DNA from: Zoogloea sp. | GTDB taxonomy: Bacteria > Pseudomonadota > Gammaproteobacteria > Burkholderiales > Rhodocyclaceae | DNA: 39,090 bases | Direction of reading: 5' to 3' | Assembly: GCF_017302315.1 (NCBI RefSeq) | Contig: NZ_JAFLDT010000037.1 | Location: 1 to 39,090 of the forward strand | Part shown: in pieces, positions 1 through 39,090 of the stretch | Numbering within the stretch: position 1 is the first letter of the stretch | Layout: every line of letters starts with the position of its first letter | The notes under the pieces: model-generated | What the model saw: the letters and a program-made list of their open reading frames with translations, nothing else | What the model was told of the DNA's origin: nothing | Databases searched by the model: none | Made by a program: the position numbers and the translations under genes

Positions 1-857
1 CGGAACACCACCGTCTTGTTGCCATGCACGAGGACGCGGTCCTCCAGGTGGTAGCGCAGACCCCGCGCCAGCACCGCCTTCTCGATGTCCTTGCCGTAGC
101 GCACCAGGTCGTCCGGCGCATCCGAGTGATCCACCCGGATCACGTCCTGCTCGATGATCGGGCCCTGGTCCAGCTCGCTCGTCACGTAGTGGCAGGTCGC
201 GCCGATCAGCTTCACGCCCTTCGTGTAGGCCTGGTGGTAGGGCTTGGCCCCCACGAAGCTCGGCAGGAAGCTGTGGTGGATGTTGATGATCTGGCCCGGG
301 TAGTCGTCGCACAGCTGCGGCGACAGGATCTGCATGTAGCGCGCCAGCACCATCACGTCACCCTCCGCCTCGCGGAACAGATCCGCCACCTTCGCGTACG
401 CCGCCGGCTTGTTCTCCGCCGTCACCGGCACGTGGTGGAACGGGATCCCGTGCCACTCCACGAAGCCCCGGAAGGTCTCGTGGTTCGAGATCACGCACGG
501 AATCTCGATGTTCAGCTCATCCGCCTGCCAGCGCGCCAGCAGGTCGTACAGGCAGTGCTCCTGCTTCGACACCAGGATCACCACCCGCTTCTTGCGCGCG
601 CTGTCCGAGATCCGCCAGTCCATCTGGAACTCCGCCGCGATCGGCGCGAACTTGTCCCGCAGCACCTCGATCCCGAACGGCAGCGAGTCCGCCAGGATCT
701 CCTGGCGCATGAAGAAGCGCCCTGCCTCCGCGTCGGCGTGGTGGTTGGCCTCGGTGATCCAGCCTTGATGGCTGGCCAGGAAGCCACTCACCGCGGCAAC
801 GATGCCGACCCGGTCCGGACAGGACAGTGAGAGGGTGTAACGACGGCTCGATGACAT
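1..857 (-). CDS. purU: Formyltetrahydrofolate deformylase PurU (3' end cut by window edge)
   Basis: PurU hydrolyses 10-formyl-tetrahydrofolate to formate and tetrahydrofolate, balancing the one-carbon pool and supplying formate for purine synthesis. Read from ATG at 857, the product begins MSSSRRYTLSLSCPDRVG, an N-terminal ACT domain (about residues 5-80). A formyltransferase domain follows, with the catalytic stretch NIHHSFLPSFVGAKPYHQAY and the later LDQGPIIEQD, which carry the His and Asp of the family. About 285 codons are present, ending in NKTVVF plus two bases of an Arg codon, so only the last residue or two and the stop are missing. It is transcribed divergently from the XRE/cupin regulator at 1005. 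Family assignment is secure; any control by that neighbour is a guess. Confidence 0.95.
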   Translation of the reverse strand, partial: MSSSRRYTLSLSCPDRVGIVAAVSGFLASHQGWITEANHHADAEAGRFFMRQEILADSLPFGIEVLRDKFAPIAAEFQMDWRISDSARKKRVVILVSKQEHCLYDLLARWQADELNIEIPCVISNHETFRGFVEWHGIPFHHVPVTAENKPAAYAKVADLFREAEGDVMVLARYMQILSPQLCDDYPGQIINIHHSFLPSFVGAKPYHQAYTKGVKLIGATCHYVTSELDQGPIIEQDVIRVDHSDAPDDLVRYGKDIEKAVLARGLRYHLEDRVLVHGNKTVVF

Positions 858-1004
858 GTTCTCAACTCCGCTGGAAGTTCATATAACGAATCATTTTTTC
901 GTATGGTGCATTTTGTATTTCCTCGTGTCAACTATTTTTTCCTTAAGTGAAACATGCGGTGATGTGCAATAATTCCTCTGGGATTGATTGAGGAAGGACG
1001 ACCG
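858..1004. promoter_or_regulatory. Divergent purU / XRE-cupin promoter region
   Basis: This 147-base AT-rich gap separates two divergent genes and must hold both promoters. I see an inverted repeat, ACGAA-N7-TTCGT, at 886-902, close to the purU start, which could be an operator. An AT-rich ATAAT-like element near 969-973 could be the -10 of the regulator gene. No clean pair of -35/-10 boxes stands out, so individual promoter calls are withheld. Confidence 0.4.
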
Positions 1005-1607
1005 ATGAGCGAGCAAGAAGGCAGCGGCAGCCTGGAGCGATACCTGGGCAACACGATCCGCGACCTGCGCCAGAAGCACGGCCTGACCATCGCCGACGTG
1101 GCGAACCTGGCCGGAATCAGCCGGGGCATGCTGTCCAAGATCGAAAATGCGCAGACCGCCACCAGCCTCGACACCCTGTCCCGCCTGGCGGCGGCCCTCG
1201 GTGTGTCCATCGCCACCCTGTTCCGGGGCTACGACGTGCGGGATGGCAGCGCACAGTTGGTGAAAGATGGAGAGGGCATGGAGGTTGTGCGGCGTGGCAC
1301 CAAGAAAGGCCACACCTATCACCTGCTGGCCTATGACCAGGGGCCGACCAAGGTCTTCGAGCCCTTCCTGATCACCATCGATCACGAGTCCGAGACCTTC
1401 CCGATCTTCGAGCACCCGGGTACCGAATTCATCTACATGCTCGAAGGGGAGATCGAGTATCGCCACGGGCAGAACACCTATGTGCTCACCCCCGGCGACG
1501 CCCTCACCTTCCGGGCCGACATACCCCACGGCCCCGAGAAGCTCACCCAGTGCCCGATCCGCTTTCTCAGCGTGCTGATGTATCCCAACCCGGGCGACAC
1601 GGCATGA
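1005..1607 (+). CDS. XRE-family transcriptional regulator with C-terminal cupin
   Basis: A 200-residue one-component regulator. Residues about 14-70 form an XRE/lambda-Cro helix-turn-helix (IRDLRQKHGLTIADVANLAG, then ISRGMLSKIEN). Residues about 110-190 form a cupin_2 barrel with the pattern HPGTEFIYMLEGEIEY and LTPGDALTFRADIPHGPE. Proteins of this layout usually bind a small ligand or metal in the cupin and repress or activate adjacent genes. The reading frame opens at a TTG at 984, but AGGAAGGA at 991-998 lies correctly before ATG 1005, so I start there. It is divergent from purU, a plausible target, but the sequence does not show what it senses. Confidence 0.88.
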   Translation: MSEQEGSGSLERYLGNTIRDLRQKHGLTIADVANLAGISRGMLSKIENAQTATSLDTLSRLAAALGVSIATLFRGYDVRDGSAQLVKDGEGMEVVRRGTKKGHTYHLLAYDQGPTKVFEPFLITIDHESETFPIFEHPGTEFIYMLEGEIEYRHGQNTYVLTPGDALTFRADIPHGPEKLTQCPIRFLSVLMYPNPGDTA

Positions 1608-1612
1608 CGACA

Positions 1613-1747
1613 GGGCGGGGCCGGACGCATCCCTGCGCCGACCCCGCCCCGACCCCACGAGAGGTCTGATTGATCGCAGCGGAGGCTTCCCGGCCAGCCG
1701 CGGCCGGCCGGGAGATCGCTCAGGCGGGGGCGGCAGCGCCCCCCGCA
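1613..1747. terminator. Three GC-rich hairpins between convergent genes
   Basis: The gap between the regulator stop (1607) and the amtB stop (1770, opposite strand) holds three stem-loops: GGGCGGGG/CCCCGCCC (1613-1649), TCCCGGCC/GGCCGGGA (1688-1713) and a GCGGGGGC-type hairpin (about 1724-1747). None is followed by a clear T-run, so they may be Rho-assisted or weak terminators for the two converging transcripts. Confidence 0.4.
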
Positions 1748-1769
1748 TCGAACGATGCGCTGCCATGGC

Positions 1770-3164
1770 TCAAACGTGATAGGCGGATTCGCCGTGGGCG
1801 CTCAGGTCCAGCCCCTCGCGCTCGTCCTCCTCGCTGACACGCAGGCCGATGGTCACGTCGATCAGCTTGAAGGCGATCCAGGACACCACCCCGGACCACA
1901 CCACCGCGGTGCCCGCCCCCCAGGACTGGGCCACCAGCTGGGCGCCCATGTCGTAGGCAGCCGGCGCATTGGCCACGTAGTCCCACACACCGGTCCCCCC
2001 CAGCTCCGGGGAGGCGAAGACACCGGTGAGCAGCGCACCCAGGATGCCGCCCACGCCATGCACGCCAAACACGTCCAGGCTGTCATCCACGCCCAGCATG
2101 CGCTTGAGGCCATTGACGCCCCAGTAGCACACGATGCCGCCAAGGAAGCCCATGATGATGGCGCCCATGGGGCCGACCAGGCCGCAGGCCGGGGTGATCA
2201 CCACCAGGCCGGCAATGGCACCGGACACGGCACCCAGCATGGAGGGCTTGCCCTTGAAGAGGGCCTCGATCACCGTCCAGGCCACCGTGGCCGCGCAAGC
2301 TGCCACCAGGGTGTTGAAGAAGGCCAGGCCGGCGGTGGCACCGGCTTCCAGTGCCGAGCCCACGTTGAAGCCGAACCAGCCCACGAAGAGCAGCGAGGCG
2401 CCAACCAGGGTCATGGTCAGGCTGTGGGGGGCCATGGATTCACGACGGTAGCCGATGCGCGGCCCCACCATGTAGGCACCCACCAGCGCGGCCACGCCGG
2501 CATTGATGTGCACCACCGTGCCACCGGCAAAGTCCAGCGCCCCCTTGTTGAACAGGAAGCCGGCAAACTCGCCCGCCTTCGCAGCAGCCTCGGCCGAGGT
2601 GAAGGCATCCGGGCCGGCCCAGTACCAGACCATGTGGGCCATGGGGATGTAGGAGAAGGTGAACCACAGCACCATGAAGATCAGCACCGCCGAGAACTTG
2701 ATGCGCTCGGCGAAGCCCCCGATGATCAGCGCCGGCGTGATGGCTGCGAAGGTCAGCTCGAAGGAGGCAAACAGGTATTCGGGCAGCACCACACCCTTGC
2801 TGAAGGTGGCCACCACAGTCTCCGGTGTCACCCCCTTCATGAACAGCTTGTCGAAGCCGCCGATGAAGGCATTGCCATCGGTGAAGGCCAGGCTGTAGCC
2901 ATACACGGCCCACAGCACGCCGAGCAGGCAGAAGATCACCAGGGTCTGCATCAGCACGGAGAGCATGTTCTTGGCGCGGACCATGCCGCCGTAGAACAGA
3001 CCCAGGCCCGGGGTGGCCATCATCACCACCAGCAGGGTGGCGGTGATCAGCCAGGCGGTGTCGCCCTTGTTGGGCACCGGCGCGGGTGGCGCGCCATCGG
3101 CCCAGCCCGGGGTGGAGAAGAGGGCGGCAAGGAGTACGGGGGCGAAAGCGAGAAGACGGTTCAT
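1770..3164 (-). CDS. amtB: Ammonium transporter AmtB
   Basis: AmtB conducts ammonium across the inner membrane as a trimer and is gated by the PII protein encoded just upstream. The 464-residue product starts with a cleavable signal peptide (MNRLLAFAPVLLAALFSTPG, then WADG), followed by about eleven membrane segments. Conserved pore features are visible: DFAGGTVVHINAG (the Asp and first pore His) and DVFGVHGVGG (the second pore His). The open frame runs upstream to 3305, but that part overlaps glnK. ATG 3164 is preceded by GAGGAG at a good distance and begins the signal peptide. The gene lies 10 bases downstream of glnK, the usual glnK-amtB operon, and should be induced under nitrogen limitation from the sigma-54 promoter at 3626-3643. 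Confidence 0.97.
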   Translation of the reverse strand: MNRLLAFAPVLLAALFSTPGWADGAPPAPVPNKGDTAWLITATLLVVMMATPGLGLFYGGMVRAKNMLSVLMQTLVIFCLLGVLWAVYGYSLAFTDGNAFIGGFDKLFMKGVTPETVVATFSKGVVLPEYLFASFELTFAAITPALIIGGFAERIKFSAVLIFMVLWFTFSYIPMAHMVWYWAGPDAFTSAEAAAKAGEFAGFLFNKGALDFAGGTVVHINAGVAALVGAYMVGPRIGYRRESMAPHSLTMTLVGASLLFVGWFGFNVGSALEAGATAGLAFFNTLVAACAATVAWTVIEALFKGKPSMLGAVSGAIAGLVVITPACGLVGPMGAIIMGFLGGIVCYWGVNGLKRMLGVDDSLDVFGVHGVGGILGALLTGVFASPELGGTGVWDYVANAPAAYDMGAQLVAQSWGAGTAVVWSGVVSWIAFKLIDVTIGLRVSEEDEREGLDLSAHGESAYHV

Positions 3165-3174
3165 TGGAATCTCC

Positions 3175-3513
3175 TCAGATGGCGGCCGCGCCGGACTCAC
3201 CGGTGCGGATGCGGACAGCGCGGGCCAGGTCGAAGACGAAGATCTTTCCGTCGCCGATCTTGCCGGTGGCTGCGGCCTGTTCAATGGCGGCAATGGCGGA
3301 ATCAAGCACGTCGTCGTGGACGGCAGCCTCGACTTTCACCTTGGGCAGGAAATCCACCACGTACTCGGCACCCCGGTAGAGCTCGGTGTGCCCCTTCTGA
3401 CGGCCGAAGCCCTTCACGTCGGTCACGGTCAGCCCCTGCACGCCGACGGCGTTGAGGGCCATGCGGACCTCGTCGAGCTTGAAGGGCTTGATGATTGCGC
3501 TAATCCACTTCAT
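3175..3513 (-). CDS. glnK: PII nitrogen regulatory protein GlnK
   Basis: GlnK is the PII signal protein that binds ATP/ADP and 2-oxoglutarate, is uridylylated under nitrogen limitation and blocks AmtB when ammonium is plentiful. The 112-residue product has the family length. The T-loop reads GFGRQKGHTELYRGAEYVVD, with the uridylylation site at Tyr51. The C-terminal signature TGKIGDGKIFV and the final RIRTGESGAAAI are intact. A longer frame to 3537 exists, but ATG 3513, preceded by GGAGGG, gives the canonical N-terminus MKWISAIIKPF. Trp3 in place of the commoner Leu is a small variation. First gene of the glnK-amtB operon. Confidence 0.97.
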   Translation of the reverse strand: MKWISAIIKPFKLDEVRMALNAVGVQGLTVTDVKGFGRQKGHTELYRGAEYVVDFLPKVKVEAAVHDDVLDSAIAAIEQAAATGKIGDGKIFVFDLARAVRIRTGESGAAAI

Positions 3514-3625
3514 GGCACCCTCCGCGGCGGATGACATGTACGGCCGGGACGGCCGGACTGCTTTGCTGGATCTTCATGGGACATCGCTCCTTTTTGCACT
3601 CAATGAAAAAAAGTTTCTTCTTGAG

Positions 3626-3643
3626 AAGCAGAAGCTGTGCCAA
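3626..3643 (-). promoter_or_regulatory. Sigma-54 promoter of glnK-amtB
   Basis: On the minus strand the sequence reads TTGGCACAGCTTCTGCTT. It has the invariant GG and GC dinucleotides exactly ten bases apart and a perfect TGGCAC -24 element. Its position, about 110 bases before the glnK start, fits an NtrC-activated glnK promoter. Two TGCAC half-sites farther upstream (3695-3699 and 3726-3731) could be parts of NtrC sites, but neither is a full palindrome. Confidence 0.8.
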
Positions 3644-3854
3644 GCGCCAACGACACGAAAAATCAAGGATTTAGCGCCAGAGGACAGAGTTTCATGCACA
3701 GAAACATGGCGTCCCGTGGCGGCCCTGCACCAAGAATGAACCTACCTACCCCGCCGGCCTCGGATACCGCCTTGTAATACAAGGACATTTGCTGCCCGGG
3801 GCAGCCATGGCCCGCCCCCCGGGCCGACCAAGAATGAAATTTTTCAATCGAAGC

Positions 3855-3890
3855 CTTCCAAAATCGCGGGTTTCAGGTATAGTGCCGCCC
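3855..3890 (+). promoter_or_regulatory. Sigma-70 promoter of the tRNA operon
   Basis: A TATAGT -10 box (3878-3883) lies 16-17 bases after CTTCCA/TTCCAA (3855-3861). It is followed directly by a GC-rich stretch (GCCGCCC), the kind of discriminator seen at stable-RNA promoters under stringent control. It sits 50-60 bases before tRNA-Gly. The rest of the gap between glnK and the tRNAs (3644-3854) shows only a short palindrome, CTTGTAATACAAG, at about 3771-3783. Confidence 0.6.
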
Positions 3891-3938
3891 TTCGGACAAG
3901 GCGCACGCAGCACGCGTCGGCAATACGTACAGTCCATT

Positions 3939-4014
3939 GCGGCAGTAGCTCAGTTGGTAGAGCGCAACCTTGCCAAGGTTGAGGTCGAGAGTTCGAGACT
4001 CTTCTGCCGCTCCA
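3939..4014 (+). tRNA. tRNA-Gly(GCC)
   Basis: A 76-base tRNA with encoded CCA. The acceptor arms GCGGCAG and CTGCCGC pair perfectly. The D-arm is AGCTCAGTTGGTAGAGC, the anticodon GCC lies at 3972-3974 in a CTTGCCAAG loop, and the T-arm contains GTTCGAGA. It is the first of two tRNAs sharing a promoter and terminator. Confidence 0.97.
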
Positions 4015-4062
4015 GTTTTCGGTCCTCCGGGCAGCAGTCCGGTCAGGACACAGCGGGACACC

Positions 4063-4137
4063 GCTCATGTAGCTCAGTGGCAGAGCACTCCCTTGGTAAG
4101 GGAGAGGTCGGCAGTTCAATCCTGCCCATGAGCACCA
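4063..4137 (+). tRNA. tRNA-Thr(GGT)
   Basis: A 75-base tRNA with encoded CCA. The acceptor arms GCTCATG and CATGAGC pair, followed by discriminator A and CCA. The anticodon stem CTCCC/GGGAG closes the loop TTGGTAA, giving anticodon GGT. The T-loop is GTTCAATC. In many proteobacteria tRNA-Thr(GGT) precedes tuf; here a terminator follows and no tuf gene is present. Confidence 0.96.
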
Positions 4138-4147
4138 CCCGATTGGC

Positions 4148-4182
4148 AAAAAGGCCGGTTCCAAAAGGAACCGGCCTTTTTT
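4148..4182 (+). terminator. Intrinsic terminator after the tRNA pair
   Basis: Perfect stem AAAAAGGCCGGTTCC / GGAACCGGCCTTTTT with an AAAA loop, ending in a run of six Ts. It stands 11 bases after tRNA-Thr. The A-run on the other arm means it could also stop transcription arriving on the minus strand. Confidence 0.93.
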
Positions 4183-4235
4183 GCTTTGTCCGTGGGTACC
4201 AGCCAGGGCGGAACGCTTCAGCGGCTGGAGGAACC

Positions 4236-4322
4236 GTAGGGGCGACTTCAGTCGCCCGCGGACTTCGATCAACGGACGGCGCATGGTATTACGTGCGGGT
4301 GGGCGACTGAAGTCGCCCCTAC
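4236..4322. repeat. REP/BIME-like inverted repeat
   Basis: Two exact inverted copies of a 22-base unit occupy 4236-4257 and 4301-4322, 43 bases apart. Each unit contains its own palindrome, GGGCGACT-TC-AGTCGCCC, preceded or followed by GTAGG/CCTAC. A partial copy (GTCGCTCCTAC and CGTCGCCCC) follows at about 4325-4345. This is the layout of a bacterial interspersed mosaic element made of two REP units. No RAYT transposase gene is in the window. Confidence 0.75.
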
Positions 4323-4454
4323 AAGTCGCTCCTACACGTCGCCCCAACCAGCCGCCGCTTCGGAAAAAGCCGCATCGACCATCAGACGCTGCGGAGGTCG
4401 AGTGAATTCGCCCCCACAAAGGCAGCGGCCGGCTGCATTCCCATGCCTGAATGC

Positions 4455-4511
4455 ACAAGGGGCGACCGAAGCCGCCCCTTGTTCCGGGAACAAGGGGGCC
4501 AGGCCCCCTGC
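4455..4511. repeat. Cluster of GC-rich hairpins beyond the kinase-fusion stop
   Basis: Three adjacent palindromes lie here: ACAAGGGGCG/CGCCCCTTGT (4455-4482), CTTGTTC/GAACAAG around 4478-4494, and AGGGGGCC/GGCCCCCT (about 4493-4510). They end three bases from the stop of the minus-strand fusion gene, so the last hairpin may act as its terminator, though no T-run follows. The first resembles a degenerate REP unit. The rest of 4346-4454 shows no feature. Confidence 0.5.
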
Positions 4512-4513
4512 CC

Positions 4514-6865
4514 TCAGAGCCGGCTCTGGATCTCCTCGATGAAACCCTGCATGCCGGTGCGGATGTTGCCTGCGTTGCCTTCGTCGGTATCAATGTGCAT
4601 GGCCAGGCGGTATGCCGGGTTCACCCGCACCACCACGTCACCGAAGATGAGTTCGCGCTCACCTTCGATCCGCACGCGGACGATGTACTTGTCGCGCACG
4701 CGGAAACGCAGGGCGTCTTCGGGGGTCATGTGGATGTGGCGCTGGGCACAGATGACGCCCCGCTCGATGGTGGTGCTGCCGGCCGGGCCTTCGAGGGTGA
4801 TGCCCGGGGTGTTCACCAGGTCGCCGGATTCGCGGATGGGGGGCTGGATGCCGACCTTGAACTGCTCGGTCATGGCGATCTCCACCTGGGTCTCCTTGCG
4901 GGTCGGGCCGAGGACGCGCACGTTGGCGATGCGCCCCTTGGGGCCGACCAGGTGTACCTTCTCGGCGCAGGCGAACTGGCCGGGCTGGGACAGTTCGTGC
5001 TCGGGGGTCAGCTGGTGGCCGGGGCCGAAGAGCTTGTCCACATCGGCCTGGCACAGATGCACGTGGTGGGCGGAGATCTCGATGGGGATGGCGGGCGCGT
5101 CTTCGGCACGGGCTTCGAGGAGGAGCTGATTGCGTTCGATGGCGCGCAGGGTTTCCCAGGCCACCAGACGCTCATCGTCGTTGGTGATGACGATGATGGT
5201 GACCGGTGAATCGTCGGCGGAGATGATGGCGTGGGAGCCCACCAGACCGAGGTTGCGGTTCTTCTCCTCATCCAGCTTGATACCCATGTAGCCAAGGCCC
5301 TGGCAGGCCAGGCTGCGCACGGTGGCGCTGGTCTCGCCCACGTCGCCGGTGAAGGCCAGCACGTCGATGCCGCCCATGGCCGCCACGTAAGCGCCGATGT
5401 TCTTGCGCACCTGGTAGCAGAAGGCCTTGTGGGCCAGCAGGGCACGATGGTGGCCATTGCTGGCGGCGGTCTCGATGTCGTGGATGTTGCTGGAGATGCC
5501 GGAGATGCCCTTCAGGCCGCTGCCGGTGTTGATCAGGCTGGAGAGTTCCTCCGGCGACATGCCCTGGTGCTGCATCAGGTGGATCATCACCGCCGGGTCG
5601 ATGCTGCCGGAACGGCTGGGCATGATCAGGCCATCGGTGGGCGTCATGCCCATGGTGGTATCCACCGAGCGACCGTGGTCGATGGCGCACAGGGAGGCGC
5701 CGATGCCCAGGTGACAGGACACCACCTCGAGTTCGCCGAGGGGGCGCTGGACGACTTCGGCGGCCTTCAGGGAAACGTAGCGGTGGGACGTGCCATGGAA
5801 GCCGTAACGGCGGATGCCTTCCTGCTTGTAGAGGTCGTAGGGCAGGCCGTAGAGGTAGGCGTAAGGCGGCAGGGTCTGGTGGAAGGCGGTGTCGAAGACC
5901 GCCACATGGGGCACGCCGGGCAACTGCTTCATGGCCATGCGGATGCCCTCCACATTGACCGGGTTGTGCAGGGGCGCAAACACGGAGAGGGCTTCAATCT
6001 CGGCGATCACCTGCGGGGTGATGACCACCGCGCTGGAGAACTTGCTGCCCCCATGGACCACCCGGTGCCCGACGGCAGTGACGTCCTCGGGATGGAAGGT
6101 GAAGGCGTCGCCGAGCAGGTGGGTGGCCTCCTGCATGACCCGGAACAGCTCGGAGATGGGGAAAGGCTCGCGCATCTGCGTCTTGACCTGGGAGCCCACC
6201 ATCACGGTGATGCACACCACGGCCGGATCGGCGTTGTCAACGATGCCATGGACGTCGGAACCCATGTCCTTGGTGTCGTAGATGCCGAAGTGGATCTGGC
6301 TGACGCCCACATTGAGGGCGACCACCTTGCCCGGCTGGCCGGTGACCAGGGACAGGGCGTAGGGGTCGTCGGACTTGGCTGCGCTGGGGGTCTGCCCGGC
6401 AACGATGTCCAGACTCATGTTGCGCATGCGATCGAGCAGCAGGCGTGAAAGGTAGGCAATGGCCTTGGGATTGGTCAGGATGTGGGCGTTGAAGACCGCA
6501 TGGGGGATCAGCAACACGTAGCAGCGGTTGCCGGCGATCACGTCGGCGGACAGGCGCTCGCCGGTCAGGATGGACATCACCCCAAAGACGTCACCCGGCC
6601 CCAGTTGGCTCAGCACCGAACGGGTGCCGGTGTTGTCGGTGACGGAGATCTCCGCATGACCGGTGATCAGCACACCGAGGTACTTGCTGTCGTCGCCGGT
6701 CTCGAGGATGGCCTCGTTGCCTTCATAGCTGGCCAGTTGGCCCTGGCTGACGATGTCGTCCACCTTGTCGGCCGGGAAGTGCTCGAAAAGGCGTACCTGT
6801 TCGAGGAAAAACTGCTTCAGGTCAATTTCGCTCACGCTGATTCTCGCTTCATTGGGTGGTGCCAT
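4514..6865 (-). CDS. Three-domain fusion: cNMP-binding-like domain, acetate/propionate kinase, PduL-type phosphotransacylase
   Basis: A 783-residue soluble protein that would carry the whole acyl-CoA / acyl-phosphate / acid + ATP route on one chain. Residues about 25-150 match a CRP-type cyclic-nucleotide-binding barrel without a DNA-binding domain; its phosphate cassette reads FGVMSILTGERLSA, so the usual cAMP-contacting Glu is Val. Residues about 180-575 are an acetate kinase: Arg268 (GHRVVHGG), His300 (APLHNP), Asp325 (VFDTAFH), His357 (GFHGTSH), Arg418 (SRSGSIDP) and Glu511 (TGDVGET) match the catalytic set. However, the first motif is LNVGVSQIHF instead of LNxGSSSxKF, and HLGIGAS replaces HLGNGAS. 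Residues about 592-775 are a PduL phosphate acyltransferase with metal-binding HHVHL and RHIHM and a GPTRKETQVE stretch. ATG 6865 is chosen although its ribosome site is weak; GTG at about 6835 is possible. It stands alone as a transcription unit. Confidence 0.9.
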   Translation of the reverse strand: MAPPNEARISVSEIDLKQFFLEQVRLFEHFPADKVDDIVSQGQLASYEGNEAILETGDDSKYLGVLITGHAEISVTDNTGTRSVLSQLGPGDVFGVMSILTGERLSADVIAGNRCYVLLIPHAVFNAHILTNPKAIAYLSRLLLDRMRNMSLDIVAGQTPSAAKSDDPYALSLVTGQPGKVVALNVGVSQIHFGIYDTKDMGSDVHGIVDNADPAVVCITVMVGSQVKTQMREPFPISELFRVMQEATHLLGDAFTFHPEDVTAVGHRVVHGGSKFSSAVVITPQVIAEIEALSVFAPLHNPVNVEGIRMAMKQLPGVPHVAVFDTAFHQTLPPYAYLYGLPYDLYKQEGIRRYGFHGTSHRYVSLKAAEVVQRPLGELEVVSCHLGIGASLCAIDHGRSVDTTMGMTPTDGLIMPSRSGSIDPAVMIHLMQHQGMSPEELSSLINTGSGLKGISGISSNIHDIETAASNGHHRALLAHKAFCYQVRKNIGAYVAAMGGIDVLAFTGDVGETSATVRSLACQGLGYMGIKLDEEKNRNLGLVGSHAIISADDSPVTIIVITNDDERLVAWETLRAIERNQLLLEARAEDAPAIPIEISAHHVHLCQADVDKLFGPGHQLTPEHELSQPGQFACAEKVHLVGPKGRIANVRVLGPTRKETQVEIAMTEQFKVGIQPPIRESGDLVNTPGITLEGPAGSTTIERGVICAQRHIHMTPEDALRFRVRDKYIVRVRIEGERELIFGDVVVRVNPAYRLAMHIDTDEGNAGNIRTGMQGFIEEIQSRL

Positions 6866-7038
6866 AACCGACAGGATAGTCCCGCTGCTGCGATGCAGCA
6901 AAGCACATTTGCCGCATCGCCATCTGCGATCGCCGTTTGGCGGCCAAGGCACAAGGGGCAGCATGCGGCGCCGCAACAGGCTAAACCTCTCCTGTGACGG
7001 TCATTCGCGGGAAATCTGAAGGTTTGCTGCTGAAGAGT

Positions 7039-7227
7039 TCAGTTCGGGCCGTCGTCACGGCCCATGAAGCTTCGGCTCACCTTGCGGAGGACATAGATGT
7101 TTTGCCGGAAGGCCCGGCAACCACGACAGAAGAGGAGGTGCAGGCGCAGCGCCAGGTACTCACGCTTGCCCAGGGGTCGGTCAAGGGCTTCGGAGAGGAG
7201 CCGCGTGGTGTGCTTGCAGGTCAGCAT
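7039..7227 (-). CDS. Small zinc-finger (zf-HC2) anti-sigma factor
   Basis: A 62-residue protein whose start overlaps the end of the ECF sigma gene by seven bases, so it is probably translationally coupled. It begins MLTCKHTTRLLSEALDRPLG and contains LHLLFCRGCR, the H-x3-C-x2-C pattern of zinc-binding anti-sigma domains. No membrane segment is present, so it should be cytosolic, like redox- or metal-responsive ZAS anti-sigmas. From its position I infer that it holds the upstream sigma factor inactive until Zn is lost or the Cys residues react. A longer frame upstream only overlaps the sigma gene. Confidence 0.8.
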   Translation of the reverse strand: MLTCKHTTRLLSEALDRPLGKREYLALRLHLLFCRGCRAFRQNIYVLRKVSRSFMGRDDGPN

Positions 7228-7808
7228 CGGGCCGCCTCCGCGCCGAACCAGCCCTCCGAGAGACACTGACGCAGACCGGCCCGCGCCCGATGGAGGATCA
7301 CGTTGCAGTTTCCGGTGCTCAGGTCCAGGGTGGTGCAGATCTCGTCGGTCTCGAGACCAAGGAACTCGCGCATCATGAATACCCGGGCGGTGCGGGCCGG
7401 CAGCACTTCCAGGCAGATCTCGAAGACTTGCCAGAACTGCTGCTGTTCGAGGGCTTCCTCGGGGTTGCCCCACGGCCGCGGACGGCTCACCGGGCTCCAG
7501 TGTTCGTTCTCCCGGAACAGGGCGTCGAAGGCTTCGTCCATGTCGGCCTCGTCCCGCTCCAGGCTGGAGACCTGTACCGTGCGCCCCCGCTCGCGCAGGA
7601 AGTCGATGACCTTGTGGCGCACGATGGTGAACAGCCAGGTCTTCAGGGCCGAACGGCCGGCAAAACGCTCGATGCCCTTGAGGGCGGCCTCTATGGCCTC
7701 CTGCACGGCATCCTCGGCGGCCGCATCATCCTGAAGCTGCAGTCGGGCAAACTTGAGCAGCTGGGGACGGAAGCCGGAGATGAGTTCGGTGTAGGAAATG
7801 GCAGTCAT
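7221..7808 (-). CDS. ECF-type RNA polymerase sigma factor
   Basis: A 195-residue group 4 sigma factor. Region 2 is seen in DDAAAEDAVQEAIEAALKGI and in ALKTWLFTIVRHKVIDFLRE. Region 4 runs from LPARTARVFMMREFLGLETD through the helix-turn-helix to NVILHRARAGLRQCL. The N-terminus MTAISYTELISGFRPQLLKF fits ATG 7808. A longer start at ATG 7886 overlaps the upstream gene as ATGA, but would translate through a terminator-like hairpin, so I prefer 7808. It sits between the DUF2063 gene and the anti-sigma gene. It probably drives the whole bufferin operon from the ECF-like promoter at 9899-9923. Confidence 0.9.
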   Translation of the reverse strand: MTAISYTELISGFRPQLLKFARLQLQDDAAAEDAVQEAIEAALKGIERFAGRSALKTWLFTIVRHKVIDFLRERGRTVQVSSLERDEADMDEAFDALFRENEHWSPVSRPRPWGNPEEALEQQQFWQVFEICLEVLPARTARVFMMREFLGLETDEICTTLDLSTGNCNVILHRARAGLRQCLSEGWFGAEAARC

Positions 7809-7843
7809 GGCATGCGGATGAATGCGGTTGGGAACAGACAGCA

Positions 7844-7865
7844 GGGGCGGCAGCGCCCCTTTTTT
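7844..7865 (+). terminator. Hairpin with T-run inside the sigma-factor leader
   Basis: GGGGCG-GCAG-CGCCCC followed by six Ts on the plus strand, between the stop of the DUF2063 gene (7883) and the sigma start (7808). The surrounding genes run on the minus strand, where the hairpin has no T-run. It may block antisense transcription or weakly reduce sigma expression relative to the upstream genes. Confidence 0.55.
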
Positions 7866-7882
7866 CAGCATAGCAGGGAAGC

Positions 7883-8617
7883 TCATGCTGTCGTCCCCAG
7901 CAGTACGCCAAGCCGACGCAAATCGGCCAGACTGTGCCGGCCGAAATCCATGAAGGCGGCGTCCGGCGCACGCCCCAGTTCTGCGGCAAGGCGTGCCAGG
8001 GCGTCACCCCCGGATACCCGGCCGTCGGCCAGCAGGGCCAGCAGACGCGCAGTGGCGGTGCTGGTCTCGACAAAGCACACCTCATCGGCGGCATCGCGGA
8101 ACACCAGCAGGTGCACCGCTGCCGGGCGCCGCGGACGAAAGGCCGGCCCGATGCGGTGGACCGGCCACTGGAAGGCCAGGGACAGGAGGGCCGGATTGAC
8201 GACGGGACACCCGGCCAGGAGATCGCCGTCGGCCAGATCGGCGGGCGGCACGGTGTCCATCACGTCCACGGCCAGCTCGGCCCATTCGTAGCGGGCCAGC
8301 TCGACAAACCAGCGCGGCAGGCGCTGGCCGGTACCGGCCTCCAGGTAAGTGACGAACTCCCGCGGGATCTCGCGGAACCAGGAGGTCGCGCAGGGCCAGT
8401 CCCGGTAGAAGGCCCGGCACAGGCGGGTCCACCGGACCTCACCGAGGCAGTCCCGGCCCACCGGGAAGCAGCGGTCGAGGAAGCTGCGCAGGTTGTTGAA
8501 GAGCAGTTCCTCGTACACCGCCATGCGCTGGCGCGGCACACCGGCCGGCACGGGAGCCCTTGCACCGGCCCGGATGCGCCGGCCGAAGGCCAACTGAAAC
8601 TCGCGCAGGCGGCTCAT
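7883..8617 (-). CDS. bufC: DUF2063 protein, BufC-like partner of the DUF692 enzyme
   Basis: A 244-residue protein with the DUF2063 N-terminal signature: MSRLREFQLAFGRRIR, then RMAVYEELLFNNLRSFLDRC (the usual YRNN-like segment), followed by WFREIPREFVTY. Members of this family accompany DUF692 (MNIO) enzymes and help present the precursor peptide for modification. Its start codon overlaps the stop of the DUF692 gene (ATGA at 8614-8617), so the two are translationally coupled. The open frame extends to 8758, but that part lies inside the neighbour. Assignment as BufC rests on the cluster: secreted Cys-rich precursor, MNIO enzyme, DUF2063, sigma factor. Confidence 0.88.
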   Translation of the reverse strand: MSRLREFQLAFGRRIRAGARAPVPAGVPRQRMAVYEELLFNNLRSFLDRCFPVGRDCLGEVRWTRLCRAFYRDWPCATSWFREIPREFVTYLEAGTGQRLPRWFVELARYEWAELAVDVMDTVPPADLADGDLLAGCPVVNPALLSLAFQWPVHRIGPAFRPRRPAAVHLLVFRDAADEVCFVETSTATARLLALLADGRVSGGDALARLAAELGRAPDAAFMDFGRHSLADLRRLGVLLGTTA

Positions 8618-9444
8618 CGGGCGGCTCCGGCCACCTGCAGGCGGGCGATGCGGGCCACCTCCTCCGCCAGTTCGGCGAGGGGCGGAAAGCCGAAGTCCCG
8701 CTCCAGGCAGGTAGGCACCGGGCCGGTGTGGCGGTAGGCCTCGGCCAGCAGATCCCACACCGGGTCGATGACCGGGGCGCCATGGGTGTCGATGAGCAGG
8801 CCGTCATCCTCCACATGGTGGCCGGCCACATGGATGTAGCAGGTGCGTGCCAGCGGTAGCGCACGGAGGAAATCGAAGGGGTCGAAGCCGAAGTTGCGGG
8901 CATTGACCAGGATGTTGTTCACGTCCAGGTGGAGCAGGCAATCAGCCTCGTCGACAACAGCGCGGATGAAGCTGGCCTCGTCCATCTCGGCGCCGGGGGG
9001 CGTGACGTAGCGCGAGGCGTTCTCGATGCCGATGCGGCAGCCGAGTACGTCCTGGGCCTGGCGGATGCGGGCCGCAGCCCAGCGCACCGCCTCGCCGGTG
9101 CAGGGCAAGGGCAGCAGGTCGTAGAGCTGGCCGGCGTCGTTACTCCAGGACAAATGTTCGGTATACAGGCCGATGCCGTGCGTCGCCATGAAGTCGCGGG
9201 TGCGCAGGAGCAGGTCGGTATCGAGGGGCCGCTGGCCGCCCACCGACAGGGACAGGCCGTGGCACACGAAGGGGTAGCGTTCGGTGAAGGCGCGCAACTG
9301 GCGGGCCGAACGGCCGCCCATGCCGGCCCAGTTCTCCGGGGCCAACTCGAAGAACTGCACGGCGTCCGGAACACCGGCTTCCAACTCGGGCAACAGCTCG
9401 CGGCGGAACCCAAGCCCTGCCCCGACGGGCATGCGTGCGTGCAT
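8614..9444 (-). CDS. bufB: DUF692 / MNIO-family enzyme, BufB-like
   Basis: A 276-residue TIM-barrel iron enzyme of the multinuclear non-heme iron oxidase family, which modifies Cys residues of ribosomal peptides. Visible family motifs are ELAPENW, HGLSLSVGG, EHLSW, GIENASRY, LLHLDVNNILVNARNFGFDP, YIHVAGHH, DTHGAPVIDPVWDL and CLERDFGFP, supplying the His, Asp, Asn and Glu metal ligands. ATG 9444 has AGGAG eight bases before it and is chosen over ATG 9432. It follows the precursor gene by 54 bases, with a hairpin between. The likely substrate is the six-Cys peptide encoded at 9499-9822, whose Cys residues may become thiooxazoles as in characterised bufferins. Confidence 0.92.
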   Translation of the reverse strand: MHARMPVGAGLGFRRELLPELEAGVPDAVQFFELAPENWAGMGGRSARQLRAFTERYPFVCHGLSLSVGGQRPLDTDLLLRTRDFMATHGIGLYTEHLSWSNDAGQLYDLLPLPCTGEAVRWAAARIRQAQDVLGCRIGIENASRYVTPPGAEMDEASFIRAVVDEADCLLHLDVNNILVNARNFGFDPFDFLRALPLARTCYIHVAGHHVEDDGLLIDTHGAPVIDPVWDLLAEAYRHTGPVPTCLERDFGFPPLAELAEEVARIARLQVAGAAR

Positions 9445-9458
9445 GTCAGACGCTCCTG

Positions 9459-9487
9459 GCACGGGGCGGGGCCACCCAACCCCGTGC
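9459..9487 (-). terminator. Attenuator-like hairpin between precursor and enzyme genes
   Basis: A perfect eight-base stem, GCACGGGG / CCCCGTGC, lies in the 54-base gap after the precursor stop and before the DUF692 start. There is no T-run, so it should be a partial stop or mRNA-stabilising hairpin. Such elements let the precursor be made in excess over the modifying enzymes. Confidence 0.5.
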
Positions 9488-9498
9488 GGCACGGACTC

Positions 9499-9822
9499 TT
9501 ACTTTTTGTCGGCGGCGCACTTGCCGTCCATCTTCTTGTCGCCGCCGCAGCTGGCGTCCTTTTTCTTGTCGGCGGCGCATTTGCCATCGGCCTTCTTGCC
9601 GGCAGCGCACTTGCCCTCCATCTTCTTGTCGCCGGCACACTTGCCGTCCATTTTCTTGTCCCCGCCACACTTGCCGTCCTTGGCCTTGGTGTCGGCCTGA
9701 GCCAGCTGATAGCCCCCCTCCAGGGACTTGGCGGCAAAGGGGTTCTCACCGGCGTGGGCGGCACCGGCAAGGGCCAGGGAAGTGGCAAGGGCGGCGGTCA
9801 GGCCGGAAGTGGTCTTCTTCAT
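9499..9822 (-). CDS. bufA: Bufferin-type RiPP precursor with signal peptide and six Cys/Lys repeats
   Basis: A 107-residue low-complexity precursor. A Sec signal peptide (MKKTTSGLTAALATSLALAG, then AAHA) is followed by a spacer, GENPFAAKSLEGGYQLAQAD. After it come six tandem units of nine to ten residues built on GKCxxDKK: GKCGGDKKM, GKCAGDKKM, GKCAAGKKA, GKCAADKKK, ASCGGDKKM and GKCAADKK. Each unit has one Cys, giving six in the mature part. AGGAGAG stands before ATG 9822. Bufferins are exported peptides whose Cys are modified by a DUF692 enzyme so that they bind copper in the periplasm; the gene order here matches. The fifth unit (ASC instead of GKC) breaks the pattern. The function is inferred from context. 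Confidence 0.85.
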   Translation of the reverse strand: MKKTTSGLTAALATSLALAGAAHAGENPFAAKSLEGGYQLAQADTKAKDGKCGGDKKMDGKCAGDKKMEGKCAAGKKADGKCAADKKKDASCGGDKKMDGKCAADKK

Positions 9823-9898
9823 GATGATCTCTCCTGTTGGAATCGGGGGCGCCGGCAGGTGGCCGAAGGGCCACGCAGATACCTGGTGCTGGTCATTG

Positions 9899-9923
9899 GT
9901 CGGACGGACGGGGCGCTTGTTAC
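9899..9923 (-). promoter_or_regulatory. Candidate ECF-sigma promoter of the bufferin operon
   Basis: On the minus strand GTAAC and CGAC lie 16 bases apart, about 75-100 bases before the precursor start. GTAAC is a common ECF -35 core and CGAC/CGTC a common -10 core. The site suggests autoregulation of the operon by its own sigma factor. It is a pattern match only. Confidence 0.45.
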
Positions 9924-10030
9924 ACGCACCGTGAAAATATTTTTCGGCAGGCTGGATCCGTCCTGGCGCGCGGACACCCCAAAGCATGGCGTCCATTGCC
10001 CCGACGGCCGTCCGCCCTGCCGGAGGCCGC

Positions 10031-10504
10031 TCAGTGATCGGCCAGGTTGTTGAAGATCTCTTCGAGGTCCTGGCTGATCCGCATCAGGCGGGCTTCGCTT
10101 AGGTCGCCGTAGCCACGTATGAAGATCTTGCTGGTGGCCTGCTGGATCTCGGCCAGCAGGTTTTCGCCCTTGGGCGTCATGGAGACGTCGGTAATGCGCG
10201 CGTCATCCGGGTTGGTGGCGGTGTGCACCAGGCCCTCGTCGCGCATGCGCTGCACGATGCGGGTGATGGTGGACAACTTGATGATGGCGTGGGTCGCGAT
10301 CTCGGAGACGCTGAGGGTGCCGTGATTCTTCAGCAGGTGGAGCACGCGCCGGGTCGGAACGTCGGTGCCCAGTTTTTTCAGGATCTGCTCCATCTGCTGG
10401 GTGTAGATGGCATGGACCCGGGCCAGCCAGTAGAAGGGGAACTCCTCGTAACGGAAGTTCTCGCTGGTCGGCAGGAAGCGGCTGTTCTTTTTTGCGCGTG
10501 GCAT
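10031..10504 (-). CDS. MarR-family transcriptional regulator (candidate IacR)
   Basis: A 157-residue winged-helix MarR protein. The DNA-binding part includes LSVSEIATHAIIKLSTITRI (recognition helix) and the wing TNPDDARITDVSMTPKGENL; helices at both ends form the dimer interface. ATG 10504 gives MPRAKKNSRF; the ribosome site is weak. It is the last gene of the minus-strand block of iac catabolic and transport genes, after a hemerythrin gene. Known iac clusters carry a MarR-type repressor, IacR, released by indole-3-acetate, so that is the leading guess. The palindromes at 24315-24329 and 24349-24358 would be its likely targets. A role in aromatic-acid transport control alone is also possible. 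Confidence 0.85.
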   Translation of the reverse strand: MPRAKKNSRFLPTSENFRYEEFPFYWLARVHAIYTQQMEQILKKLGTDVPTRRVLHLLKNHGTLSVSEIATHAIIKLSTITRIVQRMRDEGLVHTATNPDDARITDVSMTPKGENLLAEIQQATSKIFIRGYGDLSEARLMRISQDLEEIFNNLADH

Positions 10505-10628
10505 ATCGGAATGACGGTTTGAAGCCCTTGAAACCCGGAGTCGGCCAGGCCGGCCACCGGCCTCGGGCATGATACCCGCTCGGGCGCCTGTCCGGCAGCG
10601 CCGGACGACGCCCGCGCCGGCCCTGCCC

Positions 10629-11228
10629 TCAGTCCGCCTTGTAGGGGCCGGCCCCCAGGCCGATGGGCTCGGGGGCGGCGGCCACCAGGCGCGAGAAGAT
10701 GCGCGCAAAATCCTCCGGGCCATCGGGCGGACGGGTGCCGCCCATGGGATCGGGCTTGCCGGCAAAGCCGGCATTCGCAATGGCCCAGTCCTCAGCGGTG
10801 AAATATTTGTGCACCAGGGGCAGGATCTCCCGCTCCTCGCGCATCATGTGCTCCCGATAAAAGGCAGCGAAGGCCTCGAAGGCGGCCACGAAGCCCTCGA
10901 AGGCGCCGGGCTCGCCATTGGCATAGCGCTGCACGGCCACTTCGAGGGCCTTGATGCGGTCGTTGCCCCGGGCGTGCTCCTCCTCCAGGGCGGCGATGGC
11001 TTCGGCGCCTTCTGCGGTGCGCTGCTTGAGCAGGGCGAAGATGAACTGGTCTTCCTTGGGGTGGTGACGTTTCTCGGGGTAGGCGTCCAGGTAATGAACC
11101 ATGGCCCGCAGCAGCCCCATGTCGGGCTGCAGGGTGCCGGAGCCGATGTCCCGGAGCATCAGCCGGATGGCGTGCAGGATGGCCGCCAGAGACTGATGTT
11201 CGTCGATCATGATGCGCAGGGCTTCCAT
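10629..11228 (-). CDS. Hemerythrin-domain protein
   Basis: A 199-residue cytosolic hemerythrin-like protein that should bind a diiron centre. The His/Glu/Asp ligand pattern is visible in DEHQSL (about residue 10), EKRHHPKEDQFIFALL, EEEHARGNDRI and YREHMMREEREILPLVHKYF. The C-terminal 45 residues are an extension without a known motif. AAGGAG lies eight bases before ATG 11228. It is 22 bases downstream of livF and on the same strand, so it is likely cotranscribed with the importer. Such proteins sense or store oxygen or NO or protect iron enzymes. A role in supplying oxygen to the dioxygenase in this cluster is speculation. Confidence 0.88.
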   Translation of the reverse strand: MEALRIMIDEHQSLAAILHAIRLMLRDIGSGTLQPDMGLLRAMVHYLDAYPEKRHHPKEDQFIFALLKQRTAEGAEAIAALEEEHARGNDRIKALEVAVQRYANGEPGAFEGFVAAFEAFAAFYREHMMREEREILPLVHKYFTAEDWAIANAGFAGKPDPMGGTRPPDGPEDFARIFSRLVAAAPEPIGLGAGPYKAD

Positions 11229-11250
11229 TCGTGTATCTCCTTGAGTGCGC

Positions 11251-12009
11251 TCAGGTGGCGAGCATCGCCTGGTGTTTGCTGCCTAGACCCAGATAGGCGT
11301 CGATCACGCGGGGGTCGTCGGCGAGCTGATGGGCCGGGCCGTGCATGGCGATCTGGCCGGTCTCAAGCACGTAGGCATAGTCGGCCACCTGCAGGGCGGC
11401 GCGGGCGTTCTGCTCCACCAGCAGAATCGACACGCCGCGGCGGCGCAGCTCGGCGATGATGCGGAAGATCTCGCGCACGATCAGCGGCGCCAGGCCCAGG
11501 CTGGGCTCGTCCAGCATCAGCAGCTTGGGCTTGGCCATCAGCGCACGGCCCACGGCCAGCATCTGCCGCTCGCCCCCCGACAGGGTGCCGGCCAGCTGGC
11601 TGCGCCGCTCCTTGAGGCGCGGGAACAGGGCATAGATCTCTTCCATGGTATTGGCGTGATCGCGCAGGCCGCTGCGGTAGCGCTGGAAGGCGCCGAGCAG
11701 CAGGTTGTCCTCCACGCTCATCTCGCTGAACAGCTCGCGCTTCTCGGGCACCAGGTTCATGCCCCGGGCCACCATGCGCTCCACCTCGGGCACCAGCTCG
11801 ATGCTCCCGTCGAAGGCCACCTGACCCTTCGATTCGAGCACCCCCATGATGGCCGACAGCATGGTGGTCTTGCCGGCGCCATTGGGGCCGATCACGGTGA
11901 CGATCTGGCCCTCGCCCACGGTCAGGCTGGCATTGCTGAGGGCTTCGACCTTGCCGTAGGCAACGCTGAGATCACGGATCTCCAGCACGGTCTTGTTCGG
12001 ATTTGCCAT
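11251..12009 (-). CDS. livF: ABC transporter ATP-binding protein, LivF type
   Basis: One of two ATPase domains of a branched-chain amino-acid/amide-type (HAAT) importer. The 252-residue product shows Walker A GPNGAGKTTM, signature LSGGERQMLAVGRAL, Walker B LLMLDEPSLGLAP and H-loop region LLVEQNA. The LivF-type order without the insert seen in LivG supports the name. ATG 12009 shares one base with the preceding stop (TGATG); a GTG at 12012 is an alternative. Together with the LivM-LivG fusion, LivH and LivK upstream it completes one importer. The substrate is not amino acids by necessity: many members in this family move aromatic acids, and the iac context favours indole-3-acetate or a relative. 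Confidence 0.93.
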   Translation of the reverse strand: MANPNKTVLEIRDLSVAYGKVEALSNASLTVGEGQIVTVIGPNGAGKTTMLSAIMGVLESKGQVAFDGSIELVPEVERMVARGMNLVPEKRELFSEMSVEDNLLLGAFQRYRSGLRDHANTMEEIYALFPRLKERRSQLAGTLSGGERQMLAVGRALMAKPKLLMLDEPSLGLAPLIVREIFRIIAELRRRGVSILLVEQNARAALQVADYAYVLETGQIAMHGPAHQLADDPRVIDAYLGLGSKHQAMLAT

Positions 12010-13811
12010 CACTCCACCCCTCCCAGATAGGCTTCGAGCACTGCCGGGTCCTGCTGGATCTCGTCGGGCAGGCCTTCGGCGATCTTCTGGCCGAATTCCA
12101 TCACCACCACCCTATCCACCAGGTTCATCACGAAGTCCATGTCGTGTTCGACAATCAGCGTGGCCAGGCCTTCGGCACGCAGCTTGCGCAGCAGGTCGGC
12201 GAGGGCCTGCTTCTCCTTGTGACGCAGGCCGGCGGCCGGCTCGTCGAGGAGCAGCAGGCAGGGGTCGGCGCACAGGGCGCGGGCGATTTCCAGGATGCGC
12301 TGCTGGCCCAGGGCCAGGCTGCCGGCCTCGGCGTGCATGAACTCACCCAGCCCGACCCGCTCGATCTGCCGGGCGGCCTCCTTGAGCAGGCGCGCCTCCT
12401 CGGTCCGATCCAGGCGCCAGGCCGCCGACAGCACGCCCTTGCCACCGCGCAGATGGGTGCCGATGGCCACGTTTTCGAGCACGCTCATGGTGGGCAGCAG
12501 CTTGACGTGCTGGAAGGTACGGCTCATGCCCATGCGCGCGATCTGGCGCGAGTCCTTGCCGGCCACCGGCTGGCCCAGGAACAGCACCTCGCCGGAGGTG
12601 GGCGTATCCACCCCGGAGAGTTGGTTGAACATGGTGCTCTTGCCGGCGCCGTTGGGGCCGATCAGGGCCAGGATCTCACCCGCCCTCACCTGCAGGCTCA
12701 TGTTGTTGTTGGCCACCAGGCCGCCGAACTTGCGGGTCACGTTGCGCGCCTCAAGGATCACCTCGCCGGCCTTGGGCGGCGTGCGGCGCGGCAGGGCCTC
12801 GGCCGCTGCGTCGATGGTCTTGGTGTCCACCCGCAGCGGCACGATACGGCGCAGCAAGGGCCACAGGCCGCCCCGGGCGCGCTGCAGCACGACGATCATC
12901 ATCAGGCCGAAGACGATCACCTCGAAGTTGCCGGCCTGCCCCAGCAGCTTGGGCAGGATGTCCTGCAGCCACTGCTTGAGCAGGGTGATCACCCCCGCCC
13001 CCACCAGGGCACCCCAGACATGCCCCGCACCGCCGACCACGGCCATGAACAGATACTCGATGCCGATGTGCAGGCCGAAGGGCGTCGGATTGACGAAGCG
13101 CTGCATGTGGGCATACAGCCAGCCCGAAGCACAGGCATGCAGGGCGGCGATCAGGAAGATCACCATGCGCGAGCGGGAGGTATCCACGCCCATCGCCTCG
13201 GCCATCACGATGCCGCCCTTGAGGGCACGGATGGCCCGCCCCTCGCGGGAGTCCAGCAGGTTCTGGGTGGTGAGCACCGCCACCAGCACGAAGGCCCAGA
13301 TCAGGTAGAAGATGCGCTCGCCGGTATCCAGGCTCAGGCCGAAGAGGCTGATCGGCGGAATGCCGTTGAGGCCGGAATGCCCGCCCAGGCTCTCCGAGGT
13401 GCCGAACAGGAAGTACAGGCTCATGCCCCAGGCCATGGTACCGAGGGGCAGGAAGTGGCCCGACAGGCGCAGGGTCAGGGAGCCCAGCAGGACGGCCACC
13501 ACGGTGGTCAGCAGCAGGCCGGCCAGCAGGGTCAGCCAGGGGGAGCTCCCCACCCAGGCGATCCAGCCAGGCAGGGAAGGCAGGGTTGTAAGGGCGGCGG
13601 TGGTGTAAGCACCAAGACCCACGAAGGCTGCCTGGCCGAAGCTGGTCAGGCCACCCACCCCGGTGAGCAGCACCAGCCCGAGGGCCACCAGCGCATACAG
13701 GCCGATGTAGTTCAGCAGGGTCACCGAAAAGGGCGACAGGAACAGGGGTGCCGCGGCCAGCAGGGCCAGAAAGCCCCCCAGCACCAGGCGCGGCGAGAGC
13801 TTGGCGTTCAT
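12009..13811 (-). CDS. LivM-LivG fusion: HAAT permease joined to ATPase
   Basis: A 600-residue fusion of two normally separate importer subunits. Residues about 1-320 form a LivM-type permease: several hydrophobic segments, the motif TSFGQAAFVGLGAYTTAAL, and the coupling region DSREGRAIRALKGG. Residues about 345-600 form a LivG-type ATPase: Walker A GPNGAGKSTM, SRTFQHVKLLP, signature SLALGQQRILEIARAL, Walker B LLLLDEPAAGL and VEHDMDFVM. The frame is continuous and the linker is Arg/Pro-rich (VDTKTIDAAAEALPRRTPPK). ATG 13811 overlaps the livH stop as ATGA. The frame continues upstream to 14654, but only as a shadow of livH. Fused LivMG proteins are known in this family. Confidence 0.93.
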   Translation of the reverse strand: MNAKLSPRLVLGGFLALLAAAPLFLSPFSVTLLNYIGLYALVALGLVLLTGVGGLTSFGQAAFVGLGAYTTAALTTLPSLPGWIAWVGSSPWLTLLAGLLLTTVVAVLLGSLTLRLSGHFLPLGTMAWGMSLYFLFGTSESLGGHSGLNGIPPISLFGLSLDTGERIFYLIWAFVLVAVLTTQNLLDSREGRAIRALKGGIVMAEAMGVDTSRSRMVIFLIAALHACASGWLYAHMQRFVNPTPFGLHIGIEYLFMAVVGGAGHVWGALVGAGVITLLKQWLQDILPKLLGQAGNFEVIVFGLMMIVVLQRARGGLWPLLRRIVPLRVDTKTIDAAAEALPRRTPPKAGEVILEARNVTRKFGGLVANNNMSLQVRAGEILALIGPNGAGKSTMFNQLSGVDTPTSGEVLFLGQPVAGKDSRQIARMGMSRTFQHVKLLPTMSVLENVAIGTHLRGGKGVLSAAWRLDRTEEARLLKEAARQIERVGLGEFMHAEAGSLALGQQRILEIARALCADPCLLLLDEPAAGLRHKEKQALADLLRKLRAEGLATLIVEHDMDFVMNLVDRVVVMEFGQKIAEGLPDEIQQDPAVLEAYLGGVE

Positions 13812-14845
13812 TCTTCTTCCTCCACATGGCGGCTGGTCAGGGAGCGCCACAGCAGCACGGGGATGATCAGGGTGAAGACAATGACTTCCTTGTAGGCACT
13901 GGCCCAGAAGGAGGAGAAGGACTCGAGCTGGCCCACCAGCAGCGCACCGACGGCCGCCAGCGGGTAGCTGGCCAGCCCGCCGATAATGGCGGCCACGAAG
14001 CCCTTCAGCGCAATCAGGAAGCCGGTGTCGTAATAAACGGTGGTGATGGGCGCGATCAGCACCCCCGACAGGGCGCCGATGAAGGCCGCCAGGAAGAAGG
14101 TGAGCTTGCCGGCCAGGGCTGGGGAGATCCCCATCAGCCGCGCCCCCACCCGGTTCATGGCGGTGGCCCGCAGGGCCTTGCCGTACAGGGTGCGCTCGAA
14201 GAACTGGAACAGGGCCACGATCAGCGTCACCGAGACGGCGACGATGAACAGGGTCTGGCCGGGCACGGTGAGCGGGCCGAGCGCCAGGGAGGCATCCGAG
14301 AAGGCGGGGGTGCGCTGGCCTTCGGCACCGAAGAACAGCAAGCCCAGGCCCACCATGGTCAGGTGCGCTGCCACCGACACGATCAGCAGGATCAGGATGG
14401 GCGCCGAGGCGATGGGCTGATACACCAGCCGGTACATCTGCGGCCCCATGGGCACCACGACGGCCAGGGCCAGGGCTACCTGGGCCAGCTGTGGCAGGCT
14501 TTGCAGCGGGAGCACCGATACCAGCGCGGCCACCCCCAGGGGGTAGACCAGGTTCCAGCCGGCCACGCCGAGCAGGCGCCCGGGGCGGCCCGAGCGGAGG
14601 GCCGGCACGCCGTCCACCACCGTCACAGCCACCCCGAGGCCCACCAGCAGCCACACGGTGGTCGGCACCACGCCGGCCTGCAGCATGGCCAGGGTCAGGG
14701 CGCCGTAGGCCACGAACTCGCCCTGGGGAATGAAGATCACCCGGGTGACCGCAAACACCAGCACCAGGGCCAAGGCCAGCAGTGCGTAGATCGCACCGTT
14801 GGTGATGCCGTCCTGCACGAGCATCAACGCAATCTGAAATTCCAT
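13808..14845 (-). CDS. livH: ABC transporter permease, LivH type
   Basis: A 345-residue inner-membrane permease, paired with the LivM half of the next protein. It begins MEFQIALMLVQDGITNGAIY and has the family signature RVIFIPQGEFVAYGALTLAM, with later TLYGKALRATAMNRVGARLM (coupling helix for the ATPase). ATG 14845 has GAGGG at a fair distance; the TTG at 14864 is less likely. Its stop overlaps the next start by four bases. At 345 residues it is longer than the usual 290-310, with extra sequence around residues 75-130 (GVPALRSGRPGRLLGVAGWN). Confidence 0.93.
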   Translation of the reverse strand: MEFQIALMLVQDGITNGAIYALLALALVLVFAVTRVIFIPQGEFVAYGALTLAMLQAGVVPTTVWLLVGLGVAVTVVDGVPALRSGRPGRLLGVAGWNLVYPLGVAALVSVLPLQSLPQLAQVALALAVVVPMGPQMYRLVYQPIASAPILILLIVSVAAHLTMVGLGLLFFGAEGQRTPAFSDASLALGPLTVPGQTLFIVAVSVTLIVALFQFFERTLYGKALRATAMNRVGARLMGISPALAGKLTFFLAAFIGALSGVLIAPITTVYYDTGFLIALKGFVAAIIGGLASYPLAAVGALLVGQLESFSSFWASAYKEVIVFTLIIPVLLWRSLTSRHVEEEE

Positions 14846-14951
14846 GGGGAAACCCTCGTACAAGACACCGCCCGGGGGCGGAAAAGCAGGGCGCGCCGGA
14901 CGGAGCGCCAGCCCGCGGAAGCCAGGTCGCCCCGGCCTCCGCCCGTGGGCA

Positions 14952-16097
14952 TCAGGGGATCAGGGTCCACTTGCCGCCGCTGACGGTGATCAGCTCGCGG
15001 CCACGCTCGTCGAAGCCGCTGTGGTCAGCCGGCGACATGTTGTAAACCCCCTGGGTGGCGGGCATGTCCTTGGTCTGTTCGAGGGCGTCGCGCAGGGCCG
15101 AGCGGAAGGCCGGCGTGCCGGGCTTGCCCTTGGCGGCCGCGACGGGGATGGCCGCCTTGAGCAACAGGCCGGCATCGAAGACGTTGCCGCCGAAGGTCGC
15201 CGGCTTGACGCCGTGGAGCTTCTCGTAGGCATTCACATAGTCGATGGCGATCTTGCGGGACGGGTGGGCATCGGTGACCTGATCGAGCACCAGCATCAGG
15301 CTGGCGGCGAGCACCGTGCCTTCGACCTTCTTGCCGCCGAGCTTGAGGAACTCGGGCAGGGCTGCGCCGTGGGTCTGGTAGAACTTGCCCTTGTAGCCCT
15401 GATCGTAAAGGGTGATCTGCGGCAGCACCGCGGGGGTGCCCGGGGCGGCGATCAAGACGGCGTCGGGCTTGGCCATCAGCAGCTTGAGGCCCTGGGCGGT
15501 GACGGAGCTGTCGCTGCGCTGGAAGCGCTCGCTGGCCACCACCTTGATGCCCTTGCGGCCGGCGCTCTCGGTGAACACCTTGGCCCAGTTTTCACCATAG
15601 GGGTCGGACGAGCCGATGAAGCCCACCGTCTTGATGCCGTGCTTGGCCATGTGGCCCACCAGGGCGTCGGCGATCAACTGGTCGTTCTGGGTGGTCTTGA
15701 AGACCCACTTCTTCTTGTCGTCCATCGGCAGCACCACGGCGGCGGTGCCGACCGGGGCCAACAGGGGCACGCCGGCTTCGGCGGCAAACTGGATCACGCC
15801 CATCGCGTTGGGAGAGCCGGAGGGGCCGATGATGGCGTCCACGTTCTCCTCGCTGATCAGCTTCTTGATCGCCACCACCGAGGCGGTGGGGTCACTGCCG
15901 TCATCCAGGGGGATGTATTGCACCGTGAGGTTGCCGACCTTGGTCGGCATCAGGGGGACGGAATTCTTCTGGGGAATGCCGACCATGGCGATGGGCCCCG
16001 TGGAGGACGAAATCACGCCCACCTTGACCTGCGCAAAAGCGGCCCCGGAAAACAGGGTACCCATTACTGCCGACGCTACGAGACGCTTGAATTTCAT
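14952..16097 (-). CDS. livK: Periplasmic substrate-binding protein, LivK type
   Basis: A 381-residue type I solute-binding protein. A signal peptide (MKFKRLVASAVMGTLFSGAA, then FAQ) precedes VKVGVISSSTGPIAMVGIPQ, the typical first strand. Later family landmarks are DDGSDPTASVVAIKKLISEE, AIIGPSGSPNAMGVIQFAAE and GFIGSSDPYGENWAKVFTES. ATG 16097 has GGAGA upstream; the longer frame to 16169 lacks a signal peptide at its start. First gene of the importer set, with its own 360-base upstream region that carries TTCACGTGA-type motifs like those before iacH. The ligand is unknown, probably an aromatic acid such as indole-3-acetate. Confidence 0.92.
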   Translation of the reverse strand: MKFKRLVASAVMGTLFSGAAFAQVKVGVISSSTGPIAMVGIPQKNSVPLMPTKVGNLTVQYIPLDDGSDPTASVVAIKKLISEENVDAIIGPSGSPNAMGVIQFAAEAGVPLLAPVGTAAVVLPMDDKKKWVFKTTQNDQLIADALVGHMAKHGIKTVGFIGSSDPYGENWAKVFTESAGRKGIKVVASERFQRSDSSVTAQGLKLLMAKPDAVLIAAPGTPAVLPQITLYDQGYKGKFYQTHGAALPEFLKLGGKKVEGTVLAASLMLVLDQVTDAHPSRKIAIDYVNAYEKLHGVKPATFGGNVFDAGLLLKAAIPVAAAKGKPGTPAFRSALRDALEQTKDMPATQGVYNMSPADHSGFDERGRELITVSGGKWTLIP

Positions 16098-16457
16098 GAT
16101 GTTCAATCTCCAGTCAAAGAATGGCACTGCCTGCATCGAGATTTCGTGAGCTTCCGTCCGGAAAAACACGATTCACAAATCTATTCACGTGATTTTTCAC
16201 GTTTATATCCAAAAATAAAGCCGCTTGCACTGCCTGGTTTTGAAGGACGACTTCCGAATGGGTCCATTCGCTGCAGCGCATCACGGACACTATTCAAGAG
16301 CATTCTTCATGCCATTTCCGCCTATTTGGCGGGATTCAGGCGCCCGGGGCCATTTCGGGGGCTTGGGTGAATCCAGGAAAGAGCACCCTTTTCAAAGCTG
16401 CCATATTGCAGTGCGGTGACCACCCATTTCGCACCAATTACGTGCCCAATCGCGCCC
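16098..16457 (-). promoter_or_regulatory. livK upstream region with tandem CACGTGA motifs
   Basis: The 360-base gap between the tautomerase stop and livK is less GC-rich than its neighbours. TTCACGTGA (16184-16192) is followed at once by TTTTTCACGTTT (16193-16204), with ATTCACAAA at 16171-16179, giving a short array of TTCAC half-sites. The same core occurs as a perfect palindrome before iacH (24349-24358). I see no consensus -10, so the promoter may need an activator. The remainder (16205-16457) shows nothing recognisable. Confidence 0.55.
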
Positions 16458-16862
16458 TCAGCGGCCCATGGCCCGGGCGGTCTTTCCCTCCATGCCGAAA
16501 TCGGTATTGGCCACATCGAAAATCATGATGCGTACCGGCGCCGGCGGAATGTCCAGCACCTCGCCGATCACCCCGGTGAGACGCCCGATCAGGACCTCCT
16601 TCGCCGCCTCACTGCGCCCCGCGATCAGGAACACATGGACGGTCGGGCCGCCTGCGGGAATCGGCTCACCGGCCCGCGCTGCGGCCGCCAAGCTGACCCC
16701 GCCCACGCTGACATGCGCCCGGGGCAACTCGATCAGGAAGATCCGGACGGAGGCCTGCGGTGCGGCAATGCTGTCCACGACGGCATCGGTCATGCGCGCC
16801 AGCAGCAATTCCTTCTGTGCGTCGGAATGGCCTTCCAGCAGATAGACATTCAGGTTTGGCAT
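16458..16862 (-). CDS. Tandem-domain tautomerase (fused 4-oxalocrotonate tautomerase-like)
   Basis: A 134-residue protein made of two 4-OT-like beta-alpha-beta units. The first begins MPNLNVYLLEGHSDAQKELL, so after Met removal Pro1 would be the catalytic base. The second begins at about residue 72, GGPTVHVFLIAGRSEAAKEV, and ends in FDVANTDFGMEGKTARAMGR, like the C-terminus of tautomerases. Single 4-OT subunits are about 62 residues, so this is a fused dimer. A longer frame starts at GTG 16928, overlapping the flavin reductase stop, but it would bury the Pro; I choose ATG 16862. Last gene of the iac catabolic block and not part of the standard iacA-I set. Its substrate is unknown. Confidence 0.82.
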   Translation of the reverse strand: MPNLNVYLLEGHSDAQKELLLARMTDAVVDSIAAPQASVRIFLIELPRAHVSVGGVSLAAAARAGEPIPAGGPTVHVFLIAGRSEAAKEVLIGRLTGVIGEVLDIPPAPVRIMIFDVANTDFGMEGKTARAMGR

Positions 16863-16924
16863 GGCTGCAGCCCAATTGGGTAATGAATTGGCGAATTCAG
16901 AAGCAATAAAATTGAACCAGGTAT

Positions 16925-17428
16925 TCACCCGGCCGCACGGCTCTCGTCACCGACCCGGTGGTAATTGCGGTTGAAATACACCAGGCCGGGGCGTTGATCG
17001 CCCTGACGCATCTGCTGCACCTCGCAATAGAAGATGCTGTGGGAACCCACGTCGTGGATCTGCGCAATGCGACAGTCGAAACTCGCCAGGGCGTCGTCCA
17101 GGGCCGGGCTGCCGGTTGCCAGGGCCTGCCAGCGGGCGCGCTGGAAGCGTTCCTCCATGCTCACGTTGCGGTCGGCAAACAGGCCCGACAGATCCTGCTG
17201 GTCGCCGCCGAGCAGATTGACGCAGAGCACGCCGTTGGCGGTGAAGAAGCGGTGGGCGTAGGACGAACGGTTCATGCACACCAGCAGCGTGGGCGGCTGG
17301 TCGGTGACGCTGCACACCGCCGTGGCGGTGAAGCCGGCCAGCCCGTCGGCGCCGGCGGTGGTGATGACGTTGACGGCGCCGGTGAGCATGGCCATGCCGT
17401 TACGGAATTCATGGGTATCGATCATCAT
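16925..17428 (-). CDS. iacG: Flavin reductase, IacG-like
   Basis: A 167-residue flavin:NAD(P)H reductase-like protein that should supply reduced flavin to the monooxygenase IacA. Family motifs: MAMLTGAVNVITTAGADGLA, GFTATAVCSVTDQPPTLLVC, NGVLCVNLLGGDQQDLSGLF and DCRIAQIHDVGSHSIFYCEV. AAGGAGAG lies just before ATG 17428; a second ATG follows immediately. It is 23 bases downstream of the ferredoxin reductase-like gene. The name rests on cluster order with iacA, iacCD, iacE and iacF. Confidence 0.87.
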   Translation of the reverse strand: MMIDTHEFRNGMAMLTGAVNVITTAGADGLAGFTATAVCSVTDQPPTLLVCMNRSSYAHRFFTANGVLCVNLLGGDQQDLSGLFADRNVSMEERFQRARWQALATGSPALDDALASFDCRIAQIHDVGSHSIFYCEVQQMRQGDQRPGLVYFNRNYHRVGDESRAAG

Positions 17429-17451
17429 GTCTCTCCTTGGGGATGATCCGG

Positions 17452-18414
17452 CTAGAGGTCCAGCACCAGGGTGTCGCTGAGGGCGCGGGAACAACACAGG
17501 AGGATCTGGTCGTTGTCGGCCTTCTCCTCGTCGGTCAGGAAGACGTCCCGGTGGTCGGGGGTGCCCTCCAGCACGTTGCACAGGCAGGTGCCGCAGACGC
17601 CCTGCTCGCAGGACACCTTGATCTTGATGCCAACACCGGCCAGGGCGTCGACGATGGTCTGGCCTTCGGCCACATGCACCGTCTTGCCGGATTTCTTCAG
17701 GGCCACGTCGAAGGCCTTGCCGCCCGCACTGGGCGCCTCCACCTGGAAGTACTCCTTGTGGATCTGCCCGGCGGACAAACCCAGGCGCCCCGCCTCGGCA
17801 ATGACCCAATCCATGAAGCCGGACGGGCCGCAGACGTAGAGGTGGGTGCCCGCATCGGCGCCGGTCAGCACTTCGACCAGATTCAGGCGCTGCTCCACCG
17901 CACCGTCGTCGAAGTGGGTGTGCACCTGGGCGCTGAAGGGCGCCACCGCCAGCTCGTCGAGAAAGGCACAGGACGAACGGGTGCGCCCGCTGTAGTGCAG
18001 CTCGAAGGGCTTGTCCTGGGCAGACAGGGTATGTGCCATGGCGATCATGGGCGTCACACCGATGCCACCGCCCACCAGGATGCTGCGGCGTGCGCCGGCC
18101 TCCAGCGGGAAGAGGTTGCGCGGCACCCCGATCTCGACCACGGTGCCTTCGCGGAGGCGCTCGTGGGCAGCGACGGAACCGCCGCGGGAATTCGGATCCT
18201 TGAGGATGCCCAAGCGGTAGACCTGGCGATCGGCGGGATTGCCGCACAGGGAATACTGGCGCACCAGCCCCTCGCCCAGATGCAGGTCCACGTGGGCCCC
18301 CGCCTCGAAGGGGGGCAGTTCGCCACCGTCTGCGGGCGCCAGGTCTAGGACGAGAACGCCCTGGCCCTGGCACTCGCTGCGGCGGACGACAACCCGGAGC
18401 GTTTCTTCAGACAT
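17452..18414 (-). CDS. iacF: Oxygenase reductase component with plant-type ferredoxin domain, IacF-like
   Basis: A 320-residue phthalate-dioxygenase-reductase type protein, moving electrons from NAD(P)H to the Rieske oxygenase IacCD. Domains in order: flavin-binding barrel with RQYSLCGNP (about residues 52-60), nucleotide-binding domain with LVGGGIGVTPMIAMAH and YVCGPSGFMDWV, and a C-terminal 2Fe-2S ferredoxin with SCEQGVCGTC, a fourth Cys in LLCCSRA. The stop is 23 bases before the flavin reductase start. ATG 18414 has an AGAAGG farther upstream than usual. The call to the family is firm; the iac assignment comes from context. Confidence 0.9.
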   Translation of the reverse strand: MSEETLRVVVRRSECQGQGVLVLDLAPADGGELPPFEAGAHVDLHLGEGLVRQYSLCGNPADRQVYRLGILKDPNSRGGSVAAHERLREGTVVEIGVPRNLFPLEAGARRSILVGGGIGVTPMIAMAHTLSAQDKPFELHYSGRTRSSCAFLDELAVAPFSAQVHTHFDDGAVEQRLNLVEVLTGADAGTHLYVCGPSGFMDWVIAEAGRLGLSAGQIHKEYFQVEAPSAGGKAFDVALKKSGKTVHVAEGQTIVDALAGVGIKIKVSCEQGVCGTCLCNVLEGTPDHRDVFLTDEEKADNDQILLCCSRALSDTLVLDL

Positions 18415-18451
18415 TTTTATGTTTTCCCTTCTGTTGGTTTCGCTTCGCCGC

Positions 18452-19192
18452 TCAGCGCATGAAGATGCCGCCGTTCACATCCCAGGCGGCGCCGGTGGCG
18501 AAGTCGGCTTCGGCGGAGGCCAGCTGCACGACCAGGCTGGCGACGAACTCCGGGTTGCCGAGGCGCCTCACCGGGATCATCTCGATGAGCTTCTCGAGGC
18601 GCTCGGGCGGCACGGCGGCGCGCACCGAGGGCAGCTCCATGGGGCCCGGGGCAATGGCATTGACGGTGACGCCGGCAGCCGCCAGCTCGCGGGCGAAGAT
18701 CTTGGTGAGGGTCAGGATGCCGCCCTTCGACGCGGCGTAATGGGCGCCGGAGGCGGTACCGCCGTTCTGCCCGGCCAGGGAGGCGACGTTGATGAGGCGG
18801 CCGTAACCGGCCTGCCCCATCGCCGCACCGAACACCTGGCAGCCGAGGAAGGTGCCGCGCAGGTTGATCGCCAGCACCGTGTCGAACTCTTCCGGGGTGA
18901 TCTGCATCACCGGCGTGGTGGGCGTGATGGCAGCGTTGTTGACCGCCACATGCAGCCCGCCCCAGCGCTCGCGCACGGCGGCCAGGGCGGCCTCGAAGGC
19001 GGACTTCTGCATCACGTCCAGGGCCAGCGGCAGCACCGTGTCCCCGCTCGCATCCAGCTGCGCGGCGGCGGCGCGGGCCATGTCCTCGTTCACGTCGGTG
19101 AGGACCAGCTTGTAGCCGGCCGCATGCAGGCGCCGGGCGATGATGTTGCCGAGGCCCTGGGCGGCACCGGTGACGAGGGCGACTTGGCTCAT
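18452..19192 (-). CDS. iacE: Short-chain dehydrogenase/reductase, IacE-like
   Basis: A 246-residue classical SDR. The nucleotide site is VTGAAQGLGNIIARRL, the NNAA motif is AVNNAAITP, and the catalytic residues are seen in INVASLAGQN and HYAASKGG (Tyr-x3-Lys). It ends with AWDVNGGIFMR. AAGGAG lies before ATG 19192; the frame to 19234 overlaps the preceding gene's end. In characterised iac pathways IacE oxidises or reduces a hydroxylated indole-acetate intermediate. It follows iacD by 10 bases. Confidence 0.88.
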   Translation of the reverse strand: MSQVALVTGAAQGLGNIIARRLHAAGYKLVLTDVNEDMARAAAAQLDASGDTVLPLALDVMQKSAFEAALAAVRERWGGLHVAVNNAAITPTTPVMQITPEEFDTVLAINLRGTFLGCQVFGAAMGQAGYGRLINVASLAGQNGGTASGAHYAASKGGILTLTKIFARELAAAGVTVNAIAPGPMELPSVRAAVPPERLEKLIEMIPVRRLGNPEFVASLVVQLASAEADFATGAAWDVNGGIFMR

Positions 19193-19202
19193 GCTGCGCT
19201 CC

Positions 19203-19679
19203 TTACGGGATGTAGCCGATGCACTGCAGCGCATCGGAGGCGTTGAGCAGGCGCACCACCTTCTGCTGGATGCGGAAGCTGTCGCCGTCGCGGACCAGGG
19301 TGTAGGTCAGGTTGGCGGTGTAGTGCTTCTGGATCTCCTTGCGGAACTCCCGCAGGTTCTGGGCACAGCGCACAGTGACGGTCTTGCCGTCGTCGGCGAG
19401 GATGCGGAAGCGCGACACGCTGCGGATGGTGCGCGGCGCCGGGGAGGTGGAGATGGACTCGCCGCTGCCCAGGCGGGCCACGCGCAGGCTGCGCATCTTG
19501 GCGTCGTCGCAGGCGTAGTTGAGGGTGTTGGCGAAATCGGTTTCGTCCGGGTTGATCGGCACGATGTAGAGGCCCTTCTCTTCCCACAGGGCGAGCCACT
19601 CGGGGTACTCGCCGTGGTCGAGCATGTCGGCTTCCTGGCAGATGAAGGCGCTGGCGTGGTTGAGCAGTTCAATGTTCAT
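19203..19679 (-). CDS. iacD: Aromatic-ring-hydroxylating dioxygenase small subunit, IacD-like
   Basis: A 158-residue beta subunit of a Rieske dioxygenase, with the cone-shaped SnoaL-like fold. Typical features are an N-terminal helix with EADMLDHGEYPEWLALWEEK, GLYIVPINPDET, an Arg-rich strand TIRSVSRFRILADDGKTVTV and the C-terminal VVRLLNASDALQCIGYIP. ATG 19679 has GGAGGA before it. It lies 16 bases after the alpha-subunit stop and should form a hexamer with it. Confidence 0.9.
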   Translation of the reverse strand: MNIELLNHASAFICQEADMLDHGEYPEWLALWEEKGLYIVPINPDETDFANTLNYACDDAKMRSLRVARLGSGESISTSPAPRTIRSVSRFRILADDGKTVTVRCAQNLREFRKEIQKHYTANLTYTLVRDGDSFRIQQKVVRLLNASDALQCIGYIP

Positions 19680-19695
19680 GGCTTCGTCCTCCGCC

Positions 19696-20961
19696 TCAGG
19701 CGGTCATCAGTTTTTTCCATTGGCGGTAGGCGGCGCGCATGCCGGTTTCCGCACTCACGTCGCTGCGGCGGCCGTCGGCCGTCTCCTGTTCCTTGGCCAG
19801 GCCGCGGTTGAGCAGGATCCACTGGTCGGTGCCAGCATTGGAGCCCTTCTGCACGCGCTCCCAGGCCTCGGAGTCATCGGGGGTGCCGAAGCCCATCGGG
19901 CCCTGGAAGTGTTCGTGCATGCGCAGGCGGGCGCGGTTGCCGGCCTCGGGGCCGCCATCCATGGTGATCACTGCGTGGTGGATCTCGGTCTCGGTCACCG
20001 ACACCGGGCGCAGCACCCGGAAGAAGGCCATGGAGCACGCGATGTTCGGGAAGATGTTGAGGTTGAAGCCGGAGCCGCCCACGGCGCGCACGATGCGGCG
20101 CACCTGGTCTTCGGGGTAGTCGGCGCGCAGCTCCTCGGCCAGCGCGGCGAAGCGCTCGGGGATGGGGGCCTCCAGGTTGGCCTCCAGGTCCACCAGGTCG
20201 GGGATCATGACCATCACGCTGTGGCCGTTGCCCAGGTCTTCCACAAAGCCCGGCCCTTCGACGAAGTCGAGCATCTCTTCAGTCTGCTTGTCCACCGAGG
20301 ACAGGAAGGACTTGTGCACCAGCGGGAAGTGGTAGGCATCGGTGGTGTTCTCGAGCTGGATCTTCCAGTTGCCGGGGAAGCGGAAGCGATGCTCGCCGCC
20401 CACCTTGATCGGGAAGCCGCCGCCCTGCTTCATGAACAGGTCCATCCACTTCCTGGCCGGGCCGAGGAAGTCGACCAGGGGCTCGATGTCGTCCTTGAAG
20501 GTGGCGAAGATCATGCCGGCGTATTCCTCGACGCGCAGCTTGACCAGCGGGTAGTCGGCCTTGTCCAGCAGGTCGCCGTAGCTCTCCGGGCTGGGCACGC
20601 CGCGCAGGGCGCCGTCCAGGGAGTAGCTCCAGCCGTGGTAGGGGCACACGAAGCTGTTGGTCTTGCCCTTGTGGCCTTCGCAGACGGTGGCGGCGCGGTG
20701 GCGGCAGCGGTTGAGCAGCACATGCACCTGCTGCTTGCGGTCGCGCACGGTGACCACCGGCTGGCGGCCGATGTAGCCGGTCTTGTAGCTGCCGGCTTCG
20801 GGGATCTCGCTGGTGTGGGCAACCCACACCCAGGTGTTGGCGAAGACCTTGTCCATCTCGTCTTCGAAGATGGCCGGGTCGGTGTAGAGGGAGGTATGCA
20901 CCCGGTCGTGCTGGACCAGGTCGGCCAGGGTGTGGCCCTTGCTGGTGGTTTGGCTTGTCAT
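19696..20961 (-). CDS. iacC: Rieske dioxygenase large subunit, IacC-like
   Basis: A 421-residue alpha subunit. The Rieske cluster ligands are Cys86 and His88 (NRCRHRAATVC) and Cys106 and His109 (FVCPYHGWSY). The mononuclear iron site is in LENTTDAYHFPLVH, with Asp208, His211 and His216. Spacing and length match ring-hydroxylating oxygenases. In the iac pathway this enzyme, with IacD and IacF, takes the dioxidised indole-acetate intermediate towards catechol. AAGGAA stands upstream of ATG 20961. Preceded by the IacI-like gene with a 45-base gap. Alternative substrates such as anthranilate or other aromatic acids cannot be excluded from this gene alone; the neighbours decide. Confidence 0.92.
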   Translation of the reverse strand: MTSQTTSKGHTLADLVQHDRVHTSLYTDPAIFEDEMDKVFANTWVWVAHTSEIPEAGSYKTGYIGRQPVVTVRDRKQQVHVLLNRCRHRAATVCEGHKGKTNSFVCPYHGWSYSLDGALRGVPSPESYGDLLDKADYPLVKLRVEEYAGMIFATFKDDIEPLVDFLGPARKWMDLFMKQGGGFPIKVGGEHRFRFPGNWKIQLENTTDAYHFPLVHKSFLSSVDKQTEEMLDFVEGPGFVEDLGNGHSVMVMIPDLVDLEANLEAPIPERFAALAEELRADYPEDQVRRIVRAVGGSGFNLNIFPNIACSMAFFRVLRPVSVTETEIHHAVITMDGGPEAGNRARLRMHEHFQGPMGFGTPDDSEAWERVQKGSNAGTDQWILLNRGLAKEQETADGRRSDVSAETGMRAAYRQWKKLMTA

Positions 20962-21006
20962 GGTGTTGTCTTCCTTGTTTCTCTATCTGATGAGAGGGAC
21001 GGGGGG

Positions 21007-21528
21007 CTAGCGCGGCACCGGCAGGGCCGCGCTAGCGTTCCAGGCCGTCACCGGACGGCTGAACAGGTTCTCGGTACGGAAATGGGCCATCCGCCAGACG
21101 CCGTCCTGGCGGGCGAAGTCGATGCTCAGCCGGGCTGCGTTGAGGTGTGAAGCGCCGCTGGCGAAGGTGGAGGTCTGCAGCATCACCCAGGTGCCGGTGG
21201 CCGCATCCGGGGCATGCACGCGGATCGTCTCGCTGGTCAGGAAATGCACGTTGAGGGCAAAGTGCGCCGGCTCGACCATGTACTTGGCCATCATCGCGCC
21301 GATCGCCTCGCGCCCCTCGATGCGCCCGAAGGTGCCCTTGTACTTCTCGCCGATGCCTTCCCACACCGCATCCACGGTGAACAACCCGGCCAGTTCATCC
21401 AGGGGCGTGCGGGCATCCAGGTAGTCGCACAGGAACATGTAGCGGTTGATGCAGGCGCGGATGGCGCCTTCGCTTTCCAGGCGGTCGAGGCGTGCCTCGA
21501 GCTGGCGGAGGTGGGCGAGGTCGGTCAT
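21007..21528 (-). CDS. iacI: SnoaL-like small protein, IacI-like
   Basis: A 173-residue protein of the SnoaL/NTF2-like superfamily: an N-terminal helix (ARLDRLESEGAIRACINRYM), then FTVDAVWEGIG, FGRIEGREAIGAMMAKYM and a C-terminal strand with DGVWRMAHFRTENLFSRPVT. Members related to this accompany iac clusters as IacI. Start ATG 21528 has a GGGGAT-like site. It is encoded between the IacB-like gene (18-base gap) and iacC. Its reaction is not evident; the fold suits binding of an aromatic intermediate. Confidence 0.75.
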   Translation of the reverse strand: MTDLAHLRQLEARLDRLESEGAIRACINRYMFLCDYLDARTPLDELAGLFTVDAVWEGIGEKYKGTFGRIEGREAIGAMMAKYMVEPAHFALNVHFLTSETIRVHAPDAATGTWVMLQTSTFASGASHLNAARLSIDFARQDGVWRMAHFRTENLFSRPVTAWNASAALPVPR

Positions 21529-21546
21529 GGTCGGATCCCCGCGGCC

Positions 21547-21906
21547 TTACTCGGGAATCACCAGCTCGCGGCCGATGCGGGCCTCGACGCGGATGTATTT
21601 CCACAGCTTGTAGGTGCCGTCGCCCACCGGGGTGGCGCGGAACAGGTTGCAGGCGGCGGTGACCGTCTCCAGGTCGGGCACGTCGGCCAGCACGTAGGTG
21701 GTCCAGGGGAAGGCGACGGACGGGCCGACCATGATCTGGTCGTCGTCCATGTTGCCCAGCACGCGCACGCCGGGCAGGCGCGCGATGCCCTGCATCATGG
21801 CCACGAAGGCGCCCCACACATCCTTCATCTCGTCGGCGGTGCCGTCCATGAAGTTCTGATTGACGCCCATGCAGAACAGCACGCGCAGCGGCTTCTTGTC
21901 ACTCAT
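21547..21906 (-). CDS. iacB: Small conserved protein, IacB-like
   Basis: A 119-residue soluble protein beginning MSDKKPLRVLFCMGVNQNFM. It has alpha-beta character with FPWTTYVLADVPDLETVTAA and a terminal WKYIRVEARIGRELVIPE, like EthD/ferredoxin-like dimeric barrel proteins. Its place directly after the IacA-like monooxygenase matches the iacAB pair of known clusters. ATG 21906 has GGGAGA upstream. The call rests mostly on position and size. Confidence 0.7.
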   Translation of the reverse strand: MSDKKPLRVLFCMGVNQNFMDGTADEMKDVWGAFVAMMQGIARLPGVRVLGNMDDDQIMVGPSVAFPWTTYVLADVPDLETVTAACNLFRATPVGDGTYKLWKYIRVEARIGRELVIPE

Positions 21907-21932
21907 CTCAATCTCCCGTGGATCGTTGGGTG

Positions 21933-23096
21933 TTACAGGTAGCCCGGCAGCGGCTTATGCCCGAAGAGCATGGCGCCGGCGTTCTGGTAGGTGATGTCGC
22001 CCATGAAGGCGTGCTGGGTGATCATCTGGGCGTCGCGGACCTGGGCGGCCAGCGGGCTCGATTCATATACGCCGGTGCCGCCGGAGAGCATCTGGGCGCG
22101 GCGGGCCACGTCGGCCCCGACACGGGAGGCATGGGTGGTGGACAGGCGCAGCATGCTCACCTGGTGATCGGTGGGCGTACCACCGGCCAGCAGCACCTGC
22201 CACACATCGTCGATGGCCTCGTAGAACCACGCACGGGCAGCCCGCAGTTCGGCCTCGATCCGGGCGATCTCGAGCTGAACGTAGATGCGCTCGCCCAGGT
22301 TGGGGGCGCCCGTTACCGAGGCGCGCCCGGCGGCCATGCCCAGCACCTCGTTGATGGCCGCACGGCCGATGCCGAGGCCCACCACGGTGAGCACCTGGGC
22401 AGCGAAGGACAGGGTCGGGTAACGGTAGAGGGGCGTGTCGAGGGAGGCTGCGCCACCCCGCACGAAGGTCCATTCCTCGGGCACCACCACGTCCTTCACC
22501 ACGATGTCGTGGCTGCCGGTGCCGAGCAGGCCCATCACATCCCAGTTGGGCACGATCTGCACCTTCTCCCGCGGCATCACGGCCATGCGCGGCAGCCCGG
22601 AACCCTCGGCGTTCTTCGGCAGGATGCCGGCGCCCACCACCTCGGCGCCCATGCTGCCGCTGCCCCAGCTCCAGCGCCCGCTCACCTTGAAACCACCTTC
22701 CACCAGCTCGGCCGGCTGGGGCGGAAAGATGCCGCCGGCGAAGACCACGTCCGGTCCGTTGGCGTAGAGCTTTTCCAGGGTCGCCAGGGGCAGGGCCGCC
22801 AGGTAGACGCCACCGATGCCGAAGCTCGCCACCCAGCCGGCAGAGCCGTCGGCCTCGGCGATCCTCTCTATCAACTGGCAGAACTCCGCCGGCGACTTTT
22901 CGTCACCACCGAAGCGCTTGGCCACCAGGGCGCGATACACCCCGACTTCCTTGAAGCGCTGGATGATGTCCGGCGAGATGTGCTGCTGCTTTTCGAATTC
23001 CTTCCGACGCTGCCTGATTTCCAGCAGCAGTGCCTCCAGGGCGGCCGCCGGATGGGCGGCGTCACTTTCCCGGGTCTCTTTCATAGCCACTAACAT
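21933..23096 (-). CDS. iacA: Flavin-dependent monooxygenase of the acyl-CoA dehydrogenase fold, IacA-like
   Basis: A 387-residue group D flavin monooxygenase. Family landmarks: FKEVGVYRALVAKRFGGDEK, RIAEADGSAGWVASFGIGGV, GRWSWGSGSMGAEVVGAGIL, DVMGLLGTGSHDIVVKDVVV and a C-terminal helical half with RAQMLSGGTGVYESSPLAAQ and RDAQMITQHAFM. Such enzymes use FADH2 from a partner reductase, here IacG. In iac pathways IacA makes the first hydroxylation of indole-3-acetate; related enzymes also oxidise indole. ATG 23096 has a GGAGA site at good spacing; ATG 23084 lacks one. It starts 25 bases downstream of the amidase stop. Confidence 0.9.
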   Translation of the reverse strand: MLVAMKETRESDAAHPAAALEALLLEIRQRRKEFEKQQHISPDIIQRFKEVGVYRALVAKRFGGDEKSPAEFCQLIERIAEADGSAGWVASFGIGGVYLAALPLATLEKLYANGPDVVFAGGIFPPQPAELVEGGFKVSGRWSWGSGSMGAEVVGAGILPKNAEGSGLPRMAVMPREKVQIVPNWDVMGLLGTGSHDIVVKDVVVPEEWTFVRGGAASLDTPLYRYPTLSFAAQVLTVVGLGIGRAAINEVLGMAAGRASVTGAPNLGERIYVQLEIARIEAELRAARAWFYEAIDDVWQVLLAGGTPTDHQVSMLRLSTTHASRVGADVARRAQMLSGGTGVYESSPLAAQVRDAQMITQHAFMGDITYQNAGAMLFGHKPLPGYL

Positions 23097-23121
23097 GGGT
23101 GTCTCCGCTTGAGAGTTGGTG

Positions 23122-24231
23122 TCACTGCAACCGACTGGCCACGTGCCGGGCCACGGCACACAGCAATTCGTCGTGCCCCCTGGCCGCGACCAGTTGCAGG
23201 CTGACGGGAAAACCGCTCCGGGCTGGCAGCGGGATGGCAATGGCCGGATGGCCGGACAGATTGAAGGGGCGCACCAGCGAGGTCATGCTGACCAGCCGGG
23301 AGGTATCGGCAGCCTGGTCCAGGCTGGGCGGGGCATCGGCCATGGTCGGCAGGGCGAGCACGGAGAAGCGTTCCAGTGCGGCATCCACCTCCGCCGCGAA
23401 GGCATCGCGGACGGCGTTGGCCGCCGCCACATCGGCCGGGGTGGTGCGGGAGGCGGCCATCAGGCGCTGGGCCACGTCGGCGCCCACCTTGCCGGTCTCG
23501 ACCAGGTGGCCACAGGCCGCCCAGGTTTCGGCGTTGATGATGACGAGCCCGGCCTGGTAGGCCGCATCGAAGTGGGCAAAGCGGACCGTCCCGGCCGGCA
23601 AGCCGCTACCGGCCACCGCACCGGCTACGGCCTCGCGGATCTCCGCCACTGCCGTGACATCCACCAGGCCGATGGACACGCCGTCCAGCTCCGGCAGCGC
23701 GCCAAAACCCGGGTCGATTGCCTGCATGCAGGCAATCAGGCTGTCCATGTCGGCCGCAAACGGCCCCACGCAATCCAGGCTGGTGACCGCCGGCATCACG
23801 CCCTGACGGCTGACCCGCCCGAAACTCGGCTTGAACCCGAAGACGCCGCAACAGGCCGCGGGAATGCGGATGGAGCCGCCCGTGTCGGACCCCAGGGCCA
23901 CATCCACCACCCCCGCCGCCACCGCCGCGGCGGATCCGCTGGACGAACCACCGGGAACGAGATCCGGAAAACGGGGATTCACCGGCGTGCCGGCCCAGGC
24001 GTTGATACCGGTGGTGCCGAAGGCCAGCTCGTGCATCGTCACCTTGCCGGTGATGCGGTAGCCCGCAACGAGCAGACGCTCGACCACCTCGGCATGGCGC
24101 TCGGCCGGCTGCACATCGGCCAGCGCCTGGCAGCCCGCCTGGGTCGGCACACCGGCCACGTCGATCGAATCCTTGATCGCCACGGCCGGGCCGGCACCAC
24201 CCAGGTTCAGGGTCTTCACAAACATGCTCAT
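23122..24231 (-). CDS. iacH: Amidase-signature family hydrolase, IacH-like
   Basis: A 369-residue amidase-signature enzyme. The Ser-cisSer-Lys triad is seen in AIKDSIDVAG (Lys), PGGSSSGSAAAVAAG (cis-Ser region) and GSDTGGSIRIPAACCGVFG (nucleophile Ser). It is shorter than many amidases (450-500). ATG 24231 gives MSMFVKTLNLG; a second ATG lies two codons later. It is the promoter-proximal gene of the catabolic block and has a near-consensus sigma-70 promoter. IacH is annotated as an amidase in known iac clusters, where its step is uncertain; it may release indole-3-acetate from amide conjugates or open a ring amide. Confidence 0.88.
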   Translation of the reverse strand: MSMFVKTLNLGGAGPAVAIKDSIDVAGVPTQAGCQALADVQPAERHAEVVERLLVAGYRITGKVTMHELAFGTTGINAWAGTPVNPRFPDLVPGGSSSGSAAAVAAGVVDVALGSDTGGSIRIPAACCGVFGFKPSFGRVSRQGVMPAVTSLDCVGPFAADMDSLIACMQAIDPGFGALPELDGVSIGLVDVTAVAEIREAVAGAVAGSGLPAGTVRFAHFDAAYQAGLVIINAETWAACGHLVETGKVGADVAQRLMAASRTTPADVAAANAVRDAFAAEVDAALERFSVLALPTMADAPPSLDQAADTSRLVSMTSLVRPFNLSGHPAIAIPLPARSGFPVSLQLVAARGHDELLCAVARHVASRLQ

Positions 24232-24312
24232 CCCGCCACCCCTTGAAAAGAGAACCCAGCTGCCGGCTCCAAGCCGCCCGCCAGGGCCTTTGAATAACAA
24301 TCACTGATGCAA

Positions 24313-24341
24313 AGATTAGTTTTGCTAATTTCTAATGTCAA
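24313..24341 (-). promoter_or_regulatory. Sigma-70 promoter of the iac operon
   Basis: On the minus strand TTGACA (24341-24336) and TAATCT (24318-24313) are separated by exactly 17 bases, a near-perfect sigma-70 promoter. Transcription would start at about 24306, some 75 bases before the amidase start. A strong core with an overlapping palindrome is the usual layout for a repressed catabolic operon. Confidence 0.85.
24315..24329. promoter_or_regulatory. Palindromic operator overlapping the iac -10 box
   Basis: ATTAG-TTTTG-CTAAT, a perfect five-base inverted repeat with a five-base centre, lies over the -10 box and spacer of the iac promoter. This size and place suit a MarR-type repressor that blocks RNA polymerase. 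The MarR gene at 10031 is the natural candidate. Confidence 0.6.
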
Positions 24342-24348
24342 CGGAAAT

Positions 24349-24358
24349 TTCACGTGAA
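24349..24358. promoter_or_regulatory. Palindrome TTCACGTGAA upstream of the iac -35 box
   Basis: A perfect ten-base palindrome, seven bases before the -35 box. The same core occurs twice in variant form before livK (16184-16204) and in weaker form at 24479-24497 (TTTTTACGTGATTTATC). Shared occurrence before the catabolic and transport genes suggests one regulator for both. Confidence 0.55.
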
Positions 24359-24715
24359 TGTTCAAGTAAATTTCCAAAAATTTTTTACCTGATAAATGGC
24401 AGGCCTCGCCTGGGAAGAGCCTATCAAGCCCTTGATGAAACTAGCCATACAAGTCCGAATGCACATAGCGTGCCAATGATTTTTACGTGATTTATCAACT
24501 AAAATTCCGCAAGAACTCGGTCTTTATTGCACCACAACAAGGCGTTTTGCACTGAAGCGGTGCAGGCCCGATGGCGCGCCCTCCGCCGCCGAAAGGCCGA
24601 CAGCAACCAGGCACATCCTGTGAGCAGCACCTCCAGGACCGAACTCCCGCCGCGGTTCGGCGCAGCACCAGTCAAACGCGCCAGGCGAACAATTTCTCCG
24701 GAACCATTCGCCCCC
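24359..24715. other. Long gap between iacH and rpoH
   Basis: No gene is seen. The iac-proximal half is AT-rich. It holds the palindrome ATCAAG-CC-CTTGAT (24423-24436), whose role is unknown, and the weak CACGTGA-like site at 24479-24497. From about 24540 the base composition returns to GC-rich with no further motif that I can name until the rpoH operator. Confidence 0.5.
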
Positions 24716-24742
24716 TTAGCACTCTCAAGCCGGGAGTGCTAA
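24716..24742 (+). promoter_or_regulatory. CIRCE element (HrcA operator) of rpoH
   Basis: TTAGCACTC, nine bases, GAGTGCTAA: an exact match to the CIRCE consensus bound by the heat-shock repressor HrcA. It ends 26 bases before the rpoH start. A possible promoter, TTAGCA-N18-TAATAT, lies within and at the edge of the element, so HrcA binding would block it. hrcA itself is not in the window. Confidence 0.95.
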
Positions 24743-24768
24743 TATCTGAGCGAAGGAGGTAGTTGCAG

Positions 24769-25623
24769 ATGTCCCACACCCTGTCGTTTCCCGTTCCGTC
24801 CGCGGTTGGCAGCCTGGATCAGTACATCCAGAGCGTGAATCGCATCCCGCTGCTGACCGAGAAGGAGGAATCCGATCTCGCCCACAGCTTCCGGGAGAAG
24901 GAAGACCTGGAAGCGGCGCGCAAACTGGTGCTTTCCCACCTGCGTCTGGTGGTGGCCGTTGCCCGCGGTTACCTGGGCTACGGCCTGCCCCATGCCGACC
25001 TGATCCAGGAAGGCAACGTGGGCCTGATGAAGGCCGTCAAGCGCTTCGACCCCGACCGTGGCGTGCGTCTGGTGTCCTTCGCGATCCACTGGATCAAGGC
25101 CGAGATCCACGAGTACATCGTCAAGAACTGGCGTCTGGTCAAGATCGCCACGACCAAGGCCCAGCGCAAGCTGTTCTTCAACCTGCGCAGCATGAAGAGC
25201 AGCAGCAGCACGCTGCAGGGCGAGGAAGTGCTGGCCGTGGCCCAGCAACTGGGCGTCAAGCCGGAAGAAGTCCGCGAGATGGAAACCCGTCTGTCCGGGC
25301 AGGAGATGGCTCTGGAAGGCGGCAGCGACGATGACGAGGAGCGCTTTGCCCCCATCGCCTATCTGGCCGACCCCCATGCCGAGCCGTCCGACGTGCTGGC
25401 GCGGCGTCAGGCTGCCCGCCTGCAGGACGAAGGCCTGCATGACGCGCTCTCCACCCTGGACGAGCGCAGTCGCAGCATCGTCTGTCGCCGCTGGCTGACC
25501 GAAGGCGACGCCGCCACGCTGCACGAACTGGCCGCTGAGTACGGCGTGTCCGCCGAGCGTATCCGCCAGATCGAGGCCAAGGCCATGCAGAAGATGCGCA
25601 CCCAGCTCGCCGCCCTGGCCTGA
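24769..25623 (+). CDS. rpoH: Heat-shock sigma factor RpoH (sigma-32)
   Basis: A 284-residue sigma-70-family factor directing RNA polymerase to heat-shock promoters. It begins MSHTLSFPVPSAVGSLDQYI. Region 2 includes ARKLVLSHLRLVVAVARGYL, DLIQEGNVGLMKAVKRFDPD and FAIHWIKAEIHEYIVKNWRL. The RpoH box QRKLFFNLR is intact. Region 4 contains SIVCRRWLTE and YGVSAERIRQIEAKAMQKMR. The perfect AAGGAGGT at 24753-24760 fixes ATG 24769 over the upstream TTG at 24763. Control is by the CIRCE element immediately upstream, linking sigma-32 levels to HrcA. A bidirectional terminator follows. Confidence 0.97.
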   Translation: MSHTLSFPVPSAVGSLDQYIQSVNRIPLLTEKEESDLAHSFREKEDLEAARKLVLSHLRLVVAVARGYLGYGLPHADLIQEGNVGLMKAVKRFDPDRGVRLVSFAIHWIKAEIHEYIVKNWRLVKIATTKAQRKLFFNLRSMKSSSSTLQGEEVLAVAQQLGVKPEEVREMETRLSGQEMALEGGSDDDEERFAPIAYLADPHAEPSDVLARRQAARLQDEGLHDALSTLDERSRSIVCRRWLTEGDAATLHELAAEYGVSAERIRQIEAKAMQKMRTQLAALA

Positions 25624-25639
25624 GCGCCACGCTCCCGAC

Positions 25640-25669
25640 AAAAAGGGCAACCCGCGGGTTGCCCTTTTT
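25640..25669. terminator. Bidirectional terminator between rpoH and the SCO gene
   Basis: A perfect 30-base palindrome: arms AAAAAGGGCAACCCG and CGGGTTGCCCTTTTT. It serves rpoH on the plus strand and the SCO gene (stop at 25692) on the minus strand. Confidence 0.95.
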
Positions 25670-25691
25670 GCTTTTCAACGCATCGGGAAGA

Positions 25692-26300
25692 CTACTTCCC
25701 CGCCAACAGCTTGCGCAGATCCCCGGCGACCACTTCGGGCTTCTCACCGTGTTTCACGTAAAGGCGCAAGCGCCCCTGCGGATCGAAGACATACGTGCCA
25801 GTGGAATGATCAATCGTGTAGGCGGTGCCCTTGGTATCTCCCTGCTTCTGGTAGAAGACCTTGAAGTCCCTGGCCACGGCGGCCGTCGTCTCGACATCAC
25901 CGTATAGACCGGTGAAGCGCTTGTCGAAGGCCGGGACATACTCGGCAAGAAGCGCCTGGGTGTCACGCTCCGGATCCACCGTGATGAACAGCACCTGCAC
26001 CTTTTCGGCATCCGGCCCCAACTGGCGCATCACTTCAGCCATGCCAAGCAAGTTGGTCGGGCACACGTCCGGACACTGGGTGTAGCCGAAGAACAGGGTG
26101 ACCACCTTCCCCCGGTAGTCAGCCAGGCTGCGCGGCGCCCCGGTGTGATCCGTAAGCTGGAAGCCCTTTGCATAATTGGCGCCCGTGATGTCGGTACTGG
26201 CAAAGCCGTTTGCCGCACCGCCCTCCCCGGTGGGAGAACAGGCCGCCAGCACAGCCAGCATAACGACAGCCAGCATGCTGCGACGCAACAACGCAATCAT
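25692..26300 (-). CDS. SCO1/SenC-type copper chaperone lipoprotein
   Basis: A 202-residue periplasmic lipoprotein that helps insert copper into the CuA site of cytochrome oxidase. A lipoprotein signal ends in LAVLAACSPTG, with the lipid-bearing Cys at about residue 21. The thioredoxin-like domain holds the copper-binding CPDVC in GYTQCPDVCPTNLLG and the His ligand in TIDHSTGTYVF. AAGGAG precedes ATG 26300. It is divergent from the oxidase operon, sharing a 130-base promoter region. Confidence 0.95.
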   Translation of the reverse strand: MIALLRRSMLAVVMLAVLAACSPTGEGGAANGFASTDITGANYAKGFQLTDHTGAPRSLADYRGKVVTLFFGYTQCPDVCPTNLLGMAEVMRQLGPDAEKVQVLFITVDPERDTQALLAEYVPAFDKRFTGLYGDVETTAAVARDFKVFYQKQGDTKGTAYTIDHSTGTYVFDPQGRLRLYVKHGEKPEVVAGDLRKLLAGK

Positions 26301-26385
26301 TTAATTTTCTCCTTCGATTCAATTACTTATACAGTATTTAAGTGCACTGCAAAAGGAAAAGTCGATGCTACACTGAGCCCACAAT

Positions 26386-26399
26386 TTGATCTGCGTCAA
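26386..26399. promoter_or_regulatory. Fnr/Anr-like box between SCO gene and oxidase operon
   Basis: TTGAT-CTGC-GTCAA differs from the Fnr/Anr consensus TTGAT-N4-ATCAA at one base. It lies in the divergent promoter region. A possible plus-strand -10, TACACT at 26369-26374, would place the box just after the start site, a position suited to repression when oxygen is low, as expected for an aa3-type oxidase. The promoter calls are weak. Confidence 0.6.
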
Positions 26400-26430
26400 A
26401 TAGTCGCAGACAGGGCCTGGAGGAGACGCC

Positions 26431-26898
26431 ATGGCTATGACAAAAACAGAGGCAGCGGGCGCGCAGGAATGGACTGCGCGCCCCAACTGCTCCCTGACCC
26501 CGACAGCACGCCGCAATCTCGTCTGCGGCATTCTTGCAATCAGCCTGCTGGTGAGCGGCGGCTTTCTGCTGGCCGGCGCCTGGCTGGTTCTTCCCTTCGC
26601 GGGCCTTGAGCTCGCCGCCCTCTATATTGCCCTGCGGGCCCTTGATCACGCCGACTCGGCCAGTGAAACCATCCGCCTTGAGGGTGACCGCCTCACCGTC
26701 ACCACCCACTTCCTCGGCAGGGACAGCCAACAGAGTTTTTCCACAGCGTGGGCCCGCGTCAGCCTGGAAGCCGGCGATGCCCCCGACCCGCTGATCTGCA
26801 TCCGCTCCCATGGCCGTAGCTGCCAGGTGGGGCGTCTGATGACCCCGCCCCAGCGGCGCCAGTTCTTCTCCGATCTCTCCAGGCGGCTGCGCAGCTAG
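26431..26898 (+). CDS. DUF2244 membrane protein
   Basis: A 155-residue integral membrane protein of the DUF2244 family. Two adjacent hydrophobic segments (about residues 30-48, NLVCGILAISLLVSGGFLLA, and 51-70) are followed by a soluble part with SETIRLEGDRLTVTTHF and a basic end, PPQRRQFFSDLSRRLRS. It has no known reaction but is regularly encoded just before coxB in betaproteobacteria. GGAGGAGA precedes ATG 26431. Likely first gene of the oxidase operon. Confidence 0.85.
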   Translation: MAMTKTEAAGAQEWTARPNCSLTPTARRNLVCGILAISLLVSGGFLLAGAWLVLPFAGLELAALYIALRALDHADSASETIRLEGDRLTVTTHFLGRDSQQSFSTAWARVSLEAGDAPDPLICIRSHGRSCQVGRLMTPPQRRQFFSDLSRRLRS

Positions 26899-26944
26899 AC
26901 CGCAAAGCCGAATTGATCATCCCACGAAAAGACGAGGCCGAGAC

Positions 26945-28120
26945 TTGACCCGACTCAACCCCCGACCCCATGGCAGGTTTTTCGCAGGACTCAGCCTCCT
27001 TCTCGCCGCCGGCGCCGCCCGCGCCGACTACACCTGGAACTTCCCCACGCCCGTCACACCCATCGCCCGGGACACACTGAACATCCACAACGAGTTCATG
27101 GTGATCATCACCGTGCTCTTCGTGGTGGTCTTCTCGATCATGGTGTATTCCATGGTCAAGCACCGCAAGAGCAGCGGGGTCGAGCCGGCCACCTTCACCG
27201 GCCCCACCGGCGCCTTCCAGTGGTTCTGGGTACTGGTTCCCTTCGGCATCCTGCTCTTCATCGACTTCGTGCTGATGGGCATCCCGGCCTTTCACGCGGT
27301 GATCGAGATGGAAGACACCCGCACGAAGGCCGACATGGTGCTCAAGGTCACCGGGCTGCAGTGGAAATGGCAGTACGAATACCCTGACTCCGGCATCAAG
27401 TTCATCAGCACCATGTCCACCCCCCGGGAGCAGATCGAGGGCAAGGAGGCGAAGGGCGAGAACTACCTGCTCGAGGTGGATAACGAAGTGGTGCTGCCGG
27501 TGGGCAAGAAGGTGCGCGTGCTGCTCACCTCCACCGACGTCATCCACACCTGGTGGGTGCCCCAGTTCGGCGTCAAGCGCGACGCGATTCCGGGTTTCCT
27601 GCGGGAAACCTGGGTGCGCATCGAGGAGCCCGGGGTGTATCGCGGCCAGTGTGCCGAACTGTGCGGCAAGGACCACGGCTTCATGCCCGTGGTGGTCCGC
27701 GCCGTCCCCGAGGCCGAATACGCCGCCTGGGTGGACAAGAAGAAAACCGAGATGGCTGCCGCGGCGGCCGGCAGCGACCGGGCCTGGACCAAGGATGAAC
27801 TGATGGCCGCCGGCAAGGCCGGCTACGAGAAGAACTGCGCCGCCTGCCACCAGGCCGAAGGGCAGGGCATCCCGCCGGCCTTCCCGGCCCTGGCGGGCAG
27901 CAAGATCGTTACCGGCCCGCTGCTCTCGCCGGAAGGCAAGCTGATCCCCGACAGCCATGTGGACCGCGTCCTCAACGGCAAGACCGGCACTGCCATGCAG
28001 GCCTTCAAGGCCACCCTGTCGGACGCCGACCTGGCCGCCATCATCACCTACGAGCGCAACGCCTTCGGCAACAACAAAGGCGACATGATCCAGCCCGCCC
28101 AGATCAAGGCCCTTCGCTGA
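26945..28120 (+). CDS. coxB: Cytochrome c oxidase subunit II with C-terminal cytochrome c domain
   Basis: A 391-residue subunit II. The signal peptide MTRLNPRPHGRFFAGLSLLL, then AAGAARA, is followed by two membrane helices (about residues 50-72 and 90-112). The CuA domain holds the early His in TDVIHTWWVP and the site ECGQ-like CAELCGKDHGFM (Cys, Cys, His, Met). A fused cytochrome c domain near residue 300 has CAACH, so this is a caa3-like subunit II. The frame has no ATG before residue 52, so translation must start at a non-ATG codon; I take TTG 26945. Followed by coxA after 10 bases. Confidence 0.95.
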   Translation: MTRLNPRPHGRFFAGLSLLLAAGAARADYTWNFPTPVTPIARDTLNIHNEFMVIITVLFVVVFSIMVYSMVKHRKSSGVEPATFTGPTGAFQWFWVLVPFGILLFIDFVLMGIPAFHAVIEMEDTRTKADMVLKVTGLQWKWQYEYPDSGIKFISTMSTPREQIEGKEAKGENYLLEVDNEVVLPVGKKVRVLLTSTDVIHTWWVPQFGVKRDAIPGFLRETWVRIEEPGVYRGQCAELCGKDHGFMPVVVRAVPEAEYAAWVDKKKTEMAAAAAGSDRAWTKDELMAAGKAGYEKNCAACHQAEGQGIPPAFPALAGSKIVTGPLLSPEGKLIPDSHVDRVLNGKTGTAMQAFKATLSDADLAAIITYERNAFGNNKGDMIQPAQIKALR

Positions 28121-28130
28121 GGAGCATCGG

Positions 28131-29738
28131 ATGAACACCGCCACCCACACCCTCGACCCCCATGCCGGCCATGCTCATCACCCCACCGGGCTGATGCGCT
28201 GGCTGACCACCACCAACCACAAGGACATCGGCACGATGTACCTGACCTTCTCCCTGCTGATGTTCTTCCTCGGCGGGGCGATGATCCTGGCGGTGCGGGC
28301 CGAGCTCTTCCAGCCCGGCCTGCAGCTGATGAAGCCGGAGTTCTTCAACCAGCTGATCGGCGTGCACGCCCTGGTGATGATCTTCGCGGCCCTGATGCCG
28401 GCCGCCACCGGTTTTGCCAACTGGATGATCCCGCTGATGATCGGCGCCCCCGACATGGCCCTGCCACGCCTCAACAACTGGGGCTTCTGGCTGCTGCCGC
28501 CGGCCGCGCTGCTGCTCACCATGCCTTTCATCCTGGCCCTGTTCGGCATCGGTGATGGCGCCGTGGCCACCGGCTGGACGCTCTACGCGCCCCTGTCGGT
28601 ACAGGGCGGCATCGGGGTGGATTTCGCCATCTTCTCGATCCACATCCTGGGCATCAGCTCCATCATGGGATCGATCAACATCATCGCCACCCTGCTCAAC
28701 ATGCGCGCGCCCGGCATGACGCTGATGAAGATGCCCCTCTTCTGCTGGGGCTGGCTGGTCACCGCGGTGCTGCTGATCATCACCCTGCCGGTGCTCGCCG
28801 GCGGCGTGACCATGCTGCTCACCGACCGGCACTTCGGCACCCACTTCTTCGACGCGGCCGGTGGCGGCGACCCGATCCTGTTCCAGCACCTGTTCTGGTT
28901 CTTCGGCCACCCGGAGGTGTACATCCTGCTGCTGCCGGTGTGGGGCCTGATGCCCCACGTACTGTCCACCTTCACCCGCAAGCCCATCTACGGCCACACC
29001 GCCCAGGTCTATGGCTTCATCGCCATCGGCGTGCTGGGCCTCATCGTGTGGGCCCACCACTTCATGACCGCCGGCCTGCCGGTGCCGGCCCTGCTTTACT
29101 TCATGTACAGCACCATGGCCATCTCCCTGCCCCTGGCGGTGTTGTTCTTCTGCTGGATCGCCACCATGTGGCGGGGCGCCATGAGCTTCGAGACCCCCAT
29201 GCTCTTTGCCATCGGCTTCATCGTGCTGTTCGGCATCGCCGGCCTCACCGGCCTGGTGCTGGCCGACGTGGCCGCCGATGCCCAGTACCACCACAGCTAC
29301 TTCGTGGTGGCCCACTTCCACTACGCCCTGTTCGCTGGCGGCATAATGGGGGTGATGACGGGCGTGTATTACTGGCTGCCAAAATGGACCGGCCACATGT
29401 ACAGCGAGCGCCTCGGCAAGTTGCACTTCTGGCTCACCGTAGTCAGCTTCAACTTCACCTTCATGCCCCAGTTCTTCCTGGGCCTGGCCGGCATGCCCCG
29501 GCGCATCCCCGACTACGCCCTGCAGTTCACCGAGTTCAATGCCATCTCCACCGTCGGCGCCTTCGTGCTGGGCCTGTCGCAACTGCTCTTCGCCTGGAAC
29601 ATCTGGCGCTGCGTGAAGGGCGGTGACAAGGCCACCGATCAGGTCTGGGAAGGCACCAGCGGCCTGGAATGGGAGCTCAGCTCACCGCCCCCCTACCATT
29701 CCTGGGACACCCAGCCCGTCATCAAGTCCAGCAACTGA
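28131..29738 (+). CDS. coxA: Cytochrome c oxidase subunit I
   Basis: A 535-residue, twelve-helix catalytic subunit that binds heme a, heme a3 and CuB. Visible motifs are WLTTTNHKDIGTMYL at the N-terminus, NQLIGVHALVMIF (heme a His), FGHPEVYILLLPVWG (CuB His and cross-linked Tyr), KPIYGHTAQVYGF and VWAHHFMT (CuB His pair), and SYFVVAHFHYALF (heme ligands). GAGGAG precedes ATG 28131. It reduces oxygen to water while pumping protons. Confidence 0.97.
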   Translation: MNTATHTLDPHAGHAHHPTGLMRWLTTTNHKDIGTMYLTFSLLMFFLGGAMILAVRAELFQPGLQLMKPEFFNQLIGVHALVMIFAALMPAATGFANWMIPLMIGAPDMALPRLNNWGFWLLPPAALLLTMPFILALFGIGDGAVATGWTLYAPLSVQGGIGVDFAIFSIHILGISSIMGSINIIATLLNMRAPGMTLMKMPLFCWGWLVTAVLLIITLPVLAGGVTMLLTDRHFGTHFFDAAGGGDPILFQHLFWFFGHPEVYILLLPVWGLMPHVLSTFTRKPIYGHTAQVYGFIAIGVLGLIVWAHHFMTAGLPVPALLYFMYSTMAISLPLAVLFFCWIATMWRGAMSFETPMLFAIGFIVLFGIAGLTGLVLADVAADAQYHHSYFVVAHFHYALFAGGIMGVMTGVYYWLPKWTGHMYSERLGKLHFWLTVVSFNFTFMPQFFLGLAGMPRRIPDYALQFTEFNAISTVGAFVLGLSQLLFAWNIWRCVKGGDKATDQVWEGTSGLEWELSSPPPYHSWDTQPVIKSSN

Positions 29739-29749
29739 GGAAGCCCGGC

Positions 29750-29866
29750 ATGCATCTCGACGACTCCGACCTCGCCCTGCGCCGCCGCGCCTCAGCCCGC
29801 TTTGCCTGGGTGCTGGGCGCCGTGGCCGCCGGCCTCTACATCGTCGGCTTCTTCATCCAGCGCTAG
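29750..29866 (+). CDS. Small single-helix oxidase assembly protein
   Basis: A 38-residue protein, MHLDDSDLALRRRASARFAW, then a hydrophobic helix to IVGFFIQR. GAGGAAG lies upstream of ATG 29750. It fits the small membrane protein found between coxA and ctaG in betaproteobacteria, often called cytochrome oxidase small assembly protein. Its stop is eight bases before the ctaG start. Its function is unproven; position and size are the evidence. Confidence 0.75.
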   Translation: MHLDDSDLALRRRASARFAWVLGAVAAGLYIVGFFIQR

Positions 29867-29874
29867 GCCTCATC

Positions 29875-30429
29875 GTGAACGAAGCCGCCCTGCCCCCACC
29901 CCGCAAGCACGGCCGCCTGGTTGTCCGGCTGCTGCTGCTGGCGGCAGGCTTCTTCGCCTTCGGCTTCGCCCTGGTGCCGCTCTACGACACCTTCTGTGAG
30001 GCCGTCGGCTTCAACGGCAAGACCCTGCGCGACGCCACCCAGACAAAGGATCTGCCGCCCAGCGCGGTGGATTACAGCCGCACGCTGGGCGTGCAGTTCA
30101 CCTCCACCCTGATGCCCGGCCTGCCCTGGGAGATCCGCCCCCTGGAGCCTGCCATCGAACTACATCCGGGCGAGCTGCGCACCACCCGCTTTCTGGTGCG
30201 CAACCTGTCCGACCAGACCATCGTCGGTCAAGCCGTACCCAGCGTGTCGCCCACGGTGGCGGCGCGCAGCTTCCAGAAACTCGACTGCTTCTGCTTCACC
30301 CAACAAACCCTGGCCCCGGGCGAAAGCCGCGAGATGGCCCTGACCTTCGTCGTGGACAGCGGCATCAGCAAGGACATCTCTGAGCTGACCCTGGCCTACG
30401 CCTTCTTCCCCGCGCCGCCGAAACCGTGA
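29875..30429 (+). CDS. ctaG: Cytochrome oxidase copper chaperone CtaG (Cox11)
   Basis: A 184-residue membrane-anchored protein that delivers copper to CuB of subunit I. A single N-terminal helix (LVVRLLLLAAGFFAFGFALV) is followed by PLYDTFCEAVGFNGKT (conserved Cys) and an immunoglobulin-like periplasmic domain with DCFCFTQQTL, the Cys-x-Cys copper site, and DSGISKDISELTLAYAFF. The frame runs upstream inside coxA, but GTG 29875 is the only start that clears the preceding small gene. Confidence 0.94.
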   Translation: MNEAALPPPRKHGRLVVRLLLLAAGFFAFGFALVPLYDTFCEAVGFNGKTLRDATQTKDLPPSAVDYSRTLGVQFTSTLMPGLPWEIRPLEPAIELHPGELRTTRFLVRNLSDQTIVGQAVPSVSPTVAARSFQKLDCFCFTQQTLAPGESREMALTFVVDSGISKDISELTLAYAFFPAPPKP

Positions 30430-30457
30430 TTCAACCCCTTGCCTTCGGGAGCACGCC

Positions 30458-31330
30458 TTGACCGCCTCGCACGCCACCACCGCCGCGCCCCACACCACGC
30501 ACTACTACGTGCCGCAGCCCAGCCTGTATCCGATCCTCCTGTCGGCGGGCATGTTCCTGCTGGCACTGGGTTTCATCCTGCTGATGAACAAGTTCGCCCC
30601 CGGCCCGTGGGTCATGGGAACCGGAGCAGCGGTGATCATCTTCGTGCTGTTCAAGTGGTTCGGCGCAGTGATCGCCGAGAACCAGCGCGGTGACTACACC
30701 GACTGGGAGGACAAGTCCTTTCGCCAGGGCATGGTGTGGTTCATCGGCTCGGAGGTGATGTTCTTTGCCGCCTTCTTCGGCGCCCTGTTCTATTGCCGGG
30801 TCATCTCGGTGCCGGCCCTGGCCGGCATGGACCCGGCTTTCACCCTGTACGAGGGCTTCACCGCCGCCTGGCCGACCTCCGGCCCCAAGGGCGCCAGCTT
30901 CACCCCGATGGGTGCCTGGGGCGTACCGGCCATCAACACCGCCCTGCTGCTGACCTCCGGCGTCACCCTCACCTGGGCCCACTGGGGCCTGATGAAGGGC
31001 AAGCGCAGCCAGCTCAATCTGGGCCTGATCCTGACGGTGCTCCTCGGCGTGATCTTCCTGGGCTTCCAGGCCTGGGAATACCACCACGCCTATACCGAGC
31101 TGGGCCTGACCATGGGGGCCGGGGTGTATGGCGCCACCTTCTTCATGCTCACCGGCTTCCACGGCTTCCACGTCACCCTCGGCGCCATCATGCTGGCCGT
31201 GGTGGCGGGCCGCTGCCTGTCGGGGCATTTCGATGCCAAACGCCACTTCGCCTTTGAGGCGGTGGCCTGGTACTGGCACTTCGTGGATGTGGTGTGGCTG
31301 CTGCTGTTCGTCGTGGTGTATTGGTTGTAG
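30458..31330 (+). CDS. coxC: Cytochrome c oxidase subunit III
   Basis: A 290-residue, seven-helix subunit III. Motifs: HYYVPQPSLYPILLSAGMFL, QGMVWFIGSEVMFFAAFFGA, FQAWEYHHAYTELGL, TFFMLTGFHGFHVTLGAIML and AWYWHFVDVVWLLLFVVVYW. It stabilises subunit I. No ATG lies before residue 32, so TTG 30458 is taken, with GGGAG seven bases upstream. It ends the structural part of the operon. Confidence 0.95.
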   Translation: MTASHATTAAPHTTHYYVPQPSLYPILLSAGMFLLALGFILLMNKFAPGPWVMGTGAAVIIFVLFKWFGAVIAENQRGDYTDWEDKSFRQGMVWFIGSEVMFFAAFFGALFYCRVISVPALAGMDPAFTLYEGFTAAWPTSGPKGASFTPMGAWGVPAINTALLLTSGVTLTWAHWGLMKGKRSQLNLGLILTVLLGVIFLGFQAWEYHHAYTELGLTMGAGVYGATFFMLTGFHGFHVTLGAIMLAVVAGRCLSGHFDAKRHFAFEAVAWYWHFVDVVWLLLFVVVYWL

Positions 31331-31346
31331 GCGAGAAGCGCCGGAC

Positions 31347-31541
31347 TCACCCGGCGTAGCCACCAAGACGCCCGGCCACCAGCAGGCCGGCAAAGAGCAA
31401 GAGGGAGAGGGAGATGCGCAAGGTGAGCGCCCGCACAACCCGGTCGCCGTTGCCCTTGTCGCGATAGAGAAAGACGAGGCCCGAAAAGAGGCTGCCAATG
31501 ACCAGCAACAGCATGAATACCACCGCCAACTTGAACAGCAC
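31347..31541 (-). CDS. DUF2909 twin-helix membrane protein
   Basis: A 64-residue protein with two membrane helices (about residues 3-24 and 43-62) separated by a short loop, LYRDKGNGDRVVRALTLRIS, the pattern of DUF2909. An AAGGAG lies six bases before GTG 31541, chosen over the TTG at 31565. It runs opposite to the oxidase genes, a place where this family is commonly found in betaproteobacteria. Function unknown, probably linked to oxidase assembly. Confidence 0.8.
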   Translation of the reverse strand: MLFKLAVVFMLLLVIGSLFSGLVFLYRDKGNGDRVVRALTLRISLSLLLFAGLLVAGRLGGYAG

Positions 31542-31569
31542 AGCGCGCTCCTTCAAGGTTTTCAACCGA

Positions 31570-32304
31570 TTGTGCGCCCGCCTTCAGGCCGCCACAAGCC
31601 GCCGGCGCTTTCGTCCGTCGGTATGGGGTGGCGCACTGGCCTTCGTGCTTGCAGCCGGCTGCATCCAGCTGGGCAACTGGCAGCACGCCAAGGCCGACCG
31701 CAAGCAGGCTGCCCAGGCCCTCCTCGACCAGCGGGGCAGCGACGCGCCGGTAAGCCTCGGCGCCACCCTGGTCGACGCAGAGGCCCTGCGCTCCCGCCCG
31801 GTGGTGGTGCGCGGCCGCTTCGACACCGCCCGGCAGATCCTCCTCGACAACCGCATCCACCGGGAACAGGCCGGCTACCACGTCATCACACCCCTGCACA
31901 TCGAAGGCAGCGACATGCGCGTGCTGGTGAACCGGGGCTGGATCCCGGCCTCGGCCCTGCACAGCGACCTGCCGCAGGTGGACACCCCCACCGGCCCGGT
32001 GGCCCTGCACGGCACGGCCGTGGTGCCGGGCACCCGCTTCTTCACTCTGGGCAGCGAACCCACCGGTGAAGGCTGGCAGCCCGTGTGGCAGAACCTCGAC
32101 CTGAGCCGCTTCACCCGGCTGGCACCGTGGCCACTGCAGCCGGTGGTCCTGCAGCTGGCCCCCGATGCGCCCGCCGGCTTTGCCCGGGAGTGGCCCCGCC
32201 CCGACGAGCGCTTCGAGCGCCACCTGTCCTACGCCTGGCAGTGGTACGGCTTTGCCGCCTCGGCCGTGCTGATCTGGCTGGCCCTCGGCTGGAGGCCCCG
32301 CTGA
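31570..32304 (+). CDS. SURF1-family oxidase assembly protein
   Basis: A SURF1 protein helping heme A insertion into subunit I. Two membrane helices bracket a periplasmic domain: SVWGGALAFVLAAGCIQLGN near the start and WQWYGFAASAVLIWLALGWR at the end. Typical stretches are LGNWQHAKADRKQA, VVVRGRFDTARQILLDNRIH and VNRGWIPAS. The start is uncertain. The open frame reaches 31498, overlapping the DUF2909 gene; TTG 31570 leaves the helix intact and avoids that overlap, giving 244 residues. Confidence 0.85.
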   Translation: MCARLQAATSRRRFRPSVWGGALAFVLAAGCIQLGNWQHAKADRKQAAQALLDQRGSDAPVSLGATLVDAEALRSRPVVVRGRFDTARQILLDNRIHREQAGYHVITPLHIEGSDMRVLVNRGWIPASALHSDLPQVDTPTGPVALHGTAVVPGTRFFTLGSEPTGEGWQPVWQNLDLSRFTRLAPWPLQPVVLQLAPDAPAGFAREWPRPDERFERHLSYAWQWYGFAASAVLIWLALGWRPR

Positions 32305-32855
32305 TGCGCGGAAACCGCACCCTGGCGCTGGTCCTCGGCCTGCTCCTGCTGCCTTTTGTCGTGGCCGCAAGCCTCTACGCAGTGGGCTGGCATCCGGACA
32401 GTGCGGGCAACCATGGCGAACTTCTATCCCCCCCGCGTGACCTGCCGCCCCTGGTCGATGCCAGGGGTGCCCCTCTGGTCCGCAGCGCCGCCCCCCACTG
32501 GCGCCTCGTGATAGCCGGCGCCGGCCCCTGTGACGACGCCTGCCGCAAGTGGATCGTCCTGACCCGCCAGGTGCATGTGGCGCTCTACAAGCAGATGTCA
32601 CGGGTGGAGCGCACCTGGCTCACCGACCAGGCCAACCCCAATGACGCCGCCCTCCTCACCCTTCAGCCCGACCTGCACACCGCCGTCGCCGCCGATGCAG
32701 CCTCCCGCGCCGCCTTCGACCTGGAAAGCGGCGGACACCGGGTGTACGTGGTCGACCCCGAGGACAGGATCATCCTGCGCTACGCCTCCGATGCCGACCC
32801 CCGCGGCATCCTGAAGGACATGGAACGCCTGCTGCGCTATGCGTGGGCAGGCTGA
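32304..32855 (+). CDS. Membrane-anchored protein with SCO-like CxxxC, in oxidase assembly block
   Basis: A 183-residue protein with one N-terminal helix (TLALVLGLLLLPFVVAASLY) and a periplasmic domain resembling the thioredoxin/SCO fold: WRLVIAGAGPCDDACRKWIV carries a Cys-x3-Cys, as in the CPDVC of SCO proteins, and the C-terminal part VYVVDPEDRIILRYASDADP resembles the end of that fold. The His ligand of SCO is not obvious. Its ATG shares one base with the SURF1 stop, so the two are coupled. Likely involved in copper or thiol handling for the oxidase; no defined function. Confidence 0.8.
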   Translation: MRGNRTLALVLGLLLLPFVVAASLYAVGWHPDSAGNHGELLSPPRDLPPLVDARGAPLVRSAAPHWRLVIAGAGPCDDACRKWIVLTRQVHVALYKQMSRVERTWLTDQANPNDAALLTLQPDLHTAVAADAASRAAFDLESGGHRVYVVDPEDRIILRYASDADPRGILKDMERLLRYAWAG

Positions 32856-32889
32856 CACGACGCACCGCCCCATTCCCCGGAGACCCCTG

Positions 32890-33789
32890 ATGCCGACGCT
32901 CCTTCCCAGCACCACCGCCCCCACTCCCCTCGGCCTGCGTCTGGCGGCCTTTGCCACCCAGTGCAAACCGCGGGTCAACAGCCTGATCGTGTTCACCGCC
33001 ATGATCGGCATGTTCCTCGCCGTTCCGGGCTGGCCGCCTGCCAGGCTGATGCTGGCCGCCACCGTGGGCATCGCCCTGGTGGCCGGCGCGGCGGCGGCCA
33101 TCAACTGCCTGGTCGAACGCACCATTGACGCCCGCATGGCCCGCACCCGCGGCCGGGCCCTGCCCCTGGGCCTGATCACCCCCGCCGAAACCCTCACCCT
33201 GGCCTGCCTCACCGGCGGCGCCGGCCTGTGGCTGCTGCACGTGGCGGTGAACCCCCTGACCATGTGGCTGACCCTGGCCACCTTCATGGGCTACGCCATC
33301 GTCTATACCCTGATCCTCAAGCCCGCCACGCCCATGAACATCGTCATCGGCGGCGCCTCCGGCGCCATGCCGCCGGTGCTCGGCTGGGCCGCCATGACCG
33401 ACTCCATCGGCCTGCCGGCGCTCGCCCTGTTCCTCATCATCTTCCTGTGGACTCCGCCGCACTTCTGGGCCCTGGCCTGCTACCGGCGGGAGGAATACGC
33501 CCGCGCCGGCCTGCCCATGCTGCCGGTGAGCCACGGGGTGCCGCTGACCTGCCTGCACATCCTGCTGTACACGGTGCTGCTGGCCGCTGTCTCCTACCTG
33601 CCCTGCACGCTGGGCCTGTCCGGGGCGACCTACGCCGCGCTGGTCAGCCTGCTCAACCTCGGCTACCTGCGGGAGGCCTGGATACTCTGGCGCAACTACT
33701 CGGACGACCGCGCCCGCCATGCCTTCCGCTACTCGCTGATCTACCTCACCGGCCTGTTCGCAGCCCTGTTCCTGGACCGGCTGGCATGA
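32890..33789 (+). CDS. ctaB: Protoheme IX farnesyltransferase (heme O synthase, CtaB/Cox10)
   Basis: A 299-residue UbiA-family membrane prenyltransferase that adds a farnesyl group to heme B, making heme O for the oxidase. The family signature is CKPRVNSLIVFTAMIGM, then AAAINCLVERTIDARMARTR (the Asn/Asp-rich metal-diphosphate motif) and FLWTPPHFWALACYRREEYA in the second conserved region. ATG 32890 has a GGAGA site; the upstream frame from 32839 overlaps the previous gene. Confidence 0.95.
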   Translation: MPTLLPSTTAPTPLGLRLAAFATQCKPRVNSLIVFTAMIGMFLAVPGWPPARLMLAATVGIALVAGAAAAINCLVERTIDARMARTRGRALPLGLITPAETLTLACLTGGAGLWLLHVAVNPLTMWLTLATFMGYAIVYTLILKPATPMNIVIGGASGAMPPVLGWAAMTDSIGLPALALFLIIFLWTPPHFWALACYRREEYARAGLPMLPVSHGVPLTCLHILLYTVLLAAVSYLPCTLGLSGATYAALVSLLNLGYLREAWILWRNYSDDRARHAFRYSLIYLTGLFAALFLDRLA

Positions 33790-34892
33790 AAAGGCGCGCC
33801 AGCCACACCGCGGGGCTGCGCCGCGCCGAAACCTGGCAACCCGAGACCTGCTCACCGGTGGGCCCGGCCTACCGCAGGCTGGCTACAATCGCCCTGCTGC
33901 TCGCACTGGTGGTGGTGTCCCTCGGTGCCTACGTGCGCCTCTCCGATGCCGGCCTGGGCTGTCCGGACTGGCCGGGCTGCTACGGCAAGCTGGTGGGCGT
34001 GCCCGAACAGGCCCACGAGCTCGCCCACGCCGAGGCCCGCTTCGGCCAGTCCGTCGAAGCCCCCAAGGCCTGGAAGGAGATGATCCATCGCTACGCCGCG
34101 GGTACCCTGGGCCTGTGCATCCTCGCCCTCACCGCCATCGCCTGGCGCCATCGGGTCCGGCGTCGGCCGTGGCTGGAACTGGCCCTGCTGGGGGTGGTGA
34201 CCGGCCAGGCCCTGCTCGGCATGCTCACCGTTACCCGCCTGCTCAAGCCCGTGATCGTCACCAGCCACCTGCTCGGCGGCATGAGCACCCTCGCCCTGCT
34301 CGCCCTGATCGTGCTGCGCGAAGGCCGCAGCCCCCGACCGACAGCCTTCCCAACCGGATTGAAAGTCCTCGCTATCCTGGCCACGGCAAGCGTGCTGACG
34401 CAGATCGCTCTCGGCGGCTGGGTCAGCAGCAACTACGCCGCGACCATTTGCGCCGACTTTCCCACCTGCCAGGGCAGCTTCCGACCCGAAACAGACTTCC
34501 ACCACGCCTTCACCCTGGACCGCGAACTCGGCAACACGGCCAGCGGCGAGCTTCTCCCGGCCGCCGCCCTCACCGCCATCCACTGGACCCACCGACTGTT
34601 CGCCGGCGTCGTGCTGGGCATCGTCGGGGCGTTCAGCCTCTGCCTGCTACGCCGGCACGAGGGCCGCAGGCACGGACTGGCGTTGCTCGCCACCCTCGCC
34701 CTGCAGATCTCCCTGGGCATCGCCAATGTGCTGTTGCAACTGCCCCTGCCGCTCGCGGTGGCCCACAACACCGGCGCCGCGCTGCTGCTGTGCGCCGTAC
34801 TGGCGGCGACCTGGAAGGTCCTGAATGGCGAAAAAGCCCGCCATCCCTATGCGATGGCGGGCTTTCCTCGACGTTTCCAGGCGATCCGTTAA
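33786..34892 (+). CDS. ctaA: Heme A synthase (CtaA/Cox15)
   Basis: A 368-residue, eight-helix membrane enzyme oxidising the heme O methyl group to give heme A. Motifs: VSLGAYVRLSDAGLGCPDWP, EMIHRYAAGTLG (heme His), VTSHLLGGMSTLALLAL, LGGWVSSNYAATICADFPTC, HWTHRLFAGVVLG and VAHNTGAALLL. ATG 33786 overlaps the ctaB stop by four bases (ATGA). The last 22 codons, EKARHPYAMAGFPRRFQAIR, run through a terminator hairpin at 34831-34865, which is unusual. Confidence 0.95.
   Translation: MKRRASHTAGLRRAETWQPETCSPVGPAYRRLATIALLLALVVVSLGAYVRLSDAGLGCPDWPGCYGKLVGVPEQAHELAHAEARFGQSVEAPKAWKEMIHRYAAGTLGLCILALTAIAWRHRVRRRPWLELALLGVVTGQALLGMLTVTRLLKPVIVTSHLLGGMSTLALLALIVLREGRSPRPTAFPTGLKVLAILATASVLTQIALGGWVSSNYAATICADFPTCQGSFRPETDFHHAFTLDRELGNTASGELLPAAALTAIHWTHRLFAGVVLGIVGAFSLCLLRRHEGRRHGLALLATLALQISLGIANVLLQLPLPLAVAHNTGAALLLCAVLAATWKVLNGEKARHPYAMAGFPRRFQAIR
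34831..34865 (-). terminator. Terminator for mpl encoded inside the end of ctaA
   Basis: A perfect 13-base stem, AAAGCCCGCCATC / GATGGCGGGCTTT, with a seven-base loop. On the minus strand it ends in TTTTT, so it should stop mpl transcripts (stop at 34941). On the plus strand only three Ts follow. It lies within the ctaA coding sequence. Confidence 0.8.
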
Positions 34893-34940
34893 GCAATCCC
34901 GGCAGCGGATGCCGGCTCCGCACTCTCTCGGGTGGCCTGC

Positions 34941-36287
34941 TCAGCCCGACAGGGCCTCGAGCAACTTGCCGTGGATCCCGCCAAAACCACCGTTGCTCAT
35001 GACCAGGATGCGATCACCCTCCCGCGCCTCGGCAACGATCGCCCTGACCAGCACGTCCAGATCGTCCTCGACCACGGTCTTCCCGGCTATCGGTGCGAGC
35101 GCCTCGCGGGCATCCCAGCCCAGGTTGGCGGCATAGCAGAAGACCTTGTCGGCCTGGGCCAGGCTGGCCGGCAGCTGGTCCTTCATCACACCCAGCTTCA
35201 TGGTGTTGGAGCGCGGCTCCAGCACGGCCAGGATGCGCGCCTCGCCCACCTGCCGGCGCAGACCTTCGACGGTCAGCGTAATGGCCGTGGGGTGATGGGC
35301 GAAATCATCGTAAACCGCCACCCCGCGCACGGTGCCGCGCAGTTCCAGGCGACGCTTGACCCCCTCGAAGCGGGTCAGGGCATCCAGCCCTACTTCCGGC
35401 GTCACGCCCACATGGCGGGCGGCGGCGATGGCCGCCAGGGCGTTGGCCCGGTTGTGCCGCCCCGACAAGGGCAGGCGCTTGCGGCCGATCTCCCGGCCCT
35501 GGTGACGGACCACCACCTCGTCCTCGGCACTTCCCTCGGCTATCGACCAGCCGGCTGCATCGTTGAACCACTCCAGCTCGGACCAGCACCCCCGCTCGAT
35601 GACCTGCGGCAAGGTCTCCTCGGCGGCATTCGCGACGATCCGCCCGGAGCGGGGAATGGTCCGCACCAGATGATGGAACTGTGTCTGGATCGCCGCGAGA
35701 TCGGCAAAGATGTCCGCATGATCGAATTCCAGATTGTTCAGGATGGCGGTCCGTGGGCGGTAATGGACGAACTTGGAGCGCTTGTCGCAGAAGGCGGTGT
35801 CGTACTCGTCCGCCTCGATCACGAAGAAAGGCGACTCGGTCAGGCGGGCCGACACACCGAAGTTCTTGGGCACCCCACCCACCAGAAAACCCGGGTTGAG
35901 CCCGGCATCCTCGAGAATCCAGGCCAGCAGCGAGGTGGTCGTGGTCTTGCCATGCGTGCCGGCCACGGCGAGCACCCAGCGCCCCTGCAGCACGTTCTCG
36001 GCCAGCCACTGGGGGCCGGAGACATAGGGCAGGCCCTGGTCGAGGATCGTCTCGAGCAGCGGATTGCCGCGGGAGATCGCATTGCCCACCACAAAGACGT
36101 CCGGCTTCAGGCCCAGCTGCTCCACACCATAGCCTTCCACCAGACCGATCCCCTGCTCCTCCAGCTGGGTGCTCATAGGCGGGTAGACGTTGGCGTCGCA
36201 CCCCGTCACCTTGTGGCCGGCCGCCCGGGCCAGCAGGGCGATGCCCCCCATGAAGGTGCCGCAGATACCAAGAATGTGAATATGCAT
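34941..36287 (-). CDS. mpl: UDP-N-acetylmuramate:tripeptide ligase Mpl
   Basis: Mpl recycles the murein tripeptide by joining it to UDP-MurNAc with ATP. The 448-residue product shows MHIHILGICGTFMGGIALLA (nucleotide-binding N-terminus), the ATP-binding AVAGTHGKTTTTSLLAWILE, ADEYDTAFCDKRSKFVHY, LNNLEFDHADIF, GRHNRANALAAIAA and DDFAHHPTAITLTVEGLRRQ. These separate Mpl from MurC. ATG 36287 has a weak ribosome site. Convergent with ctaA and divergent from the next gene. Confidence 0.96.
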   Translation of the reverse strand: MHIHILGICGTFMGGIALLARAAGHKVTGCDANVYPPMSTQLEEQGIGLVEGYGVEQLGLKPDVFVVGNAISRGNPLLETILDQGLPYVSGPQWLAENVLQGRWVLAVAGTHGKTTTTSLLAWILEDAGLNPGFLVGGVPKNFGVSARLTESPFFVIEADEYDTAFCDKRSKFVHYRPRTAILNNLEFDHADIFADLAAIQTQFHHLVRTIPRSGRIVANAAEETLPQVIERGCWSELEWFNDAAGWSIAEGSAEDEVVVRHQGREIGRKRLPLSGRHNRANALAAIAAARHVGVTPEVGLDALTRFEGVKRRLELRGTVRGVAVYDDFAHHPTAITLTVEGLRRQVGEARILAVLEPRSNTMKLGVMKDQLPASLAQADKVFCYAANLGWDAREALAPIAGKTVVEDDLDVLVRAIVAEAREGDRILVMSNGGFGGIHGKLLEALSG

Positions 36288-36369
36288 AGTCGGGAAGGCG
36301 GAAACAGTGCCGCAATAGTCGTGTGTAGAATGGAAGGCATTCTAATCGAACGGGGAGCTCCGACCTTCC

Positions 36370-37002
36370 ATGCCGCGCCCTGCCGTTCCGCACCGCAGCA
36401 ACCTGCGCCGCGAGATCGCCGCCCTGGCGGCCCGCATGATCGCCGAAGACGGCGTCACCGACTACGGCTTCGCCAAACGCAAGGCCGCCCGCCAGCTCGG
36501 CGCCATCAACGCCGACGAACTGCCCAACAATGCCGAGATCGAAGCGGAAGTCCGCACCTACCTCGCCGTCTTTCAGGACGAAGAACATCTCGAGCGCCAG
36601 TTCGCCCTGCGCGTGGCCGCCCTGGAGGTGATGCGCGAGCTCGAACCCTTCCGCCCCTACCTCACCGGTGCGGTACTGGAAGGCACGGCCGGCCGCTACT
36701 CCGAGGTGGAGATCGACCTCTTCCCGGAGAGCGCCAAGGAGGTGGAGATCTTCTTCCTCAACCACGACGTGGCCTACGAGCACCGGGAGCCGCGGCGCAA
36801 CCAGCCGGACGGCCCGGAGGCCATCCTGGTCTTCGACTGGGGCGACATCCCGATCCGCCTGCGCATCTACTCACCCGACCTGGAGCGCCTCAACCGGCGG
36901 GGCAGTCATGGCGCCCGGCAGATGGAACGCGCTCGCCTTTCCGTCGTCGAAGCCCTCGTCAACGACAGCACACCCAGCATCACCGCCGGCATCCAGCCAT
37001 GA
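36370..37002 (+). CDS. Conserved nucleotidyltransferase-like protein
   Basis: A 210-residue soluble protein, largely helical in the first third (SNLRREIAALAARMIAEDGV, then TDYGFAKRKAARQLG) with an acidic middle, EVEIDLFPESAKEVEIFFLN, and FDWGDIPIRLRIYSPDLERL. I recognise it as a conserved betaproteobacterial protein found beside mpl and tlpA-like genes, often described as nucleotidyltransferase, but see no complete catalytic GS-x10-DxD. ATG 36370; GGGGAG lies about 12 bases before. Its stop overlaps the next start. Confidence 0.75.
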   Translation: MPRPAVPHRSNLRREIAALAARMIAEDGVTDYGFAKRKAARQLGAINADELPNNAEIEAEVRTYLAVFQDEEHLERQFALRVAALEVMRELEPFRPYLTGAVLEGTAGRYSEVEIDLFPESAKEVEIFFLNHDVAYEHREPRRNQPDGPEAILVFDWGDIPIRLRIYSPDLERLNRRGSHGARQMERARLSVVEALVNDSTPSITAGIQP

Positions 37003-37550
37003 AATTCACCACCCGCATCCTCCCCGCCCTGATCATCGCCGTGCTGGCCACCGCGGCGGGCCTGTATTCATCCCGCCACAATCTGAGCGCCCCGGCCCAG
37101 TCGGCCGACGCCGCCCCTTCAGGCGCGGTCGGCAAGCTGCTGGCCCTCGAACTGCCCGACGCCACCGGCAAGAACCAGCCCCTGTCCCAGTGGAAAGGCC
37201 AGGTCCTGGTGGTGAACTTCTGGGCGACCTGGTGCCCGCCCTGCCGGAAGGAAATGCCGGCCTTTTCGGCCATCAGCCAGAAATACGCGGACAAAGGCGT
37301 CCAGTTTGTCGGCATCAGCATTGATACGGACGAAAACGTGCGCAAATTCCAGGCTGCCACCCCGGTCGCCTACCCCCTGGTCGTCGCTCCGCCCAGCGTG
37401 GTGAGCCTGTCCGAAGAGCTGGGCAACCACTCCCAGGCCCTGCCCTTCACCCTGATCATCGATCGGCGCGGCGCAGTCGGGCTGGTCAAGGTCGGCACCT
37501 TGTCCGAGCAGGAACTCGAGCGCAAACTCGCCGAACTCAGCCGCTCGTAA
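36999..37550 (+). CDS. TlpA-like thiol:disulfide oxidoreductase
   Basis: A 183-residue membrane-anchored periplasmic thioredoxin. The N-terminal helix (MKFTTRILPALIIAVLATAA) is followed by the TlpA/ResA domain with VVNFWATWCPPCRKEMPAFS (active-site CPPC), GVQFVGISIDTDENVRKF and LPFTLIIDRRGAVGLVKVG, containing the cis-Pro. It should reduce disulfides in extracytoplasmic proteins such as cytochromes c or CuA sites. The ATG overlaps the preceding stop (ATGA). Confidence 0.92.
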   Translation: MKFTTRILPALIIAVLATAAGLYSSRHNLSAPAQSADAAPSGAVGKLLALELPDATGKNQPLSQWKGQVLVVNFWATWCPPCRKEMPAFSAISQKYADKGVQFVGISIDTDENVRKFQAATPVAYPLVVAPPSVVSLSEELGNHSQALPFTLIIDRRGAVGLVKVGTLSEQELERKLAELSRS

Positions 37551-37643
37551 GCCACGCATTCACCGCCAGGCGATGGACAAATTGCGCCAATCTGCGGCAA
37601 ACTTGCACTCATGACGCGGAAAAATCGCACACCTGAAGCCAGC

Positions 37644-38105
37644 ATGGACGACCTGCAACAAGCCCGCATCCTCGTTCTGCACGGCCCCAATCTCAACCTC
37701 CTCGGCCGCCGTGAACCCGGCATCTACGGCCTGACCACCCTCGCCGACATCCATGCGGCGATGGAGAGTCGCGCCAAGGTCGATGGCGTGCTGCTGGAGT
37801 CGTTCCAGAGCAATCATGAGGGTGAATTGATCGACCGGGTCCAGGCCGCCGGCACCGAAGGCGTCGACTTCATCATCATCAACCCGGCTGCCTACACGCA
37901 CACCAGCGTGGGGATCCGGGATGCCCTGTCGGGTGTCGACATCCCGTTCGTCGAAGTGCACCTGTCCAACATCCACGCCCGCGAGCCATTCCGGCATCAC
38001 TCCTACTTTTCCGACAAGGCCGTCGGAGTGATCTGCGGACTGGGTGCCCAGGGTTACCAGCTCGCCCTCGAGTTTGCCCTGTCGCGCCTGCGCTCCCGCG
38101 GCTGA
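37644..38105 (+). CDS. aroQ: Type II 3-dehydroquinate dehydratase
   Basis: AroQ dehydrates 3-dehydroquinate to 3-dehydroshikimate in the shikimate pathway. The 153-residue product shows [21 protein letters not shown] (catalytic Tyr), [32 protein letters not shown] and [20 protein letters not shown] (catalytic His). The frame opens at ATG 37611, but ATG 37644 gives the usual N-terminus about ten residues before the first strand; either may be used. Located directly before accB, a common order. Confidence 0.94.
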
Positions 38106-38164
38106 ACCAGACACCGGCCCCCGCGTCGTCCGACGCCGGGGCACCAACAATCAAGGGGAATACA

Positions 38165-38617
38165 ATGGATCTTCGCAAGCTCAAGAAATTGATCGACCTG
38201 GTCCAGGAATCCGGCATCTCCGAGCTGGAAGTCACTGAAGGCGAGGAAAAAGTCCGCATCGCCAAGCACGTCTCGGGCCCGGCCCCCGTCAATTACGTCG
38301 CCCAGATGCCGGCTGCCGCACCTGCCGCCGTCGCGGCACCGACCACCGCCGCTGCCGCCCCCGCCGAGCCGGCACTGCCGGACGGCCATGTCGTCAAGTC
38401 GCCGATGGTCGGCACCTTCTACCGGGCCAGCGCCCCGGGCGCCAAGCCCCTGGCCGAGGTCGGCCAGAGCGTCAATGCCGGCGACGTGCTGTGCATCATC
38501 GAAGCCATGAAGCTGATGAACGAGATCGAAGCCGACGCCTCCGGCACCATCAAGGCCATCCTCCTCGAGAACGGCGAGCCCGTGGAGTTCGGCGAACCCC
38601 TCTTCATCATCGGCTAA
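38165..38617 (+). CDS. accB: Biotin carboxyl carrier protein of acetyl-CoA carboxylase
   Basis: A 150-residue BCCP. The N-terminal half starts [20 protein letters not shown]; an Ala/Pro-rich linker (about residues 48-72) leads to the biotinyl domain with [15 protein letters not shown] and the biotin site EAMKLMNE (Lys at about residue 117). AAGGGGA lies before ATG 38165. It carries CO2 from biotin carboxylase, encoded next, to the carboxyltransferase, making malonyl-CoA for fatty acid synthesis. Confidence 0.98.
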
Positions 38618-38627
38618 GCCCATGGCC

Positions 38628-39090
38628 ATGTTTGAGAAGATCCTCATCGCCAACCGGGGCGAGATCGCCCTGCGCGTGCTGCGTGCCTGCCGCGAACTGG
38701 GCATCAAGACCGTCGCGGTGCACTCCGAGCCGGACGCCGAAGCCAAGTACGTCAAGCTGGCCGACGAATCCGTGTGCATCGGCCCCGCCTCGTCGACCCT
38801 CAGCTACCTCAACATCCCGGCACTGATCTCCGCTGCGGAGGTCACCGATGCCGAGGCCATCCACCCGGGCTATGGTTTCCTGTCCGAGAACGCCGATTTC
38901 GCCGAGCGGGTCGAGCAGTCCGGTTTCGTGTTCATCGGCCCGCGCGCCGAGACCATCCGCCTGATGGGCGACAAGGTTTCCGCCAAGGACGCCATGAAGG
39001 CGGCCGGCGTACCCTGCGTACCCGGCTCCGAAGGCGTGCTGCCCGACGACCCGAAGGAGATCGTCAAGATCGCCCGGGCCATCGGCTATC
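38628..39090 (+). CDS. accC: Biotin carboxylase AccC (N-terminal part; cut by window end)
   Basis: The first 154 codons of biotin carboxylase, which carboxylates biotin on AccB using ATP and bicarbonate. The N-terminus [20 protein letters not shown], then [15 protein letters not shown] and [20 protein letters not shown], is typical. ATG 38628 gives the family start; ATG 38622, five bases after the accB stop, adds two residues and may be the real one. The frame is open to the last base; the ATP-grasp and C-terminal domains lie outside. Confidence 0.97.

Follow-up and report, generated by a model that had tools for sequence, protein, structure and literature searches.

The window analyzed here, a 39,090-nt stretch of DNA from Zoogloea sp. 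(contig NZ_JAFLDT010000037.1), carries on its minus strand a single frame, stop-free over 4514..6976 in the open-reading-frame listing of the window, that encodes a CRP-like barrel, an acetate-kinase fold and a PduL-type phosphotransacylase (Table 1). The corresponding Pfam matches are cNMP_binding (4.5e-16, above the Pfam cut-off), Acetate_kinase (3.4e-127, covering model positions 1-391 of 392) and PTAC (PF06130; 9e-77, model positions 1-174 of 176, 257.3 bits relative to a curated cut-off of 25). These matches bear out a preliminary description of this DNA, which had proposed a CRP-like barrel, a full-length acetate kinase and PduL in one unbroken chain; of the two PTAC domains it expected, one is matched in the Pfam version used. 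An AlphaFold2 model places a long helix at residues 133-154, C-terminal to the barrel. In two homologues (loci L084 and L088), a stop codon lies four codons before the methionine of the segment MSEIDLKRFF, with no alternative start between. Because these stops sit just upstream of the homologous methionine, translation in the window probably begins at the GTG codon matching that residue, and not at the upstream ATG.

Table 1. Features of the three-domain gene and its upstream region in the window.
Feature	Position	Strand	Remarks
Three-domain protein CDS	4514..6865	-	783 aa from ATG 6865; 773 aa from likelier GTG 6835
CRP-like (cNMP_binding) barrel, residues 46-129	6479..6730	-	Pfam; AlphaFold2 model; Foldseek CRP matches
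Phosphate-binding-cassette position GDVFGVMSILTGERLSADVIA, residues 91-111	6533..6595	-	Glu replaced by Val, Arg by Leu; Arg one place earlier
Acetate-kinase fold, residues 180-569	5159..6328	-	Pfam, Foldseek
PHOSPHATE1 loop NVGVSQIH, residues 185-192	6290..6313	-	S10, S12, K14 replaced by V, Q, H
ADENOSINE motif DVGET, residues 508-512	5330..5344	-	G331 replaced by Asp, N335 by Thr
PduL-type phosphotransacylase (PTAC), residues 594-767	4565..5086	-	Pfam; zinc ligands and phosphate Arg retained
First metal motif SAHHVHL (HHxH in place of RHxH)	5054..5074	-	Marker of the three-domain clade
PhaR-type palindromic operator TTGCTGCATCGCAGCAG (candidate)	6885..6901	-	Ends 49 nt before GTG 6835

The search across genomes that the preliminary description had proposed reveals an architecture conserved in many of them. 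All three domains occur together in 79 rows, or 61 distinct sequences, among the loci fetched, and the fusion is full length and stop-free in 22 of the 60 genomes searched, the window's own included (in one further genome, G005, it is split over two contigs), so that an artefactual joining of separate genes, whether in assembly or, as the preliminary description had named as a possible refutation, in sequencing, has nothing in its favor and is ruled out. The three-domain sequences derive mostly from the Zoogloeaceae, Azonexaceae, Rhodocyclaceae and Sterolibacteriaceae, which we take together as 'Rhodocyclales', and a few derive from other phyla; rows from MAGs and other genomes without names were assigned to the Rhodocyclales by tree position or kinship code. 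The closest named homologues of the window protein are those of Zoogloea. Some rows represent the same gene twice, such that the 51 barrel rows described below correspond to 44 distinct sequences and the 78 PduL rows to 55.

Ack-PduL fusions have been in print since 2016, and channelling of acyl phosphate has been suggested for them in general (Erbilgin et al. 2016, PMC4784909). Such channelling between the PduL and kinase parts is plausible for the protein described here. Like the window protein, the published fusions join PduL to acetate kinase and carry no encapsulation peptide; unlike it, they are presented in the available part of that paper with no CRP-like domain, HHxH motif or altered kinase site named, and the word 'cyclic' occurs 0 times. 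A literature search centered on PduL, acetate kinase and fused cyclic nucleotide-binding domains found no published description of a barrel-bearing Ack-PduL fusion, no paper on PduL in Accumulibacter and none on a cyclic nucleotide-binding domain fused to aspartate ammonia-lyase. New here, relative to the literature so covered, are the replacement of the nucleotide site in the Rhodocyclales and the PhaR-type operator before the fusion gene.

The kinase domain shares with the acetate kinase of Methanosarcina thermophila (1G99, 1TUY; residue numbers here are those of this enzyme, counted on 1G99) its overall fold (Foldseek TMt 0.91, 40% identity) and residues R91, H123, D148, H180 and R241, as expected of a full-length member of PF00871. 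It departs from that enzyme on the nucleotide side, where each of the nine residues expected of an ATP-dependent acetate kinase (S10, S12, K14, N211, G239, R285, G331, N335 and E384) has given way to another in the window protein. The preliminary description, which gave a 'full-length acetate kinase', had overlooked the loss of nucleotide-side residues in the Rhodocyclales. In the available text of two earlier studies, G331 is present in all ATP-dependent acetate kinases, and changes at N211, G239 and G331 lower the activity of the M. thermophila enzyme (PMC4390882, PMC5517563).

The same division is seen throughout the Rhodocyclales. R91, H123, D148, H180 and R241 are unchanged in 71 of 71 rows (53 distinct sequences), and H208 is unchanged in 70 of 71. 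On the nucleotide side, S12 is replaced by Gln in all 71 rows, K14 by His in 66/71, N211 by Ile or Val in 68/71, G331 by Asp in 62 of the 70 rows with a letter there, and E384 by Asp in 67/69. Because N7 is retained in 66/71 rows, R285 in 4/71, and E334 is still Glu in the rows with a letter there, residual donor binding may persist. A comparison with 52 other Ack rows, in which 89 columns are conserved, shows replacement in the Rhodocyclales at 11 of these columns, 6 of them among the 12 nucleotide-site columns; the resulting p = 5e-4 is descriptive, because the list of nucleotide-site columns was drawn up after the pattern had already been seen. Quick trees give the stem branch of the Rhodocyclales group a length of 0.74 for the Ack domain versus 0.18 for PduL, followed by purifying selection on the Ack domain (dN/dS 0.06-0.23 for 10 pairs, by a simple counting method). 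Since the Rhodocyclales rows form one tree group, the residue changes represent one burst, not many independent cases.

The PduL domain closely resembles that of Rhodopseudomonas palustris (5CUO; 46% identity, rmsd 1.2-1.3), with counterparts for His48, His50, Glu109, His157, His159, His204 and Arg103: the zinc ligands (the His motifs and the Glu) and the phosphate Arg of PduL are all present. It differs in being fused and in its first RHxH motif, characteristic of PF06130, which reads HHxH, with an additional His at residue 600. This substitution occurs in 78/78 three-domain rows, compared with 0/25 two-domain rows and 0/38 stand-alone PduL proteins, and in 3/3 partial frames (L097, L105, L106) that were kept apart from the two-domain rows. 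Because the zinc ligands given in the available part of PMC4784909, from which our list was taken, do not include the Arg of RHxH, the domain is still classed as PduL-type.

The candidate operator upstream of the gene, another feature that the preliminary description had overlooked, matches 14 of the 14 specified positions of the palindromic consensus YTKNTGCRNYGCANMAR for Ralstonia eutropha PhaR. This consensus was built from a small number of sites, a limitation that its authors note for an older consensus in the available text (PMC12849132). The R. eutropha operators described there lie at phasin genes, whereas the predicted target in the window is an acyl-phosphate enzyme. Upstream regions were obtained for 35 of the 36 sources tried (L086 gave none), and 31 remained when one was kept per distinct sequence. 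With at most one mismatch, the published palindrome lies 64-89 nt before the start in 30 of these 31 Rhodocyclales regions (0 mismatches in 25, 1 in 5 and 2 in 1); perfect matches occur in 0 of 3100 composition shuffles and in 19 of 5890 stretches of 160 nt taken elsewhere in these loci. The palindrome is found in 0 of 9 three-domain genes from other phyla, in which the best matches have 3-4 mismatches; for these genes, the upstream region was taken as the 260 nt preceding the first residue of the alignment rather than a verified start.

In Dechloromonas denitrificans, a motif derived from the fusion sites also stands before a phasin gene (L207) and a MaoC-PTA gene (L204), and in Rhodocyclus purpureus it stands before a phasin gene (L199). 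Several further sites, whose counts may include one site on both strands, lie near genes with no obvious link to polyhydroxybutyrate (PHB), encoding a K+ transporter, an ABC permease, OsmC, DUF188 and an HU-type DNA-binding protein. A gene for the PhaR N-terminal domain (PF07879) is present in 3/3 genomes searched, including that of the window (G000). Elsewhere in the window's own genome the motif occurs exactly at two more sites, close to a LysR gene and an SDR gene; no phasin gene was found near the sites examined there, and the 9-kb pta-ackA region of this genome (L197) contains no site with one mismatch or fewer. No consistent match to FNR or CRP boxes was detected upstream of the fusion, and a sigma-70 promoter scan of positions 6780-7060 found nothing. 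ORF clustering over 28 sources (the window and L080-L106) yielded no neighboring gene conserved across lineages, and shell proteins are absent from the annotated neighbors of the fusion. Sulphite/PAPS reductase genes adjoin the fusion in one group of Azonexus/Dechloromonas-type loci, with unrelated genes elsewhere.

Because the usual ATP-binding residues are lost and a PHB-type control site is present, the fusion of the Zoogloea group is unlikely to be an ordinary ATP-producing enzyme. The reading that we favor, to which we assign a probability of roughly 0.45, is that the Rhodocyclales fusion belongs to the PhaR regulon of PHB metabolism and uses acyl-CoA and acyl phosphate as substrates independently of ATP and ADP. 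In the scheme that we infer for PhaR binding, for the reactions and their direction, and for the role of the barrel, PhaR on the predicted operator would repress the gene, and PHB granules would titrate PhaR away, allowing the protein to be made, as for phasins. At a two-zinc site, the PduL domain would interconvert acetyl- or propionyl-CoA plus phosphate with acyl phosphate plus CoA, and the acyl phosphate would pass to the neighboring kinase-fold domain, in which the acyl- and phosphoryl-binding residues are held and the nucleotide site has been rebuilt. We propose more tentatively that this PHB-controlled fusion provides an ATP-free exit from acetyl- or propionyl-CoA, with the rebuilt kinase domain discharging the acyl phosphate made by PduL to water or phosphate and not to ADP. 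The net effect would be to free CoA and release short acids when acyl-CoA accumulates around PHB turnover, beside the ordinary pta-ackA route. The barrel might serve in pairing or in allosteric regulation, with no cyclic-nucleotide binding of the usual kind.

An unlikely alternative is an acyl-phosphate sensor, in which a pseudokinase would bind acyl phosphate or acetate and, without transferring a phosphoryl group, tune PduL or a partner, by analogy with the PTA-like domain of the malic enzyme MaeB, which is thought to be regulatory. The many nucleotide-side residues replaced under purifying selection would suit this role, but the invariant D148, H123, H180, R91 and R241 exceed what a pure binder should need. 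Slightly more doubtful is an Ack-PduL pair of the ordinary ATP-dependent kind, whose fusion would serve channelling and whose replaced residues would be tolerated. Although its fold and acyl-side residues are intact, G331, S12, K14, N211 and E384 are replaced in the Rhodocyclales with the new state largely fixed, and 21 of the 23 genomes carrying the fusion already have an ordinary AckA listed separately; in the window's own genome this ackA adjoins a Pta match, a pair that the first reading of the DNA had missed. The 28 rows of two-domain fusions almost all keep the canonical residues at the nucleotide-side positions, which makes an ordinary ATP-dependent pair likely for them, and such a pair is possible for the three-domain members of other phyla.

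Less probable again is a PPi- or Pi-dependent acetate kinase of the Entamoeba histolytica AckA type, which would convert acetyl phosphate and Pi to acetate and PPi, or the reverse. N211, G239, G331 and N335, which in the available descriptions are altered in the Entamoeba enzyme (4H0O), are altered here too, and the non-Gly residue at G331, a feature of Entamoeba-type PPi Acks, is an Asp, as reported in the accessible text for putative bacterial PPi-Acks. However, 4H0O is 28% identical to the window protein and has other residues at these places, the PHOSPHATE1 loop is changed as well, and the extra PHOSPHATE2 Gly that marks putative PPi-Acks in the available part of PMC5517563 is absent (HLGIG, with no insertion); for bacterial homologues, that text raises a PPi-dependent form only as a possibility. 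Nor is the fusion associated with an H+-PPase, which is present in 30 of 49 fusion-bearing genomes and in 128 of 200 that lack the fusion (p = 0.74) and is matched at E <= 1e-50 in 0 of the 9 Zoogloea-genus genomes in the sample.

It is quite improbable that the protein is gated by a cyclic nucleotide, with a cAMP-like ligand in the barrel switching catalysis. Mycobacterial Pat is an enzyme switched in this way, and the barrel here matches cNMP_binding above the cut-off. The canonical phosphate-binding cassette of cAMP- and cGMP-binding domains comprises a Glu and an Arg, both of which are retained in a control protein (L003; GELALLDDAPRSASV) and neither of which is found at its place in the window protein. 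The canonical Arg is missing from 51 of 51 three-domain rows, and the Glu is missing from 38 of 41 Rhodocyclales rows, while it is retained in 9 of 10 rows from other phyla. In 33 of the 41 Rhodocyclales rows, an Arg immediately precedes the canonical Arg position, and a shifted phosphate contact through this residue is possible. Because the cassette is without its Arg throughout and mostly without its Glu in the Rhodocyclales, cyclic-nucleotide control through this barrel, a 'sensor' giving direct ligand control in the preliminary description, is unsupported.

Sewage treatment plants commonly contain Zoogloea, Dechloromonas and Azonexus, and PHB is a storage polymer of the Rhodocyclales. If our favored reading is correct, a PHB-controlled, ATP-free acyl-CoA/acyl-phosphate enzyme would represent an added branch of their carbon-storage metabolism, and an automatic pipeline that labels the fusion 'acetate kinase' would wrongly count it as ATP-yielding. 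According to the available text of PMC5517563, mutating residues has not settled the ATP-dependence of acetate kinase, and the residue pattern of the Rhodocyclales fusions constitutes a natural test of what makes this enzyme ATP-dependent.

A minus-strand frame of the window (4514..6976) is open, without a stop codon, in the ORF listing, and Pfam, with which NCBIfam concurs, places cNMP_binding, Acetate_kinase and PTAC (PduL) matches in a single chain, the latter two models being covered almost end to end. The uninterrupted three-domain frame claimed in the preliminary description is thus borne out, and its coordinates, 4514..6865, are correct if translation begins at the ATG at 6865. Because homologues L084 and L088 have a stop four codons ahead of the homologous methionine of MSEIDLKRFF, the start is probably the GTG at 6835, which matches that methionine. 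AlphaFold2, run on 43 aligned rows, gave a model with a mean pLDDT of 83.8 and a pTM of 0.66; pLDDT falls below 50 at residues 1-10 and at residues 151-165, between barrel and kinase. Foldseek matched acetate kinases (7fj7, 1g99) and PduL (5cuo), and CRP-type proteins also appeared at lower scores.

Conserved architecture had been proposed as the mark of a real system, and genome and locus searches found the three domains recurring across Rhodocyclales and several other phyla. The window belongs to a 4.5-Mb genome whose nearest named relatives are Zoogloea, one locus (L080) matching the PduL part at 100%. The first search returned the fusion in 23 of 60 genomes, its own included, one of the 23 being split between contigs. 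PduL was present in 5/300 genomes of the order (own included), all five in the window's family, and in 60/249 genomes of that family, where the frames, counted by hand from the result table, measured 777-951 aa (49), 191-327 aa (10) or, for one fragment, 47 aa. Barrel, kinase and PduL occur together in all 31 loci retrieved in the order and family searches (L037-L067, L041 being the window). The class sample held PduL in 12 of 369 genomes, own included; the others either had kinase-PduL lacking the barrel, had PduL on its own or were truncated at contig ends. Record titles assign further three-domain members to Planctomycetota, Candidatus Anammoximicrobium, Verrucomicrobium, Akkermansiaceae, Deltaproteobacteria, Candidatus Brocadiia, Anaerolineae, Elusimicrobia and Candidatus Magnetominusculus; judged by frame length, such members are found in 1/145 Verrucomicrobiota genomes (the search centre itself) and 4/149 Planctomycetota genomes (search centre included). 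Outside Rhodocyclales such members are therefore rare; the fusion has a scattered distribution, and of the sampled groups Rhodocyclales have it most often. Ack-PduL fusions had already been described in print (PMC4784909); searches of openly licensed PMC papers aimed at the three-domain form did not find it.

The zinc ligands and phosphate Arg of PduL, as listed in an excerpt of PMC4784909, have counterparts in the aligned fusion. The first PduL motif is HHxH in 78/78 three-domain rows (55 distinct) and in none of 25 two-domain or 38 stand-alone rows; it also appears in three partial frames kept apart from these counts (L097, L105, L106), three later Planctomycetota members and the second Magnetominusculus copy. 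None of the 51 three-domain barrel rows (44 distinct) has the cassette Arg, although an Arg stands one place early in 33 of 41 Rhodocyclales rows; the cassette Glu is absent from 38 of those 41 and present in 9 of 10 other rows. Both residues are present in a control, the CRP-like protein of the same genome (L003). With Arg missing throughout and Glu from nearly all Rhodocyclales rows, the direct control by cyclic nucleotides that had been proposed is left without support.

With kinase residues numbered by alignment to the M. thermophila enzyme, R91, H123, D148, F179, H180, G212, P232 and R241 are intact in all 71 Rhodocyclales rows (53 distinct), H208 in 70 and N7 in 66 (Asp in five). Replacements in these rows are S12 by Gln (71), K14 by His (66) or Arg (5), S10 by Ile, Leu or Val (66), N211 by Ile or Val (68), G239 by Pro (58), R285 by His (63), G331 by Asp (62), N335 by Thr (62) and E384 by Asp (67). 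The same places are nearly all canonical in 28 two-domain and 13 stand-alone rows; in three-domain rows of other phyla PHOSPHATE1 is mostly intact, G331 is intact wherever a row has a letter, and the N335 place is mostly Gly. Among unselected columns, 11 of 89 conserved ones are replaced in Rhodocyclales, six of them among the 12 nucleotide-site columns (p = 5e-4), a value that is descriptive because the 15-site list, drawn in part from PMC4390882 and PMC5517563, postdates sight of the pattern. The places of R91 and D148 hold Lys and Glu in acetate-kinase-like proteins adjoining stand-alone PduL in Verrucomicrobiota and Planctomycetota (L178-L181, L183-L185, L191-L195).

In quick trees the Rhodocyclales members cluster together with support of 100 (Ack) and 96 (PduL), within a larger group of all three-domain proteins (84 and 99) and adjoining Planctomycetota/Verrucomicrobiota members (95 and 90). 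Per column, the Rhodocyclales stem has 0.74 changes in the kinase tree and 0.18 in the PduL tree, and dN/dS over 10 pairs within the group is 0.06-0.23 (kinase), 0.01-0.16 (PduL) and 0.05-0.23 (barrel). The kinase domain thus underwent one bout of rapid change and has been conserved since. An AckA of 36% identity lies at C122 in the same genome, with a Pta match adjoining, and ordinary AckA is listed for 21 of the 23 fusion genomes (none for G005 and G015); the fusion is therefore an addition and not the sole route.

Upstream of the gene, the window contains a match to YTKNTGCRNYGCANMAR, the palindrome deduced for R. eutropha PhaR in the consulted part of PMC12849132. Within 160 nt upstream of the start in 31 distinct Rhodocyclales regions, the best match has no mismatch in 25, one in five and two in one (L023); the 30 sites with at most one mismatch begin 64-89 nt ahead of the start, 28 of them at 64-75. 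Zero-mismatch matches numbered 0/3100 in shuffled controls and 19/5890 in other windows of the same loci, and none of nine three-domain genes of other phyla has the palindrome (3-4 mismatches at best). A fusion-derived motif (at most one mismatch) has 19 sites in the window's own genome, 33 in D. denitrificans and 13 in R. purpureus, against 1, 3 and 2 for the reversed motif. Genes were annotated beside some, not all, of these sites, and not all of them argue for a PHB link. The sdhC promoter is reportedly bound by S. meliloti PhaR (PMC12542648); 'acetate kinase' and 'phosphotransacetylase' do not occur in that text. A gene for the PhaR N-terminal domain is present in 3/3 genomes examined.

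Features in the window and in comparison loci
Feature	Location	Remark
PhaR-type dyad TTGCTGCATCGCAGCAG	window 6885-6901	upstream of fusion gene; precedes Rhodocyclales fusion genes
Second PhaR-like palindrome	window 26275-26291	1 mismatch; near start of SCO1/SenC gene (25692-26300, minus strand)
zf-HC2, ECF sigma factor, DUF2063/NGO1945-type, MbnB/TglH/ChrH genes	window 7039-9492	upstream of fusion; apparently an operon
Ammonium transporter and P-II genes, then tRNA-Gly, tRNA-Thr	window 1770-4137	other side of fusion
Strong hairpins	window 4440-4520	around/just past fusion stop codon; RNA fold z = -2.98
Tandem fusion copies	L093:1639-6612	Rhodocyclus purpureus
Tandem fusion copies	L042	G454
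Second fusion copy	L170 (G926:C21)	Candidatus Magnetominusculus
Region with three-domain gene	L095:1031-9944	Verrucomicrobium sp. BvORR106; three-domain gene after DcuA/DcuB transporter gene and a second, different fusion; fumarate-reductase-type flavoprotein gene follows
cNMP_binding + fumarase/aspartase-type lyase	L095:2379-4235	the second fusion, 618 aa; barrels of the two only distantly alike
Ack-PduL, long N-terminal extension	L135:2533-6621	1363 aa; no Pfam match in first 756 residues at E <= 1e-8
Ack-PduL, long N-terminal extension	L112:3377-5698	774 aa
Phasin gene	L207	beside motif site; D. denitrificans
Phasin gene	L199	beside motif site; R. purpureus
MaoC-PTA gene	L204	beside motif site
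K+ transporter gene	L216	beside motif site
LysR genes	L200, L201, L209	beside motif sites
SDR gene	L206	beside motif site
Succinate dehydrogenase membrane subunit, DUF188	L224	beside motif site
ABC permease gene	L198	beside motif site
OsmC gene	L218	beside motif site
HU-type DNA-binding protein gene	L222	beside motif site

In the predicted reaction of the kinase half, ADP may be replaced by water, phosphate, PPi or nothing, a role for PPi being weakened because the fusion and H+-PPase are not associated (H+-PPase in 30/49 fusion genomes vs 128/200 without the fusion). The likeliest reading of the sequence is that the Rhodocyclales fusion works on acyl-CoA and acyl phosphate within the PHB regulon, and that its kinase half dispenses with the ordinary use of ATP/ADP.
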